Source: an uncultured Methanobrevibacter sp. (lineage in GTDB: Archaea > Methanobacteriota > Methanobacteria > Methanobacteriales > Methanobacteriaceae). From it: a stretch of DNA of 64,000 nt. The first letter of the stretch is position 1. Each line of letters starts with the position of its first letter. The translations under genes and the position numbers were made by a program. Under the pieces are notes generated by a model. The model ran no database searches. It had not been told where the DNA came from and saw nothing but the letters and a program-made list of their open reading frames with translations. Of the stretch, positions 1 to 64,000 are shown piece by piece. Where the stretch lies: the NCBI GenBank assembly GCA_900314635.1, contig OMVY01000004.1:66878-130877 (forward strand), in the 5' to 3' direction.

Positions 1-66
1 CCCGACTCTGAAGCTAAACAACAGCTTATTGATATAGCTGATTTTGTACTTGAGAGAAAGTCTTAA
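1..66 (+). CDS. idsA: C-terminal end of a probable short-chain isoprenyl diphosphate synthase
   Basis: Only the last 21 codons are in the window, ending at TAA (64-66). The visible tail ends in IADFVLERKS, which is like the C-terminal helix of trans-polyprenyl synthases (the usual ending is a LADFVVER-type helix). In Methanothermobacter idsA is followed by gltX and the diaminopimelate aminotransferase gene; both occur downstream here (8875 and 12963), which supports the call. IdsA makes geranylgeranyl/farnesyl diphosphate for archaeal ether lipids. The catalytic DDxxD motifs lie outside the window, so the assignment rests on the tail and on synteny. Confidence 0.5.
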   Translation, partial: PDSEAKQQLIDIADFVLERKS

Positions 67-92
67 ATTAGTCTGATTTTTGAAAATTTAAT

Positions 93-125
93 GAATCTTA
101 TTTTAAGATTCTAACTTTTTTTTTA
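93..125 (+). terminator. Hairpin plus T-tract after idsA
   Basis: Perfect 8-bp inverted repeat (GAATCTTA at 93-100, TAAGATTC at 104-111) with a 3-nt loop, followed within four bases by a run of ten T (115-124). It lies 27 bp after the stop of the plus-strand gene. Archaeal termination depends mainly on the U-tract, which is present. Confidence 0.7.
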
Positions 126-262
126 ATTTTTTATTTTTCATTTTAGCTATTTTTTATGATATTTTTTTAATGGCTTGTTTTTTAGATTTCTATTTTTTCA
201 TGTCTTTTTAAGATAAGACAAAATCATGAATTTTTTCATAGATTTAAAAAAACTAAAAAAAA

Positions 263-413
263 GTAAAAACACTATAAAACGTTATAAAAAAGTAAAAAAG
301 TAAAAACACTATAAAACGTTATAAAAAAGTAAAAAAAGTAAAAACACTATAAAACGTTATAAAAAAGTAAAAAAAGTAAAAACACTATAAAACGTTATAA
401 AAAAGTAAAAAAA
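263..413. repeat. Four-copy 37-38 bp tandem repeat in a convergent intergenic region
   Basis: Four nearly identical units begin at 263, 300, 338 and 376. Each contains the core ACTATAAAACGTTATAAAAA followed by AGTAAAAA. Read on the minus strand, every unit ends in T-rich runs, so a transcript leaving the minus-strand gene at 439 would cross four successive U-tracts. The region lies between two converging genes and codes for nothing visible. Confidence 0.9.
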
Positions 414-417
414 GTAA

Positions 418-435
418 AAAGGTTAAAAAACCTTT
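418..435 (-). terminator. Hairpin directly after the 130-aa membrane-anchored protein gene
   Basis: AAAGGTT (418-424) and AACCTTT (429-435) form a 7-bp stem with a 4-base loop immediately after the minus-strand stop at 439. On the minus strand it is followed by T-rich sequence and then by the 37-38 bp repeat array. Confidence 0.6.
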
Positions 436-438
436 AAA

Positions 439-831
439 TTATTCAAGATTGCCGTCTGGATTTCCCAATCTGGCCTGGTCACCTTCGAAAGAAGATCCAA
501 TCAGTTCTCCGGTTACACTGTCATACTGACGGAAGTTGCCGTCGGAGTAGGTCACTTCCCTAATGTATCCTTCACCGGCCTGTCCGTTGAAATAAACTTC
601 TTCCTTGACTATGCTGAGACCAGCTGTCACATCATCTCCGTCATTATTGTTTTCTTCGACAGTTGCATTTTTTGTGACTTCCTGAGGGGAATCCTCCGTG
701 GTGTTGTTTGTAATATTTGTCACATTGTCATCGCTGTTGTCATTTGAATTGGAGTTAAGTACGAATATTCCTCCAACTGCAAGAATTATGACGATAACAA
801 GCACAATTATTACGATATCCTTGGTATCCAT
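439..831 (-). CDS. Small membrane-anchored protein of unknown function
   Basis: 130 residues. A hydrophobic segment at about residues 5-26 (isoleucine/valine rich, no signal peptidase site) should anchor the protein with the rest outside the cell. Residues 27-65 are a low-complexity Asn/Asp/Thr-rich linker with several N-x-T sequons. The C-terminal half (about 70-130) is a small polar domain with pairs such as YIREVTYSDGN and YDSVTGEL, which suggest short beta strands. I do not recognise the family. It is a single gene: the minus-strand gene upstream ends 176 bp away, and an array of U-tract repeats follows its 3' end. Confidence 0.7.
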   Translation of the reverse strand: MDTKDIVIIVLVIVIILAVGGIFVLNSNSNDNSDDNVTNITNNTTEDSPQEVTKNATVEENNNDGDDVTAGLSIVKEEVYFNGQAGEGYIREVTYSDGNFRQYDSVTGELIGSSFEGDQARLGNPDGNLE

Positions 832-1007
832 GGTTAATTATTTAACAATTCAATATTTAAATATTATCGAAAAATAATAAAAAACTATTTAAAATATTCT
901 TAAAAAAAGGAAAACTTTAAAATGTTCTTAAAAAAAGAAAAAAGAAAACTCTTTAAAATATTCTTATCGAGAAAGAATAATAAAAAAAGAAAAAATTTAA
1001 AATATTT

Positions 1008-1997
1008 TTAATAGACCATATCACCATGATGCATTTCTTTGAAATCAAGGTTCTTAAAGTAAGGCATGTGGATTATATTGTCTTCATAAATCAGTGCGCA
1101 GCCTGTTCCATGCTTGTTGGAAAACCTTACATTGTCTCCAAGTCCTTCTCCTTTGGACCTCTCAAACTTGGATTTTGAAATGCCTTCGGCGACTTTTCTC
1201 ACTTCGTTTTCTATTTTTTCCAAGTCGTTTGGCAGGTTTTCAATGCCTTTTTTCTCATCAGCTATCTCATCAATGACATAACTTCTCAAAATCTTTTCAT
1301 GGTACTGTCTGTAGATGCTTGGAGTGTAGAAGAACTCTATTCCTTTGATTTCATTATTCACAACAGCTATTAATCCGCACTGATTGTCCTGAAGCTTGAA
1401 ATGCTTCAAGTAGTCATCCTGCTGTGATTTCAAATTTTCATAGCTGTCATTCAAGGCGCTGGTTTTGGATTTGAATGATATGTCGCATTCCAAATCGCTT
1501 ATAGAAGACCAGACATCGCTTTGGAAGTCCCTTTGCTCGAATATTGCCTGATGTTTAGCTGTTCGGGTTCTGGAATTTGCAATGTAGTCTGAAGATTCGA
1601 AAGCGTTCTTGACTGTCATGTTTTTTAATCCCCAGTAGTCTTCATCATGATAATGCCATCTTCCCTGCTCTGTGCAGCTTACTGATACTTCTATTGTTGT
1701 CTTTGGCGGAACAAGGGTTGTTGTGTTGATTATGCGGTTCTGCATGGCTCCTGTAATCTCGTCACCGTCAACCAGAATCAATGGTGTCACTGCCTTGTTG
1801 GTGACCTTCACCTTGTTTACAGTGCTTGGATTGCATTCCTCCACAATCACTATTCCCATATCAAGACCCTTTTTCAAGGTCAGGATGTCCTGACTGACTG
1901 TTGAAACGGTTTTAATCGGGACGATTGTAATGTTTCCATAAGTCTGGCTTGTCATTGATTCAATGTCGAATTGAACATCATCCAATGTGATTTCCAT
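1008..1997 (-). CDS. ARPP-1 / DUF6569 family protein
   Basis: 329 residues from the ATG at 1997, chosen because GAGGTGAT lies just upstream; a TTG five codons earlier would put that ribosome site inside the gene. The N-terminal part matches the DUF6569 (ARPP-1) family: a DGDE motif at about 77-80 (LVDGDEITGAMQNR), then PP and CTEQGRW at about 108-114. The family is widespread in bacteria and archaea, often as the only domain, and its biochemistry is not established. The C-terminal half is helical and charged and ends with a short beta-rich part. No partner gene is evident; a HIRAN gene lies upstream on the same strand, 76 bp away. Confidence 0.75.
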   Translation of the reverse strand: MEITLDDVQFDIESMTSQTYGNITIVPIKTVSTVSQDILTLKKGLDMGIVIVEECNPSTVNKVKVTNKAVTPLILVDGDEITGAMQNRIINTTTLVPPKTTIEVSVSCTEQGRWHYHDEDYWGLKNMTVKNAFESSDYIANSRTRTAKHQAIFEQRDFQSDVWSSISDLECDISFKSKTSALNDSYENLKSQQDDYLKHFKLQDNQCGLIAVVNNEIKGIEFFYTPSIYRQYHEKILRSYVIDEIADEKKGIENLPNDLEKIENEVRKVAEGISKSKFERSKGEGLGDNVRFSNKHGTGCALIYEDNIIHMPYFKNLDFKEMHHGDMVY

Positions 1998-2073
1998 ATT
2001 ATCACCTCTCAATAAATTCTTTTTAAATCATTTAATTCATTTGATTTAAATGTTTTTTTAAAATCATGAAAAT

Positions 2074-2448
2074 TTAGTCTAGAATGAAGTTTATGTCATT
2101 TTCAGGATCTTTTTTCAGCTCTTCAATCTCATCATCAGTGAGTATCTTGGCTATGATTGAGTCATTGGATATGAACTTGACCTCGGCGAAATCGGTATCA
2201 AGAATCTTATCATAGAGTCTTCCTCCGCTCATGGTGCCTTTTACAACTGTTCGAGTGCTGTTTGCAACATATGCTACTTGTCCGGCATATCTCATATGAA
2301 CTCCTATCGCTTCAAGATCGTATTGGTTGTTTGGATCTTTTACAAGCTTCAGCAGTGAATTTATTTTAAAAGGTTTGGTTCCATGGAATTGATTGAATCC
2401 AACTAGAGTGATGTAGATGTCGTTATTGTTTTTATTTACTGTATCCAT
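2074..2448 (-). CDS. HIRAN-domain protein
   Basis: 124 residues from the ATG at 2448, which has the ribosome site GGGGGAGAT upstream; the open frame extends 33 codons further but lacks initiation signals. The central part has HIRAN features: LVGFNQFHG at about 15-23, LVKDPNNQYDLEAIGV (the conserved Asn-x-x-Asp-x-x-Ala region) and GQVAYVANSTR. HIRAN domains bind DNA ends or damaged DNA in Rad5/HLTF-type proteins and also occur alone in prokaryotes, where their role is unknown. The C-terminus is acidic (DDEIEELKKDPEND). It is followed on the same strand by the DUF6569 gene and may be cotranscribed with it. Confidence 0.75.
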   Translation of the reverse strand: MDTVNKNNNDIYITLVGFNQFHGTKPFKINSLLKLVKDPNNQYDLEAIGVHMRYAGQVAYVANSTRTVVKGTMSGGRLYDKILDTDFAEVKFISNDSIIAKILTDDEIEELKKDPENDINFILD

Positions 2449-2791
2449 ATTATCTCCCCCATAATATTTTTTTATTATTTTTAAAATTGTGTACTTAAAT
2501 ATATGCTTTTTAATATTTAATACTTGTTTTTTAAGGAGGTTTTCCAATTTAAGATTTTTCTTTTTTGAAATGCATTTAATTTTTCCATTATCTTTATTTA
2601 TTTCCTTTTTTTTTAAGAAATGTCTAATATATTTTCTAAAAAAAGATTCTCTTTAATCATTTCCAGTTAATAATTTTATTAACAAGTATTATTAAATAGT
2701 ATTAATAAAATTAAATATAAGAAAATAAGACTTTTTTAATAGTTTAAAATTACTTTGATAAAAATATTATATTTGGGATGGGTTGTGTTTT

Positions 2792-3952
2792 ATGTTTTAT
2801 AGAAAACTTGGAAGAACAGATTTGGAAGTGTCCAGCCTAGGTTTCGGATGCATGCGTCTGCCCCATGGGGAAAAGTTCTCAGATATAGACACTGTAGAGA
2901 CTTACAAGATGTTTGACTATGCAATCGACCATGGCGTTAATTATTTTGATCTTGCTTATTCATTTCACAGCGAAGACAAGAAGAAGGGAGGAAATGCAGA
3001 GCCTGTTTTGGGAAATTATCTTGATGAGAGAGGCATAAGGGATGATGTGATAATCCAGACCAAGCTGCCTAGCTGGCTTGTAAACAGCAGGCAGTCAATG
3101 GAAGACATATTTGAAGAGCAGTTGAAAAGGCTTAAGACAGATTATGTCGATGTCTACATGCTTCACTCCTTGAAGCTTGACTTCTGGAACCAATTGAATG
3201 AATACGATGTACTTGAGTTTCTGGATTCCATTCTGGAGGATGGAAGAGCAAAATACCTTGGATTTTCCTTCCACGATGATTTAGAGGTTTTCTTCTCAAT
3301 CATGGACTCCTATGACAAGTGGGATGTGATTCTAACCCAGATGAATTATCTGGATGAAAACTACAAGAGCGGTCTTGCAGGACTTGACTTTGTAGCAAGC
3401 GCCGGCCTTGCAAATGTCATCATGGAGCCTCTTAGAGGCGGAAGTCTTATTCAAAACATTCCAGATGAGGTGCATGCCCTATGGGATGGTGCGGATAAAA
3501 AGAGGAATCCTGTTGAGTGGGCTTATGAATATCTCTGGGACAAGCCTATGGTGCATTCAGTATTCAGTGGAATGAGCAATCTGGAGCAGGTGAAGGAGAA
3601 TGTGGCCATTGCAGAGAGAACAGATGTGAATTCAATGAGCCAGCATGACAGGGACATTCTTCAGAAAGTCTGTGAGGTATACAAGCAAAGAGAGGAGATT
3701 CCATGTACAGGATGCAGATACTGCATGCCATGCCACAATGAAGTCAATATTCCTCATTGCTTCAAGCAGTATAATATTGCAAAAAGCCTGAATTATGTTG
3801 ACAAGGTTTCAGCTCCTTACTTCTGGCTGGTGAGGGAAGAAGAGCGTGCTGATAACTGTACAATGTGTGATGAGTGTACAATCCGCTGTCCGCAGGGAAT
3901 AGATATTCCATCCGAGATGGAAAAGGTGGCTAATTTCTTTGATGAGAATTAA
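2792..3952 (+). CDS. Aldo/keto reductase with C-terminal 4Fe-4S domain
   Basis: 386 residues from ATG 2792 (MFYRKLGRTDLEVS is the usual start of this class); a TTG three codons earlier is possible. Residues 1-280 form an AKR TIM barrel: GFGCMRLP, the catalytic region FDLAYSFHSE with Asp/Tyr, VDVYMLHSL, and MEPLRGG. The C-terminal ~100 residues hold two cysteine clusters, CTGCRYCMPC and CTMCDECTIRCP, which should bind Fe-S clusters. Such AKR-ferredoxin fusions are common in anaerobes; the substrate is unknown and the Fe-S part suggests electron exchange with ferredoxin. A second member lies at 48009. The gene is monocistronic, with a hairpin across its stop codon. Confidence 0.9.
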   Translation: MFYRKLGRTDLEVSSLGFGCMRLPHGEKFSDIDTVETYKMFDYAIDHGVNYFDLAYSFHSEDKKKGGNAEPVLGNYLDERGIRDDVIIQTKLPSWLVNSRQSMEDIFEEQLKRLKTDYVDVYMLHSLKLDFWNQLNEYDVLEFLDSILEDGRAKYLGFSFHDDLEVFFSIMDSYDKWDVILTQMNYLDENYKSGLAGLDFVASAGLANVIMEPLRGGSLIQNIPDEVHALWDGADKKRNPVEWAYEYLWDKPMVHSVFSGMSNLEQVKENVAIAERTDVNSMSQHDRDILQKVCEVYKQREEIPCTGCRYCMPCHNEVNIPHCFKQYNIAKSLNYVDKVSAPYFWLVREEERADNCTMCDECTIRCPQGIDIPSEMEKVANFFDEN

Positions 3953-3975
3953 TATTCTCATTTTCTTATTTTTTA
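3942..3975 (+). terminator. Hairpin overlapping the aldo/keto reductase stop codon
   Basis: ATGAGAAT (3942-3949) pairs with ATTCTCAT (3954-3961); the loop TAAT contains the stop codon TAA. T-rich sequence follows (TTTCTTATTTTTT). Confidence 0.6.
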
Positions 3976-4092
3976 AAAATTAAATATTTTTTTGTAATTA
4001 TTTAGAATTTTTTAGTTATTTTTCTATATTTATTAAAAATTTTCTAGTTATTTTTTTATTTTTTAATCATTAAAAATTTCTACTTATTTTTT

Positions 4093-4914
4093 TTATTGTT
4101 TTTTCCACCAGATTAAAACCCAGTCTGTTTTATCCTTTGGGTTGACCCAGTTTCCCCTTTCATTTTTTACAAATGTTTCCTTGAAGTATTGGATAAGTTT
4201 TTCCTTGTTTTCTTCATCAATGTCTCCAAGCTTCCAGACAGCTCTTTGAACCGCTTCATCCAGGCTGTGGTATTCCTTTAATTTCTCACATTCCAATTGG
4301 ACTATGTTCGGCTCGATTCCAAGGGATTTTAAAATGAGTGCTGCAATGATATAGTCAGGACCGGGAGTGTATTCCTTTCCAGCAATCTGTGCTTTTTCCT
4401 TTCTATACTCATATGTTGAGGATCCGAATAGAGTGATGTAGACATATTTGTTTGCAAGCTTGTTGAGAAGCTCCAGCCTTTCCTTGATATTGTAGATTCC
4501 ATTGAAAGACCTTGATGCAAGAATGATGTCGTGCTTTTTTGTATTTTCCAAACTGATGTCCTCGATATCCATCTGAACGGTTTCAACATTTGTAATTCCC
4601 TGTTCCATACACTTTTTATCAAGCTCTTCAAGCATTTTCTCCGCTCTGTCGAGGGCGGTGACAGATTTTGCTTTTTCAGCAAGCTTCAGGCTGATTGTGC
4701 CTTCAGCTGCTCCAAGGTCAAGAACAGTATCGTTCGGGGATATTCTCATGCTACTTATTAAAACATCTGGATAATCATCGTTTTCCAGCCATTTTCCAAA
4801 GTCTTTGGATACTGTGTTCCAGTCTTTTCCTTTTTTGCGGTCTTTTTGATAATTCTTTTGCCAGATATATTCCCAATCCAGCTTTGAAATATCTATTTGG
4901 TCTTCAATTCTCAT
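4093..4914 (-). CDS. Class I SAM-dependent methyltransferase, copy 2 of a tandem pair
   Basis: 273 residues from ATG 4914. A GTG at 4953 would overlap the end of the upstream gene; the ATG gives a product that aligns with its neighbour from the start (both have LDWE near residue 11 and a DWN motif near 30). Motif I is VLDLGAAEGTISLKLA and the acidic end of the next strand is VTALDRAEKML, typical of class I methyltransferases. The C-terminus is WVLIWWKKQ, identical to the neighbour. The substrate is unknown. The pair (gap 23 bp) clearly arose by duplication and has since diverged, so the two enzymes may act on different substrates. Confidence 0.8.
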   Translation of the reverse strand: MRIEDQIDISKLDWEYIWQKNYQKDRKKGKDWNTVSKDFGKWLENDDYPDVLISSMRISPNDTVLDLGAAEGTISLKLAEKAKSVTALDRAEKMLEELDKKCMEQGITNVETVQMDIEDISLENTKKHDIILASRSFNGIYNIKERLELLNKLANKYVYITLFGSSTYEYRKEKAQIAGKEYTPGPDYIIAALILKSLGIEPNIVQLECEKLKEYHSLDEAVQRAVWKLGDIDEENKEKLIQYFKETFVKNERGNWVNPKDKTDWVLIWWKKQ

Positions 4915-4937
4915 TTTTTCACTAATTAAAATATTTT

Positions 4938-5762
<825 letters not shown>

Positions 5763-5880
5763 AATATCCCAATCAAGATTTTTTAAAATTGAATATGTTT
5801 TTTCTCACTGTTTTTTTAAATATGTTCCAATTTTAAAATTAAATATTCTTTGATAGTCTAATAAATCAATTTTTTTTTAT

Positions 5881-6387
5881 TTAAATTAAATGATCGTTTT
5901 TTCCTTTCTGCTGTTTTTGCAGATTGTAAATGTCGATTATTCCAATGGTTCTTTGGAAATCATGGCATATGTTTCCAATGATTGCATCCAGTTCCGCCAT
6001 TGTGTCATTGAATTTTTTGGTTTTAACAGGAATTCCAGTCATGCTGTCCATGCTCTGGCCCAGTTCCTCGATGTATTTTGGAAATGTCTGTTTTGCATGC
6101 TGGAAAAAGACCTGGTATTCCTCTTCTTTTTCCATGGTTTCATTTACGACATTGTATTCGATTTTTTCATAGAAGTCATGATAGTATTCATAGCACTCTC
6201 TGAAATTGTCAAGGAGGGCTTCAATTCTAAGAGACATCTTGTCAATGCAATTCTCTTTTGTCTCTTGTGTTGCTTCGCTTCCAATCAGTGGCATGTTTGC
6301 CTTGAATAATAATCCGACTTGGCCTAGATTTTCGTTGAGGCCGTTGATTGCTTTTTCAAAAGAATCTACATCTAATTCTCCACTCAT
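5881..6387 (-). CDS. Helical protein of unknown function
   Basis: 168 residues starting at an ATG with GGAGAT upstream. The protein is predicted to be nearly all alpha-helical, with many Glu/Asp/Lys and aromatic residues (ECYEYYHDFYEKIEY), no membrane segment and no cysteine cluster; it has three scattered Cys. I do not recognise a domain. Its upstream DNA carries a tandem duplication of about 41 bp that contains a TATA-like sequence, so it may have two promoters. Confidence 0.65.
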   Translation of the reverse strand: MSGELDVDSFEKAINGLNENLGQVGLLFKANMPLIGSEATQETKENCIDKMSLRIEALLDNFRECYEYYHDFYEKIEYNVVNETMEKEEEYQVFFQHAKQTFPKYIEELGQSMDSMTGIPVKTKKFNDTMAELDAIIGNICHDFQRTIGIIDIYNLQKQQKGKNDHLI

Positions 6388-6467
6388 GTTATCTCCAACA
6401 TAATAATTTTTAAAAATAGATATGAACTATTGATTATATCTGTTTAATTGTATTTAGTTTATAATTT

Positions 6468-6549
6468 ACTAAATATATAAGTTGTTAAAAAAGTAGGGAT
6501 TTGTAATATACTAAATATATAAGTTGTTTAAAAAAGTAGGAATTTATAA
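6468..6549 (-). repeat. Two-copy 41-42 bp direct repeat between two minus-strand genes
   Basis: TACTAAATATATAAGTTGTT followed by AAAAAAGTAGG occurs at 6468 and again at 6509. Each copy holds an AT-rich TATA-like core. The repeats lie 80-160 bp upstream of the 168-aa protein gene (start 6387) and just after the flavoprotein gene (stop 6613). Confidence 0.8.
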
Positions 6550-6612
6550 TTAAATAATGTGGTTTTGGATGAAAACAAGTAAAAATTAAAAAAAAAATAA
6601 AAAAGAAGGGGA

Positions 6613-7017
6613 TTAGAAAGTATAGGTCTCTTCAATAGCCATCATGTTTCTGAATTCGGCAGTAGCCTCTTCCAGGTGGAAGATTCCCATTTTCCATCCG
6701 TTTTCATCATATATCTTTTTAAGGTCCGGCATTTTCTCGAATGCCTTGTCTGCAAGTGATTCATCCTCATCAACGACCACTTTTCCATAGTATCTGATGA
6801 ATTTAGGGCTTTGGGTTGCTACGATTTCAACATATGGATTGGCTGTAATCTGTGCGTACACTTCCTTGAATGTTCCAACTCCGAAGTAGATTTTGTCTCC
6901 TTCCAGCATGTGGAATCCGAGAGGTCTGCATTTTGGCTTGTTTTCCTCAGTCACGCTTGCAAGGTAGAATACTTCGGCATCTGTTAAAAACTTGTCTACT
7001 TTTTCAATATCTGACAT
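6613..7017 (-). CDS. Pyridoxamine 5'-phosphate oxidase-family flavin-binding protein
   Basis: 134 residues, start supported by AAAGGAGAT. The fold signature of the PNPOx split barrel is visible: FYLASVTEENKPKCRPLGF at about 17-35, then KIYFGVGTFKEVYAQI and PYVEIVATQ, a pattern that binds FMN or F420 at a dimer interface. The length is that of the small stand-alone members that methanogens carry in several copies, usually of unknown substrate. True pyridoxamine phosphate oxidase is longer, so that activity is unlikely. Confidence 0.85.
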   Translation of the reverse strand: MSDIEKVDKFLTDAEVFYLASVTEENKPKCRPLGFHMLEGDKIYFGVGTFKEVYAQITANPYVEIVATQSPKFIRYYGKVVVDEDESLADKAFEKMPDLKKIYDENGWKMGIFHLEEATAEFRNMMAIEETYTF

Positions 7018-7168
7018 TTTTTATCTCCTTTTTAAATATTATAAAGATGTTTAATTCTATGATTTTCATGATTTATAAACTATTAGATTAAAAGATTTTC
7101 TTAAATTTTTTTGACTTTTTTTTTTTATTAAATTATGATTAAAATGTATTTTTTTCATATTTGAACTT

Positions 7169-7594
7169 TTATTTTGTTATTAAGATTATTCCAATTATGC
7201 ACACAATAATTCCAATCAGCTGCTGGCTTGTCACATGCTCCTTGTACATTATCACGCCTACCATGACCAATGCAATTGCAAGACATATGTTCGCTATCAA
7301 TGATGCTGAGCTGACATTCGCTCCTGCACGATATAAAAAGATATATCCCAGTTCCAGGCCTACAATACAGATTCCCAGGGCAATGCTTGTCCAGTTCAGC
7401 TTGGACAATTCCAATGTGGTGTTTGCAATATCCGTATTGTAAAAGAAGAAAACCGCGGTAATCGCGGCAGCTGTGATATATGTGACCAATAGTGATCCAA
7501 ATGCGTTTGCATTTGCAGGTGTTGATTTGGTGCAGATATTATACATTGTATTTGATGTTACAATTAAAAGTAAAGGCCAGATTATCTTCCACAT
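7169..7594 (-). CDS. EamA-type half-size drug/metabolite transporter
   Basis: 141 residues with four hydrophobic segments (about 3-22, 33-52, 67-90, 95-115) and a final one at 120-139, as in single-EamA-domain proteins that work as dimers. The motif LGLELGYIFLYRAGAN-like region (GLELGYIFLYR) and the closing IGIIVCIIGIILI are typical. It should sit in the cytoplasmic membrane; the substrate is unknown. There is no ribosome site in front of the ATG, but a TATA-like TTTATATGAT lies about 20-30 bp upstream on this strand, so the mRNA may be leaderless. Confidence 0.8.
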   Translation of the reverse strand: MWKIIWPLLLIVTSNTMYNICTKSTPANANAFGSLLVTYITAAAITAVFFFYNTDIANTTLELSKLNWTSIALGICIVGLELGYIFLYRAGANVSSASLIANICLAIALVMVGVIMYKEHVTSQQLIGIIVCIIGIILITK

Positions 7595-7771
7595 AATTTA
7601 TAATTGGATTTTATCATATAAAATCAATTGGGAAATGGGGGTTTATTTAAATACTTTTTTTAATCACTTTTTTGTGTTTTTGCACAATTTCACATTATGG
7701 ATATCTTTATAATTTATGAAAGTTATATTATCTATTGTAAAAGTGTTAAAAAAATCTTTTTGGTGATTAGA

Positions 7772-8077
7772 ATGAATGACCGTATTGAAATTGCCCGTGA
7801 GTTTGCAAAGGCAATCAATGATGAGCATATAATTAGAATTATCCTATTTGGTTCTGTAGCCAGAGAAGAGGACACAGAAGATTCAGATATAGATATTCTA
7901 GTTGTGTCCAATTATGCCAAGTTGATAGAGCCTAAAATAAGGGAAGAGGTTTTCAAGGTTGTTCTTGATAAGAAAGAGTTCATATCTGCCCATGTGTTCT
8001 CTGAAGAGAAATTAAATAAGATCAGTGGCTTTTCACTGATGAAAAACATTGAAGAGGAGGGGATTGTCCTTGGATGA
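7772..8077 (+). CDS. MNT-type nucleotidyltransferase (antitoxin-like)
   Basis: 101 residues from ATG 7772 with GGTGAT upstream; the frame is open 25 codons further back without signals. FGSVAREEDTEDSDIDILV at about 27-45 is the minimal nucleotidyltransferase motif (GS-x-A-x-E ... S-D-x-D). These short proteins pair with HEPN proteins; in characterised MntA-HepT systems the nucleotidyltransferase adenylylates and silences the HEPN toxin. The HEPN partner starts 8 bp before this gene stops. Whether this pair is a toxin-antitoxin system is inference. Confidence 0.88.
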   Translation: MNDRIEIAREFAKAINDEHIIRIILFGSVAREEDTEDSDIDILVVSNYAKLIEPKIREEVFKVVLDKKEFISAHVFSEEKLNKISGFSLMKNIEEEGIVLG

Positions 8078-8438
8078 AATAGAATCCTGCATTGAAATAG
8101 CTATGGATGACCTTGAATCCAGCAGACTTCTCTTGGAAGCGGGAAAATATAGAAATTCCATAACCCTATCATATTATGCAATGTTTTCCATTGCAAGAGC
8201 GCTGCTTTTAAAGAAAGGAGTTATTCCAAAGACACATGATGGAGTCATCAATCAGATTGGAGAAATCTATGTTCTGGAGGAGGGCTTTGATAAGGATTTG
8301 GCTTCCAGATTCTCCAGGGCAAGAACCATAAGGGAAGATGCAAGCTACGCCAATTATGATGATTTTGATTTAGCCACAGCAAAAGAGAACATCTGGCTTG
8401 CCGAAGAGTTTATTAGCGAAGCTAAAAAGTTTTTATAA
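8070..8438 (+). CDS. HEPN-domain protein (partner of the MNT protein)
   Basis: 122 residues if the start is TTG 8070, which has GAGGAGGGG at ideal spacing; other TTGs at 8064 and 8049 are too close to or upstream of that site. The helical pattern LEAGKYRNSITLSYYAMFSIARALL is the core of HEPN (PF05168). Near residue 95 the sequence is FSRARTIREDASYANYDD: it lacks the R-x4-6-H RNase motif of HepT toxins, so it may be a non-catalytic binding partner or belong to the branch with R-x-x-x-DY instead. Translation is coupled to the upstream gene by overlap. Confidence 0.85.
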   Translation: MDEIESCIEIAMDDLESSRLLLEAGKYRNSITLSYYAMFSIARALLLKKGVIPKTHDGVINQIGEIYVLEEGFDKDLASRFSRARTIREDASYANYDDFDLATAKENIWLAEEFISEAKKFL

Positions 8439-8520
8439 TTCCTTCAAATCCATTTTTTCAAAGTATTGGCATAAAATAAGTTTAACTCGTTTTATTTATT
8501 TTTTTTAATCATATTTGTGC

Positions 8521-8605
8521 TTTTTCACTTTATTCGCTTTATGAAGATTTTTATGATTTATGATTTTTCACTTTATTCGCTTATGAAGATTTTTATTATT
8601 TATGA
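8521..8605. repeat. Two-copy 43-bp direct repeat after the MNT/HEPN pair
   Basis: TTTTTCACTTTATTCGCTT followed by ATGAAGATTTTTAT occurs at 8521 and at 8564, with one indel. It lies directly in front of the gene remnant at 8604. Confidence 0.8.
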
Positions 8606-8703
8606 AACAAGGGATTTCAATTTCCTGACCCATGTATTAGAGGATGGTGTGGTAATTGGATGAAATTGCTCATGAAAGACCATATCAAATTAACTTTTTT
8701 TTA
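8604..8703 (+). pseudogene. Remnant of a second MNT/HEPN gene junction
   Basis: Frame 8604-8663 reads ETRDFNFLTHVLEDGVVIG-stop, which resembles the MNT C-terminus 500 bp upstream (GFSLMKNIEEEGIVLG-stop). The overlapping TTG at 8656 then opens LDEIAHERP, which resembles the first residues of the HEPN gene (LDEIESCIE) with the same stop/start arrangement. The bodies of both genes are missing. I read this as the scar of a deleted MNT/HEPN pair. Confidence 0.5.
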
Positions 8704-8874
8704 AAAAAAAGAAGATTAAAACTTGTAGGATAATGCTGATTGAGGCAATGCTTATATTTATATAATCTTAAATTCAAATTAATAATATAATATTTTATTA
8801 AGATATCAAATCTTAAATCTTATTTTTCGCTATTTTAATAGCTTATTATTTAATGACAATTTTTAGTGATTATA

Positions 8875-10548
8875 ATGGATGAGTTAGAAGAAATCGTATT
8901 TAAACATGCATTATTGAATGCTGCAAAACATAAGGGAAGTGCCAATCCAGGTGCTGTCATGGGTTCAATCATGGCATCCGAGCCTGAATTGCGCTCAAGA
9001 GCCAAGGAAATAGGTCCTCTCTCAGGAAAAATCGTAGCTCAAGTCAATTCCATGAGCGCCGAAGACCAGCAGGCTAAAATGGAAGAACTGGGTGTTCAAG
9101 TGGAAGAGAAGAAAAAACAAAAGAAGGAAGAAGGATTGGCTGAACTTCCAGGTTCTCATGACAATGTGGTCATGCGTTTCGCACCAAATCCAAGCGGTCC
9201 ATTGCATATCGGACATGCCAGGGCGGCTGTTCCAAACGGCGAGTATGTGAAGCGCTATAATGGAAAGCTGGTGCTGAGAATCGAGGACACTGATCCTAAA
9301 AGAGTATACGAGCCTGCTTATGAAATGATTCAAGAGGATTTGAAATGGCTTGGAATCATACCTGATGAAGTGGTATATCAATCCGACCGTTTTGAAATAT
9401 ATTATGACATCGCCCGCCAGCTCATAGAAAAAGGTGCTGCATACATGTGCACCTGTGACGGTGCAGATTTCAAGGAGCTCAAGGACAACTGCAAGCCATG
9501 TCCTCACAGAGACCAGTCAGTAGAGGAAAACCTGAAGCTCTGGGAGGAATTCCCGAATATGGAAGCCGGTTCTGCAGTATTGCGTGTAAAAACAGACATA
9601 GCTCACAAGAATCCTGCTATCCGTGACTGGGTGGCTATGAGAATTGTGGATGAGGAGCATCCAAGACTTGGAACAAAATACAGAATATATCCTATGATGA
9701 ACTTCTCAGTATCCGTCGACGACCATCTTCTCGGCATGACTCATGTATTGAGAGGAAAGGACCATCTTGCAAACAGTGAAAAGCAGAAATACCTCTATGA
9801 CCACATGGGCTGGGATATTCCTGAATTCATCCACTATGGAAGGCTCAAGATGGAGGATATTGCACTCAGTACATCCAAGGCCAAGGAAGGCATTGAATCC
9901 GGAGAGTACAGCGGATGGGACGACCCTAGACTTGGAACACTCAGAGCCATTGCAAGACGTGGAATCCAACCTGAGGTAATTACCCAGCTCATCAGTGAAA
10001 TGGGAGTTAAAATGGCTGATTCCGCTTTAAGCTGGAAGAAGATCTATGGATTGAACAGAAATATCATCGAGCAGAAGGTAAACAGATACTTCTTTGTTCC
10101 AGAACCTGTCAAGATAGATATTGAAGGCTGTCCTGATGAGGAAATCGGAGTTGAAATCAAAAGGCATCTCCATCCTGATTTCGAAGAGCGCGGCGAGAGG
10201 ACTTTTGTATTTGAAAAACAGGTTTATATTCCTAAGAAGGATTACAAAGACGGTTTTGTCCGTTTGATGGATGCTGTAAACATTGACATAGACGGAGATG
10301 ATGTGAAATTCCACAGCAATTCATTTGAAGAGGCAAGAGAAGTCAGGGCCAAAATAATCCAGTGGGTGAGTGATGACTCAATTCCTGCAAAAGTAGTAAT
10401 GGATGATGCTTCTATTGTTGAAGGTCTTTGCGAAGCTGATTGCAAGGATTTGGAAATAGGCGATGTTGTTCAATTCGAAAGATTTGGATTTGCAAGACTT
10501 GATTCAATTGAAGACGGCGAAATGATATTTTATTTTGCTCATAAATAA
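8875..10548 (+). CDS. gltX: Glutamyl-tRNA synthetase, archaeal type
   Basis: 557 residues from ATG 8875 (GTG 8866 is possible but leaves no room for a ribosome site). Charges tRNA-Glu, and in archaea probably also provides Glu-tRNA-Gln for GatDE. The ~90-residue N-terminal helical extension is typical of archaeal/eukaryotic GlxRS. RFAPNPSGPLHIGHARA at 101-117 holds the HIGH motif; ALSTSK near 325 replaces KMSKS, as expected in this branch. A Cys cluster CTCDGADFKELKDNCKPC is in the zinc/acceptor region. The C-terminal beta-barrel anticodon-binding part runs from about 380. Followed by a strong terminator. Confidence 0.96.
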   Translation: MDELEEIVFKHALLNAAKHKGSANPGAVMGSIMASEPELRSRAKEIGPLSGKIVAQVNSMSAEDQQAKMEELGVQVEEKKKQKKEEGLAELPGSHDNVVMRFAPNPSGPLHIGHARAAVPNGEYVKRYNGKLVLRIEDTDPKRVYEPAYEMIQEDLKWLGIIPDEVVYQSDRFEIYYDIARQLIEKGAAYMCTCDGADFKELKDNCKPCPHRDQSVEENLKLWEEFPNMEAGSAVLRVKTDIAHKNPAIRDWVAMRIVDEEHPRLGTKYRIYPMMNFSVSVDDHLLGMTHVLRGKDHLANSEKQKYLYDHMGWDIPEFIHYGRLKMEDIALSTSKAKEGIESGEYSGWDDPRLGTLRAIARRGIQPEVITQLISEMGVKMADSALSWKKIYGLNRNIIEQKVNRYFFVPEPVKIDIEGCPDEEIGVEIKRHLHPDFEERGERTFVFEKQVYIPKKDYKDGFVRLMDAVNIDIDGDDVKFHSNSFEEAREVRAKIIQWVSDDSIPAKVVMDDASIVEGLCEADCKDLEIGDVVQFERFGFARLDSIEDGEMIFYFAHK

Positions 10549-10554
10549 ATTTAC

Positions 10555-10587
10555 AGTTTAATCATTTGATTAAACTTTTTTCTTTTT
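10555..10587 (+). terminator. Terminator after gltX
   Basis: AGTTTAATC (10555-10563) and GATTAAACT (10568-10576) form a perfect 9-bp stem with a 4-base loop, followed by TTTTTCTTTTT. It lies directly after the gltX stop codon. Confidence 0.8.
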
Positions 10588-10820
10588 CATTTTTGATTTT
10601 TTTATGGATTTTAATCGCTTTTTTCTTTTTTTAATAATATTGAATATAAATTTCATGCTTTTTTTTAAATAAGAATTCTTTTCTTTTTATTTGTAAAAAT
10701 AGTAAGTCAAATAACAAGTTAATGCATAAAATTATTTTAAAAATAAGTATTTAATAATTTAAAAAAAAGGAATTAAAAAAATAATGAAAAAAAAAGAAAA
10801 TAAAATAGTATGAAACTATT

Positions 10821-12602
10821 TTATCTGAATACTTTTTTGACATCGGAAGTTTTTACCCAGATTTTCTTGGATCTGTATTTGACTCCTATGTATCCAGGTT
10901 TTACCTTGAGAATGGTGCTTTCATAATTCTCATTGTTATGATTGAAGATAACGGATGTGCCTGCTTTAAGCTCGTATAATGTTCCGTCAATATTTACTTC
11001 TTCAACATTAGGAATATGATTGTGCAGTACCAGTCTTTCCTGACCCTTCTCTAATTTAGGAGCTGTTTTTCTCTCCATAGGGCCGGTAGCTCTCAGGATG
11101 CCGTCTTTAGGTTTTTCGGTTTTTTTCTCGCTTAAACCTAAAAGCTTTTTGGTGTTTTCCTCTCTAATCTTCTCTTCAGCCATGTCGTCTTCTATCTTCT
11201 TGTAATCCTCAGCAGTGTATTCCTTTGCATCAGTTTTATATGTGTCATCATCCACATCTTCAAAGGACTTGTCCAGCTCTTCATCAACGGTTTTATTGTA
11301 GCTTTCCTTGTTGATTTCCTTATAGATGTCATCAACATCCTTATTTGGCTGGTTGTAAGCAAGGTCTTTAGGATACTGGGCTTCCTTTTCCTCCTCATGA
11401 ATAGGAGTTATGCTGATGAATTCATCATATTCGATGTCTTCGCCAAGGCTTTTATTTACCTCTTCAGCAACAGGAGGTTCAAAACTTTCAGAAGAAGATT
11501 TATTGTTGTTGCTGCCTATATTTCCTCGGATATTGCGAATGCTTGCAATGGCATCTCTGAATATATCGGAGCCTTTTGACAGGTTATCTTCGACTTCCTG
11601 AACTTCACTTTGAATTTCATCTTCAACAGGAGACTCTTCTTGAGTTCTTTTTCCAAGGATTAAATCCAAATCATCATGGTAGGAGTACTCATCTTCAATG
11701 ACTTCAGATGTTTGGGTTTCTACTTTTGGAGTTTCCTTGATAGGTTTTTCTTCTACTTTTGGAGTTTCCTTGATAGGTTTTTCTTCTACTTTTGGAGTTT
11801 CCTTGATAGGTTTTTCTTCTGCTTTTGGAGTTTCCTTGATAGGTTTTTCTTCTGCTTTTGGAGTTCCAGTAGTTTTTGGAGTTTCATTTGCAGGTTTTTG
11901 AACTGTTTTTGGAGCCTCTTTTTTATCAGCATCAGCTTTTTCAGTGATTTTAGCTTCTTCTTTACTATCGGTGACTGGTTTTATAGATTTAATAACTTTT
12001 ACATTATCTTGAGGGTTTTCTACAACTAATGCTTGCTTGGAATCACTTGAAATGAACTCTTTTTGCTTTTTAGTCATTGGAACTTGACGATGGTTGTTTT
12101 CAGCCGGTTTTCTAGCCCTGTTAATAGCTGCGGTATGTTCCGGTTTGATAGGTTCCTGTCTAGGTTTCACACCAGCACTGCCTGACTGTGGCTTTGCTCT
12201 TTGACTTGTTGGAGCGGTTCTGACTTGCTCTCTTCTTTTTCCATTGGATTTAGGAGCTCTTGCCTTAACATCATTGGCTAAAACCTTCTCCCTGCTGATA
12301 GGTTCATTGTAGTAATCATCAAATAAATCAGATCTGGATTCGCCGTTGTTTATGGTATTGGCATATATCTGAGCTTCGCTGTAGTTTCCAAATCTGTTGT
12401 TTTCCACTCTTGGAGCAGGATTGCTATTTCTAAAGCGCCTAGGTCTGGAACGGTCTATTTCATTCCTTGCAATGAAATCTTCAATTTCCTTGTTGTCATC
12501 ATTGTTTCCTTCCTTGTCTCTGTAGTATAATTTTACAATTGCGATTGCTATTATTGCAATAACCGCAATTAAAATAAGTAAAATTGCTGTAAGTTCCCTC
12601 AT
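10821..12602 (-). CDS. Large membrane-anchored, mostly disordered protein with an 11-residue repeat
   Basis: 593 residues from ATG 12602 (GGTG just upstream; a GTG three codons earlier lies within that site). Residues 5-27 are a single transmembrane helix. Residues 30-500 are low-complexity, rich in Lys, Glu, Asp, Pro and Arg, and contain four to five copies of PKVEEKPIKET or PKAEEKPIKET at about 250-300. The last ~75 residues look folded and beta-rich (GTLYELKAGTSVIFNHN ... YIGVKYRSKKIWVKTSDVK), like an SH3-type barrel. The topology, a membrane anchor with a long cytoplasmic or external stalk and a terminal domain, fits a tether or envelope-associated protein. I do not recognise a named family. 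Confidence 0.75.
   Translation of the reverse strand: MRELTAILLILIAVIAIIAIAIVKLYYRDKEGNNDDNKEIEDFIARNEIDRSRPRRFRNSNPAPRVENNRFGNYSEAQIYANTINNGESRSDLFDDYYNEPISREKVLANDVKARAPKSNGKRREQVRTAPTSQRAKPQSGSAGVKPRQEPIKPEHTAAINRARKPAENNHRQVPMTKKQKEFISSDSKQALVVENPQDNVKVIKSIKPVTDSKEEAKITEKADADKKEAPKTVQKPANETPKTTGTPKAEEKPIKETPKAEEKPIKETPKVEEKPIKETPKVEEKPIKETPKVETQTSEVIEDEYSYHDDLDLILGKRTQEESPVEDEIQSEVQEVEDNLSKGSDIFRDAIASIRNIRGNIGSNNNKSSSESFEPPVAEEVNKSLGEDIEYDEFISITPIHEEEKEAQYPKDLAYNQPNKDVDDIYKEINKESYNKTVDEELDKSFEDVDDDTYKTDAKEYTAEDYKKIEDDMAEEKIREENTKKLLGLSEKKTEKPKDGILRATGPMERKTAPKLEKGQERLVLHNHIPNVEEVNIDGTLYELKAGTSVIFNHNNENYESTILKVKPGYIGVKYRSKKIWVKTSDVKKVFR
11722..11865 (-). repeat. 33-bp in-frame tandem repeats within the disordered protein
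   Basis: Four full 33-bp units start at 11722, 11755, 11788 and 11821, with a partial fifth from 11854. On the plus strand each reads TTTTGGAGTTTCCTTGATAG in its middle. The copies differ at single positions (valine or alanine codon), so the expansion is recent; copy number probably varies between strains. Confidence 0.95.
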
Positions 12603-12720
12603 TTTTTTCACCGAATTTTTAAATTTTATAAAATATTATTATATGATATATAACATTATAAGTTTATATTTTTTATTTTATTTATATATTGGTTTTTTAA
12701 TATTTTTTATTAATGGTTTT

Positions 12721-12840
12721 TAATCTTTTTTCAATATTTTTTTCAAATCCTTTTTAATCTTTTTTCAATATTTTTTTCAAATCCTTTTTAATCTTTTTTC
12801 AATATTTTTTTCAAATCCTTTTTAATCTTTTTTCAAGATT
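12721..12840. repeat. 34-bp tandem repeats in the divergent region before dapL
   Basis: Units beginning TAATCTTTTTTCAATATTTT start at 12721, 12755, 12789 and 12823 (the last partial). They are nearly identical. The array lies between the start of the disordered-protein gene (12602, minus) and dapL (12963, plus), upstream of the AT-rich dapL promoter (TTTATATAATATTTTC at about 12863). Confidence 0.95.
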
Positions 12841-12962
12841 AAATCTTCTATTTTACAATACTTTATATAATATTTTCAATAAATACAATTATGTTAGATT
12901 ATTATCCAAATTTGACTTAATTTAAGAATAGTTTTTTAAATAAACTATTGAAAGGTGTGAAA

Positions 12963-14195
12963 ATGGCTAAAATTAATGAAAACTATCTTTTATTGGAAAA
13001 CAGTTACCTCTTTGTTGAGGTAAACAGACGTGCAGCTAAATACAGCGAGGAAAACCCTGACAAGGATGTCATAAAAATGGGTATCGGAGATGTTACAAAA
13101 CCTCTCGCTCCAGCTATTGTGGATGCCTTCAAGGCAGCTGTTGATGAAATGGCTGATGCTGATTTATTCAGAGGATACGGCCCTGAACAGGGTTATGAGT
13201 TCCTTCAACAGGCAATTATCAAAAACGACTTCAACAAATGGGGAGTCGACTTTGATGTGGATGAGGTATTCATCTCAGACGGCGCTAAATGTGATACAGG
13301 AAATATCCAGGAGATATTCTCACAGGATTCCAAAATAGCTGTAACAGACCCTGTATATCCAGTATATATAGATACCAATGTAATGGCTGGAAGATCCGGC
13401 TTGATGGGAGAGGACGGAATGTATGAAAACATAACATATCTTCCATGCACAGAGGAGAACAACTTTGTTCCAGAACTTCCTCAAGAAGATGTTGATATCA
13501 TTTACCTCTGCTTCCCGAACAATCCGACAGGTACAACCCTTACAAGGGACGAGCTTGCAAAATTCGTTGAATATGCAAGGGAAAATGATGCTGTGATTCT
13601 CTATGATGCAGCATATGAAGTCTTCATCACAGAAGATGATGTGCCTCACACCATTTATGAAATCGAAGGTGCAAAGGAAGTTGCTATAGAATTCAGAAGC
13701 TTTTCAAAAACCGCAGGTTTTACAGGAACACGCTGTGCATACACTGTGGTTCCTAAAGAACTGGTTATAAAAGACTCCGAAGGAAATGACCAGGCTTTAA
13801 ACCCATTATGGAACAGAAGACAGACCACAAAGTTCAATGGAGTTTCATATCCTGTTCAAAGAGCTGCCGAAGCTGTTTACTCTGAAGAAGGCCAGAAGCA
13901 GATCATGGAAAACATAGAATACTATCTGGAAAATGCAAGAATCATCCGTGAAAGCCTGAGTGAAGCCGGACTTAATGTTTACGGCGGAGTGAACTCTCCT
14001 TATATATGGGTCAAGACTCCTAACGACATGAAATCCTGGGACTTCTTCGATCTTCTTCTTGAAGAGGCGAATATTGTAGGTACTCCAGGTGCTGGATTCG
14101 GTCCTAGCGGAGAAGGATACCTGAGGCTTACTGCTTTCAACACCTTGGAAAACACCAAGGAAGCAATGGCTAGAATATCCAAATTATCTTTCTAG
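12963..14195 (+). CDS. dapL: LL-diaminopimelate aminotransferase
   Basis: 410 residues from ATG 12963, with AAAGGTG seven bases upstream. DapL converts tetrahydrodipicolinate and glutamate to LL-diaminopimelate in one PLP-dependent step of lysine synthesis. [18 protein letters not shown] at about 40-57, the aspartate strand CFPNNPTGT, and [16 protein letters not shown] with the PLP-binding lysine near 246 are all as in the plant/archaeal DapL group; [10 protein letters not shown]-like ([10 protein letters not shown]) is also present. Length is the family's. In Methanothermobacter the orthologue follows gltX, as here. Confidence 0.95.
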
Positions 14196-14335
14196 ATATT
14201 TGATTTTAAATAAATTTTTAATTTAACCATTTTAGGTTTTTGATGTCTTATCTAACTTTCTTTATAAAAATTAAGTCAAATTAGGTTATTTTAAGAATTA
14301 AGGTTATTATTTAATTAAATTTATTAGGTGATTGC

Positions 14336-15019
14336 ATGGAAGGCAATTTTAGTTTAATCAGTAAAAGTGATGATTTGCAGGATATTTTTGCAAAATATGG
14401 GGCTTTTGCACTTGAAAAACAGGGCAATCTGGCTAAGCTTGTAGGAGATGTTGAGCCTGAGCTTGACATTGAAAAGGGAATTGTAAGCTTTGGAGACATG
14501 GAGTTTCCAATTCAATTGATCGGTTTTTTAAACCCTGAAAGTTCAGAATGGTCATGGGCCTGGGACAACGAGGAAATAGGTTTTCCAGAAGAATTGTTGG
14601 AAGAGGCACAAGCTGCAAAGGCATTCGGTGAGGAATATGGAATTCCTCAGTTTTCCGAGTCCCCAATCGAATTGGGCATTGGAGAAGCCCATATATTGGT
14701 CATGACTTTAAGTTCAATATTTGGAAACAGCGCTTACTGCGCTCCTATTTTCGGAGACTTCATATTTTTCGTAACAGTTGAATCAGACGAGATTCCATCT
14801 AGCGATGATGTTTTTGAATTCATGGACATCTACTATGATTTCTATACAAAATTTGAAGTGGACCATAGAACCGCCCTCAAGGGATATGCCGATTTGAAGG
14901 GTTATGGATTCAACGACCACGATGATTTCTCTTTTGTAAAAATGGGCGAAGACAGGTTCATGGTAAGCTTTTCTGAAAGAGGAAATGTTGTTAATCTAAA
15001 GCCTTTTAAAGTTAAATAA
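14336..15019 (+). CDS. DUF6882 family protein
   Basis: 227 residues; start ATG with GGTGATTGC upstream. The sequence has the DUF6882 pattern: KYGAFALEKQGNLAKLVGDV, then a beta region ending in FPIQLIGFLNPESSEWSWAW (the W-x-W-A-W signature), then GEEYGIPQFSESPIELG and the HILVMTLSSIFGNSAYC helix. It is a soluble acidic protein with no signal peptide. The family is of unknown function; members are frequent in bacterial gene arrays that resemble immunity loci. First of four consecutive plus-strand genes for small acidic proteins. Confidence 0.75.
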   Translation: MEGNFSLISKSDDLQDIFAKYGAFALEKQGNLAKLVGDVEPELDIEKGIVSFGDMEFPIQLIGFLNPESSEWSWAWDNEEIGFPEELLEEAQAAKAFGEEYGIPQFSESPIELGIGEAHILVMTLSSIFGNSAYCAPIFGDFIFFVTVESDEIPSSDDVFEFMDIYYDFYTKFEVDHRTALKGYADLKGYGFNDHDDFSFVKMGEDRFMVSFSERGNVVNLKPFKVK

Positions 15020-15150
15020 GGTTTTTTAATTTAAAATTAGCTACCTTGAACTTCAAAACAGCTAAATTAATTTCTAAATTTACTTAAATAATTTAAATCA
15101 GCTAAATATTTTTTAAGCTTAAAATTTATTTATAAACTATTTGTGATATC

Positions 15151-15765
15151 ATGGATGAAGAGCTAATAGAAGAACTTGACTATGAGATAGGCCTTTTAAT
15201 CAAATCTGGATTCTTCAGCGAGGATGAAATATTCGAAATCATTGAAGACGAGTTTATTGATGAAGATGTGGATTTGGATTTGTCTTATAGGATTGGGGAA
15301 AGATTCTCCCAATTAACCGAAGGCTTGAAGACAAGTGATGACTTTATCAGATTAGACAGTTCTTTCAAGCAGCTGACCCAAAAGAATATCATCTGCATCC
15401 ACAATGCGGGCTTCGATATTGAAGAGGGAATTCAAGACTCTTTTGAATTGCATACGCATATCATTAACAATAAGCTTGAAGTTGAAGGTTTTTGCTTTTA
15501 TAGTTTTGAAGATATTGAAACAGCTATTTATGAAAATGATTTAAACATAGCCTTCGGCGATTTCGAACTTGACGAGGCAAAGGCTTTGGAAATTGGAAAG
15601 GCAATTGCAGAGTGCTTGAAGGAAAATGGATTTAAAGTAAGATGGAATGAAACCGTAGACGAGCAGATCGTCATTGAGGATTTCAATTGGAAAAAGGCCT
15701 TTGATGAGAGGCAATATTCTATGGATGGTGCTTTCGAGGATTATGCAGCTGTTCATAGGGAATAA
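15151..15765 (+). CDS. DUF6891-like protein
   Basis: 204 residues, very acidic N-terminus (many E/D through residue 50). The central part has DUF6891 features: RLDSSFKQLTQKNIICIHNAGF at about 68-90, GFCFYSFEDIETAI, LNIAFGDFELDE and KENGFKVRWNETVDEQIVI. DUF6891 is known from bacteria and has no assigned activity. Second gene of the acidic-protein cluster; 131 bp follow the previous stop, and the next gene begins 27 bp after this one stops. Confidence 0.65.
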   Translation: MDEELIEELDYEIGLLIKSGFFSEDEIFEIIEDEFIDEDVDLDLSYRIGERFSQLTEGLKTSDDFIRLDSSFKQLTQKNIICIHNAGFDIEEGIQDSFELHTHIINNKLEVEGFCFYSFEDIETAIYENDLNIAFGDFELDEAKALEIGKAIAECLKENGFKVRWNETVDEQIVIEDFNWKKAFDERQYSMDGAFEDYAAVHRE

Positions 15766-15792
15766 CATATATGATATATTTAATTTGATAGC

Positions 15793-16434
15793 ATGAATCA
15801 TGAAACCATGGATATAATTGAAGATGTGATTTCCCAGGGAATATGGGACTGGCTTGAATTTAATTCAGCTTCAGACTCCCTTTATTTTGAATTCTTCAAT
15901 CTCAAACTATCCAGCAATCTAATTCTGGAGCCAAGCTCCTATGATGGTGAATTAACCATCCGTTTCGGTGAAGGAGCATACTTGGCAGTTTATTATAATG
16001 ACAAGGATGATTTGGGATTTTTGAATCTGGATGATGAAGCTCTTGAAAAAGTTTTTAATGAGAATATCCAGTTATCTGAGATTTATCCCTATTTTTTCAG
16101 AGATCTTGCCCAGAAAGTGGGTGATTTTAAATTCCAGGATTACGATTTCCTGAAAAGTTTGGATTTCCAATTTGAAAACAAGAAGGTTTTATTGGGCAAG
16201 CCATATATTAACAACGAATTTGACTTTTTACTAGCATTCACTGTTGACAATATAGCTTTAGTCGCAGGTGGAAACTTGATAAACTTCTTCAATGACAGCG
16301 AGTCTTTAAGTGATGAGGATATTAAAAAGGCTTCAAATAACTGGATGGTTTATTATTTGAAATACTGGCTGAACAAGGGAACTCCCAATGAGTATAAGAA
16401 GGACTTCCTTTGTGAAGAGAATCCATTAAAATGA
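15793..16434 (+). CDS. Acidic protein of unknown function
   Basis: 213 residues. Aromatic-rich and acidic; starts with a helical part (ETMDIIEDVISQGIWDWLEF) then alternating strands such as LTIRFGEGAYLAVYYNDKDD. No motif, cysteine cluster or membrane segment that I recognise. ATG 15793 has GATATATTTAATTTGATAGC upstream without a good ribosome site, but the gap of 27 bp suggests cotranscription with the DUF6891-like gene. Its company and composition suggest the same kind of role as its neighbours. Confidence 0.65.
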   Translation: MNHETMDIIEDVISQGIWDWLEFNSASDSLYFEFFNLKLSSNLILEPSSYDGELTIRFGEGAYLAVYYNDKDDLGFLNLDDEALEKVFNENIQLSEIYPYFFRDLAQKVGDFKFQDYDFLKSLDFQFENKKVLLGKPYINNEFDFLLAFTVDNIALVAGGNLINFFNDSESLSDEDIKKASNNWMVYYLKYWLNKGTPNEYKKDFLCEENPLK

Positions 16435-16543
16435 TTTTTGACGTATAGTCTTTTTCTGTGGAAAATTTATTGAAATTTTTTGCTGTTTTAAGCATAAAAA
16501 ATTTTTTTTGAAATGATTTTTGATTATTAGTTTTGGTGTATTT

Positions 16544-17086
16544 ATGGATAGTGTCGAGAGAGGATATGACTATTTGGAGGACAACACTTTATTCTATGGG
16601 GAGATTCCACATAGAAGAGCTGTTGAAATAGCCGATTATGAATTCTTCTGGGATAATTTAAACGAACTTGCTCCATTTGGAAGCGAGGAGGGCTATATCG
16701 CCTTTACAGAATTGGCCCAGTGGATGAGAAACAATCCCCGTGCGCCTATGATTGAATATATCAAATGGGTTTTAGAATGCTGGGACATCAATTTCAAGGA
16801 TTTTGATGACAGCATAATCGAACCTGAAAACATATGCAAGATAATCAATGACCTTGATTTCGATGAGGAATTGATGATGCTTGATGTTACCATTATCGCA
16901 TCTGGTTTCGGACAGCTTGTTCTGAAAGGACGAATCGATGAGAATGTTAAGAATGTCATTCACCTGTCTCTGCTTCGTCAAATGAATTCATATGTTTTAG
17001 ATGCTTTTCTAGGTGCTGAAGAGGAAATGAAGTATGAAAGGTATTTATACCTTCAAAAATTGCTTGAAATACTTGAAGAAGCCTGA
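16544..17086 (+). CDS. Small acidic protein of unknown function
   Basis: 180 residues from ATG 16544 with TTGGTG upstream; an in-frame ATG eight codons earlier lacks a site. Helical throughout (AEVADYEFFWDNL-like pattern, MRNNPRAPMIEYIKWVLECWD, and a C-terminal helix YERYLYLQKLLEILEEA). No recognised domain. It closes the four-gene cluster; a 480-bp non-coding stretch follows. Confidence 0.65.
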   Translation: MDSVERGYDYLEDNTLFYGEIPHRRAVEIADYEFFWDNLNELAPFGSEEGYIAFTELAQWMRNNPRAPMIEYIKWVLECWDINFKDFDDSIIEPENICKIINDLDFDEELMMLDVTIIASGFGQLVLKGRIDENVKNVIHLSLLRQMNSYVLDAFLGAEEEMKYERYLYLQKLLEILEEA

Positions 17087-17566
17087 TTTTACTCAATGCT
17101 TTTTTTATAGATAGTTTTTTTTTATTAATTCGTTTTTTGTATATGTTTTTTATTAATTCTCTTTTTTATTAGGTATTCTTTTTAGGGGATTTCTTTTTCA
17201 AACTACTTGGATTTGATTACCAAAAATCTTCGAATTTGTATTACTGTATGATAATATTTTGATTAAAATGATTAATTTTTTAAAAAATATTCATTTTTTT
17301 GATTAATTTTTAATAACTTTTTAATTTTTTCTAATCAAATAATATAATAATTTTAATTTATTCAATATGATACTAAACTTTATTAATGGTGAAAAATATA
17401 ATATATATGGTTGAAGAGGTTAAATTCAATGAGTTTTTTTGAATTTATTTTTTTGCTTTTAACTTTATGAAAAATTATTAATTGTTACTTGAAAATCAAT
17501 TTGCAGATAATATTTGGGTTTATCATCTGCTTGATTTTAAAAACATATTTGACTAGGAGATTTTAA
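17087..17566 (+). promoter_or_regulatory. Intergenic region and possible structured leader of purA
   Basis: 480 bp without a normal gene. The first half is T-rich. A TATA-like AAATATAATATATATGG lies at about 17394-17410, and a hairpin GCAGAT (17503-17508) / ATCTGC (17525-17530), with an alternative GATAA/TTATC pairing inside, lies about 35 bp before the purA start. Two tiny open frames (11 and 13 codons) begin between 17409 and 17431 but have weak signals. The leader would be over 100 nt long, which is unusual here. Confidence 0.4.
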
Positions 17567-18589
17567 ATGACTTGTAGTATATTAGTTGGCGGAGCCTGGG
17601 GAGATGAAGGAAAAGGTAAATGCATTACCTATCTCTGTGATAATGACAAGCCGGATATTATTGCTCGTGGCGGAGTAGGTCCTAACGCAGGACATTCAGT
17701 TGAATTCAATGGAGAAAAATACGGTTTGAGACTTGTTCCGTCAGGTTTTGTGCAGACTGAAGCTAAACTGATGATTGGTGCCGGAGTACTGGTTGATCCT
17801 GAAGTGTTTTATCATGAATTGGAATACTTGAGCAAATACAAGGTTGCAGAACGTGTTTCCATTGACCCTCGCTGTTCCATTATTACTCCTGAGCATAAGG
17901 AGCGCGATGTAAAATCAGAATATCTTGCGAAAAAAATCGGAAGCACAGGATCTGGCTGCGGACCTGCAAATTCTGACAGGGTATTGAGAGTGGCTAAATA
18001 CGCAAAGGATGTTCCTGAACTCGAAGACTACCTGCTTGATGTTTCCTTAGCTACCAATGAGGCATTGGACAATGGTGAGGATGTATTCATTGAAGGTTCC
18101 CAGGGTTTTGCATTATCACTCTATTATGGTACTTATCCATTTGTAACCAGCAAGGATACAACTGCAAGCAGTTTTGCTGCTGATGTAGGTATTGGTCCGA
18201 CCAGAATCGACGAGGTAATTAATGTATTTAAATCATATATTACCCGTGTTGGAGAAGGTCCTTTCCCTACCGAGATTTCCCAGGAGGAAGCTGAAGCCAA
18301 GGGAATTGAAGAATATGGTGTAGTAACCGGCAGAAGACGAAGAGTAGGTTCTTTTGACTTTGATCTTGCCAAGGAATCCTGCAGAATCAATGGTGCTACT
18401 CAAATAGCTTTAACCTGTGTTGACAGATTATATCCTGACTGTGCTAGAACCCAGGACATTCAAGATCTTTCTGCTGATACAAGGGAGTTCATTTCTCAAG
18501 TGGAACAGGAAACAGGAGTGCCTGTAACAATCATATCCACTGGTCCTGATTTAAAAGACACAATCGACTTAAGAGATGAGTTATTATAA
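17567..18589 (+). CDS. purA: Adenylosuccinate synthetase
   Basis: 340 residues, the short archaeal form (bacterial enzymes are ~430). Makes adenylosuccinate from IMP, aspartate and GTP on the way to [15 protein letters not shown] at 7-18 is the GTP-binding loop with the catalytic Asp; [13 protein letters not shown] holds the catalytic His (GHS). [14 protein letters not shown] and the C-terminal [12 protein letters not shown] are IMP-binding regions. Start ATG with AGGAGAT at good spacing. Single gene with its own leader. Confidence 0.95.
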
Positions 18590-18857
18590 TTCCACTTTTT
18601 AAAAGCAGATTTTTTCTTTTGAAAAGATTTGCTTAATTTTTTTTAAATATTCGTTTTTTATTGCTTTTTTTTAAATATTTAGTTTTTTTATTACTTTTTT
18701 TAAATCATTTTTTTAATAAATCTATTATTTCTGAAAGTTTTATTTATTTTCCTTAAATAGCTTGATTTTGCTTTTAATTGATTTAATAATTTATTTTACA
18801 ATTGCTGCTTGAATTCATTCAAAAATTATATATATTCAAAAAGTAATACAGATTATT

Positions 18858-19250
18858 ATGAATAGAATACCTAATCCTGACATTGAAGTTCCTGATGAGA
18901 AGGTAGCAATGGCATTTTTCAGAAGCATTCGTTGGGTGAATGGTGTTTATTGTCCCAAATGCAAATCTTATAATATAAACAACAGGGGAATTCAAGGAAG
19001 AACACGAAGATACTCTTGCAAGGACTGTGGATCTAATTTCAATGATTTCACCGGCACTTTTTTCCACAAAAGCAAGATTCCTCTTGGAATAATGTTGTAT
19101 ATCCTGTTTAATTTGGATAATAAAACAACTACCCAATTGTCTGAAGAATTAGACTACAGCAGGCAATGCATTTCAAGAATATCAAAGCTATTCCGCGACA
19201 AGCTATTAACCAATCCGGAATATTTTGATTTTGATGAAGAAGAGCAATAA
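18858..19250 (+). CDS. IS1595-type zinc-ribbon protein without a transposase domain
   Basis: 130 residues. CPKCKSYNINNRG at about 34-46 and YSCKDCGSNFND at about 54-65 form a CxxC...CxxC zinc ribbon like the N-terminus of IS1595/ISXO2 transposases; a helix-turn-helix-like part follows (TTQLSEELDYSRQCISRISKLF). The DDE catalytic domain is absent and there are no terminal inverted repeats, so it is either a remnant or, as its intact frame and own promoter suggest, a domesticated DNA-binding protein. A TATA box (AATTATATATATTC, 18825-18838) ends about 20 bp before the ATG and there is no ribosome site, so its mRNA is probably leaderless. Confidence 0.75.
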   Translation: MNRIPNPDIEVPDEKVAMAFFRSIRWVNGVYCPKCKSYNINNRGIQGRTRRYSCKDCGSNFNDFTGTFFHKSKIPLGIMLYILFNLDNKTTTQLSEELDYSRQCISRISKLFRDKLLTNPEYFDFDEEEQ

Positions 19251-19887
19251 CTGTTTTTTTTAAATTTATTTCTTAATTCAATAACCAATATTTTTTTTTT
19301 AAAAATCAAGCTCTTTATTCAATAACAAAATCTTGATTGTAAGCATGTTATTACAGATTTTTCTATATTTGTTAGTTTGTTATTACAATTTTGTTAGCAT
19401 ATCAGTTCAAAAATTTATTAACAATTGTTAATTTATTCAAAATTTTTTTCTAATAAATTCCTCTTTTTGTAGAATTTCCAATGTTAGTTTAATCTTACAT
19501 GAAAAGTTTATTGATTTTTCTTAATTGGATAGGTATAATTAAAAAATATATATTTTTTATTAAAAAATATTAATCAATTTATAGTTATTTTAAAATATTT
19601 TTAATAATTTTATAAAATTTCATTTATTTTGCTATATTCTGTTAGTGATATATAAAACTGTTATGTAATGTTTTCCTTAATATTTTAAAAGAATTTACAT
19701 TGTTATTTTTTTAAAATTACTAATCTGGTTTCCTATTTTTTGTACTGTTAAAATAACAGTCCTTTATTCAATAAAAAACATTATATATGATGGTTTCACA
19801 TAATATAAAATTAGATAATAAGTTTTTTTCGCTAATCATATTGGATTTTTGATAAAAAATTATTATTAAAAAAACTATGGTGAAACT
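19251..19887 (+). promoter_or_regulatory. Long intergenic region upstream of the ABC transporter
   Basis: 637 bp without a gene. It holds AATCAAG/CTTGATT arms at about 19304-19338 (possible terminator of the zinc-ribbon gene), three copies of a TATTCAATAA-like motif (near 19272, 19314 and 19763), direct repeats CTGTTA (19640, 19660), and a perfect palindrome ACTGTTA-AAA-TAACAGT at 19744-19760. TATA candidates for the transporter gene are ATTATATATGATGG (about 19789) and ATAATATAAAATTAG (about 19801). Confidence 0.5.
19744..19760 (+). promoter_or_regulatory. ACTGTTA palindrome, candidate operator of the ABC transporter
   Basis: Two perfect 7-bp arms, ACTGTTA and TAACAGT, separated by AAA. It lies about 130 bp before the substrate-binding protein start and about 30-45 bp upstream of the candidate TATA box, a place where archaeal activators or repressors bind. 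CTGTTA half-sites recur 85-105 bp further upstream. Confidence 0.45.
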
Positions 19888-20829
19888 ATGGATAAAAAAA
19901 TACTGGCTATTATTGCTGTAATTGTTGTTATCCTTGTAGCTTGCGGCGCATACTTTGCAATGGGATCCTCAGGGGATACTGTAAGAATCGGTCACCTGCA
20001 ATCCGACCACGATTCAGCATTGTTTGTAGCAAAAGCTCAAGATCAATATGCTAAAAATGGAATTAATGTACAAATTACTCAATTCAACAACGGTGGAGAC
20101 TTGATGACTGCTGTTGCTGCTGGAGACATAGATGTTGGTTATGTTGGAATCACTCCTGCAATGAGTTCAATTTCCAAAGGAGTTCCTGTAAAAGTAGTAT
20201 CAGGTGCTCAAACTGAAGGTTCAGGCCTTGTAGTGGATAAAGACTCAAACATCAATTCAGTTGCTGACTTGAAAGGCAAGACTGTAGCTACTCCAGGTGC
20301 TGCTACTATCCAGCAAATGCTTTTAACAGATGTTTTAAACCAGAACGGCATGGATATCAAGGATTTAAAAGTAACCAATTTGAAAGCTGCTCAAATGGTT
20401 GATGCTATCAAATCAAACCAGATCGATGCTTTCATCATATGGGAGCCATACTCAACCATCGCTGTTCAATCTGGTGAAGGTAAGCTTCTCATGAACTCTT
20501 CTGAAATTGAACCCGGCCACCCATGCTGCTGTATTGTAGCAACCGATGACTTCATTGCAAATCATCCGGATGAGCTCGACACTATTTTGAAGATTCACGA
20601 AAATGCAACAAACTACATCAATGAGAACCCTAAGGAAGCTGCTGAATTGCTGCCTGATGACATCGTTCCTGACAGGGAAATCCAAGGACAAATCCTTGAA
20701 AACACCAACTTCATCTCAGGACTTGATGATGAATACAAGCAGAATGTCATGGACTTCATGAACCTTGAAGTAAAATTAGGCGTACTCGAAAAGCCTCTCA
20801 CTGAGAGTCAAATTTTCGCTGATTTATAA
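19888..20829 (+). CDS. ABC transporter substrate-binding lipoprotein, NMT1/TauA type
   Basis: 313 residues. A hydrophobic N-terminus at 5-24 ends in LVACG, a lipobox, so the protein should be lipid-anchored outside the membrane. VRIGHLQSDHDSALFVAKAQ, GGDLMTAVAAGDIDVGYVG and DLKGKTVATPGA are hallmarks of the nitrate/sulfonate/pyrimidine-precursor binding group (NMT1-like). EPGHPCCCIVATDDF contains three consecutive cysteines near residue 211. Substrate is not determined: sulfonates such as coenzyme M or taurine, or the thiamine precursor HMP, are possible. A terminator separates it from the permease and ATPase genes. Confidence 0.88.
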   Translation: MDKKILAIIAVIVVILVACGAYFAMGSSGDTVRIGHLQSDHDSALFVAKAQDQYAKNGINVQITQFNNGGDLMTAVAAGDIDVGYVGITPAMSSISKGVPVKVVSGAQTEGSGLVVDKDSNINSVADLKGKTVATPGAATIQQMLLTDVLNQNGMDIKDLKVTNLKAAQMVDAIKSNQIDAFIIWEPYSTIAVQSGEGKLLMNSSEIEPGHPCCCIVATDDFIANHPDELDTILKIHENATNYINENPKEAAELLPDDIVPDREIQGQILENTNFISGLDDEYKQNVMDFMNLEVKLGVLEKPLTESQIFADL

Positions 20830-20831
20830 TT

Positions 20832-20874
20832 GAAATTGAAGAAATTTTTCTTTAATTTCTTTTTTTCTTTTTTT
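20832..20874 (+). terminator. Strong terminator between the binding-protein and permease genes
   Basis: GAAATTGAAGAA (20832-20843) pairs with TTCTTTAATTTC (20848-20859) over 12 positions with one G-U pair and a 4-base loop, followed by TTTTTTTCTTTTTTT. It implies that the permease and ATPase depend on read-through or on their own promoter in the 350-bp gap that follows. Confidence 0.8.
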
Positions 20875-21192
20875 AATAATTCCTTTTGGGATTTAACGAT
20901 TTTTCTTATGATTTTGGTTTTTATATTTGCTTGGTGTTTTATTATTTAATTTCTATCTACTTTACTTTTATTAAATCCTAAATTATATATATCATGTTTT
21001 AATAAAATTATAAAATGTATAAAATAACTTGAAAGTTAGATTTTAAATTGTTAATGAAAATTATTAAAATAAATAATGGCAATCATTAACAGCTCCTTTG
21101 ATTATTTTTATTAAATGGCTAATAATATTATTGATTTCGCCTTTGCTTATTTTAATAAAAAACATTATTTAAAAAAATAGAATGTGATTTAT
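20875..21192 (+). other. Gap between binding protein and permease
   Basis: About 320 bp of AT-rich sequence. A TATA-like CCTAAATTATATATATC lies near 20981-20996, and imperfect copies of GATTATTTTTATTAAA / GCTTATTTTAATAAA with ATTGATTTCG occur around 21100-21165. No gene seen. It probably holds a second promoter for the permease-ATPase unit. Confidence 0.35.
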
Positions 21193-21936
21193 GTGGATGT
21201 AAAAAATAAATTTCTACCTTTTATACTGCCTATTATAATTCTTATTGTGTGGTACTTGATTACAGAGCAATTGCATTTGATTCCATACTATGTATTGCCA
21301 AGTCCTGTTGATGTTTTAAGCGCTGCTTATAAAATTATAATCAACGGCAGTCTTCTTAAAAACACAGTCGACACACTGATTAAAGTGTTCCTGGGTATTG
21401 GACTTGCATCTTTGATAGCTATTCCATTAGGTATTGTCTTAGGATGGTCCAGGACTTTGGAGCGTTTCTGCTCTCTTATAATAAGTATATTAAGGCCTGT
21501 TCCACCTATTGCATGGATTCCATTCGCTATTCTTTGGTTTGGTATTGGATTGTCTTCAGCAGTATTCGTTATCTTTTTAGGATGTGTGTTCACTGTACTT
21601 GTATACACCATCGATGGTGTGAGAAGAACCGACAAGGTTTTAGTTGAATCCGCCCAGACATTGGGGGCAAGCGACTGGGATGTGCTGACAAAGGTCATAT
21701 GGCCTTCTTCAATACCTTATATAGTGTCAGGATTGAAAGTAGGTGTGAGCATAGGATTGATGTGTACCATTTCATCAGAGATGATTGCATCAACCTCAGG
21801 TTTAGGTTATATGATTCTTACAGCAAGCCAGCTGTTCGATCCAGGTACAACTGTGATTGGTATTTTGGTAATAGGTGTAATTGGTATAGCATTTGACTTT
21901 GTATTCAGAAGAATTCAGGAGAGAATCTTCTGGTAG
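21193..21936 (+). CDS. ABC transporter permease, NitT/TauT type
   Basis: About 247 residues. Start is uncertain: GTG 21193 has TGTGAT four bases upstream, while GTG 21184 adds three residues. Six hydrophobic segments are visible, and the cytoplasmic EAA loop ESAQTLGASDWDVLTKVIWPSS at about 155-176 contacts the ATPase. The N-terminal LPSPVDVLSAAY and the ending FRRIQERIFW are typical for the SsuC/TauC/ThiX group. Located 350 bp downstream of the binding protein and 83 bp upstream of the ATPase. Confidence 0.9.
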   Translation: MDVKNKFLPFILPIIILIVWYLITEQLHLIPYYVLPSPVDVLSAAYKIIINGSLLKNTVDTLIKVFLGIGLASLIAIPLGIVLGWSRTLERFCSLIISILRPVPPIAWIPFAILWFGIGLSSAVFVIFLGCVFTVLVYTIDGVRRTDKVLVESAQTLGASDWDVLTKVIWPSSIPYIVSGLKVGVSIGLMCTISSEMIASTSGLGYMILTASQLFDPGTTVIGILVIGVIGIAFDFVFRRIQERIFW

Positions 21937-22019
21937 ATGGAAGAGTTTTATTAGAATCCTCTTCTTAGATGGAGGAGTTCTAGAATCTTCTGATAATTAT
22001 TTTATTGAAAGGTGTTTAA

Positions 22020-22772
22020 GTGTCAATTGATGTTAATAACGTTTCTAAATCATTTATAACTAAAGACAAGGATTTCACTGCTGTAAAGGATATAAATCTC
22101 CATGTTGATGATGGAGAGTTTATCTGCCTTCTAGGTCCTTCAGGCTGTGGAAAAACAACTCTTTTAAGGATGATTGGTGGATTGGAGACTCCCGATAGTG
22201 GTGAGATCTATGCTGATGGAAATCTTGTTGAAGGTCCATCCAAGGACCGTGGATTCATTTTCCAGCAATATTCCCTCTTTCCTTGGCTGAATGTTTTGGA
22301 CAATGTTACTTTTGGTTTAAATATTACTGAGAATGATAAAAAGGAAGAGAATATTCAAGCTGCTGAGAGGTATCTTGACAGAGTGGGACTTTCCGACTTC
22401 AAGTATTCATATCCTCATGAGCTGTCTGGAGGAATGAAGCAGAGAGTTGCTATTGTACGTTCACTGCTTAACCATACTCCTATTCTGCTTATGGACGAGC
22501 CTTTTTCAGCTGTAGACATGCAGAACAGGCACAGCCTGCAGGAGCAGCTTTTGGGAGTCTGGAAAAGATTTGAAACTACAATCGTATTTGTAACCCACGA
22601 TGTGGATGAAGCGGTATTTCTAGCAGACAAGATTGTCATCATGGACAAGAATCCAGGCAGGATTCAGCAGATAGTTGAAGTTGATCTGCCTAGAATTAGA
22701 AAACGAGATTCCAAAGAATTCCTGGATCTTCTTGAATATGTTGAAAGCTTGTTAGGTGTTTGGGAAGATTAA
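22020..22772 (+). CDS. ABC transporter ATPase, NitT/TauT type
   Basis: 250 residues from GTG 22020 with AAAGGTG upstream. Walker A GPSGCGKTT at about 39-47, Q-loop FQQYSLFPW, signature LSGGMKQRVAI, Walker B ILLMDEPFSAVD and switch THDVDEA are all intact. It closes with VESLLGVWED. Energises the permease at 21193; the substrate of the system is not known. The gap before it contains an imperfect duplication of GATGGAGGAGTTCTAGAATC-like sequence. Confidence 0.94.
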   Translation: MSIDVNNVSKSFITKDKDFTAVKDINLHVDDGEFICLLGPSGCGKTTLLRMIGGLETPDSGEIYADGNLVEGPSKDRGFIFQQYSLFPWLNVLDNVTFGLNITENDKKEENIQAAERYLDRVGLSDFKYSYPHELSGGMKQRVAIVRSLLNHTPILLMDEPFSAVDMQNRHSLQEQLLGVWKRFETTIVFVTHDVDEAVFLADKIVIMDKNPGRIQQIVEVDLPRIRKRDSKEFLDLLEYVESLLGVWED

Positions 22773-22820
22773 TTTCCCTCTTTTTAATTTTTTTTTAAAA
22801 TAAGTTTAATTATCTTTGTT

Positions 22821-22925
22821 TAATATTTTTTTCACGTTTTTTTTTTAAAAATAGTTTAGGACTGCTTTTTTTAATATTTTTTTCATGTTTTTTTTTTTAA
22901 AAATAGTTTAGGACTGCTTTTTTTT
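22821..22925. repeat. Two-copy 51-54 bp repeat between converging genes
   Basis: A unit beginning TAATATTTTTTTCA and ending AATAGTTTAGGACTGC plus T-run occurs at 22821 and at 22872. Each copy carries two runs of six to twelve T on the plus strand, so the duplication doubles the U-tract terminator of the ATPase gene. Confidence 0.85.
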
Positions 22926-22991
22926 AATATTATATATTTTATAGTATTTTTTTTAAAAAATAGATAAAAAAGATATTTTTATACCTTTTTT

Positions 22992-23795
22992 TTATATTAT
23001 GAACGGTTTTGAATTAAAATTAGGATTCAAAGTGCCATAACGGCCGTTTTTAACAGATTCATAAACAAATTTCAATGAATTTTGAATGGACAGCTCAAGA
23101 TTGTTTTGACTTGAACCGTCAGCAATTTTCTGATTCTTATCCAATCTAACAAGATTGGCCGTAACAGCTGCTGAAAAGCTGCAGCCTGTGCCATGAACAT
23201 TATCGGATTCAATCAAGTCCTGATGTATTGTAGTCAGTTCATCCTTTTGCTTGTTGTAGATTATATTTGTTCCATTCAAATGTCCGCCGGTTATGATGAC
23301 ACTGCAGTATTTTCCTATCTTAAAAGCGGCTTCAACAGCATCCTCTTCTGTTTCAATTTTCATGTTTGAAAGCTTTTCGGCTTCGCTGACATTTGGAGTG
23401 ACCAGAATGGATTTATCAAGCAGGTATTTTTTCATTGAATCAGCGGTTTTCTCTTTTGCAAGACTGTCTCCTGCACTTGCCACCATCACCGGATCAACAA
23501 CTATCTTTAAATCATATTCTTCGACCTTTTTGCTTACAAGTTGTATGATTTCCTTTGAGTATAACAAGCCTGTCTTTGCGTATTTTACATCATAGTCATC
23601 AAATATGGAATCTATCTGTTCGCTTATATATTCAGCCCTTACAGGTTCAACAGAAAACACTTTTTTAGGGTTTTGAGCAGTCAGGCTTGTAACTACCGCA
23701 CATGGGTGAAGTCCGAAGGACGCCATGGTTTTAACATCTTCCAGTATTCCAGCTCCTCCAGATGGGTCGAAGCCAGCTATTGTAAGCCCTATCAT
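22992..23795 (-). CDS. thiD: Hydroxymethylpyrimidine/phosphomethylpyrimidine kinase
   Basis: 267 residues. Phosphorylates HMP and HMP-P for thiamine synthesis. GFDPSGGAGILEDVKTMASFG at 8-28 is the substrate-binding start; DPVMVASAGDSL, the NVSEAEKLS strand, the ITGGHLNG strand and HGTGCSFSAAV (anion hole, catalytic Cys) near 202-212 are intact. Many archaeal ThiD are fused to ThiN; this one is not. Last gene of proS-cofC-thiD, 8 bp after cofC. Its position opposite an NMT1-type transporter is suggestive but they are not in one operon. Confidence 0.95.
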   Translation of the reverse strand: MIGLTIAGFDPSGGAGILEDVKTMASFGLHPCAVVTSLTAQNPKKVFSVEPVRAEYISEQIDSIFDDYDVKYAKTGLLYSKEIIQLVSKKVEEYDLKIVVDPVMVASAGDSLAKEKTADSMKKYLLDKSILVTPNVSEAEKLSNMKIETEEDAVEAAFKIGKYCSVIITGGHLNGTNIIYNKQKDELTTIHQDLIESDNVHGTGCSFSAAVTANLVRLDKNQKIADGSSQNNLELSIQNSLKFVYESVKNGRYGTLNPNFNSKPFII

Positions 23796-23803
23796 AATAT
23801 TCC

Positions 23804-24472
23804 TTACCTTATGACCTTAAGTCTTTCATGGCCGTGCATTGACTCCACAGTGATGCCCAGTGATTCCAGATAAGTCTTGGTTTCGGTTCCGTTTCCATGA
23901 AGCATGATTTCTCCCAGATCTTCTGGAGTGTTTACATCAAGAGCCATGAAAAAGGAGTCATGGACCATCGGATTCAGATTTTTCTTGTAGGCTTCATTCA
24001 CATGCTTTTCAAAGCTGAAGCCTTCGAATTTCATATCAATAGCCAGCGGCTTCATGATGATTGTATTGGTTCCCCCTCCTTTGGATGGAACGATGATGAA
24101 ATCAAGTTTCTTGGACTGCTTGATTAGTAATTCAATATTGGTCTTTCCAATAAGAGGAATGTCTGATGGTAGAATAATAACTTTCCTTGTCTTTGTCCTG
24201 CACCATTTCATTGCCTGCTTCAATGCCTTGTTCAAGTTTGAATTGTCATTTTCAACAATTGTTTCAAGCTCGAGCTCCCTTGCAAAGGATAATACATCTT
24301 CATCCTTGCTGATGATGACTATCTTGTCGACAACAGGCTTCAATGCATTTGTAATGTCCTTAAGCATGGCTTTAAGAAGGTGTTCACGCTCCTTTGGGCT
24401 TAAAAAAGGTGAAAGCCTTGTTTTAGCATGGGCGAACTGATTGACTGGAATTATTGCATAAACATTATCCAT
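23804..24472 (-). CDS. cofC: 2-phospho-L-lactate guanylyltransferase
   Basis: 222 residues. Activates 2-phospho-L-lactate with GTP to give the F420 precursor LPPG. IPVNQFAHAKTRLSPFLSPKER at 7-28 is the nucleotide-binding signature of CofC; VIILPSDIPLIG carries the metal-binding Asp (PSDIPL), and GGGTNTIIMKP is the typical later motif. The C-terminal ~30 residues (LESLGITVESMHGHERLKVIR) are an extension. Second gene of a three-gene minus-strand group with proS and thiD. Confidence 0.95.
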   Translation of the reverse strand: MDNVYAIIPVNQFAHAKTRLSPFLSPKEREHLLKAMLKDITNALKPVVDKIVIISKDEDVLSFARELELETIVENDNSNLNKALKQAMKWCRTKTRKVIILPSDIPLIGKTNIELLIKQSKKLDFIIVPSKGGGTNTIIMKPLAIDMKFEGFSFEKHVNEAYKKNLNPMVHDSFFMALDVNTPEDLGEIMLHGNGTETKTYLESLGITVESMHGHERLKVIR

Positions 24473-24530
24473 TTTACCATCCCAATATTGTGAATCGATT
24501 TTTAAGTTTCGGTTTATAGTTTTTAATTAT

Positions 24531-25958
24531 TTAATATGTTTTAGCCATTAAAGCAATGTGTTTGGCTGGTTTTCCACAATGAGGGCAGACTTTATCTGTT
24601 TCAATATCCTCTTCGGTGATTCCAAGAACATCGACATCTGTTTCCTCTTCGATGGCTTTTCCACATTCCTCGTCTCCGCACCAGTGGAATGAAATGACTT
24701 TTCCATCATCAACCAAGCTGGCAACATCATCAAGTGAATCCACTTCAATCAAATGGCTTTCCTGAGACTTCCAGGCATTTTCCTTTAAATTGGAATCGAT
24801 TTCGCCAAGGAGTTCGATGATTTTTGCAGGAATGTCCTCGTCAAGGTCGATTTCCATCTTTTCTTCAGTGTCCCTTCTTCCAATAACTGCCTTGTTGTTT
24901 TCAAGGTCTCTAGGACCAAGTTCGAACCTAATAGGAGTTCCCTTCAACTCCCAATCGAAGAATTTCTTTCCAGGACGGATGTCTCTTGTGTCCATGTCTA
25001 CTCGAATGCCATTGCTCTCAAGAGCTTCCTTGATTTCCTCACATTTGGCCATTACCTCTTCTGCGCCTTTTTTAAAGATGATTGGAATGATGGTGACCTG
25101 ACTTGGAGAGATTGTAGGAGGTAGAACCAGTCCCTTTTCATCGCCGTGAGCTGCGATTGCCGCTGCAATAACCCTGTCTGAAATACCGTAGCAGGTTTGA
25201 TATGCATATTCATGCTCTCCTTCCTTGTTTTCAAAGGTTATGTCAAATGTTTCTGCAAATGTCTGGCCTAGGTTGTGGACTGTGCCTATCTGCAAGGTCT
25301 TTCCATCAGGCATGATTGTGTCGAATGCCATTGTGTATTCTGCTCCAGGGAACTTGTCCCAGACAGGTCTCTTGCTTATCAGGTATGGAATTCCCATCTC
25401 ATCGAAGAGTGTTTTATAGATTTCTATTCCTGTTTCCACTTGCTCGGCGCACTCTTCAGCTGATGAGTGCACTGTATGAGCCTCAGCGAATGTGGTGATT
25501 TCTCTCACGCGGATAAGCGGCCTTGTGTGCTTTGTTTCATATCTGAATGTATTTACAACTTGATATTGCTTGATTGGGAGATCTATGTGGGACCTTATCC
25601 ATAATGAAAACATCGGATACATTGAAGTCTCGCTGGTCGGTCTTAATGCTAGTTTTTCATTTAATTCAGTAGGTCCTCCATGGGTTACCCAGTATACCTC
25701 GTCTTCGAATCCCTTTACATGAATGCCTTCTTTTGCAAGCTCTGTTTCAGGAATAAGCATTGGGAAGAGGACTTCCTCATGGTCCTTGTCGAGCAATTCC
25801 CTGTAGATGTTCAAAGTGTGTTTTCTGATTTGAAATCCATAAGGCAGCCATACTGCCATTCCCTTGATAGGATATCTTGCATCTGTAATCTGAGCTACTT
25901 CCAAAATATTATGGAACCATTCGCTAAAGTTTGTTGCTTTATCTCCGTAATCCGCCAC
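24531..25958 (-). CDS. proS: Prolyl-tRNA synthetase, archaeal/eukaryotic type
   Basis: 475 residues. Class II synthetase of the ProS type 3 group. [23 protein letters not shown] is near residues 21-44; motif 2 is [21 protein letters not shown], and the class II motif 3 is [13 protein letters not shown] in the anticodon-binding part. The C-terminal domain has paired cysteines (CGDEECG and CPHCGKP) for zinc and ends in KTY; this ends in AKTY, a terminal Tyr being characteristic. Start has GTGATATAGTGGCGG-like context (GGTGATATAG upstream). Confidence 0.96.
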
Positions 25959-26292
25959 TATATCACCATATTTAATTAAAATCTTAATAAGAATAATATT
26001 TGTATTTAGTTATTGCCAGTCTTTATAAATTAAACAAAGTTCTAACTAATATATCAATATATATTTTTGGTATTTATTTTTAATAAGTTTAAGTATTTAA
26101 TTTAGGTATTTTTAATATTTCAACTTAAGGCTATGAATTTTAAAATATCCTCCTTTAAATCTTATTTCTTTAAAAAGATGTTTTTTATGAATTTTTATGA
26201 ATAAAACAAAACACTTTTAATTAAGTGCGTACATAAATATAAATGTATAATTTAAATTATTTGATTAAATAAAATTTTAAAAAGGAGAAATC
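25959..26292. promoter_or_regulatory. Divergent promoter region of proS and egsA
   Basis: 334 bp of AT-rich sequence between proS (minus) and egsA (plus). The egsA side has AAATATAAATGTATAATTTAAA (about 26235-26256) as TATA candidate and AAAAGGAGAAATC as ribosome site. A half-match to the TTTAGG motif at 26100 has no second arm. No gene seen. Confidence 0.45.
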
Positions 26293-27336
26293 ATGTATTA
26301 TAAAAAGATTCAAATGCCTAGAGAAGTGCATATAGGCCCTAATGTCTTGGATGCCGTAGGACCAATATGTAAAGATTTACGTTTATTTGATGAGGCTCTT
26401 GTCGTATCAGGTGAGCATACCTATGACATTGCAGGTCGTCAGGCTGTTGAAGCAATGGAAAATGCTGATTTTGGCGTGGACTGTATCACCGTCGCTGATG
26501 CCTCCCTTGACTCTGTAAAAAAGGTTCAGGATAGAATAGGAAATGCTTCTGTTGTTCTTGGCGTAGGTGGCGGAAAGATTATCGATGTTGCAAAGCTCGC
26601 TTCAACTAATGAATCCGTTCATTTCATATCCGTTCCAACTACAGCTTCTCATGACGGCATCGCTTCACCAATGGCTTCAATCAAGAAGGACAAAGGTTCT
26701 GTTTCCATGCAGGCCCAATCTCCTATAGCTGTTGTTGCAGATACTGAAATCATCAAGAATTCTCCTTTCAAACTGCTTTCTTCAGGCTGCGCGGATATTG
26801 TTTCCAATTATACAGCTATACGTGACTGGCAATTGTCCCATAGATTGACAAATGAATATTACAGCGAGTCTGCGGCTTCCTTGTCTGAAATGACTGCTAA
26901 ATTGATTTTAAAATCTGCTGAAAGCATTAAGGAAGGCTTGGAGGAAAGCGCCCGTATTGTTGTAAAATCATTGTTTTCAAGCGGAATGGCAATCAGCATT
27001 GCAAATTCAAGCAGACCTGCAAGTGGTTCCGAACACCTGTTTTCTCATGCATTGGATAGGATAGCTAAAAAACCTGCATTGCACGGAGAACAGTGCGGTG
27101 TTGGATGTATAATGATGATGGAACTGCAGGGAGGAGACTGGAGATTCATCCAATCAGCTCTTAAAGCAGTAAAGGCTCCAATCAATGCAGAAGGACTGGG
27201 AGTTGATCCGGAAGAGATTATCGAAGCACTGATGCTTGCTCCTAAAATCCGTCCAGACCGCTACACAATCCTCGGAGAAAGAGGGCTTACAAGAGAAGCA
27301 GCCGTTAATCTGGCTACTAGAACTGAAGTTATTTAA
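26293..27336 (+). CDS. egsA: Glycerol-1-phosphate dehydrogenase
   Basis: 347 residues, the family length. Reduces dihydroxyacetone phosphate to sn-glycerol-1-phosphate, the backbone of archaeal lipids, using NAD(P)H. VVLGVGGGKIIDVAKLAS near 91-108 is the nucleotide-binding motif; PTTASHDGIASPMAS contains the substrate region; zinc ligands are seen as DIVSN, HLFSHALD and LHGEQCGVG. Cytoplasmic. Start ATG with AAAAGGAG. Adjacent to UPF0179 and rpiA, an order shared with Methanothermobacter. Confidence 0.96.
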   Translation: MYYKKIQMPREVHIGPNVLDAVGPICKDLRLFDEALVVSGEHTYDIAGRQAVEAMENADFGVDCITVADASLDSVKKVQDRIGNASVVLGVGGGKIIDVAKLASTNESVHFISVPTTASHDGIASPMASIKKDKGSVSMQAQSPIAVVADTEIIKNSPFKLLSSGCADIVSNYTAIRDWQLSHRLTNEYYSESAASLSEMTAKLILKSAESIKEGLEESARIVVKSLFSSGMAISIANSSRPASGSEHLFSHALDRIAKKPALHGEQCGVGCIMMMELQGGDWRFIQSALKAVKAPINAEGLGVDPEEIIEALMLAPKIRPDRYTILGERGLTREAAVNLATRTEVI

Positions 27337-27527
27337 TTGAATAATGAAAAATTCTTAATTCTTTAAAGAATCATTTAAAGAATTGTATTTGAATATTTTG
27401 TAGATTAGAACTTTAAATAGGGATATTTTAATATTTTAAATGAGATTATTTAAACTAAGCTTTTAGTTATAAAATTATATTTATTAATGATTATTATTTT
27501 TTCAAAAAAACTATGGGAGATGATTGA

Positions 27528-27965
27528 TTGATAACTTTAATTGGTAAAAATATAGCTAAAGAAGGACTTAGTTTTGTATTTTACGGCCCACTTGAAGAAT
27601 GCTCAAACTGCAGATTCAAATCATCTTGCGTAGATTCTTTGGAAATAGGTCGCAAATATGCAATTACTGAGGTTCGTGATGTGGAGCAGAAATGCCCGAT
27701 TCATGAAGACGGCTATGTGAAGGTAGTGAATGTTGAAGATGCTGAAACTACCGTGTTGATTGATTCTAAAGGCGTATTTGAAGGCTCCTCATTTGCATTC
27801 AAGAAAATCGAATGCGATGACGAGGACTGCAGCTTCAGACATCTTTGTTTTGCAGAAGGAATAAAAGAGGATGACAAATGCATCTTCGTTAAGGATTTAG
27901 GCAAATTCAAGGACTGTCCTAAAGGCAATTCCTTCCATAAATGCATTATCAAACTGAATCGTTAA
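27528..27965 (+). CDS. UPF0179 family protein
   Basis: 145 residues. The start must be TTG 27528, with GGGAGATGAT a few bases upstream and no in-frame ATG. Eight cysteines arranged as CSNCRFKSSC, KCPIH, CDDEDCSFRHLC and CPKGNSFHKC suggest metal or Fe-S binding. UPF0179 is restricted to methanogens and relatives and has no assigned function. Lies between egsA and rpiA. Confidence 0.92.
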   Translation: MITLIGKNIAKEGLSFVFYGPLEECSNCRFKSSCVDSLEIGRKYAITEVRDVEQKCPIHEDGYVKVVNVEDAETTVLIDSKGVFEGSSFAFKKIECDDEDCSFRHLCFAEGIKEDDKCIFVKDLGKFKDCPKGNSFHKCIIKLNR

Positions 27966-28067
27966 GTTTATCTTTTATTTGTTTATAAAATGCCTATGGT
28001 TATTAAGCCGAAGGCTATTTATGGCTATTTTTTTAAATGGTCTGATTGTTAGATTTATGGTGTTAAT

Positions 28068-28736
28068 ATGAGTCAAATGAAAAAGGACTGCGGTTATGCT
28101 GCAGCAGAAGAAGTAAAAGACGGCCAGATTCTAGGTCTTGGAACCGGTTCAACCACTCTCTATTTTATTGAAAAAGTAGGTATGAGAGTCAGGGACGAGG
28201 GTATTGAAGTAATGGGAATTCCAACTTCATTCCAATCATCATTGCTTGCTCGCGAGTGGAATATTCCAATCACATCTCTTGACGAGCATGAGATCGACCT
28301 TGCAGTTGACGGCGCTGATGAAATCGATCCTGACTTCAACCTGATTAAAGGGGGAGGAGCTGCACATACCCTTGAGAAGATTGTGGATTATTCAGCAGAC
28401 GAGTTGATTATCATCGCAGATGAATCTAAACTTGTGGATACTCTTGGAGCCTTCCCGCTTCCTGTTGAAATTATTCCTATTTCACTCAAACCAGTCACAA
28501 AGGCATTGAATGACATGGGTGGAGAAGTAGCTATTCGTATGGGGGAGAAAAAAGACGGTCCCGTCATCACTGATAACGGTAATTTCATCCTTGATGTCAG
28601 TTTTGGCAGAATAGAAAATCCTATTGAAATGGAAGAGGAATTAAATACAATTCCAGGTGTAGTTGAAAACGGTTTGTTTACTCAAATGGTTGACAAGGTA
28701 ATCATCGGCTCTAAAGACGGTGTGAAATACTTGTAA
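28068..28736 (+). CDS. rpiA: Ribose-5-phosphate isomerase A
   Basis: 222 residues. Interconverts ribose-5-phosphate and ribulose-5-phosphate. [12 protein letters not shown] near 23-34, DGADEID at 83-89 with catalytic Asp residues, and [13 protein letters not shown] with the Lys and Glu of the active site are intact. In methanogens it supplies ribose from the RuMP route. ATG with GGTG upstream; a strong terminator begins at the base after the stop codon. Confidence 0.96.
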
Positions 28737-28780
28737 TTCAAACTTTATAAAAAGTTTGAAAAAACCTTTTTTTATTATTT
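28737..28780 (+). terminator. Terminator after rpiA
   Basis: TTCAAACTT (28737-28745) and AAGTTTGAA (28752-28760) form a perfect 9-bp stem with a 6-base loop; TTTTTTTATTATTTTTT follows. Confidence 0.82.
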
Positions 28781-29168
28781 TTTCACTGTTTTTGATTTAT
28801 TTTTATTTTTTCTATTTTTTCCTTATTTTTTATATTTAAACATTGTTTAGCTATTATTTTTTTTATTAAATTGTTATTTAGCTATTTTTTTTATCTAAAA
28901 TGGATTTTTTAGCCATATTTTTTAAAAAATTTTCAGTTATTTTTTTTTATCGAAAAATGAGCCATAATCGTTGTTTTTTTAAAATATTTACTTTATTTAT
29001 CTTTATAATTTTTTTAAAAAGCATAAAATTAAAAAAAGAAAAATGAGTTATTAATTTAAAAAAGAAAGAGAAAATGAGTTAATTAATTTAAAAAATAAAG
29101 AGAAAAAGTGTTAATTAATTTAAAAAAAGAAAAAGAAAGTAAGTGAATAATTTAAAAATAAAAGAAAT
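28781..29168. repeat. AT-rich convergent region with degenerate tandem repeats
   Basis: No gene. At 28840-28960 a loosely repeated TTTAGCTATTTTTTTTAT/TTTTTTAGCCATATTTTT pattern. At 29030-29160 four degenerate copies of TAATTTAAAAAAGAAAGAGA followed by AAATGAGTTAAT (spacing about 33-37 bp). On the minus strand the latter give successive U-tracts after the flavoprotein gene that ends at 29169. Confidence 0.7.
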
Positions 29169-30503
29169 TTAATGGAATTTCTTGCTTACTTCTTCTACAG
29201 CAAGTACCAGAGGATCGGTAACCATAGATACAGGAGGCGCATAAGCGAACTCCATATTACTTAAATCATAACATGTAAGTCCTTCGGTAATGGCCAGGGT
29301 CATGGTATCGATTCTCTCAGCCACACGCTCTTCAGCAATTATCTGGCATCCTATTATCTTTCCGTCTGCATCACAGATGACTTTCACATTCATAGGCTTT
29401 GCATTAGGATAATATCTTGCTCTTGTAAGCGCTTCAACTTTCTCTGTTACAGACTTGATGTTGTTCTGCTGTGCGAATATTGTTGTGAGTCCTACTGCAC
29501 CGAATTCCAGTCTGCCGACTTTTGTAACCATGGAATTGAGAACAGGATTGAATTTTGATTTCCTGCCGGTAATTGTTTTAGCCAATGTCTTTGCCTGGCG
29601 GACTGCAGTTGTTCCAAGCTGGGATATGGTATTTGCTTTTAAAATTGCGCTGAATGATTCAACACAGTCTCCAACAGCATAAACATCCTCAACGCTGGTT
29701 TCCATTTGTTCGGAAACTATGATTCCCCATCTTCCTGTTTCGCATCCAATCATGTTTGCCAGAGTAAGTTCGGCTCTTACTCCAGTGGAGAGGATGATCA
29801 TTTCGGCATCCACTTCGGTTCCATCATCGAATACGGCGGTTTTAACTTTTTCATCTTCGCCTTTAAGCTCTGTAATAGGCTGTCCAAGCATCAAGCGGAT
29901 TCCCTCGCTTTCAAGGTATCCTTCGATGATTCTGGACATGTCTGGATCAAGTGAGCGAGGAACGATTTGAGGCAGCATCTCGCATAATGTGACTTCAAGT
30001 CCCATCTCCTTGAAGGCATATGCTATTTCGATTCCGATAAGTCCAGCACCGGTTACAAGTGCTGATTTGCAGTTTTTAGCATATTCCTTGACCTCTTTTC
30101 CATCATCAAGGGTTCTTATCTTGAATACTCCTTCAAGATCAACTCCTTTCATTGGAGGAACGAAAGGACTTCCTCCTGTTGCCAGAACCAGCTTGTCGTA
30201 TTTCATTTTCTTTTCGACATTGTCTTTGACATAAGTGATTTCCTTTTTGTCCTTGTCGACTGCTGTTACTTCTGTTTCAAGATTGATTTCAATGTTTTTC
30301 TTTGCATAATCCTCAGGGCTTCTCATTACAATATCTTCAAAGGAAGGTATTGTATTGCTTATTACGTATGGAATAGCACATGGAGAGTAGGAAACATATC
30401 TGTCTCTTGTAAATACTGTGATTTCAATCTCTTCATCTAGTTTTCTGATATTTGAAGCTGTTGATATACCGCCAGCTCCGCCACCTATAATGACCACTTT
30501 CAT
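29169..30503 (-). CDS. FAD/NAD(P)-dependent oxidoreductase of the CoA-disulfide reductase / NADH oxidase group
   Basis: 444 residues. GGGAGGISTASNIRKLD at 7-23 is the FAD-binding motif; SYSPCAIPYVI at 39-49 carries the single redox-active Cys that defines CoA-disulfide reductases, persulfide reductases and NADH oxidases; ALVTGAGLIGIEIAYAFKEMG near 148-168 binds NAD(P)H; VEDVYAVGDCVES closes the FAD site. The C-terminal dimerisation domain is present, with no rhodanese fusion. In methanogens such enzymes may reduce CoA disulfide, polysulfide or oxygen; sequence alone does not decide. Confidence 0.9.
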   Translation of the reverse strand: MKVVIIGGGAGGISTASNIRKLDEEIEITVFTRDRYVSYSPCAIPYVISNTIPSFEDIVMRSPEDYAKKNIEINLETEVTAVDKDKKEITYVKDNVEKKMKYDKLVLATGGSPFVPPMKGVDLEGVFKIRTLDDGKEVKEYAKNCKSALVTGAGLIGIEIAYAFKEMGLEVTLCEMLPQIVPRSLDPDMSRIIEGYLESEGIRLMLGQPITELKGEDEKVKTAVFDDGTEVDAEMIILSTGVRAELTLANMIGCETGRWGIIVSEQMETSVEDVYAVGDCVESFSAILKANTISQLGTTAVRQAKTLAKTITGRKSKFNPVLNSMVTKVGRLEFGAVGLTTIFAQQNNIKSVTEKVEALTRARYYPNAKPMNVKVICDADGKIIGCQIIAEERVAERIDTMTLAITEGLTCYDLSNMEFAYAPPVSMVTDPLVLAVEEVSKKFH

Positions 30504-30856
30504 TTGCTCAAATCCTTATTGAAATATTTCACATATTTAAAATACAAATGTTTTACAAAATTTAAAAAAATTATAAAAATGAAATAACGATTATAATTTT
30601 TGTAGTTTTTTTCTTCTAATTTTTTACTAACTGTTCAATTTATTATTTTTTTATATTCTAAAAATGAACATTTAGTTAGATATATTTTGTAAAATTATAA
30701 TATATATACTCTTTTATTCTGGGGGATTTTTTAAATTTGAATTTCAAAATAAAACTATTTATAATAGTAGAGATTACTTTAATATAGATTAGCATAATTT
30801 TAACTATTTCAAAATATGAAAAAATATTTTTTTTAAATAAATTAACAGGTGATTAG
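30504..30856. promoter_or_regulatory. Divergent promoter region, flavoprotein / small membrane protein
   Basis: 353 bp. TATA-like AATTATAATATATATACTC is at 30693-30711, and ACTATTTATAATAGTAG at 30754-30770 is an imperfect palindrome. GTGATTAG precedes the plus-strand ATG 30857. No gene seen. Confidence 0.4.
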
Positions 30857-31078
30857 ATGCAATTTAATGGAGGACCAATTCCTTGGAACTACAGAGAACT
30901 TTTAACCAAGATTGGAATGCTGATAGGCGCAGTCATTATCATTTATGCGGTACTTTGGATACTGGCTGAACTAAAACTGATTCCAGTCATCATATTCGCG
31001 TTATTCCCTCAGGTTGTATTGCTTTTAGTAGGCATATTCGTATTTTATCAAGCCTACAAGCGCTGGAAAACTTTTTAA
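30857..31078 (+). CDS. Small two-helix membrane protein
   Basis: 73 residues with GGTGAT before the ATG. Two hydrophobic segments (about 18-38 and 42-63), a short amphipathic N-terminus with NGGPIPWNYRELL and a basic C-terminus (YKRWKTF). No known domain. It precedes metG by 300 bp, and I believe small membrane proteins occur at this place in related genomes, but I could not check. Confidence 0.7.
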   Translation: MQFNGGPIPWNYRELLTKIGMLIGAVIIIYAVLWILAELKLIPVIIFALFPQVVLLLVGIFVFYQAYKRWKTF

Positions 31079-31381
31079 AACATCATTTTAATTTTTATTT
31101 TTTTTTATTTTGCTCTTTTTAAAAAATTTATTTTCTTTTCCAATTCTTATTTTTTCAAATACTCATTTTGCAATTATTAACTTTTATTTTACACAATCTT
31201 GGACATTTTTTTATAATTTTTTCTCACTTTTATACATTAGTTATATATAGATATTAAAACATAATTTATATTGTTAAATTATTAATCAGTATTATATTTT
31301 TTTTTGATGATAATTTAATTATTAAATAAAAATCATTTACTTACTATTAAACTTATAAAATGCTTTAATCGGAGGAAAAAG

Positions 31382-33373
31382 ATGACTAAAATATTTATTT
31401 CATGTGCGCTTCCATATGCAAACGGTCCATGCCATCTTGGACATCTGCGTTCAACTTATATACCTGCAGACATTTATGCAAGATATAATAGAATGGCTGG
31501 AAACGATGTGCTGATGGTTTGTGCAACTGATGAACATGGAACTCCTATTGCTGTAAAGGCTGAACAGGAGGGAATCCCCCCTATAGATGTAGCAAAACGT
31601 TATCACGACATGATTGCTGAGGATATTAAATCATGCGATATCACATTGGATAACTTTACAAGAACCACTGATGACATGCACACACAGATTTCTCAGGATT
31701 TCTTCAAATATCTTTATGATGAAGGATTGATTTATGAACAGGCAATAGAGCAGCTTTACTGTGAAAACTGCAATAAATTTCTGCCTGACAGATATGTGGA
31801 GGGAATATGTCCCCACTGCGGTGCCGATGCAAGGGGAGACCACTGTGAAATGTGCGGAAGGGCATTGGACCCTGTCGAACTTGAAGAGCCACGCTGCCTT
31901 ACCTGCGGCCATACTCCAGTAATCAAACAGACAACACAATACTTCTTCAAGTTGAGCGCATTCCAGAAGGATCTCGAGGAATATATTGAGACCAATGAGA
32001 AACTTCCTGCCAATGTGCGCAACTATGCACGTAACTGGCTGAAAGACGGCCTTACAGACTGGATTTTCACAAGAGACATGGACTGGGGTATTCCTGTTCC
32101 TCTAGAGGGAGCTGAAGGCAAGGTTCTTTACGTATGGGCTGAAGCGTTCCTCGGATATCTCTCATCTGCGGCTCAATGGTCCAGAAAATCCGGAAAAGCA
32201 TGGGAGGAATATTGGGACGACTATGTTGTTCACTTTATAGGAAAAGACATTATTTACCACCACGCTCTCTTCTGGCCTGCAATGCTTAAGGGCCATGGAT
32301 GCAAGCTCCCTGATGACATCTTTGCAGGAGAGTTCCTTTCTCTTGAAGGACGCAAGATGTCCACCAGCAAGAACTGGGTTGTATGGGTTGCAGACTTTGT
32401 GAAGGACTTCGACAGCGACCTGCTCAGATATTATCTTACCATAAACGCACCATTGAACAAGGATACTGATTTCTCATGGGATGAGTTCCAAAGAAGAATC
32501 AATGACGAGCTTGCAGACATAATAGGAAACTTCCTTCACAGGACATTCACTTTCACCAAGAAGTTCTTTGACATGAAAGTGCCTGAATATGCAAACCCTT
32601 CACAAGCTGATTTGGAATTTGAAGCTGAAATCAAAGCCCTTCCAGATACCGTTGCAGCATGCATCGAAGACATGGAATTTAGAGATGGACTAGTTGAAAT
32701 TGAAAGGGTTACAAAACTTGCAAACAAGTATTTCAACGACCAGGAACCATGGAAGGCTGTAAAGGAAGACAAGCAAAAAGCGGCAAACTGCCTGTATTTA
32801 TCCAATCAGATGTGCAAGGCTCTTGCAGTATTATTAAAGCCTTATATTCCAAGAAGTGCGGATAAGATCTGTGATATTTTAAATATTTCTAATGACAATT
32901 CATGGGATGATGCAAATGTATTCCTTGAAACAGGACATGAAATAAGCAAGGCCAAGCCGTTATTCAAGAAAATCGAAGACGAAGTTATTGAAGCTCAAAA
33001 GGAAAAGTTATATAAAAACCTGGAAAGCCAGGAAAAAGAAGTTGAAGAGGTAGATCATATGGATTTAATTACTATTGATGAATTTGCAAAAGTTGAAATC
33101 AGAATCGGACAAATCAAGGAATGTGAAAAGATTAAAAAGTCAAACAAGCTGCTCAAGACCCAGATTGATATTGGAGACAAGACCATTCAGGTCATTGCAG
33201 GTCTTGGAAAAAGATACGCTCCTGAGGACTTGATTGGCAAGAAAGTGCCTGTTGTCGTCAACCTGCAGCCTGCCAAATTAATGGGCGAGGAATCCCAGGG
33301 AATGATAATGGCTACTGAAAGCGCAGCTATTTTAACTCCTGACGATTGTGAAATCGGCGAATTATTGATGTAA
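31382..33373 (+). CDS. metG: Methionyl-tRNA synthetase with C-terminal tRNA-binding domain
   Basis: 663 residues. [21 protein letters not shown] near 8-28 holds the HIGH motif (HLGH). Four CxxC knuckles (CENC, CPHC, CEMC, CLTC) between 123 and 180 bind zinc. KMSTSKNW near 330 is the KMSKS loop. The C-terminal ~110 residues ([14 protein letters not shown] ... [14 protein letters not shown]) are an EMAPII/Trbp111-type OB fold, fused here and separate in some archaea. ATG with GGAGG. Upstream of DUF530, an order typical of the group. Confidence 0.97.
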
Positions 33374-33526
33374 ATAAAATATTTTAAAAAAAGGATATTT
33401 TTAAATAGTTGGGATTTAATCATATTCTTAGAAGATTTTTCAAATGATACTATTTGAATATTATTCTTTGTTCAATTTTAAATTTTAACTGGTTATATTT
33501 TAAAATAAAACAACGGAGGTGAGCAT

Positions 33527-35098
33527 ATGGATGAATCTGGAATGATTACTGAGTCAGAACAATTTCTAAATGAAATTGAGAGAAAAGGAATTGATGCAGG
33601 TAATTTAAATGATCTTGACTCATTTTTAAAAGTTTACAATTATTTGTCTTCAAATTTGGAAAAGCTTCAGGAAATGAGAGAGCTTATGGATGAAAGTGGT
33701 TATACTGCTCCATATCGTTCATTGAATCGTTATGGTTCAACAAATGCCACCAACGAAGTTGTTTATGAAGATTTAACTGAAATAAACAGATATAATCAAT
33801 ATTTTAGGATGAAGGCTTCTGCAAAGCGCAACAGTCTTGACAGAGTCAAATCAGCTATTGCAGCCCATAAAATCGCATTGGGACACCTGGATGAATATGC
33901 TAAAATCAGATGCTGTGAGTGCAGAAAATCCTACCGCGCTTCAAGTTTTGTTGAACGTGGCATGGTGTGCAAATGCGGATGTGAGGACTTCGAATTTAAA
34001 ATCAATCATTCAGGCATTCACCGCCTTGAAATAATTCAGTATCTTCCTTTATCTGGAAATTATATGGTTTTAATGTCTGGCTTGTCAAATTGGGCAAGGG
34101 AATCCTTTAAAAGAATCTTGAATCTGCTGAAGCAGAAAAGGAGGGGTGTTGTCAAAACAGTATCTCCAATCATTAAGGTCTTGGAGAATGGCCGATGGAT
34201 TAGAAAAAGGGTTCCTCTTGAATCAGAATTCGCAGACACCTATGAAGAGGAAGTTCGAAGAAGATATGGTAAGAATGTCCGCATAGAGCGTTTGGAATTT
34301 CACAGAACCAAGCCTACAATTGTAAATGACAAGCACACACGCACAGCCTTGGCACTGGCTTATGCAAGACATGCTGAGGAGATTGTTGAAAGGCACGGTC
34401 ATGAATATCTGGAAGAGACTTTTGAAAACCTTGACAAGCTTGAGATATATGATGAAATCAAAAGTTCTGTCAGGCTGGAGAATCCTGAGTTTATTGAAAA
34501 CGAGGATGATCTTGAAGACTATAGACAAGACCGCGAAACCATGCTTTTAAAGGAAATGGGTCTTGTGGATGATTATGGCAATCTTTATCACAGATTGAGG
34601 AAGGATTTAATCAAAAGAGAGGATATCTATGACAAGCTATTTGCTGAAATAGCTCCTACTTTGATTCTCTGGGACATTTCCAAATATTACTTATGCACTT
34701 CAAGTGACAGGAGAAAGCGTTATGGAAGTCCATTCCCATATATTAGAACCGATATCGACAGACAGCAGCGCAGGGTCTTCCAGAATTCCCATTTCAAGGT
34801 AGTCAGATTCTTGAAGGAAAAGGAAAACGAGCATATACTTTCAGTTCCTGAAATGGATTTGCTTTTGTATAAGAAGTTTAAATTTGAACGCCAGATTAAG
34901 AATGCAAATATCAAGTTGAATTATGCCGCTCTCGGTCCTGCAATCATATATACGAACTCTGATTATTCAATCAATGAAGTCTCTCGTGCATTTAAAGTCG
35001 GTGAGAAAAGTGTTAAAAGGGAGATTGACAATATTCAAAGCTTCCAGAAACCGCGCAGTAAAAAATCAAGACAATTTTTAGATATGATCAAGAATTAA
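33527..35098 (+). CDS. DUF530 family protein
   Basis: 523 residues from ATG with GGAGGTGAG. Large soluble protein found in Methanobacteriales and Methanococcales. A zinc-ribbon-like cluster, CCECRKS and CKCGC, lies at about 127-150. The middle part is highly charged with long helices; the C-terminal part resembles a helix-turn-helix (SINEVSRAFKVGEKSVKREID near 485-505). A nucleic-acid-related role is inference from the zinc ribbon, the basic patches and the neighbouring metG and primase genes; no activity is known. Confidence 0.85.
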   Translation: MDESGMITESEQFLNEIERKGIDAGNLNDLDSFLKVYNYLSSNLEKLQEMRELMDESGYTAPYRSLNRYGSTNATNEVVYEDLTEINRYNQYFRMKASAKRNSLDRVKSAIAAHKIALGHLDEYAKIRCCECRKSYRASSFVERGMVCKCGCEDFEFKINHSGIHRLEIIQYLPLSGNYMVLMSGLSNWARESFKRILNLLKQKRRGVVKTVSPIIKVLENGRWIRKRVPLESEFADTYEEEVRRRYGKNVRIERLEFHRTKPTIVNDKHTRTALALAYARHAEEIVERHGHEYLEETFENLDKLEIYDEIKSSVRLENPEFIENEDDLEDYRQDRETMLLKEMGLVDDYGNLYHRLRKDLIKREDIYDKLFAEIAPTLILWDISKYYLCTSSDRRKRYGSPFPYIRTDIDRQQRRVFQNSHFKVVRFLKEKENEHILSVPEMDLLLYKKFKFERQIKNANIKLNYAALGPAIIYTNSDYSINEVSRAFKVGEKSVKREIDNIQSFQKPRSKKSRQFLDMIKN

Positions 35099-35287
35099 AC
35101 ATTTAAATTTTTTGAATTTTCATAATTATGGTTAAAAATTATTGAATTTTGAATTCCTAGCAAAATTTTAGATATTTTTTAAATTATAAATTATTTGCTC
35201 TTTATTTTTAATTTTTATAGTTTTCAGAGATTAAAATCAGAATCTATGGTATTATTTTTAAAATTCCTTTAAAAGAGGGTGTTTCAT

Positions 35288-35923
35288 TTGGATGAATTTG
35301 ATGATTATGATGATTTCGATGATGATTTTGATGATGACTTCTCCAGTTTTGATGATGATTTTGATGATGACTTCTCCAGTTTTGATGAGGAATACAATAA
35401 GGAGGACATTGATCTTTTCGATGAAAAGCCTCCGGAATCCGATTATGACATCAATGCGAGGGAAGTTCATATTTCAACACAGCTGACTTCACGAAAGATC
35501 ATCGAGCTCATGGACAATTATCCCTCTTTGAAGAGAATAACATGTCCGCAAAGCATTTACAATAGAATATCACCGAAATATATAGATGTTTTATCTGATT
35601 TGGGGGTTTCAATCGGTGTCAAATACAATTGGGGAAAGAAGAAATATTCGAAAGAGGAGATTTCAGACGTCATCGATTTATTAAACGAGGGCAAAGATGC
35701 GGGAGAAGTTTCAAATCAGCTGGATATTCCATTGAAAAGAGTGAATTATTTCAAATCCAAATATTATTATATGGTTAAGGTGAATAATCGCAAAAAGAAG
35801 TATGATGATGAAACCAGAGACAGGTTGATATCATTAAAGGAAAATGGATTGAAGCCTAAGGAAATATCCCTTCAAGAGAATATTCCTCTTAGGACTGTTT
35901 ATTATATTTTAAATAAAAAATAG
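35288..35923 (+). CDS. Acidic-tailed protein with two HTH-like modules
   Basis: 211 residues from TTG 35288; the GTG at 35279 lies in the ribosome site GAGGGTG. Residues 1-40 are almost purely Asp and Phe (FDDDFDDDFSS twice, from a 33-bp DNA duplication). After a linker, residues 70-125 include strands such as LKRITCPQSIY, then two homologous helix-turn-helix-like segments: SKEEISDVIDLLNEGKDAGE near 125-160 and DETRDRLISLKENGLKPKEI near 175-205. Looks like a DNA-binding protein with a DNA-mimic-like acidic tail. Converges with the pilin genes. Confidence 0.7.
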   Translation: MDEFDDYDDFDDDFDDDFSSFDDDFDDDFSSFDEEYNKEDIDLFDEKPPESDYDINAREVHISTQLTSRKIIELMDNYPSLKRITCPQSIYNRISPKYIDVLSDLGVSIGVKYNWGKKKYSKEEISDVIDLLNEGKDAGEVSNQLDIPLKRVNYFKSKYYYMVKVNNRKKKYDDETRDRLISLKENGLKPKEISLQENIPLRTVYYILNKK

Positions 35924-35929
35924 TGCAAT

Positions 35930-36040
35930 TCAGATTGCAATCAGTGTCACTGCAGCAACAATTCCTGCTGTTTTATTAAAGAATCTACTGTGTAATTGCT
36001 TGCAAGAACATCTCTTATTTTTTTTAATTTTTGAATGCAT
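35930..36040 (-). CDS. Possible 36-residue membrane peptide coupled to the pilin-like gene
   Basis: ATG 36040 overlaps nothing but lies one base after the stop codon of the upstream gene (TGA 36042-36044), so it could be translated by coupling. Basic N-terminus with CSC, then a hydrophobic segment FFNKTAGIVAAVTLIAI that could span the membrane. No ribosome site of its own is seen. Too short for a firm call. Confidence 0.4.
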   Translation of the reverse strand: MHSKIKKNKRCSCKQLHSRFFNKTAGIVAAVTLIAI

Positions 36041-36041
36041 T

Positions 36042-36545
36042 TCATACCCATTCCACATTGGCAGTTGTAAAACTGTAGCTGTCTGAAAATGCTGGGTTAT
36101 ACAGTTTATTGCTGATGTTCTCGCTTTTAAAGGAATCAACTATGCTTTTTCGCATATTGTAATTTATTCGCTCTCCTAGTGATTCCTTTTCCTCTTTTGT
36201 TTGTATATTTGGAGAGCTTGCATAAACTTTCAGCTGGATTCTGGTTTTATTTAAGGAGTCTTTTCCTTTTTCTGTCTTTTTGATATTTATTATGTGTATG
36301 TATTTAGGATTTAACATCCCCTGCTTTTCGATATTGCCTGAGTAGTTTTTATAGGACTCCTGTGGAAATATTGCCATTCCATTGCCTGATGCTCCATTGA
36401 ACGCACCTTGTTCTGCTGCAAGCATGGCCATGTTCAATTCATTCGCGCTGCCTGCAATGATTGTTATTGAAATTATGATTATGATTATAAAACTTAAAAT
36501 CAAGATCAATTCGACTGTGATCTGGCCTTTATTGTTTAGTTTCAT
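36042..36545 (-). CDS. Pilin-like protein with class III-type signal
   Basis: 167 residues. NKGQITVELILILSFIIIIII at about 4-24 matches the archaeal class III (type IV pilin-like) signal: a short basic leader, then Q-x-T-x-E followed by a hydrophobic helix; processing by an EppA/FlaK-type peptidase before Gln would be expected. The rest is a soluble extracellular domain, polar, with KIHIINIKKTEKG-like (YIHIINIKKTEKG) strands. May be a minor pilin or an assembly factor of an adhesion pilus. Second of two such genes. Confidence 0.75.
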   Translation of the reverse strand: MKLNNKGQITVELILILSFIIIIIISITIIAGSANELNMAMLAAEQGAFNGASGNGMAIFPQESYKNYSGNIEKQGMLNPKYIHIINIKKTEKGKDSLNKTRIQLKVYASSPNIQTKEEKESLGERINYNMRKSIVDSFKSENISNKLYNPAFSDSYSFTTANVEWV

Positions 36546-36623
36546 TCAAACACCTTTTTTTATTTTCTATTAATTTTAACTCTGTTTAAATTTCACTTTA
36601 ATCGAGATTCTAATATGATTTTT

Positions 36624-37088
36624 TCAGCTTGTTATTGGCCTTATTAGAATGGAGCTTTGATTGAAAAGCTTGGTTTGATTGTCATCAACTAGAATCTTTT
36701 CTATGGAATAGCTGTTTCCACTATAAAGCTCTATTTCATCTAATGATTCGTTATTAGCATTTACAAGCTTGATGGGACTTATCTGCGTTTTTCCTTTTTT
36801 ATTATTGAATTCCAGATCGACCTCATTGGATTTGACAGTAATTTTATAACTGTGGTTTGCTATTTTTTCCATTAAGTCAATTCTTTTTATAAATCCATAG
36901 CTGTTTGAATTCACTTCATTGATTGAACCGCTGATATTGTCTAAGAGAATCCTTGCTGATGCTTCTTCATTCAATTCAATATTTGCATTCAAATTGTCAT
37001 CAAGCAGAGGCATAAGAGTTATAAGAAGCAATATTCCTATGATTATGCAGAATACATATTCGATGTTTAATAGTCCTTTAGAATCCAT
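36624..37088 (-). CDS. Pilin-like protein, first of the pair
   Basis: 154 residues. Begins MDSKGLLNIEYVFCIIIGILLL: a three-residue leader, KG, then the E at the +5-like position and a hydrophobic helix, as in archaeal prepilins. Downstream domain is polar with several N-x-S/T sequons and a strand-rich pattern (SYKITVKSNEVDLEFNN). Followed after 78 bp by the second pilin-like gene. Substrate surfaces and partners are unknown; other pilus genes are not in the window. Confidence 0.7.
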   Translation of the reverse strand: MDSKGLLNIEYVFCIIIGILLLITLMPLLDDNLNANIELNEEASARILLDNISGSINEVNSNSYGFIKRIDLMEKIANHSYKITVKSNEVDLEFNNKKGKTQISPIKLVNANNESLDEIELYSGNSYSIEKILVDDNQTKLFNQSSILIRPITS

Positions 37089-37625
37089 GAAAATACTTTA
37101 ATCTTCATAATATTTAATAATTCACTTTAAATTCATATTATTTTTATTATTTGTTCTTATTTTTTCATTTTAATACTAATTTATTAATTTAATACTATTT
37201 TAATTAGTTTATGATATTTTTTGGGTTGGTTTTTATTTTGGTGTGTTTGTGTGGTTTTTTGGGTTGGTTTTTATTATGTTCTGTTTTTATTGCTCATTCT
37301 AATATTCAAATAGCTATTTTATTGATTATAACAGGTAAAAAATTTTCTTCTTTTTTTGAATAAACAATTATTTAAGTGGAAAGAATAATAATATTATTAG
37401 AAATGATTTATAATAATGAGATTAATTTTCAGCTATGAATCTGTCATAGTTTAAATTAATTTTTACTATTAATAAATCAATATCATTTTAAAAAGTTATT
37501 GAATTAATTATCATTATCTTAATTTAAATTAATCAATATTATTTTTAATATTTTTAGAATGATAACATCAACATATATCAATCTATTATCATATCATCTA
37601 TTAAATTAAACGGGAGGAAGAAGAC
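37089..37625. promoter_or_regulatory. Divergent region, pilin-like genes / priL
   Basis: 537 bp with no gene. It has a G/T-rich duplicated block at 37217-37276, a TATA-like ACATATATCAATC near 37572, and GGGAGGAAG before the priL ATG. The remainder is AT-rich. Confidence 0.45.
37217..37276 (+). repeat. G/T-rich duplicated block
   Basis: TTTTTTGGGTTGGTTTTTAT occurs at 37217 and again at 37255, with TTGGTGTGTTTGTGTGG between them. Nearly A/C-free over 45 bp, unlike all surrounding DNA. Confidence 0.8.
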
Positions 37626-38990
37626 ATGGTCATGGCATCATTTTTAAATCCCTTGTCTAATGAGGGACAGAGTATTATCAAGGAATTAGGCAGTCTGAAT
37701 AATATCTCAATTGAAAATGATGAACTGCTGGATATTGTCACACATACTTCCCGCCAGACCATATCCCGGCCGGATGTTGTTCCACAGACCATTGTAGATC
37801 TGGCTCTTAATCGCTTGAAATGGTATATCGAAAGAAAAAACAACAAGAATTATAATTCAAATGATTATGCTTATCTATTCAATACGGATATAGTTGAATA
37901 TGATACAATAGCCTTTCATATTCTAGCTCAGGCCATAGCCACTCATTTCAGGCCTAATTCTCGTGAAGTGCGCTTGTTTGTTGAATCCCAGGGATTGCTT
38001 ATTGAAGACCGCTTAACAAAGCTTTTAACAAGCGAGAAAAGGGAGCTTGTTGAAGATGTATTATCCGGACTGCTTGTTGAAGACGGTCTTGAATGGTCTT
38101 TTTTAAAGGATGTAATAGCAAGCAAGAAGCTTTCCCTGACTGATCTTGTTCTGGATGAAGGTGAAATAATTCTTGACAGGGATGAATTCATATATGCTTA
38201 CGGGGACAAGTTCGAAAACAGGGCGCCTGAGAGGATGTATGACATACTTATTGGTGAAAATCTAAGGGAGATGATTTTAACCAAATTGATCATGCAGAAC
38301 AGCGAAAACTACATGTCCCATATTCATGAAATGCTGAGAACAATCGAGCCTCATCCAATAATTGTCGAGCTTGGCGAACAGGTTGAAAAGACAATAAATG
38401 ATACAATGAGCGAATACAGCCCGTATTATGCAAGAGGTGGAGGCGGCTTCGGCGGTTCTGCTGGAAAACTTGTAAGCGAGGCGTTTCCGCCTTGCATTGC
38501 AAACACAATCAAGGGGGTATCCTCAGGTGGAAGAAACGATGCGATAGTTCTTCTTCTTACATCGTTCATTTCCTATGCCCGCTTGTATCCTGCAATATTT
38601 GGTGCGGATACCACAGTAAAGGTATCCGATATAGATGCAGACTTGAATATTACATTGAATGAGATACTGCCGATAATTTATGAGGCTGCTGAAAACTGTA
38701 ATCCTCCACTGTTTTCCGACCAGCCGCAGGAAAAAGTAAATATCACTTCAAAATTAGGTTTTGGAATGCATGAAGAGCCTGATTTGGAAAACGAGGGCGA
38801 GACAACATGGTACACTCCGATGAGCTGTGAGAAGATAAAAATGCACCTTCCTCAGTTATGCAAGGAAAACAAGGACTGCGCCAAGATAAACAATCCTTTG
38901 TCTTATTATTCAAGAAAGAAATGGCTGATGAATAAAAACGGAACTCAAAACGGAGATTCAAATGGGAAATCTTCTCAGGATGGTAATTAA
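37626..38990 (+). CDS. priL: DNA primase large subunit
   Basis: 454 residues. Regulatory subunit of the archaeal/eukaryotic primase. The C-terminal domain has the four Fe-S cysteines of PriL in order: FPPCI near 289, SCEKI near 402, and LCKENKDC near 414-421, followed by NPLSYY, the family's closing motif. The N-terminal half is the helical PriS-binding domain. The hydrophilic tail after NPLSYY is Asn/Gly rich. ATG 37626 with GGGAGG eight bases before; ATG 37632 also possible. Its 3' end including the stop codon has been duplicated three times downstream. Confidence 0.9.
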   Translation: MVMASFLNPLSNEGQSIIKELGSLNNISIENDELLDIVTHTSRQTISRPDVVPQTIVDLALNRLKWYIERKNNKNYNSNDYAYLFNTDIVEYDTIAFHILAQAIATHFRPNSREVRLFVESQGLLIEDRLTKLLTSEKRELVEDVLSGLLVEDGLEWSFLKDVIASKKLSLTDLVLDEGEIILDRDEFIYAYGDKFENRAPERMYDILIGENLREMILTKLIMQNSENYMSHIHEMLRTIEPHPIIVELGEQVEKTINDTMSEYSPYYARGGGGFGGSAGKLVSEAFPPCIANTIKGVSSGGRNDAIVLLLTSFISYARLYPAIFGADTTVKVSDIDADLNITLNEILPIIYEAAENCNPPLFSDQPQEKVNITSKLGFGMHEEPDLENEGETTWYTPMSCEKIKMHLPQLCKENKDCAKINNPLSYYSRKKWLMNKNGTQNGDSNGKSSQDGN

Positions 38991-39174
38991 TTGCTTTTTC
39001 TTTGTATTTTTCTGCTTGAGAGAAATCTTCTTTGGATGGTAATTAATTGCTTTTTCTTTGTATTTTTCTGCTTGAGTGAGAGAAATCTTCTTTGGATGAT
39101 AATTAATTGCTTTTTCTTTGTATTTTTCTGCTTGAGAGAAATCTTCTTTGGATGATAATTAATTGCTTTTTCTT
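38966..39174 (+). repeat. Four tandem copies of the priL 3' end
   Basis: A 56-60 bp unit with GGATGGTAATTAATTGC and TTTTTCTTTGTATTTTTCTG repeats four times; the common TAATTAATTGC starts at 38984, 39040, 39100 and 39156. The first copy contains the real priL stop codon; the third-period unit has a 4-bp GAGT insertion. A clear case of recent tandem duplication. Confidence 0.93.
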
Positions 39175-39368
39175 ATCTTTTTTGCTCTTTAAAAAACATT
39201 GTAGATTTATTTCTTTATTTATAATAAAATTTAATTTCATAGTTTATCAACAAAGTTCTTGAATCAGCCTCTTTTTTTCTTAATCAAAATTATATATATG
39301 ACTAAAATTATACTATTATATGATATTGAAAAATCAATCATTTAATGATTGATGGCTATTGCTTTTTT

Positions 39369-40388
39369 ATGAATTTAAATAATTATCTGATAAAAATGTT
39401 TGCTCCAGCTAGTTTGAATGAAAGAAGGTTGTATTACAGGGAGGAATGGTCCGACAAGGATCTTCCGGATTTCATATCCCAGGGAATCACTAAAAGGGAG
39501 TTTGGTTTCGACCATTTAGGCTACGGTCCTAACGACAGGTACAAGACTTTTAAAGGACCTCAGGCTCTCAGAAGATTTTTAAGATATAAAACCCCTTTTG
39601 CAGCATACATATCAGTAGCTTTCTATGAAAATCCTCGCAAGCGCGGAGGATGGGAAAAGGCGGAATATATTTTTGATATAGATGCAAAGGACCTGCCAAT
39701 ACGCTCCTGCGGCTGCGACAGCGTCTGTGAAATCTGCTTGGGAGAAGCTCTTGAACGTGTAAATATCATGCTTGATACTCTCCAAGGTGATTTAGGCATT
39801 AAGAACATTCATTTGATATATTCTGGCAGGGGTTTCCATATCCGTATTCTTGATCCTGTCATGATGGAGGCGGACAGTGACCTGCGCTCTGAAGTTTTAA
39901 AATATGTTGCAGGAGCTGTTGTTCCAAAATCACAGTATCCTAACAAAGATGTTGGAGGCAAGCCATATAATTTCGAGCATTTTTCCATACCGATAGCTTA
40001 TCCTCGTGTCTTCACTGAAAAAGTAAAGTATAATGTTCTTCATTTGAGAGGAGACGAGCAGATTGATGGAATAAATCCCAGATTATTGAAAGACCTCGTT
40101 AAAAACAGTGATTTTCTTTTAAATGATGATTGGGGGCAGTTTAAAAACAGCATAGGCCCTCGAAGATACAAGGACATGGTTCATGCCATGGCCAATATCA
40201 ATCTGGCCACCATCGATGCAAAGGTTACCATAGATTTGAAGAGAATTTTACGGCTTCCTAGTTCTCTCCATTCCAAAGTCAGCATGAAATGCATGGAGGT
40301 CAAGAATCCTGAAACCTTTGATCCATTCAAGGAAGCGGTTCCTAAATTCGTATACGAGCGAAAAGACGAGGAACTGCCTGAAAATTAG
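39369..40388 (+). CDS. priS: DNA primase small (catalytic) subunit
   Basis: About 339 residues. Synthesises primers for replication together with PriL. RRLYYREEWSDKDLP near the N-terminus and YIFDIDAKDLP with the catalytic DxD near 100-106 define PriS; CGCDSVCEIC is the zinc-binding motif; IYSGRGFHIRILDP carries the nucleotide-binding SGxGxHxxxxD motif. Start uncertain: ATG 39345, 39369 and 39396 are all in frame and none has a good ribosome site; family alignment would favour a later start. Downstream of priL, separated by the repeats. Confidence 0.93.
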   Translation: MNLNNYLIKMFAPASLNERRLYYREEWSDKDLPDFISQGITKREFGFDHLGYGPNDRYKTFKGPQALRRFLRYKTPFAAYISVAFYENPRKRGGWEKAEYIFDIDAKDLPIRSCGCDSVCEICLGEALERVNIMLDTLQGDLGIKNIHLIYSGRGFHIRILDPVMMEADSDLRSEVLKYVAGAVVPKSQYPNKDVGGKPYNFEHFSIPIAYPRVFTEKVKYNVLHLRGDEQIDGINPRLLKDLVKNSDFLLNDDWGQFKNSIGPRRYKDMVHAMANINLATIDAKVTIDLKRILRLPSSLHSKVSMKCMEVKNPETFDPFKEAVPKFVYERKDEELPEN

Positions 40389-40561
40389 TTTTTTCAAAAA
40401 GTTTTAAATAATTTTAAAAAGCACTTTTTTTTATTTTCCATTTTTCCAATGGATTATTCTTATTTTTTCAAAATATCAATATTTTAAAAATAGAATTAAA
40501 GAGTGACTTTTATAAAAATTAAGATGCTTTAAAAAAGAATAAAAAATAATTTTTTTAATAT

Positions 40562-42007
40562 TTACCGTTTAATGTACTGTCCGGGATTCAAGAAGTCGTC
40601 CAGGAAGTTTAAAAGGTCTGATTTTGAATCCTCTTCAATATCCAGATTATTTAAAAACTCGTCTATTTCCATTAACCTGTAGTTGCAAAGATTCTCAGTG
40701 ATGTTTTTGCCTACCTTGATTGTATGGATGTTCTCCAATGTAAAGATGTGTTTTATATAATCCACAGCTGTTTTGAATTCTCTTTCTTTTGTAAGCACTA
40801 AAAATTCGTCTTTTGGATAAACTGCATCTTCCCATTTGGCTTTGAAGTTGTCGCATGCTTTTTTAGGCCATACTTTTGGTCCTTCATGTATCTTGTACTT
40901 GCTTTGACGGAATACATTCAATTCAAGAAGGAAAATAGCAGCATTCTCCTCATCGCTCCAGTAATCGCTTTTGAAAACTGAAAACTCCTCATTATTGATT
41001 TTTTCAGTCAGTGACTCTACGGTCTTGTTCAATTGAGGATGAAGTGAGTCCGCTGAAATATCCGGAACATCAAAGCTGATTACAAGGGTCTGTGTGCCTC
41101 TGTCCTTGAAATCTTCCAATAATTCTCTTTTTATCTCATCTTCTGACCTTTCTTTAAAATGAGCCTTTTCAAGTGGATTGAAGAACTTTTTTATCTTTGA
41201 TTCCTTTTCTTCAGGGCTTAGAGAGTCATCTTTGACGATATCCATGAAATTTCTGCTTGCAAGGATGAAGTCAACCATTTTTTCTGTTCTAAGAGCTGCT
41301 GCAACATTTCTGTTCATGTCTGTCGGATCGATGGTGATTAGAGGGTCATTGAACATATTTGCAGTATTGTAGTCTTCAAGGTCGATTACGGTTCCATATT
41401 TCCAATACTGTGCTTCATTTAAAGCATGCTCGAATGTTCCATACTTCAAAATAAGCAGCTCGCAGAGATAGCCTGCAAAGCCTCCTGTCTTATACTCTGA
41501 TCCATAGGTCTTTACGCAGTCCATGAATTTCTTGAGAAGAAGGACCTCGTCAATTTGATCCTCTTTGAGATGGGATTTTATGTACTGGGTGTGGAGTATT
41601 GTCCTGTCTACAGCTGATTTAAGTTCTGATGCGTCTTTAATCAAATAGCAAGGCACGAAATCCACTTCTATGCCGTCAATCTCGCTTGTGAGATATGGAT
41701 GTGATGCGAAGTGTTCGGAGGGTGTTCCATTGAAATAATCGCTGGTTTTGTAGCCTAGGTATAATCCTTTTTCCTTTAAGAAATCTATGTCCGCATCCAG
41801 TGGGAAATGAATGAATATATCTATGTCTGATTTTCCGGAAAGCCAGGTTTTCTTGGAGAATGATCCTACAAACATCGCTTCTGCAGGAATGTTTTCTTCC
41901 CTGCAGGTTTTATTTAAAAAATCAAGTATGCTGTGGGCTGTTTTGCTAACAGTTTCAATTTCCTCTTTACTTGGCCTTATATCTTTTAAGATAAATTCAT
42001 AATTCAT
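40562..42007 (-). CDS. cca: CCA-adding tRNA nucleotidyltransferase, archaeal class I
   Basis: 481 residues. Adds or repairs the 3' CCA of tRNAs. FVGSFSKKTWLSGKSDIDIFIHFP at about 46-69 is the class I nucleotidyltransferase motif with the two catalytic Asp; DGIEVDFVPCYLI provides the third. GGFAGYLCELLILKYG is the PAP-like central domain. Length and ending are standard. Start ATG with AAGGAAAG. Second gene after thpR, an order seen in other methanogens. Confidence 0.95.
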   Translation of the reverse strand: MNYEFILKDIRPSKEEIETVSKTAHSILDFLNKTCREENIPAEAMFVGSFSKKTWLSGKSDIDIFIHFPLDADIDFLKEKGLYLGYKTSDYFNGTPSEHFASHPYLTSEIDGIEVDFVPCYLIKDASELKSAVDRTILHTQYIKSHLKEDQIDEVLLLKKFMDCVKTYGSEYKTGGFAGYLCELLILKYGTFEHALNEAQYWKYGTVIDLEDYNTANMFNDPLITIDPTDMNRNVAAALRTEKMVDFILASRNFMDIVKDDSLSPEEKESKIKKFFNPLEKAHFKERSEDEIKRELLEDFKDRGTQTLVISFDVPDISADSLHPQLNKTVESLTEKINNEEFSVFKSDYWSDEENAAIFLLELNVFRQSKYKIHEGPKVWPKKACDNFKAKWEDAVYPKDEFLVLTKEREFKTAVDYIKHIFTLENIHTIKVGKNITENLCNYRLMEIDEFLNNLDIEEDSKSDLLNFLDDFLNPGQYIKR

Positions 42008-42118
42008 GTTGGACTTTCCTTTTTTGTAAAATAAGTTAAATTTTATATAATTTAATATTTGTTTTTTAGCTATTAAATATTTGGCACTTTTTAAGAAGAT
42101 TTTAAAGTTTTTTTCAAG

Positions 42119-42691
42119 CTAATCTAGATTGAAAACTTTAATGTCCTCATAGATTGGACCTTGTGGAGTTAAAGTGCTCTTTTTAAGGCTTATTTTAGAT
42201 ACTCTCATTGTGCCTATTTTCAAATCTTTCAGGGAATTGATAGTATCTTTCATCTGTTTCTTGTTCTTGCCGTTTCTAGGTCTGCCTATTGTCAGGTGTG
42301 AGATATAGTTTCTCTCTTTTTTAAATCCTAGCTTTTTAAATTCCATGTCAAGATCCTTTTGCAAATCGGCTATTTGGGAGTTGCTGTCGATTCCAATCCA
42401 AAGCACTTTGATTGTGTTTTGATTTGGAAAGCTTCCGCATCCTCCTATGGATAAGTCAAAAGAGGAGTAGTTTCTTATAACCTTTTCAACAGCTTCTGAT
42501 ATCTCTTCAACCATGTTCTCATCGATATTACCGAAGAACTTCAATGTAAAGTGCATGTTCTGGGATGGAACATATTTGATGTTGGCCCCTGTTTTTTTAA
42601 ATTCCTTTTGGACATCAGCTATTTCAGGCTTTAAATCCTCTGCCAAATCGATAGCTAAAAAGCTTCTGATTGTTTTTGACTCTTTTTTCAT
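42119..42691 (-). CDS. thpR: RNA 2',3'-cyclic phosphodiesterase
   Basis: 190 residues. Member of the 2H phosphoesterase family (formerly 2'-5' RNA ligase). The two HxTx motifs are HFTLKFFG near 47-54 and HLTIGRPRN near 128-136. RSFLAIDLAEDLKP is the usual N-terminus. Probably opens cyclic phosphates on RNA ends, and forms a unit with the tRNA-maturing cca gene downstream. ATG with GAGGAT. Confidence 0.93.
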   Translation of the reverse strand: MKKESKTIRSFLAIDLAEDLKPEIADVQKEFKKTGANIKYVPSQNMHFTLKFFGNIDENMVEEISEAVEKVIRNYSSFDLSIGGCGSFPNQNTIKVLWIGIDSNSQIADLQKDLDMEFKKLGFKKERNYISHLTIGRPRNGKNKKQMKDTINSLKDLKIGTMRVSKISLKKSTLTPQGPIYEDIKVFNLD

Positions 42692-42964
42692 ATTATCCTC
42701 TTTTTAAAATCAGTTAATATATATTTTTGCAATTGGAATTTAAATAATTTCTTTTTAAATAAGAGGATTCTAATTTTATGTTTTTTTTAAACAGTTTATA
42801 ATTTTATTAAAAAGTTAATTTGTGGGTTTTTTTTTAAACAAGTTTATAAAAGATAATTTGGAAGGTTTTTAGTAAAAATAACCAGTTAAAAAAAGTTTTA
42901 GAATATTTTAAAGTAAAAAAATAAAAAAAGAAAAAATAAAAGTTTAAATTAGTTTAAACCTTTA

Positions 42965-44095
42965 TTATTGTTCAATGATATTCTCATCAATCGCCATACC
43001 GAAATGTCTTGCGCTGCTGTCAATATATCCTTTGACTTTCATTCCGCTTTCCAGTTTGGAAACGGAAACAGGCTCTCCATTTTCATTAACTAATCTTATG
43101 GTTTCAGCATTTTGAACGAGTGATTTCACTTTGACATCTTCGTACTCTGCTTCTAAAAGAAGAAGAGGTCTTTTTTCTATTTTGGATCTGCCTACGATTG
43201 ACTTTTTAGTATGGCCTTCCGCATCTACAATCAGGACTTCATCACCGGTTTCAAGTTCGGACAGGTATCTTGTCTTATTGCCAGGAACCATTACATAAGC
43301 TTGAACTGGGCCTGCATTCACTCTGAAAGGTCTGCTAGCGACATATTCGCTTTCCAGGCTTTCGCTGTGAATGAAGAACATTGCTTTTGAATATGAACCG
43401 ATTAACATTCCCTCTCCAGGCTTCATCATTGTTGTTGTATCAATGCAAACCCTGTCTCCGGAACCTAGTGATTTGACATTGGTTATAGTCATGTCGACAA
43501 GCTCATAGCTTTCAGTAGAAAGCTTGTCAATCAGATTGGCAATGTCCTTGATGGTAGCAAAGTCCTTAGGCTCAAAGATGACTCCATCTGTGCCTACTTC
43601 CAGGGTTTCAAGAGCTGTTTTAGCTTCTTCCACATTTGATGCGGCGGCTACGATTTTCACATTCTCTTTCTGGAGGTCTGCAATGATGTTTTCAAGAGGA
43701 ATGATGGTCCAATCTGTTCCAACAAGGATTATATAATCAACAACTCTTCCAAGACTTACCGCCAGCTGCTCGTGCAATTTGTCGGTAATCTCTATATAGG
43801 CGCAAACGGTTTTTCCTTCGTTTTTAGCTTCCTTTGCCTTGTTCAAGTCATAAGACTCGTTCAAGTTCTCCTTAAGCTCGACTGTTCCGTCTCCTTCACC
43901 ATCGATGCCTATTAAATAGATGTCTGCATCCTCTTCATTTGATATGATGCTGAAGTTGCCTACTTTTCTAATGTTTTCACTATCCTCCAAATCAAGAATG
44001 CAGTCGATTCCGGATTCAAGTGAGGTTGTGATCAGTTCTTTCTTATCTTCCCAATCTTTCTCAGGGCTCATAATCCAAGCGAATTTATTTGGCAA
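42965..44095 (-). CDS. aroB': 3-dehydroquinate synthase II
   Basis: 376 residues from TTG 44095, with AAAGGAGAT seven bases away. Oxidises and cyclises 2-amino-3,7-dideoxy-D-threo-hept-6-ulosonate to 3-dehydroquinate with NAD+, the second step of the archaeal shikimate entry. [69 protein letters not shown]-region and the closing [12 protein letters not shown] are family hallmarks. Follows the ADH synthase gene, its partner in the pathway, by 117 bp. Confidence 0.95.
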
Positions 44096-44212
44096 TGAAA
44101 AATCTCCTTTGAATTTTTTTCTGCTTTCAATTCTTTATTTATTATTTTTAATAAGAATTTTATGCTTTAATTCTTTAATTAATAATTTGATTATTATAAA
44201 CAAGAATATTGA

Positions 44213-45031
44213 TTATATTATTTCATCTTCGTCGTCGCTTTCAAGAATTTCCAGAGCTTCATCCACACTCATTTCATTATGCACGACTTCTGCAATTGCT
44301 CTAGTGATTTTTCCAGGGTTTGCTGCCTGGAAAAGGTTTCTTCCGAAAGCCACTCCTGCTCCGCCAACGCTTAATGATTCTTCAACCATTTCCAAAAGCT
44401 CTCTGTTGGTTTCGACTTTAGGTCCTCCTGCGATGACGACAGGAACCAATGCTCCTTCAACCACTTCTCTGAATGATTCAGGATCACCGGTATAATTGGT
44501 TTTGACAATATCCACTCCAAGTTCTGAACCGACACGTGCAGCATGTTTTACCATGTTGACATCATGTTCGCTTTCCACTTTCTGTCCTCTTGGGTACATC
44601 ATTGCAAGAAGAGGAATTCCCCAGTAGTCGCAGGTTTCAGAAATCTCACCAAGCTCCATCAGCATTTCAGGTTCGGTTTCGGAACCTATGTTGACGTGAA
44701 CTGATACTGCATCGGCACCTAATTGGATTGCTTTTTCCACAGATGTAACGGTTACCTTGTTGTTTGGGTCAGGGCTTAAAGATGTGCTTGCAGACAAGTG
44801 GACGATGAGTCCGATGTCATTACCGTATCCCCTGTGTCCCTGGGCTACAATTCCCTTGTGCATTAGAATTGCATTTGCTCCTCCGCGGGAGATGCTCTCC
44901 ACAGTCTTGTCCATATCTATTATTCCTTTAATTGGTCCGCTTGAGACACCATGGTCCATTGGAGCAATTACGGTTCTTCTTGTTTTTCTATTGAAAATTC
45001 TTTCTAAACGAATCTTTTTTCCTATGCTCAT
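44213..45031 (-). CDS. aroA': 2-amino-3,7-dideoxy-D-threo-hept-6-ulosonate synthase
   Basis: 272 residues. Class I aldolase that condenses 6-deoxy-5-ketofructose-1-phosphate with aspartate semialdehyde, the first archaeal step to aromatic amino acids. [27 protein letters not shown] begins the protein (DHG region), MMYPRGQ and [11 protein letters not shown] contain the active-site residues including the Schiff-base Lys, and VIAGGPKV the phosphate loop. The acidic C-terminus (ESDDEDEII) is normal. First gene of the unit with DHQ synthase II; AAAGGAGA before the ATG. Confidence 0.95.
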
Positions 45032-45475
45032 AAGATTAGTCTCCTTTATTTTACAAAATAAAATTGGTTTTCAAATTATATATCTTGTAAAAATTGGTTC
45101 AAAATGTTATTAAACATTATGATGTAATATATGTATCTCATAGTTTAAAAGTCTTTTATAATTTGTCATTTTTTATTGGGTTTTTGAATGTTTTGTTCAA
45201 TTTTCAAGAATGATGAAGTTTATAAAAAAACTTCAATGTATGTTTTTATACATTAATGTATATTTATAACATATAATTATTTGTCCTTATTTTATTTAAA
45301 GTTTTTCAAGTTTTGGAGGTGGGAATGTTTTTGGCAAAAAGCATTTTTCAAATTTTTCAAATAGGAAATATAAATAATTATTAACTAAGAAGATTAGATA
45401 ATTAAATGTTTAAAAAATTTTTAAAAATTTTTTTAATTAATTAAATTATTATTATAAATTCAAGGAATCACTACT
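45032..45475. promoter_or_regulatory. Divergent region with a 16-bp palindrome upstream of hemL
   Basis: 444 bp. TATACATTAATGTATA (45247-45262) is a perfect 16-bp palindrome, with further TATGTTTTTATACAT overlap on its left side; TATA-like TATTTATAACATATAATT follows at 45261-45278. A 19-codon ORF with a strong ribosome site comes next, then hemL. The palindrome sits just upstream of, or overlaps, the likely promoter, so it may be an operator. Confidence 0.5.
45325..45384 (+). CDS. Possible 19-residue leader peptide upstream of hemL
   Basis: GGAGGTGGGA, one of the best ribosome sites in the window, precedes ATG 45325, which opens a 19-codon frame (MFLAKSIFQIFQIGNINNY). The stop is at 45382-45384, 91 bp before hemL. 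It may be a regulatory leader peptide, or the signal may belong to a lost gene. Confidence 0.35.
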   Translation: MFLAKSIFQIFQIGNINNY

Positions 45476-46741
45476 ATGAACAGTGAAGAGCTATTCAATG
45501 AATCCAAAAAATATATTCCAGGGGGAGTCAACTCTCCTGTGCGTGCATTCGAGCCTTATCCATTCTTTGTAAAGGAGGCAAAAGGCTCACATATTCGTGA
45601 TGTTGATGGAAATGACTATATAGACCACTGCCTTGCATACGGCCCTATTCTTCTAGGCCACTCTGACGAAGATGTCATGGCTGATGTAAAGGCTCAGATG
45701 GAAATGGGCACAGCCTATGGAGCACCTACTGAAAATGAAATAAAGCTTGCAAAAGAGGTTATCGACAGGGTGCCTTGCGCCGAGATGGTTCGTTTTGTAA
45801 GCACTGGTGTTGAAGCCACAATGGCTGCCATCCGTCTTGCAAGAGGATACACCCAGAGGGACAAGATAGTCAAGTTCGAAGGAGCATACCACGGCGCCCA
45901 TGACAATGTTCTGGTAAAGCCTGGAGATTCCTATTCCTGCGTGCCTGACAGCCTGGGTGTGCCTGCTGATACTGCAAAGAACACATTGACTGTTCCATAC
46001 AACGACGAAGAGGCTTTGACCAAGTTGATTGAAGAGGAAGGAGAAAACATAGCTTGTGTCATTGTAGAACCTGTAATGGGCAATATAGGATGCATCCAGC
46101 CTAAGATCGGATACTTGAAATTCCTGAGGAAAATCACCGAGGAAAACGACATACTTCTCATATTTGATGAGGTCATCACAGGTTTTAGAGTATCAAGGGG
46201 CGGAGCACAGCAGTACTTTGGCGTTACTCCTGACCTTGCAACATTTGCGAAGGTTCTTGGAGGAGGATTCCCGATTGGAGCATATGCTGGAAAAAGGGAG
46301 ATCATGGAATATATAGCACCTTCAGGACCTGTTTACCAGGCTGGAACCTATAGCGGAAACCCTGTTTCTGTTCAAGCAGGACTTTCAACATTAAAGAAGC
46401 TGGATTTCCAGTTCTATGGTGATTTAAACAAAAGGAGCGATGATTTCAGAAACAATATAGCAGATATTGTGGAGGACTTGGAATTGAATATCAAGGTTGT
46501 AGGCCTTGCTTCAATGTTCCAGATTTATTTCTCACCTTTCCCTGTCATGAACAATGACCTGGCTCAGATGTGCGACAAGAAGAGATTCCTGACATACTTT
46601 AGGGAGCTGTTGAAGAATGGAGTATTCATACCTCCAAGCCAGTTCGAATGTAATTTCATCTCAGGAGCACATACCGTTGAAGACTTGTCCAAGACTGCTG
46701 AAGCTGTTGAGGCTGCATTGAAGGTTGCCTGGGAATTATAA
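45476..46741 (+). CDS. hemL: Glutamate-1-semialdehyde 2,1-aminomutase
   Basis: 421 residues. PLP enzyme that forms 5-aminolevulinate for haem-type and F430/B12 tetrapyrroles. IPGGVNSPVRAFEPYPFFV near 14-32 is the signature start; GAYHGAHDNVLV, DEVITGFRVSRGGAQQYF and TFAKVLGGGFPIGAY with the PLP Lys near 263 are intact. Length is the family's. ATG with AAGGAATCAC. Downstream, MtxX begins after 46 bp. Confidence 0.96.
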   Translation: MNSEELFNESKKYIPGGVNSPVRAFEPYPFFVKEAKGSHIRDVDGNDYIDHCLAYGPILLGHSDEDVMADVKAQMEMGTAYGAPTENEIKLAKEVIDRVPCAEMVRFVSTGVEATMAAIRLARGYTQRDKIVKFEGAYHGAHDNVLVKPGDSYSCVPDSLGVPADTAKNTLTVPYNDEEALTKLIEEEGENIACVIVEPVMGNIGCIQPKIGYLKFLRKITEENDILLIFDEVITGFRVSRGGAQQYFGVTPDLATFAKVLGGGFPIGAYAGKREIMEYIAPSGPVYQAGTYSGNPVSVQAGLSTLKKLDFQFYGDLNKRSDDFRNNIADIVEDLELNIKVVGLASMFQIYFSPFPVMNNDLAQMCDKKRFLTYFRELLKNGVFIPPSQFECNFISGAHTVEDLSKTAEAVEAALKVAWEL

Positions 46742-46787
46742 TTATTTTTTTTTAAATACATGAAATCATATAAGGTTGCTGATTGAT

Positions 46788-47588
46788 ATGATTAATATTG
46801 TAGCAGGTTATTTTGAAAACAGGAATATTCTTGAGGCAAGCAAGGAGGCCTCTTCAATTGAAGATTTGAATGTGAGCATTGCAAATTCAGAGCAGGAGCT
46901 CATCAATGCATTCAAGGATCCCGGCGTTGATGCCGTTGTCAGGGGCTCCTTGAAATCCCATGAAATCATGAAATTCCTGAAGGAATATAAAAAGGATAAT
47001 GCAATAAACAGGGCTACTTTCATCAACACTTTTGATGATGAAGACTTCCTTGAGGATTATGAATTCCTTCTTGCCCCTGTGGGAATTGATGAAGGAAAGA
47101 CTATTGATGAAAGGCTTGAGATTGCAATTCAGGCTGCATTGTTTTTAAAATCAATTAACAAGCAGCCGAAGATAGCTATTCTAGCGGCAGGAAGAAAGGA
47201 TGACTTCGGCAGGACACTTGGAATTGACAAGAATCTCAAAGAGTCTGAAGACCTGTGTGAGAAGATAACTCAAAAATTAAATGATTTGGATGCCTTTGAT
47301 AATGACAGCGATGATGAAAGCAAGCATTTTGAGGTAAAGAATTATTATATTCTTATTGAAAAGGCCATTAAAGAGGGAAACAATATAATTCTCGCTCCCG
47401 ATGGTGTAACAGGCAATATAATATTCAGAACACTAGTTCTGCTTAATTCATGGCCGAGCAATGGTGCCGTCACTCTAGGAATTGATGAGATCTTTGTAGA
47501 TACAAGCCGAGACCAGAGTGTTGAAGGATATCTCAGAAGCATAAAGCTGGCTTATGATCTGGCTAAGGCTAAAAAGGAAAGTTTATAA
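46788..47588 (+). CDS. mtxX: Methanogenesis marker protein MtxX (Mmp4)
   Basis: 266 residues from ATG 46788; a TTG four codons earlier is possible. AVVRGSLKSHEIMKFL near 50-65, APVGIDEGKTIDERLEIA, ILAAGRKDDFGR and NIILAPDGVTGNIIFRTLVLL are characteristic of the MtxX family, which is related in fold to phosphate acetyltransferases and found across methanogens. Its biochemical role is unproven. Probably cotranscribed with hemL; a 22-base T-run (47595-47616) follows the stop. Confidence 0.88.
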   Translation: MINIVAGYFENRNILEASKEASSIEDLNVSIANSEQELINAFKDPGVDAVVRGSLKSHEIMKFLKEYKKDNAINRATFINTFDDEDFLEDYEFLLAPVGIDEGKTIDERLEIAIQAALFLKSINKQPKIAILAAGRKDDFGRTLGIDKNLKESEDLCEKITQKLNDLDAFDNDSDDESKHFEVKNYYILIEKAIKEGNNIILAPDGVTGNIIFRTLVLLNSWPSNGAVTLGIDEIFVDTSRDQSVEGYLRSIKLAYDLAKAKKESL

Positions 47589-47594
47589 TTAAAC

Positions 47595-47616
47595 TTTTTT
47601 TTTTTTTTTTTTTTTT
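47595..47616 (+). terminator. 22-base T-run after mtxX
   Basis: An uninterrupted T22, the longest homopolymer I saw in the window, starts six bases after the mtxX stop codon. Archaeal RNA polymerase terminates on such runs without a hairpin. Confidence 0.7.
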
Positions 47617-47861
47617 AATTTGTTCTACATATACAAAAATTATTATTGTCATTTTAAACTTTTTTCATATTGGTTTTATAACATAATTGTTATTTTAAAC
47701 TTTTTTTGATGTGGATTTATAAATACAAAAATTATTTAATTGTTTTATTTTCTTCCATTTCTTATTTTTTTGACTTTGGAGTTCTCTTTTTAAAAATTCA
47801 AAATATTTATATGCTAATTAATTGATAGATTATAATAACTGTTGCAGTTATCAACTTTAAT

Positions 47862-47958
47862 TTTTGCTAGCTGTTTGGATTATTAGTTATTTGCTAGCTG
47901 TTTGGATTATTAGTTATTTGCTAGCTGTTTGGATTATTAGTTATTTGCTAGCTATTTG
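47862..47958 (+). repeat. 27-bp tandem repeats in the leader of the second aldo/keto reductase
   Basis: The palindrome GCTAGC recurs at 47866, 47893, 47920 and 47947 in a 27-bp unit TTTGCTAGCTGTTTGGATTA plus TTAGTTA. Three copies are identical and the fourth is partial. The array lies between the TATA-like AAATATTTATATGC (about 47801-47814) and the start codon at 48009, so it is probably transcribed. Confidence 0.9.
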
Positions 47959-48008
47959 ATGATAATTAATTAATTGTTAGAATTTAGATATTTTTTGATT
48001 GTGTTAAT

Positions 48009-49154
48009 ATGAAGTATAGAAAACTTGGAAATACAGGACTTGAGGTCAGCGAAGTGGCATTCGGCGCTGAGTTTTTAGTGGGAAAGACTTTGGAGGAATC
48101 AAGGGAACTGATTGATTACTGCCACGATGAAGGTATTAATTTCCTTGACTGCTGGATGAGCGAGCCTAATGTAAGAACAAACATAGGTCTTGCTATTGAA
48201 GACAAGAGGGATGAATGGATCATCCAAGGTCATTTCGGTTCAACCTGGCAGGATGGCCAGTATGTGCGCACCAGAGAGATGGATAAGGTTAAAGAAGCCT
48301 TTGAAGACTTCATGACTCGGATGAAGTTAGATTATCTTGATTTTGGAATGATTCATTATGTTGATGAGCTGAATGACCTTGAGACAATATTGAATGGCGA
48401 ATTCATCGAATATGTTAGAAAAATGAAGGAAGATGGAATCATCAGACATATTGGATTGAGCACTCATAATCCGGAAATAGCTAAACTGGCTACTGAAATT
48501 GAAGATCTGGAGCTTATAATGTTTTCAATCAATCCTGCATATGACATGCTGAGCTCATTCACTATCGAGAAATCACTTGAGGAAAACGTATTTGATGATG
48601 ATTTTGAAGGCATCGCGCCTAACCGGGCTGAATTATACCAGTTATGTGAAGAAAAGAACATAGCAATCACTGTGATGAAGGCCTTTGCAGGCGGAAGGCT
48701 TTTAAGTGATGATTCTCCATTCGGAGTGGCTTTGACACCGGTTCAATGTCTTGAATACTGCTTGAGTCGTCCTGCTGTAAAGTCTGTTTTTGTCGGCGCA
48801 AAGAATATAGAAGAGATGAGTGAATCAATCTATTATGAGATGGCAAGCGATGAAGAAAAGGATTATGCAAGCGTTCTTGTCAATGCTCCTAGAAACTCTT
48901 ATGAAGGCCAGTGCACTTACTGCGGCCATTGCGCTCCATGCCCTATGAAAATCAATGTTGCAATGGTAAGCAAGTTCTATGACCTTGCAAGAGTCCATGA
49001 TGATGTGCCGGATTCCGTAAGGGAGCACTACAATAATATGGAAGCCAATGCATCCGACTGCACTGCATGTGGAGACTGCGAGAAGAGATGTCCTTTCAAT
49101 GTTGATGTGGTGGACATCATGGAAAAGGCCGACAGCTTGTTTGGTGGAACTTAA
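48009..49154 (+). CDS. Aldo/keto reductase with C-terminal 4Fe-4S domain, second copy
   Basis: 381 residues. Same layout as the protein at 2792 but only distantly similar: MKYRKLGNTGLEVSEVAFGAEFL start, YLDFGMIHYVDE, GLSTHNPE and AFAGGRLL in the barrel; CTYCGHCAPC near 299-308 and CTACGDCEKRCPF near 350-362 for Fe-S binding. The usual catalytic Tyr region reads FLDCWMSEPNVRTNIG, with Trp at the position of the common Tyr, so its chemistry may be altered. Probably a ferredoxin-linked oxidoreductase with unknown substrate. Monocistronic with a repeat-bearing leader. Confidence 0.88.
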   Translation: MKYRKLGNTGLEVSEVAFGAEFLVGKTLEESRELIDYCHDEGINFLDCWMSEPNVRTNIGLAIEDKRDEWIIQGHFGSTWQDGQYVRTREMDKVKEAFEDFMTRMKLDYLDFGMIHYVDELNDLETILNGEFIEYVRKMKEDGIIRHIGLSTHNPEIAKLATEIEDLELIMFSINPAYDMLSSFTIEKSLEENVFDDDFEGIAPNRAELYQLCEEKNIAITVMKAFAGGRLLSDDSPFGVALTPVQCLEYCLSRPAVKSVFVGAKNIEEMSESIYYEMASDEEKDYASVLVNAPRNSYEGQCTYCGHCAPCPMKINVAMVSKFYDLARVHDDVPDSVREHYNNMEANASDCTACGDCEKRCPFNVDVVDIMEKADSLFGGT

Positions 49155-49295
49155 TTTCTTTTTAAAATTTATTTTCCCTCTCTTTTTGCTGACTCTATTT
49201 TTTCCTTTTTTTTAAATCTATTTTTTTCAAATGAATTTACAAATCAAATATAAATTTTTTTATACTAATAACTAGAAATATATTTACAATGTTAA

Positions 49296-49353
49296 TTCAA
49301 TAGCATTAAGGCTATTTTTAAAGCCTTGCAAATTGAAATAAACTGCTGTTGAA
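49296..49353 (+). ncRNA. Structured 5' leader element upstream of uppS
   Basis: An outer stem TTCAATAGCA (49296-49305) / TGCTGTTGAA (49344-49353) pairs over ten positions with one G-U; inside it is the hairpin AAGGCT (49308-49313) / AGCCTT (49322-49327) with an 8-base loop. A TATA-like TTTTTATACTAATA lies at about 49255-49268, so the element would begin at or near the transcript 5' end, about 60 nt before the uppS start at 49415. Not a riboswitch class I recognise. Confidence 0.45.
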
Positions 49354-49414
49354 TATAAAAGGATTAATTTGAAATTTAATTTAAATAAATATTTTTTAAC
49401 TATTGGGGAATTTT

Positions 49415-50179
49415 ATGGCTCCGGATTTTTTATATAAGATTTATGAAAAAAGATTGCTGAATGAATTGGATCCCGCGAGGATGCCCAAGCATGTAGCTAT
49501 TATCATGGACGGCAATAGAAGATACACCAGGGTTCAAGGAAACATGGAGGTTACCAGAGGTCACGAATTAGGCGTGGACACTCTGGAAAAGGTTCTTGAC
49601 TGGAGTATCGATCTGGGTATCGAAATCGTTACCGCATATGCCTTTTCAACCGAAAACTTCAACAGGTCTGAAAAGGAAGTGAAAGGACTGATGGATCTTT
49701 TTGTAAAGAATTTCAAAAGGATTGTCAATCATGAGAAGATTCACAGGAACAAGGTTCGCGTCAAGGTTGTTGGAAGATTGGAGCTTCTGCCTGATGATGT
49801 AAGGGAAGCTATTCAGGAAGCGGAAGATGCTACCAAGGATTATCATGACAGGCTTTTCAATCTTGCTATTGGATATGATGGTCGTTTGGAGATTGTAGAT
49901 GCTGTAAAAAAGATTTATAAAAAGATTGAAGCAGGGGAGCTTTCCATAGATGATGTGGATGAGAAGCTCATCAATGACAATCTTTATACCGAAGGATTAG
50001 CTGATCCGAACCTGATTATAAGAACAAGCGGTGAGGAACGTTTAAGCGGGTTCCTGCTCTGGCAGTCATCCTATTCCGAACTCTACTTCTGCGACAGCTT
50101 GTGGCCTGAGCTTAGAAAAATCGATTATCTAAGAGCTATTCGTGACTATCAAGCTAGAGACAGACGTTTTGGCGTATAA
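49415..50179 (+). CDS. uppS: cis-Prenyltransferase (undecaprenyl diphosphate synthase family)
   Basis: 254 residues from ATG 49415 (TTGGGGAA upstream; TTG 49403 would place this inside). Builds long cis-polyprenyl diphosphates for glycan carrier lipids. [14 protein letters not shown] near 28-41 with the catalytic Asp, [12 protein letters not shown] near 75-86 and [23 protein letters not shown] near 204-226 are the conserved regions. In Methanobrevibacter the lipid carriers serve pseudomurein and surface glycan synthesis. Confidence 0.95.
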
Positions 50180-50198
50180 ATTTAATATTTTTTTTTTT

Positions 50199-50232
50199 AA
50201 TGATTCAATAGAATAATCATTTTCTTTTTTTA
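50199..50232 (+). terminator. Terminator after uppS
   Basis: AATGATT (50199-50205) and AATCATT (50215-50221) make a 7-bp stem with a 9-base loop, followed by TTCTTTTTTT; a run of ten T precedes it. Confidence 0.6.
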
Positions 50233-50273
50233 AATTTTATAAATTTTATATTTCTTAGAGAATTGTGGTAATT

Positions 50274-51035
50274 ATGATAGACACTCATTGTCATGTTAAT
50301 TTCAAGGATTATGATGAGGACAGAGACGAAGTTGTCGAAAGAGCCAAAGCCAAATTGATTGGATTCATCGACTCAGGTTTCGGCTATGAAAGCAATATCA
50401 AGTCATTGAAGCAGTCAAAAGAATATGAAGGCTTTGCATACTCCACTTTTGGCTTCCATCCGGTTTCATCTCAAAACTGCACTCAAAAAGAGCTGGATGA
50501 TGTAAAGGAACAGGTCATCACTCACATGGATGAGATTGTGGCCATAGGCGAAGTCGGAATGGATTTTTACTACTGCACAGACAAGGCCTTGAGGGAAAGG
50601 CAGAAGGAAATATTTTTGGAATTCGTAGAGCTTGCAGATGAATATAAAAAGCCATTGGTGATTCATGGAAGAGATGCCGAGAAGAAGATCTTCAATATGC
50701 TTGAAGATTATGATGACATTCCAAGGGTGGTGTTCCACTGCTATGGAGGAAGCGCTAAACTGGCTCGAAGAATTGCAGACAAGGATGAATACTATATGAG
50801 CTGCTCCACACAGGTCTGCTACAGCACGGCCCATCAGGAGCTTTTCAGCAAGATTCCATTGGAGAGAATCCTGACTGAAACAGACAGTCCATATCTTGCA
50901 ATGACCAAGGAAGAGAGAAACGAACCTGCAAATGTGGCTCTTGCAGTTGAAAAGCTTGCGGAGATACAGAATATGGATGTTTCTATCATCGATGAGACAA
51001 CTGAAGCTAATGCACATCATGTTTTTGGAATCTGA
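50274..51035 (+). CDS. TatD-family metal-dependent hydrolase
   Basis: 253 residues from ATG 50274; GTG 50265 is three codons earlier. DTHCHVNF at 3-10 (HxH metal site), GEVGMDFYY, VIHGRDAEKK, VFHCYGG and ETDSPYLAM are the conserved metal-binding and active-site regions of TatD DNases/amidohydrolases. Proteins of this family degrade DNA or act in proofreading; the archaeal substrate is not established. Follows uppS with its own short leader. Confidence 0.93.
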   Translation: MIDTHCHVNFKDYDEDRDEVVERAKAKLIGFIDSGFGYESNIKSLKQSKEYEGFAYSTFGFHPVSSQNCTQKELDDVKEQVITHMDEIVAIGEVGMDFYYCTDKALRERQKEIFLEFVELADEYKKPLVIHGRDAEKKIFNMLEDYDDIPRVVFHCYGGSAKLARRIADKDEYYMSCSTQVCYSTAHQELFSKIPLERILTETDSPYLAMTKEERNEPANVALAVEKLAEIQNMDVSIIDETTEANAHHVFGI

Positions 51036-51119
51036 CTTTTGTATTTCAGTTTAGAGAAATTTAGTTGAAATAGTTCAATTTAACTTAATATTGTGATTAT
51101 AAAAATTTAGTTGATAATT

Positions 51120-51800
51120 ATGAAACCTTATGTAATTTTAAATGCTGCAATGACCTTGGATGGCAAGATAGCTACTAAAACAGGAAGTTCTGAGATCTCA
51201 GGTCCCGAGGATCTGGAGCGTGTTCATGAAATCCGTAAAAAAGCTGATGGGATAATGGTTGGAATTGGAACCGTGCTGGCAGATGATCCGCGTCTTACAG
51301 TGCACAAGATTCCATCAAGCAAGTCAGACAATCCGATTCGTGTAGTTGTAGACAACAAGGCGAGGACTCCTATTGATTTTAGAATCCTTAATGATGATGC
51401 AGACACAATAATCGCAGTTGGAAGCATCTGCGATGAGAATAATCCGAACAGCGATGAGGGTGCCGTTTCAAGAGCCAAGGCTATTTCACAAAAGGCGGAT
51501 GTATTCTATTCATCCAAGACTCCTGTTGATCTTGTGGAATTCATGGATTATCTCTATTCAAAAGGAATCAAGACACTAATGCTTGAAGGTGGCGCCACCT
51601 TGAACTTTTCAATGATAAAAGATAATCTCATTGACGAGGTGAGGATATGCATTGCTCCTATGATTGCAGGAGGAAAAGACGCCAAGACATTCTTTGACGG
51701 CGAGGGCTTCGACTACATGAAGGATGCTGTAAAACTAGAGCTGGTTAAGTCTTATTCCTGTGGAAAGGACTTTGTTATGGAGTACAAGGTTTTAAAATAA
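51120..51800 (+). CDS. arfC: 2,5-Diamino-6-ribosylamino-pyrimidinone phosphate reductase
   Basis: 226 residues from ATG 51120. RibD C-terminal-type reductase that acts in archaeal riboflavin and F420 (deazaflavin) synthesis, reducing the ribosylamino pyrimidine to a ribitylamino form with NADPH. VILNAAMTLDGKIATKTG near 6-23, IMVGIGTVLADDPRLTVH near 46-63 and LMLEGGATLNFSMI near 155-168 are family motifs. No deaminase domain is present, as usual in archaea. Confidence 0.94.
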   Translation: MKPYVILNAAMTLDGKIATKTGSSEISGPEDLERVHEIRKKADGIMVGIGTVLADDPRLTVHKIPSSKSDNPIRVVVDNKARTPIDFRILNDDADTIIAVGSICDENNPNSDEGAVSRAKAISQKADVFYSSKTPVDLVEFMDYLYSKGIKTLMLEGGATLNFSMIKDNLIDEVRICIAPMIAGGKDAKTFFDGEGFDYMKDAVKLELVKSYSCGKDFVMEYKVLK

Positions 51801-51805
51801 GTTTT

Positions 51806-51990
51806 TTTAAAGAGTATTTTTTCCTTTTTAAATTTTTTTAAAAAGAGTTATTTTTTTAAATAATTTGGATTAGTTTTTTATTTTAAAAAGAGTATTTTTT
51901 TTTTGAAATTAGTTTTTTTTATTTTAAAAAGAGTATTTTTTTAAAGTTTTTTCTATTTTTATTAAAAAGAGCTATTAATTTTTAAAAAAG
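51806..51990 (+). repeat. Degenerate repeats of AAAAAGAGTATTTTTTT after arfC
   Basis: Five iterations of the motif (T)AAAGAG(T/C)ATTTTTTT occur at about 51810, 51843, 51885, 51927 and 51964, spaced about 33-42 bp. They provide repeated U-tracts after the arfC stop. Confidence 0.7.
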
Positions 51991-51994
51991 ATTA

Positions 51995-52027
51995 TAAAAG
52001 CAAACAAATATTCCTTGTTTGCTTTTA
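51995..52027 (+). terminator. Perfect 13-bp hairpin 195 bp after arfC
   Basis: TAAAAGCAAACAA (51995-52007) and TTGTTTGCTTTTA (52015-52027) pair perfectly with a 7-base loop ATATTCC. No T-run follows, unlike the other terminators here. It could end a transcript on either strand, mark the 3' end of a small RNA, or be a protein site. Confidence 0.5.
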
Positions 52028-52337
52028 CTAAGTTTCAAATGTTGATTTTACTTTTTTGGGTTTTATTTTTTTAATATCTATTTTTTCACCCTCAATAAAT
52101 TTTGATTTGTCGATTTGTTTAAATTAGATTGTATTTTTAAAATATTAAGAAAGAATGATTTTAGTTTAGCCTTGTTAAAATGCATTTTTTAATTTAATAT
52201 TTTTTATTTTTTTTTTTTATTGAGTTTTGAATTCTACATTCTTTTTGCTTTTATTGATTATTTGAAAATTCCTTTTACCACCTCTGTTTTGATATTTAGG
52301 CTTTTTCTATGATAGTATTCATTTTTTTATTTTATTT
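52028..52337. other. AT-rich stretch without a gene
   Basis: 310 bp. Contains GAGGTGG on the minus strand at about 52278-52284 (a ribosome-site-like sequence) followed only by a stop-bounded frame without start, and the eight-codon frame MNTIIEKA. I see no further gene. The sequence is downstream of the degenerate promoter P1 and may be a decayed member of the small-ORF family. Confidence 0.35.
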
Positions 52338-52385
52338 TTCCTAAATATCTATAATGGTAGTTTTGTTTTAATAGTATATAACTGT
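52338..52385 (-). promoter_or_regulatory. Promoter P1 with a half DtxR-like box
   Basis: On the minus strand a TATA box AGTTATATACT (52375-52385) is followed by sequence matching promoter P3 almost base for base, then by TTTAGG (52340-52345) without a good second arm. It is the degenerate member of the three related promoters; no intact gene follows. Confidence 0.5.
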
Positions 52386-52537
52386 TTCTATATATTAAAA
52401 CATTATTATAATTATAAAACAATTTTATTTTTTTGGGTTTGGTCTTGAGAAAAGGTTTAAAAATAGTTTTTATGAATTTTAAAATAATCTTTTGTTAATA
52501 ACAGAAAATAAGGTATAAATTAAATGAAATAGAATAC

Positions 52538-52663
52538 TTATATTCTATCTCTGCTAATTCTAAAAATGGAATTAAATGCTTTTTTAATAGGGTTTTTCTT
52601 GGCTTCTTCTTTTTTTCTTTCCCTTTCCAGGAATTCTTTTCTTCGTTGTGCTTCATTCGCCAT
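52538..52663 (-). CDS. 41-residue Lys/Arg/Glu-rich peptide (small ORF A)
   Basis: ATG 52663 with GGTGAT three bases upstream; stop TAA at 52538. Sequence begins MANEAQRRKEFLERERKKEE and continues AKKNPIKKAFNSIFRISRDRI. The first 25 residues should form a highly charged helix; the last 15 are basic and amphipathic. The AKK-x-P-x-K...F region matches ORF B, so they look like paralogues. It follows ORF B by 22 bp, under promoter P2. No known family. Confidence 0.6.
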   Translation of the reverse strand: MANEAQRRKEFLERERKKEEAKKNPIKKAFNSIFRISRDRI

Positions 52664-52685
52664 TTAATCACCAAATTAATATTGA

Positions 52686-52823
52686 TTAATCATTGTTGGT
52701 TTTCTTATTACAGCATCCAAAGAAATAATTTCTAACCTTGTGCACTGGTTTTTTAGCATCTTCAGCATTTTTTGCTTCTCTGGCTTTTAATTTCTTTCTC
52801 TCTTCTGCTATATTGCTTGTCAT
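52686..52823 (-). CDS. 45-residue basic peptide with a CC motif (small ORF B)
   Basis: ATG 52823 with AAAGGAGG seven bases upstream, an excellent signal. Begins MTSNIAEERKKLKAREAKNA, then EDAKKPVHKVRNYFFGCCNK and a short KTNND end. The helix-forming charged N-terminus and the AKKPxxKxxxxYF region are shared with ORF A; the adjacent cysteines FGCC are unique. Metal binding by CC plus His is possible. First gene after promoter P2, whose start site overlaps a DtxR-like palindrome. Confidence 0.65.
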   Translation of the reverse strand: MTSNIAEERKKLKAREAKNAEDAKKPVHKVRNYFFGCCNKKTNND

Positions 52824-52860
52824 GCTTCGCCTCCTTTTTCATGGTTAATGTTTTTTTATT

Positions 52861-52876
52861 TTTAGGTTTTCCTAAA
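52861..52876 (-). promoter_or_regulatory. DtxR/IdeR-like operator at promoter P2
   Basis: TTTAGGTTTTCCTAAA: arms TTTAGG/CCTAAA are perfect around a 4-base centre. On the minus strand a TATA box (AGTTATATAAT, about 52899-52909) lies about 28 bp upstream, placing the palindrome over the transcription start of small ORF B, where a bound repressor would block initiation. Confidence 0.65.
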
Positions 52877-52909
52877 TATATTAATATATGGTCTTGTTAT
52901 TATATAACT

Positions 52910-53209
52910 TTTTTTATTATCATTCTGCTGTATTTTTTTATGAATTTCCTAGAGATCCTGTTAAATCAAGGGATTTTCACTGAAAACATATAAGATAAGT
53001 TAAAAAACAGATGGGATAAGTTAGATTACAGATAAAGTAAGGGGGTATAATGGGAAAATAGTGTAAATAAGATAAAATAAGATAATAAATCAATATAAAT
53101 AAAAATAGAGTAAATTGCAATAATATAAAAATAATATGAATTCAATATCTTTTGATAATTAAAAACTTTTTTAGATTGATTTGATTTGATTTTAATTCAT
53201 AAATGAATT
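52910..53209. other. AT-rich stretch between small ORFs
   Basis: 300 bp. Purine-rich near 53000-53110 with GATAAGTTAGATTACAGATA and repeated GATAAAATAAGATAATAAAT. Nothing I can support as a gene. It holds the 3' region of ORF C and the upstream part of promoter P2. Confidence 0.3.
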
Positions 53210-53259
53210 ATGGATAATTTGTTTAGCGAAGATAATATTTTAGATATGGGGGTTTTTAA

Positions 53260-53352
53260 TTATCGTCTAAAAGATACTACTTTGGGATCACGTTTTCTTT
53301 TAGCTTTTGATTTTTTTTGTTTCTTGCCGGAAATTCCACTGCGACTTACCAG
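53260..53352 (-). CDS. 30-residue Lys/Arg-rich peptide, possible CTG start (small ORF C)
   Basis: GGAGGTG (minus strand, 53358-53364) is followed at five bases by CTG 53352, which opens SRSGISGKKQKKSKAKRKRD then PKVVSFRR and TAA at 53260. About 40 percent Lys/Arg; probably binds nucleic acid or an acidic partner. There is no in-frame ATG, GTG or TTG, so CTG initiation is the only reading that uses the strong ribosome site; the ATG just before it gives only MEV. An antisense 54-codon frame (53210-53374, plus) overlaps it but has no ribosome site. Confidence 0.4.
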   Translation of the reverse strand: MVSRSGISGKKQKKSKAKRKRDPKVVSFRR

Positions 53353-53467
53353 TGTTACACCTCCATTTTTTTAAGATATTGGTCCTAATTTAATTGAATT
53401 TTTTTTTTGAGTGATTTAATGATTTGATAGTATGTTTTTTTGATTTTACTTGTGCTTTTCAATTAAA

Positions 53468-53483
53468 TTTAGGCACGCCTAAA
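53468..53483 (-). promoter_or_regulatory. DtxR/IdeR-like operator at promoter P3, start-site box
   Basis: TTTAGGCACGCCTAAA: seven-base arms TTTAGGC/GCCTAAA, the best match of the set. It lies about 28 bp downstream (minus strand) of the TATA box at 53511-53520. Confidence 0.7.
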
Positions 53484-53510
53484 TATCTTTAATTATAGTT
53501 TGTTTTCATA

Positions 53511-53520
53511 GTATATAAAT
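53511..53520 (-). promoter_or_regulatory. TATA box of promoter P3
   Basis: ATTTATATAC on the minus strand, between the two DtxR-like palindromes. The 33-bp spacing to the CCTAAA arm is the same as in P1. Confidence 0.6.
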
Positions 53521-53521
53521 A

Positions 53522-53537
53522 TTTAGGTTTGCCTAAA
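53522..53537 (-). promoter_or_regulatory. DtxR/IdeR-like operator at promoter P3, upstream box
   Basis: TTTAGGTTTGCCTAAA: perfect six-base arms around TTTG. It lies just upstream of the TATA box (minus strand), over the position of the TFB recognition element, so P3 has operators on both sides of TATA. Confidence 0.7.
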
Positions 53538-53776
53538 AATTTAGAGCTTTTTATCAATACTTTTTTTTCAAGTTAAAAACTCTTTAAAACTGGTTTATAG
53601 TTTTAAAAATAGTTAAATTAGATTTTTAAATAAAATTAGTATTTTTTTAACAAATGAGGGTAATATATTAAGGAATAATAAAAAAATAAGTAAAAAAAGT
53701 TAAAAATAAAAAAATAGGTTAAAAAGTTAAAAATAAAAAAATTAATGACTGGTTGCTATGAATCCTTTAAATTAGA

Positions 53777-53941
53777 TTAAAGGTTGGTTGCTATGAATCC
53801 GATAATCAAAATAATAAATATCAGATAGTATAGAGCAATTCTTGTAAATTTATTTGTTTTAACCTCATCGATAAGCAGAATCAAAAGAACAATCAACAGA
53901 ATTATCTCTATAATACTCATTATCAGCAATAGAATATTCAT
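53777..53941 (-). CDS. 54-residue two-helix membrane protein
   Basis: ATG 53941 with AGTGATGAC upstream, starting 9 bases after the end of the PHP gene (TAA/TAG at 53951). Two hydrophobic helices (about 2-24 and 36-52) joined by DEVKTNKFTR. Position and frame integrity suggest cotranscription with the PHP gene. The DNA coding for the C-terminus (GGTTGCTATGAATCC on the plus strand) is duplicated right after the stop. Confidence 0.6.
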   Translation of the reverse strand: MNILLLIMSIIEIILLIVLLILLIDEVKTNKFTRIALYYLIFIILIIGFIATNL

Positions 53942-53950
53942 TGTCATCAC

Positions 53951-54619
53951 TTAGTAAACGCCGCGTTTTTCAAGTATCTTTCTTGGATTGTCAACAGTTG
54001 CAGTCATAGCTTCTTCCCTGCTCATGCCTGCGCCTAAAGCAATTTCAATAGCTCTATCAAAAGTGATTAAATCATCAGGAGCATGGGTGTCGGTATCCAC
54101 TACCAAGTCGTTTCCGACTTTTCTTGCAATATTTGCAACATGTCCGTTTCCAAGGCAATGTCCTTTTCTTGCGCTTATTTCAAGAGTCACATCATTTTCC
54201 AGGGCGATTTCTGCTTCTTCTTCGGTTATGAGTCCCGGATGGCCGAGTATATCCACATCCTTGCAGCTGACAGCAGCAAGATTTGTTCCTCCGATAACAG
54301 GCTCGTTCAATGTTTCCCCATGAACCACAACGATCTTTGCACCGAGTTTGCGGGCCTTTTTAGCAAGTGGCGCGATTGATTCGGTTGGAGCATGTGTGAT
54401 TTCGGCACCAAGTACAACTGTGATGTCCCAGTTCTTGTTGATGTCATCGATTGCCTTTTTAATGTTCGGTATGGTTTCTATGTTTGAGTAATCAACATGA
54501 TCTGTAATAGCTATTGTTTCATGGCCCAGCACAAGAGCACGTCTTGCAAGTTCTGAAGGCAGGAGCTCTCCATCACTGAAAAGTGAGTGCATGTGCAGGT
54601 CTATTCTTTTATGAGTCAT
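53951..54619 (-). CDS. PHP-domain phosphoesterase
   Basis: 222 residues from ATG 54619 with AAGGAGAAT; the frame runs 22 codons further without a signal. [14 protein letters not shown] near 5-18, AITDHVDY near 38-45, [13 protein letters not shown] and [11 protein letters not shown] carry the metal-binding His and Asp residues of the PHP fold. Histidinol phosphatase-like; the substrate is unknown. ATG lies 200 bp from the divergent pantoate kinase gene. Confidence 0.88.
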
Positions 54620-54817
54620 TCTAATTCTCCTTATGATTTTTTTGATTTCTATTGAGCAGTTGCTCTTTGATATAATAAGTTTCATATATTTTAAAATTTA
54701 AATAAATATATGATTTAGTCGTTTCAATGAATAATTCAATAATCATATTAATTTTTGATTTTATTATTTATATACTTAATAGGCTACTGCCATGATTTAA
54801 TTTTTGAAAGTGTTAAA

Positions 54818-55834
54818 ATGATATCCGTATTCGTGCCCTCTCATATAACTGGTTTTTTCAGTATTCTTGATAATGAAAATCCGCTAATCAAAGGCTCTCT
54901 GGGAGCAGGCGTCCTTTTGGACAAGGGAGTTGTAACAGAAATCTCCAAATCCTCCCGTGAAAATGATAACAATTCAAATCATCCATCCATCCTGATTAAT
55001 GGAAAGGTCGATGATTATAATCAGAATATAATCCTTGCAACTATAGATTTGATGAAAAAGGACTTCGACTTTGATTTGAGTGAAGTTGAAATCAATCTGA
55101 CCATTCAGGTTCCAGTAGGATGTGGACTTGGAACATCAGCAGCCTCAGCTATAGGTTGCTCCATATGCATCAATGAATTCTTTGAACTGGGACTTTCCAT
55201 GGATGAATGCGGACAATACGCCCACCTTGCTGAGTTGGAACTTGGAACAGGACTTGGGGATGTGATAGGAGAGATGTCCAGGGGAGTAGTTCTCAGAACT
55301 AAACCTGGCGCACCTGGATACGGAGAGGTCCGCTCACTGGTTCCTCATGAGAAAACAGGAATAGGGGAATTCATCGAGGATGATAATGAATTCTACGTGC
55401 TTGTAAAAACCCTCGGCGAGATTTCAACAGCTTCAGTCATACAAGATTCAAAGTATAAAAAGATCATAACCGATGTGGGCCTTGCAATGAACGAGGAGTT
55501 TACTAAGACTGATGACGGTGTTTTGATTGGTTCAAAATTCAAAAACAAGTTTAATGTGGCTGTTGGTGATAAATTCAATGACGAAGAGGAGATAAGGAAG
55601 TTCATGAAGTGCTCATACCAGTTTGCTAAAAAAACCAATCTGATTAGCGATGATTTGATTTCAATCATTCATAGCTTGAACGGCAAGGTTCTTGGAGCTT
55701 CAATGGCAATGCTTGGAAATACTGTTTTTGCAATACTCACTGAAGAGCAGAAATACAAGCTGGAAGCCAGTCATTACGGTGAATTTGAATTCTACAAGAT
55801 GGAAACTGAAGGGATTCGGATTAAAAAGGATTGA
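54818..55834 (+). CDS. pok: Pantoate kinase
   Basis: 338 residues from ATG 54818 (the frame is open 21 codons upstream, hydrophobic and without a site). Archaeal GHMP-family kinase that phosphorylates pantoate in coenzyme A synthesis. FVPSHITGFFSILDNENPLIKGSLGAG is the usual start; VPVGCGLGTSAASAIG at 99-114 is the GHMP ATP-binding motif. The C-terminal region ends with KMETEGIRIKKD. Pantoate-beta-alanine ligase of the same route is not in the window. Confidence 0.92.
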   Translation: MISVFVPSHITGFFSILDNENPLIKGSLGAGVLLDKGVVTEISKSSRENDNNSNHPSILINGKVDDYNQNIILATIDLMKKDFDFDLSEVEINLTIQVPVGCGLGTSAASAIGCSICINEFFELGLSMDECGQYAHLAELELGTGLGDVIGEMSRGVVLRTKPGAPGYGEVRSLVPHEKTGIGEFIEDDNEFYVLVKTLGEISTASVIQDSKYKKIITDVGLAMNEEFTKTDDGVLIGSKFKNKFNVAVGDKFNDEEEIRKFMKCSYQFAKKTNLISDDLISIIHSLNGKVLGASMAMLGNTVFAILTEEQKYKLEASHYGEFEFYKMETEGIRIKKD

Positions 55835-55866
55835 ATAGGAACCGCTATATTAAATGATTAATAGGA

Positions 55867-55956
55867 TTGCATTTTAGTTTGAGGAGTTCTAGGATAAGTC
55901 AGTTATGATACTTGCATTTTTGTTTGAGGAGTTTTATGATAAAAGTCAGTTATGAT
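55867..55956 (+). repeat. Duplicated start region of the methyltransferase-like gene
   Basis: TTGCATTTTAGTTTGAGGAG ... GTCAGTTATGATA occurs at 55867-55910 and 55912-55956. In the second copy GAGGAG leads to ATG 55936, the gene start; in the first the same site is followed by CTAGGATAAG, i.e. the start codon is destroyed. Confidence 0.85.
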
Positions 55957-56529
55957 ATGAAAGTTTACAGAAAGCATCTGGATGAGGTTGTTCGAGAAAA
56001 TGATGTTGTTGTAGAGCTTGGAGCTCATGTCGGCAGGTCCAGCCTGGTAATTCTCGACAAGTTGTCAAAGGATTCTCCAGTTAAAAATCCGATTCAGCCA
56101 TTGGATGATTCACTAGACCTTTCCAACGGATATTTGATTAGTTTGGACAACAGTCCTGAAGCAAATGATCCAATGGAAAAGATAGCATCAGATTACGGTA
56201 ATTTCACTTTCATAAACGACGATGTTCGCCTTCATGACTGTTTGGAGAAGGTTGCCCGCATGATTGATAAATGCGATGTATTGTCTATCGATCTTGGCGG
56301 AGGATATCATCCGGATACTGCTTTTAAAGTTTATTATATATGGGCTTCAACCTTGAAACCTAGAGATACATTAATTAGAAACAGAGGCCTTGTCGATTTT
56401 GTAAATTCTTCAAAAACAGATGAGGATATTTTCTCTGATGATGGATGGCTTGAATCCTGCCACAGCCAGGGAATGCCTCCTCAAATCAAGGAATTCAAGT
56501 TATGGACAGACAAGCTGGATAATAAATAG
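55936..56529 (+). CDS. SAM-dependent methyltransferase-like protein
   Basis: 197 residues from ATG 55936 with GAGGAG. VVVELGAHVGRSSLVILDKL near 26-45 is a motif I-like glycine loop (ELGAHVG), and VLSIDLGGGYHPDTAF near 115-130 is the strand 4 region with DLGGG. It lacks other methyltransferase motifs, so activity is uncertain. Ends KLWTDKLDNK. Third gene of a plus-strand run after pantoate kinase. Confidence 0.72.
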   Translation: MIKVSYDMKVYRKHLDEVVRENDVVVELGAHVGRSSLVILDKLSKDSPVKNPIQPLDDSLDLSNGYLISLDNSPEANDPMEKIASDYGNFTFINDDVRLHDCLEKVARMIDKCDVLSIDLGGGYHPDTAFKVYYIWASTLKPRDTLIRNRGLVDFVNSSKTDEDIFSDDGWLESCHSQGMPPQIKEFKLWTDKLDNK

Positions 56530-56579
56530 AAAAATTGGGATAATTTTTTAAATTATTTAAAAAAGAAAAAATAGGGAAT

Positions 56580-56720
56580 TTGAATATTTTAATTTTTAAA
56601 AATAGAAAAAATAGAGAAATTTAAATATTTTTTAATAATTTGAAAATAGAATAAATAGGGAATTTGAATATTTTAATTTTTAAAAATAGAAAAAATAGAG
56701 ATATTTAAAAAGTATAAAAA
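56580..56720. repeat. Degenerate repeats of TTGAATATTTTAATTTTTAAAAATAGAAAAAATAG type
   Basis: Motif AATAGAAAAAATAGAG and GGGAATTTGAATATTTTAAT alternates three to four times (about 56570, 56605, 56650 and 56690). Lies between the methyltransferase-like gene and the converging flavoprotein gene, with A/T runs useful as terminators for both. Confidence 0.65.
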
Positions 56721-56746
56721 ACATTTTTTGCTATTTAAACTTTTTT

Positions 56747-58039
56747 TTACTCCTTCAATCTTTTTGCAGCTTCCTCCCCTGCAAGGTATCCTGTAGCAAA
56801 AGCTATCTGCAAATTGTATCCTCCGCTTGGCCCTGCAACTTCAAGGACTTCTCCTGCAAAGTACAATCCTTCAACAAGCTTTGATTCCAGGGTTTTTGAA
56901 TCTATTTCCTTGGATTTGATTCCTCCAATAGTAACTTTTGCAAGTTCTTCCTCGAGAGAGGCTATTTCAACAGGGAATCTTTTAATGTTATCTGTTATCT
57001 TGTTCTTGTCCTTCTTGGTCAGATTTGCCATTGTGAGTTGGGAAGACATGTTCAAGCTCATTAAGAAATAATCTATGAAGCTGTTTGGAAGGAATTTCTT
57101 CAGATAATTCTTCACAGTGGTCTTTCCATTATTAGGAGTGTCCTTTGTAATCTGACTTTTAATATCGTCCTCGCTCATGTCAGGACTGAAGTCAATGCTT
57201 ATTTTGTTTGTATAGAGTTCATTAGTTCCGCTTAAAAGATCATAATCGGATTTTTCCAATAATCTGCTGCTTAAATCCATTATCGCAGGTCCTGTCAGTC
57301 CGAAGTGGCTGATTAAAATGTTTCCTTTAACGTTTGTCTTCTTTTTTCCATCCTTGAAGCTTACTACGACATCTTCAAGGGCAAGTCCTGACAATCCATT
57401 CAATAGGAAGTCATCGATTTTAAATGGAACAAGCCCGGGCTTTATATCAGTAATGCTGTGGGATAATGTTTGTGCGATTTTATACCCGTCACCAGTTGAA
57501 CCTGTGTTCGGGTATGTCATGCCTCCTGTGGATACTATAATCTTTGATGCATTTAAAGATAGGTTCTCAGTTTTTATTTCAAATACTGGCTCCATCTTTT
57601 CATTTAATTCATGCTCAATTGAATTTTCATCGATTGAAATACCATAGTGTATATCAACTTCTAAATCTTCAAGATATTCCACTAAAACATCCAGCACATC
57701 CTCTGCGCTTTCAGTATCTGGAAAGACTCTTTTTTTATCTTCAGTGTGAAAGTCAAGGCCTTTCTCTTCAAAAATGGCAAGCAACTTGTCTTGAGGAAGT
57801 GTGTATAATGCATGCTTGAGGAAGTTCTTGTTTTTAGCATGGTATTCAAGCTGGTCGTGAATTCTTGTCATGTTTGTAATATTGCAGCGACCGCCTCCTG
57901 TTAACATGAGCTTTCTGCCCAGGCTGTCGTTTTTCTCCAAAATGCATACTTCATGAGGTCCCAGTATCTGTGCCGCCTTTATTGCAGCCATCATTCCTGC
58001 AGGTCCTCCTCCGATAATTGCTACCTTGTAATCTCCCAT
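56747..58039 (-). CDS. BaiN/RdsA-family (HI0933-like) NAD(P)/FAD oxidoreductase
   Basis: 430 residues. IIGGGPAGMMAAIKAAQILG at 8-27 binds FAD; LMLTGGGRCNITN near 45-57 and the YHAKNKNFLKHAL region, together with FPDTESAEDVLDVL, identify the HI0933-like group; GPSGGYNLQIAFATGYLAGEEAA ends the FAD domain. The family includes flavoproteins of unknown substrate and BaiN bile-acid reductases; a role in the gut cannot be inferred from sequence alone. Downstream of aspS on the same strand, 267 bp away. Confidence 0.9.
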   Translation of the reverse strand: MGDYKVAIIGGGPAGMMAAIKAAQILGPHEVCILEKNDSLGRKLMLTGGGRCNITNMTRIHDQLEYHAKNKNFLKHALYTLPQDKLLAIFEEKGLDFHTEDKKRVFPDTESAEDVLDVLVEYLEDLEVDIHYGISIDENSIEHELNEKMEPVFEIKTENLSLNASKIIVSTGGMTYPNTGSTGDGYKIAQTLSHSITDIKPGLVPFKIDDFLLNGLSGLALEDVVVSFKDGKKKTNVKGNILISHFGLTGPAIMDLSSRLLEKSDYDLLSGTNELYTNKISIDFSPDMSEDDIKSQITKDTPNNGKTTVKNYLKKFLPNSFIDYFLMSLNMSSQLTMANLTKKDKNKITDNIKRFPVEIASLEEELAKVTIGGIKSKEIDSKTLESKLVEGLYFAGEVLEVAGPSGGYNLQIAFATGYLAGEEAAKRLKE

Positions 58040-58305
58040 TGTCCTTCCTCATAAATGATAAAATTGATAATATGAAAATTCTTTAATATTTAACTGATAT
58101 ATGATGATTTAACTGTTTTTTTGATAATTTTTTAAGATTTAACTAATAATTTGTAATAAATTATGTGCATAAAATAAATTCTTGTCATAAAAATGAAAAT
58201 ATTTAAAAAAAGCTGTTAATTTAAAAAATAAAATAAAAAGATAAATAAAAATTTTTATTTATCCAAAACAAGTTTCAGTAATTAATTTATCTAAAACAAG
58301 TTCCA

Positions 58306-59628
58306 TTAAGGAGTTAATCGGTGTCTGTCTCTTGGGAAGAGAACAGTTTCCCTGATGTTTTCAACACCGGTTAAAACCATTGCAAGCCTGTCTGCTCCAA
58401 CACCCCATCCCGCGTGAGGAGGCATTCCGTATTTAAATGCCTGGAGATAAGCTCCGAAACCATCTGGATTGAGGTTTCTCTGTTCCATTTGAGCTACTAA
58501 AGTATCATAATCGTGCATACGAGTGGAACCTGATGAGATTTCAAGGTTCTTGTACATTAAATCGAATGCATGGCTGATTTCAGGCCTGTCTTCGTAAGGA
58601 ACAACATAAAATGGCTTGATTGCAGTAGGCCAGTCGGTGAGGAAGTAGAAACCTTCCTGAGTATCTCCTAAAGCTTTTTCTGCTTCTCTGGACAAGTCTT
58701 CTCCCCATTCCATGTCAATGCCTTTGGAGTTTACGATATCTACCGCATCATCATATTTGACTTCAGGGAAAGGACCTTCTGGAATAGCTGCAAGGTCATA
58801 ATCCAGAATTTCAAGCTCTTTAGCACAGTTTTCCTTAGTGGATTGAAGAACAGTGGTAATCATGCCGTCCAATATGTTCATTACATCCTTGTCGTCCTTG
58901 AAGGAAGCTTCCATATCGATTGAAATAGCTTCGTTCAAGTGTCTTAAAGTGTCGTGCTCTTCTGCTCTGAAGATCTGTCCTATTTCGAAAACCTTGTCGA
59001 ATCCTGCGCCCATCATCATCTGCTTGTATAATTGAGGAGATTGGCCGAGGAAAGCCTCTTTTTCAAAGTATGTGATTGGGAAAAGCTCGGTTCCTCCTTC
59101 AGTAGCTGATGCTACAAGCTTTGGAGTGTTGATTTCGATGATGTCATTATCATCGAAGTACTGGCGAACGGTTTTAAGCATGTTTGCTTTTATCTTGAAA
59201 ATTGCAGAAACATTTGCTTTTCTTAAATCAAGGAATCTTGAGTTCAGTCTTGTGTCGATTTCAGCTTTTACCTTTTCGGTTGGATCCATTGGAAGTGGCT
59301 GGTTAGCAAGGTTGAGGATTTTTACTTTGCTTGGAATGATTTCCACGCCGTTAGGAGCTTTTCCAGCTTCCTGAGCTGTACCTTTGATGGCTACAACAGA
59401 TTCTTTTCTTAAAGCTCTTAAATCAGCCAGGATTTCAGCATCCACTTTCTTGCTTGGTGCGGTTACTTGAATAAGTCCGTCTCTGTCTCTGATGATTACA
59501 AAGATGATTCCGCCTAAATCTCTAATTTCATGTACCCAACCCATTAACAACACTTCTTCTCCGCTGATTTCAGGAGAAATGTCACTTGAATAATGAGTTC
59601 TTCTTAAATCGCCTAATAAGTAATCCAC
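58306..59628 (-). CDS. aspS: Aspartyl-tRNA synthetase, archaeal type
   Basis: 440 residues from GTG 59628 with GAGGTAGAT nearby. [27 protein letters not shown] near 24-50 is the OB-fold anticodon domain; class II motif 2 [23 protein letters not shown] and motif 3 [13 protein letters not shown] near 417-429 are intact. Archaeal enzymes of this type are often non-discriminating and also charge tRNA-Asn; AsnRS is not in the window, so this is open. Confidence 0.95.
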
Positions 59629-59897
59629 GATATCTACCTCATAAATGTGATTTTTTTTCTTTTAATAATGAATTTAAATTTAATTTATAATTTAAATCAA
59701 TCATAAATCAAATTCTAAATTTGTAAGTTTTATTAATTTTTTTTAATAAATCGCTTATTTTAAAGTTTTTTCTTTTATTAAAAGAGATTTTAATTATATT
59801 TTTTATATAATAAAAACTAAAAGTAATATTTATTTTTAATAATTAATAAAGTTTTAAGCTATTTTGATTAATTTCATTAGTTTAAACTTTGAGCAGT

Positions 59898-61175
59898 CTA
59901 TTCCTTATCCAATCTCACTTTGATTGAGTCTGCATGTGCAAAGAAGCCTTCATACTCTGCAATCGGCAGGACTGTTTTTGACAGCTCCTTGATTCCATCT
60001 TTTGTAAGAGTCTGAACAGTAGGCTTCTTGATGAAGGTCTCGGTTGATAGACCTGAATACATCTTAGCTCCGCCTCCTGTCGGCAGGACGTGGTTTGTTC
60101 CGGAACCGTAGTCTCCAGCTGCAACAGGTGAATATTTTCCAAGGAAGATTGAACCTGCGTTTTTAATTCTATCCAGAACAGTCTTGTCCTCCTTGGTTGA
60201 GATAATCAGGTGTTCAGGAGCGTATTCGTTGGTAAAGTCAATAGCTTCATCCATTGTATTGCATAAAATGACATGACCATGCTGTTCAAGTGATTCTGCA
60301 ATGATCTCGCTTCTTTTCGCCTCTTTTGCAAATTTTTCAATCAGCTCATTGGATTCATTTGCTATTCTCTCGCTGTCGGTTACTAAAAAGCAGGATGCAT
60401 TTGGATCATGCTCGCTTTGTGAGAGGAAGTCATAAGCGATGTATTCTGGAATAGCGCTTTCATCTGCAAGGATTAAAACCTCGGATGGGCCTGCAGGGAA
60501 TTCTATGTCGACATCTCCGTAAACCAGTTTCTTGGCAGCTGTAACAAAGATGTTTCCAGGGCCTACGATTTTTTCAACTTTTGCTATTGATTCTGTTCCA
60601 TAAGCCATTGCGGCAATTGCCTGTGCTCCTCCGCATTTGTAGATTTCATCCACTCCTGCAAGGTCAGCTGCAACAAGGATTGCTGCTTGTATTTTGCCAT
60701 CTGGACCTGGAGGTGAGCATGCGATGATTCTGTCCACTCCAGCTATTTTTGCTGGAATCACAGTCATGAGAATGGTTGAAGGGTATACGGCTCTTCCACC
60801 TGGAATATAGCAGCCTACACTGTTTATAGGTCTTATGATCTGTCCTGCAGTAATGCCTGGAATCACTTCCATTTCCCATTCCTCTGGAATCTGGGCCTTG
60901 TGGAATTTTTCAATATTGGATGAAGCTGATTCGAGGGCTTTAATCAGTTCGCCATCAAGTTCATCATAGGCTTTTTTGATTTCCTCTTCACTTACCTTCA
61001 AGTCATCAAGCTCCGCCTTGTCGAATTTGGCGGTATATGCCTTCACTGCATTGTCCTTGTTTTCTCTCACGTCGTTTAGAATATCTGAAACTGTAGTCAG
61101 AACACTGTTGATATCTGCTTGAGACCTTTTAATCAGCTCTTCCACAGTCTCCTTATTATAATCAAGAATTTCCAT
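59898..61175 (-). CDS. hisD: Histidinol dehydrogenase
   Basis: 425 residues. Last step of histidine synthesis, oxidising histidinol to histidine with two NAD+. [21 protein letters not shown] near 123-143, [15 protein letters not shown] and [13 protein letters not shown] near 220-232 are conserved; [15 protein letters not shown] and [15 protein letters not shown] carry zinc and catalytic residues. ATG with GAGGAAG. Single gene. Confidence 0.96.
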
Positions 61176-61812
61176 TAAACTTCCTCTTAATTAATTATTA
61201 AATTAGTTTTTATTTATACATCATTAAATATATAATTCATATATTATATATTTTCTTGAAGTTTTGTCTTGTGAATTAGCTTGAAGTTTATTTATTGAAT
61301 TTGTTTTTTGCTTTTTATCATTTATTTTGAAAAATTAATGCTATTTGCTATTTTTTGACATTTTTATATTTTTTTTATAGTTTTTTAATAAATTGTTTAA
61401 GTTTTAAAAAATTTAAATTTTATTTTATTTTAATTGGCACTCTTTATTAATGCCTGATTTTTAATTTTAATAATATTTTTTTATTTTTTCAGTTATTTAA
61501 TCATTTTAAATGGATTTAAACCATATTTAGGGATAATTTGTTGATTAATTATAAAGAATTAAATATAAAAATTTATATAGTGAATAGATAATTTTAAATA
61601 TAATTTTATAGTAAAATAAGTATATAATTTGCAAATAGCTAAAAAAATTATAATTTTTTTATAGGGTTATTTAAATTATTAGAAGAATAAAATATGTATG
61701 GATATTTTATTGGTAAGCAAAATGTATAATATTTTTTGAAATGATTTTTAATTTATTTTCAAAATTTTAGATTTTATTTATTTTTTAATTTGAATTATAG
61801 GAAAGGTATTAT
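61176..61812. other. AT-rich divergent region between hisD and the UPF0058 gene
   Basis: 637 bp with no gene I can support. The hisD side has TATATAATTCATATATTATATA at about 61227-61248 as promoter candidate; the plus side has AAATTTATATAGTG and ATAAAATATGTATGG around 61569-61700 and AGGAAAGG before the UPF0058 ATG. Several long A/T runs. Confidence 0.4.
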
Positions 61813-62115
61813 ATGTATAAGGATGAAATGATTCAATTACATCAATTTTTAGTATATGTATTAAAATATTTGGACACCGATGAAAATGCCCATAATCTTT
61901 GTCAAGACTATCTTGCTCTAAATATTAGTCCTCATCACATTCACAAAACAAAAGCAGAGCACAAACATGCAATTTTCGTGCTTTCAAACACAATTTCCAA
62001 GGTTATATTAAGCAAGGAAGAAGGATCTATTCCAACCAATGTATCCAATGCTTTAGTGGACCTGGTTAGAAAATCCCAGAAAGAATTAAATGAAGTAGGC
62101 TCTCAAGCCAAATAA
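61813..62115 (+). CDS. UPF0058 family protein
   Basis: 100 residues. MYKDEMIQLHQFLVYVLKYL, ISPHHIHKTKAEHKHAIFVL and GSIPTNVSNALVDLVRK match the small all-helical UPF0058 family known from archaea; its function is unknown. Several His residues (HHIHKTKAEHKHA) could bind metal. ATG with AGGAAAGG. Converges with the MFS gene. Confidence 0.9.
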   Translation: MYKDEMIQLHQFLVYVLKYLDTDENAHNLCQDYLALNISPHHIHKTKAEHKHAIFVLSNTISKVILSKEEGSIPTNVSNALVDLVRKSQKELNEVGSQAK

Positions 62116-62367
62116 TTCTTTTAATTTTTCTTATTTTTTTCACTGTTTTTGTTTTTCTATTTATTTTGCCGTTTTTACTTTTTTTCTTTATCTGATTATT
62201 GTCGGTTAATTTGCTGTTTTTTGGCTTTTTTTTTAAGAATATTTTTTTCAACTATTTTTTGATTTTTAGGATTTTTTAAAATAGGTTTTAAAATGTTTCT
62301 TATTCTTTTTTTTTAAAAAAAATAGATTTTTCCCATTTAATATGGTATTTTTATAATTAAAAATGCT

Positions 62368-63528
62368 TTAATTCCTTTTTAAAGCATAAATGCAAATTGG
62401 AAGGGCGAGCAGAGTAATCAGGGATGAAATAAAGTAAACAGGAGCATATCCGCTGCTTAGAGATACGAAGCTGCCTAGTATGGCAGGTCCTATTCCCATT
62501 GTCCCGTCGCAGAATATGAAAAATGTTGAAATGGCATAAGACCTGCGGTTGGCAGGAGTGTTTCTTGTAACGATTGTTGTGCAGGCTGAATTCAATGTTC
62601 CAAATCCAAGAGCCGCGCAGACCGCGCAAATCAAAACAGTAATTGTGGATGGGGCAATGGCTATTAAAAACAGTCCGATGGTCTGAGCGATAATGCCTGC
62701 AACACAGATTATCATGTCCCCATGCTTGTCCTGGATTCTGCCTGCAACAGGTCTTGATACAACCAATATGATGGAGTATAGGATGAAAAACCAGGAAAAT
62801 GCAGCAGTCAAGTCTGTTTCAACGGCATATAACCTGTAAAATGACAGAATGGAAACATATCCAAGGCTGGTAAGCGCAGTAAAAAGTGAAACAGGAATTG
62901 CATCAATTTCAAAAATCTTCTCAAGAATGCTGTAATCATTTTCTTCGCTTTGAGTCTTTGGAGGCTCATCAACTTCAAGCAGGATCATTGCCATCAAGGC
63001 TATTGCTGAGAATATGGCTGCAAGTGCGAATGAAGCTTGATGTCCGAAATAATCACAAGCCAGACCGCTGATGAATGGTCCGATTCCAACAGCAATTGTG
63101 GTTCCCAGCATGAAATATCCAAATGCCTCTCCATAGCGTTTTTTAGGAAGCACCTGGGAGGCTATGGTTACAATTGCATTTGCTGAAGCTCCAAATCCTA
63201 TTCCGTGGATGAATCTGACTATCAAAAGCAGATTCACATCCCTTGCGAGGAAATACAGGAGGCATGCAAGGAAATGGATTGTCATGAATGCCAATGCTGT
63301 TTTCTTCCATCCATTTCTCTCCAATGCGTTTCCAGAGTATATTCTTGAGCAAAGCCCTCCGAATATGTATATTCCAGATACAAGTCCTGCAATTGCGGCG
63401 CTTGTTCCAAGGGAGCTGGCATACTCTGTAACTGTTGACATCAGTGCATACATTACAAGAGCAGTGAAAAGGAGGGCTGTGAAAATCAGAATGAATGATT
63501 TTGTGAATATCTTGTCTTCAGCTTTCAT
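62368..63528 (-). CDS. Major facilitator superfamily transporter
   Basis: 386 residues with 12 predicted membrane helices. NGWKKTALAFM-type loop between helices 2 and 3 (SGNALERNGWKKT), RFIHGIGFGASANAIVTI in helix 4 with the motif-B Arg, and DKHGDMIICVAGII in the second half follow MFS patterns. Central loop (EVDEPPKTQSEENDYSILEK) is cytoplasmic. Drug or sugar efflux are both possible. Upstream, a 45-bp repeat array separates it from the next gene. Confidence 0.9.
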   Translation of the reverse strand: MKAEDKIFTKSFILIFTALLFTALVMYALMSTVTEYASSLGTSAAIAGLVSGIYIFGGLCSRIYSGNALERNGWKKTALAFMTIHFLACLLYFLARDVNLLLIVRFIHGIGFGASANAIVTIASQVLPKKRYGEAFGYFMLGTTIAVGIGPFISGLACDYFGHQASFALAAIFSAIALMAMILLEVDEPPKTQSEENDYSILEKIFEIDAIPVSLFTALTSLGYVSILSFYRLYAVETDLTAAFSWFFILYSIILVVSRPVAGRIQDKHGDMIICVAGIIAQTIGLFLIAIAPSTITVLICAVCAALGFGTLNSACTTIVTRNTPANRRSYAISTFFIFCDGTMGIGPAILGSFVSLSSGYAPVYFISSLITLLALPICIYALKRN

Positions 63529-63593
63529 TGTTTAGTAGTTTTCTTGCTTTATATATAAAATATTTGTTTAATTTTTTTCATTATTCTTCAAAA

Positions 63594-63699
63594 ATTTTCA
63601 AAATTGTGGGGTTTTAGTTTTTTATTTATTCTTCTAAGATTTTCAAAATTGTGGGGTTTTAGTTTTTTATTTATTCTTCTAAGATTTTCAAAAACAGGG
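63594..63699 (+). repeat. 45-bp tandem repeats upstream of the MFS gene
   Basis: ATTTTCAAAATTGTGGGGTT begins at 63594 and 63639, with TTAGTTTTTTATTTATTCTT between; a third, partial copy starts at 63684. The array is in the divergent region between the MFS gene (start 63528) and the ribonuclease-like gene. Confidence 0.9.
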
Positions 63700-63793
63700 G
63701 ATTGACTTTTTTCAAGATATTAAAGTGCCTTTATTAACAACACTTAAATATTTTATTAACATAAATAGTATTATAATCATTAAGATTGTATTA

Positions 63794-64000
63794 TGGATGA
63801 ATTTCCAAATCAATTAATATTCAGATTTAAAACTTATACTTGCTAGATACTATAAAAATTTAAATGGTGATAACTTGAATGTTATTATAGATGCAGCGAA
63901 TGTTGCTTTTTATCACAAGGGTGAAAACTCCAAGGCAAAACTCAACAACATAATCCTGGCTGTGAGAGCTTTGGAGAAGGAGAATCACAATTTTCTCATT
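63794..64000 (+). CDS. N-terminal part of an NYN/Zc3h12a-type ribonuclease
   Basis: 69 codons are visible and the gene runs out of the window. VIIDAANVAFYHKGENSKAK near 29-48 resembles the N-terminal strand of NYN (PIN-like) nucleases, with the metal-binding Asp in IDAAN, followed by the helix LNNIILAVRALEKENHNFLI. ATG 63794 opens the frame without interruption; TTG 63875 has GGTGAT in front and is an alternative start that would begin directly at NVIIDAAN. The rest lies outside the window. Confidence 0.7.

Follow-up and report, generated by a model that had tools for sequence, protein, structure and literature searches.

The window analysed here, a 64,000-nucleotide stretch of DNA from an uncultured Methanobrevibacter sp., a gut methanogen, carries two short open reading frames, ORF A and ORF B, on its minus strand. 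The best explanation for ORF B, to which we give about an even chance, is that it is a translated and selected microprotein of a DtxR/IdeR-type iron regulon of Methanobrevibacter. We consider it very likely that there is a conserved family of iron-regulon microproteins of this kind, and the family sequences are under strong purifying selection. Our best reading is that the family would act as an iron-limitation-induced accessory of ferrous-iron uptake or of iron sparing. Both frames lie where an earlier note on this DNA, which gave no strand, had placed them, and their sequences agree with its description apart from one detail: the motif read there as AKK-x-P-x-K is indeed common to both, in the form AKK(N)P[IV].K (AKKPVHK in ORF B, AKKNPIK in ORF A). 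The operators, the link to feoB and a third microprotein gene, ORF C, go beyond that note. The features of the locus are as follows.

52538 to 52663, minus strand: ORF A, 41 residues (MANEAQRRKEFLERERKKEEAKKNPIKKAFNSIFRISRDRI), ATG start, the paralog without the GCC core
52667 to 52672, minus strand: Shine-Dalgarno site of ORF A, GGTGAT, read directly
52686 to 52823, minus strand: ORF B, 45 residues (MTSNIAEERKKLKAREAKNAEDAKKPVHKVRNYFFGCCNKKTNND), ATG start, a type I FFFGCC microprotein; the end includes the stop codon
52830 to 52837, minus strand: Shine-Dalgarno site of ORF B, AAAGGAGG, read directly
52861 to 52876, no strand assigned: operator TTTAGG-TTTT-CCTAAA 5' of ORF B, an exact match that overlaps the expected transcription start
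52899 to 52908, minus strand: TATA-box-like element gTTATATAAT of the B-A transcript, read directly, its position inferred
53260 to 53352, minus strand: ORF C, 30 residues, (M)VSRSGISGKKQKKSKAKRKRDPKVVSFRR, very basic; CTG start here, mostly TTG in relatives
53468 to 53483, no strand assigned: operator between the TATA box and ORF C, an exact match
53512 to 53519, minus strand: TATA-box-like element TTTATATA for ORF C, read directly, between two operators and aligned in relatives
53522 to 53537, no strand assigned: operator just upstream of the ORF C TATA box, an exact match

Orthologs of ORF B, each preceded by a Shine-Dalgarno-like site and sharing the consensus MGNMAEARRKMHERDERVKKENKSEVKKIRNFFFGCCNDKESKKVKEH, are intact in 13 of the 19 genomes of the genus, its own included (12 others). 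The frameshifts or stops in relatives that the earlier note had named as grounds for refutation were thus not what we found for ORF B, for which dN/dS is 0.04-0.11. Pairwise values were 0.040 among genus relatives, 0.071 with the window sequence and 0.109 in genus g9; these are means over related sequences and are approximate, since dS is near or above 1. Third codon positions vary about 2 to 9 times as often as first and second positions, and the tail R-N-x-F-F-G-C-C is invariant across the genus alignment. The synteny around ORF B varies while the protein is kept; in the window the segment carrying ORFs C and B is inverted relative to the flanking RibD-type and PHP-type genes of relatives. 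It could be argued that ORF B is a leader peptide or a spurious frame, with the RNA or the operator as the selected feature, and its small size and the conserved structured leaders upstream of sister types would fit this explanation. The dominance of third-position changes, a dN/dS of 0.04-0.15 across the microprotein family as a whole and the retention of the protein through changes in synteny all argue against it, and we regard it as already disfavoured and very improbable. The proposal of the earlier note that both frames are genuine small genes therefore holds for ORF B through its dN/dS and orthologs, and for ORF A solely through homology and its Shine-Dalgarno site.

The ORF B protein consists of a basic, charged N-terminal helix followed by a short cationic-aromatic tail, KK-x-x-N-FFF-G-CC. 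Its AlphaFold model places a helix at residues 5-24 only, the remainder being of low confidence (pTM 0.29), and such a predicted model leaves the choice of mechanism undecided.

The C-terminal signature of the family is KK-[IV]-x-N-FFFGCC, and searching with this tail identified two further types in addition to that of ORF B (type I): type II, with the pattern [SP]CC...KK[VI][FK]NFFFGCCK, and type III, with KCC...KK[IL]W[TC]FFFGCNCH. The conserved cysteines are thus CC in type I, CC...CC in type II and CC...CxCH in type III. Of the 152 genomes in the phylum set, 77 carry one or other of the three types; they all belong to four genera (g1, g3, g6 and g9) of one family, and 59 of them are g9 genomes. 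A profile search of the 139 genomes of that family recovered type I in 20 g9 genomes and 2 g6 genomes as well. Almost every genome with the family has a single copy; the exceptions are the genome of the window, with ORFs A and B, and G025, in which two type I genes (L111 and L114) lie on different contigs. Furthermore, type I and type II/III never co-occur within a g9 genome (20 versus 23 verified), an exclusion with a chance of 3e-5 if the types were independent and phylogeny is ignored. This exclusion and the near-universal single copy are as expected of one function.

The family, of about 40 residues, is apparently uncatalogued. Pfam gave no match at E <= 1 for types I-III and none for ORFs A, B and C, NCBIfam gave none for types I and II, and in the PDB neither the type I profile nor the single type III protein searched had a sequence match. 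PADLOC gave no defence match, and Rfam detected no RNA family besides tRNAs in nine related loci. Some candidate members were rejected: a Clostridia locus (L062) was an out-of-frame chance match, and the two matches in G006 and G008 (E about 0.02) contain internal stops and sit at the end of a glutamate dehydrogenase gene.

The suggestion of the earlier note that the two frames arose by duplication is borne out, ORF A being statistically supported as a paralog of ORF B by sequence comparison. A profile of 35 type I sequences, with B among them and A excluded, was compared with the 1733 stop-to-stop frames of the window and returned ORF B at E 5.6e-20, ORF A at E 3e-5 and the next-best frame at E 1.8. 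None of 20,000 shuffles of ORF A reached its profile score. The family-wide alignment, by comparison, includes ORF A, so its own score there holds by construction. Against a small local database, its nearest full-length relative was a type I protein from g6, with 51% identity across 35 residues. FGCC had been taken for an addition in ORF B; it is instead the conserved core of the whole family, which ORF A has lost, with RIS in place of the GCC of ORF B. Since ORF B lies upstream of ORF A, with 22 bp between them, ORF A would come second in a joint B-A transcript, from which it is probably made.

In our reading, ORF A is a paralog without the cysteines, of recent origin or degenerate, which may be either a working partner of ORF B or a decaying copy. 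That it is specifically a decaying pseudogene has, in our estimate, slightly less than an even chance: the cysteine core is gone and no ortholog was found in any other genome searched, whereas the frame and start are intact, the Shine-Dalgarno site is perfect and KK-x-x-N-x-x-F is retained.

The window contains three exact copies of TTTAGG-N4-CCTAAA, all near ORFs A, B and C, and we take this operator to be the first 14 positions of the DtxR/IdeR consensus plus one base on each side. The copy at ORF B precedes the ATG by 38 bp, and the TATA-like element is located about 25-35 bp further upstream. Exact operators number 18 in the genome of the window versus 1 for the reversed control, and they outnumber it in 17 of the 19 genomes of the genus. 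If one mismatch is allowed, the whole-genome count is barely higher than the control (38 versus 33), and genome-wide weight is therefore given to exact sites alone; with up to two mismatches allowed, the total for the window does not rise above chance. Operator neighbours include feoA, feoB, a P-type ATPase and an HTH/4Fe-4S protein, and one-mismatch sites adjoin genes for ferredoxin, flavodoxin and MvhD. TTAGG-N4-CCTAA is therefore found at the promoter, is common to iron genes and is enriched, as a DtxR/IdeR-type regulon demands. The genome has one strong, and only one clear, DtxR-family gene (L198:1195-1905, minus strand), and a one-mismatch operator about 125 bp before its start (L198:2029-2044) suggests autoregulation. 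A further one-mismatch site (L092:1957-1972) was seen between genes identified by eye as apparent mcrA and mtrE.

The operator also accompanies the family beyond the genus. Most g9 type I genes carry TTTAGGTATaACTAAA 31-43 bp before the start, and an operator with at most one mismatch lies within 450 bp 5' of most g9 type I and most type II/III members, a match that shuffled upstream sequences almost never equal. In six of the seven full-length genus relatives examined, ORF B is without a good operator of its own; in these the operators are at ORF C, 260-480 bp upstream of B, with hairpin-like sequence between. DtxR would be expected to repress ORFs B and A, with induction at low iron, although the repressor may sense a metal other than iron and the regulation may be MntR-like.

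ORF C lies upstream of ORF B, under two operators that flank a TATA box and are at the same place in all aligned genus relatives; the one at 53468 to 53483 is exact in nearly all of them. The frame is kept in 14 of 19 genus genomes at 65-79% identity, with a dN/dS of 0.073 and a GGAGGTG site 7-8 nt upstream. ORFs A, B and C have net charges of +6 to +12 and pI values of 9.7-12.0. A 57-residue hydrophobic frame at 53777 to 53950 on the minus strand had no convincing homolog among the loci fetched.

A second line of evidence comes from the sister types. feoB lies within 1.5 kb of 15 of the 26 type II/III loci, mostly with feoAB divergent from the family gene; in g6 the family gene is downstream of feoA-feoB on the same strand, and in G064 it is directly upstream of feoB. 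About half of the type III genes are also not near feoB. Another recurrent neighbour is a gene for a DUF4012 protein. In 17 of the 26 type II/III loci it comes no more than 230 bp after the family gene; it lies 2.8-4.9 kb from ORF B in six of seven genus relatives and is present elsewhere in the genome of the window. A family that sits behind an iron-type operator, with many relatives' copies beside the ferrous-iron importer, probably aids in coping with iron shortage. The FeoB link of the sister types, the operator, the cysteine pairs and the aromatic-cationic tail together favour an iron-shortage accessory of ferrous-iron uptake. When Fe(II) is plentiful, the repressor would sit on TTTAGG-N4-CCTAAA across the start site and ORFs B and A would be off; under iron shortage, B and A would be made along with FeoAB and ORF C. 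The tail of ORF B would then most likely dock on the membrane or on FeoB, and its paired cysteines might bind or sense Fe(II) or a cluster, thereby tuning ferrous-iron uptake. We propose this Feo-accessory mechanism tentatively, at somewhat under an even chance; on this view ORF B may bind metal and act on FeoB. The absence of a good operator at B in six of seven relatives, the position of type I genes (near feoB in none of 30 loci) and of about half of the type III genes, the presence of only two cysteines in type I and the largely low-confidence AlphaFold model count against it. The earlier note listed metal binding, membrane and RNA association as possible roles, and of these a metal-linked role is now likely.

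FeoC and Cys-rich FeoB-associated peptides are thought to tune ferrous-iron uptake in bacteria, and by analogy we favour a family that would work like one of these while being a member of neither. Like FeoC, a small [4Fe-4S] or Cys regulator of FeoB in Gammaproteobacteria, the family is small and feo-linked, and types II/III have four cysteines; unlike FeoC, it is about half the length and has two cysteines in type I. FeoC is recognised by a winged-helix domain with a Cys cluster and a profile match, whereas our family has no Pfam match, and the model of ORF B shows one helix, with low confidence elsewhere, and predicts no winged-helix fold. The Cys-rich FeoB-associated peptides, as defined in PMC8749426, are likewise tiny and cysteine-containing, types II/III adjoin feoB in several branches, and in both cases the function is unproven. 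In contrast to them, the family is archaeal and without a Pfam match, its type I genes are not beside feoB, and ORF B has one CC pair only, with neither a transmembrane segment nor the Cx3-5Cx2-3Cx6-8C motif.

The cysteines could also point to a cytosolic buffer, chaperone or scavenger of Fe(II) or another thiophilic metal, acting without a dedicated partner. The conservation of CC, CC...CC and CC...CxCH in types I, II and III and the P-type metal ATPase in the regulon are consistent with such a role. A buffer would be expected to be induced by metal excess, not controlled by a DtxR-type repressor; type I has two cysteines only, and the conservation of FFF and KK would go unexplained. We therefore consider this explanation quite improbable.

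The main rival to a Feo accessory is an iron-sparing helper like FbpA, FbpB and FbpC of Bacillus subtilis, in which ORFs A, B and C, together with iron-regulated small RNAs, would block translation of iron-rich enzymes and not act on FeoB. Pfam holds models for FbpA and FbpB, and the lack of a match of ORFs A, B and C to any Pfam family weighs against this rival. In Bacillus, the small basic proteins FbpA/B/C are under Fur control and work alongside the sRNA FsrA (PMC7430163). They are 29-59 residues long, and ORFs A, B and C resemble them in size and charge and share one kind of operator among themselves, so that control by an iron repressor would be a further parallel. The genome of the window also has at least two candidate RNAs in tandem, with the same promoter layout as ORF C and an unpaired CUCC stretch. 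Unlike the Fbp proteins, the family has a DtxR-type operator, not a Fur box, and an invariant FFFGCC core that is not what an RNA chaperone needs, and the feoB linkage of 15 of 26 type II/III loci also argues against this explanation. On this evidence we judge an Fbp-like role unlikely. A complete Methanobrevibacter iron-sparing system, with a DtxR-type repressor, tandem small RNAs bearing anti-Shine-Dalgarno loops and the 30-45 residue microproteins A, B and C as an independent archaeal counterpart of Bacillus FsrA-Fbp, seems slightly less likely again.

Overlooked stand-alone small proteins are not unique to this genus among methanogens, as illustrated by MtrI and MtrR of Methanosarcina mazei, which regulate a membrane complex; the contacts of MtrI involve Cys and aromatic residues (PMC12774963). 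Compared by description with our family, MtrI is larger (C-terminal residue Glu67), contains a zinc ribbon and has Mtr as its binding partner.

Methanogenesis depends on iron-rich enzymes, hydrogenases among them, that are limited by iron. To our knowledge, little is known of post-transcriptional iron control in archaea, and our literature search found no paper on it for Methanobrevibacter. A one-per-genome microprotein family with an iron-type operator and a FeoAB link gives genetic studies a specific target in those rumen and gut methanogens that can be cultured. The results also illustrate how comparative genomics can connect a peptide pair that resembles noise in a single genome with a pathway.

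The candidate RNAs lie on contig C19 of the same genome, at L078:17605-17930 (plus strand), 18027-18410 (plus strand) and about 2071-1650 (minus strand), and have relatives in L191-L197. Each has an operator-TATA-operator promoter, a conserved ACATCATTTTCTTCTGC and a T-rich end, with an unpaired CAA[CT]CTCCAAA, containing the CUCC stretch, between two hairpins. They contain no convincing open reading frame, have no Rfam match and resemble the iron-responsive sRNAs FsrA, IsrR and PrrF.

Additionally, a conserved leader of 150-250 nt separates the operator from the frame in most type III genes (L171-L173, L175, L177-L187, L189 and L190) and in the type II loci L124 and L126. This leader could be a structured leader or a dual-function RNA; it contains the hairpin GAAATTAAATATG...CATATTTAATTTC and the single-stranded segments ACTACACTCC and ACTACTCTCA.
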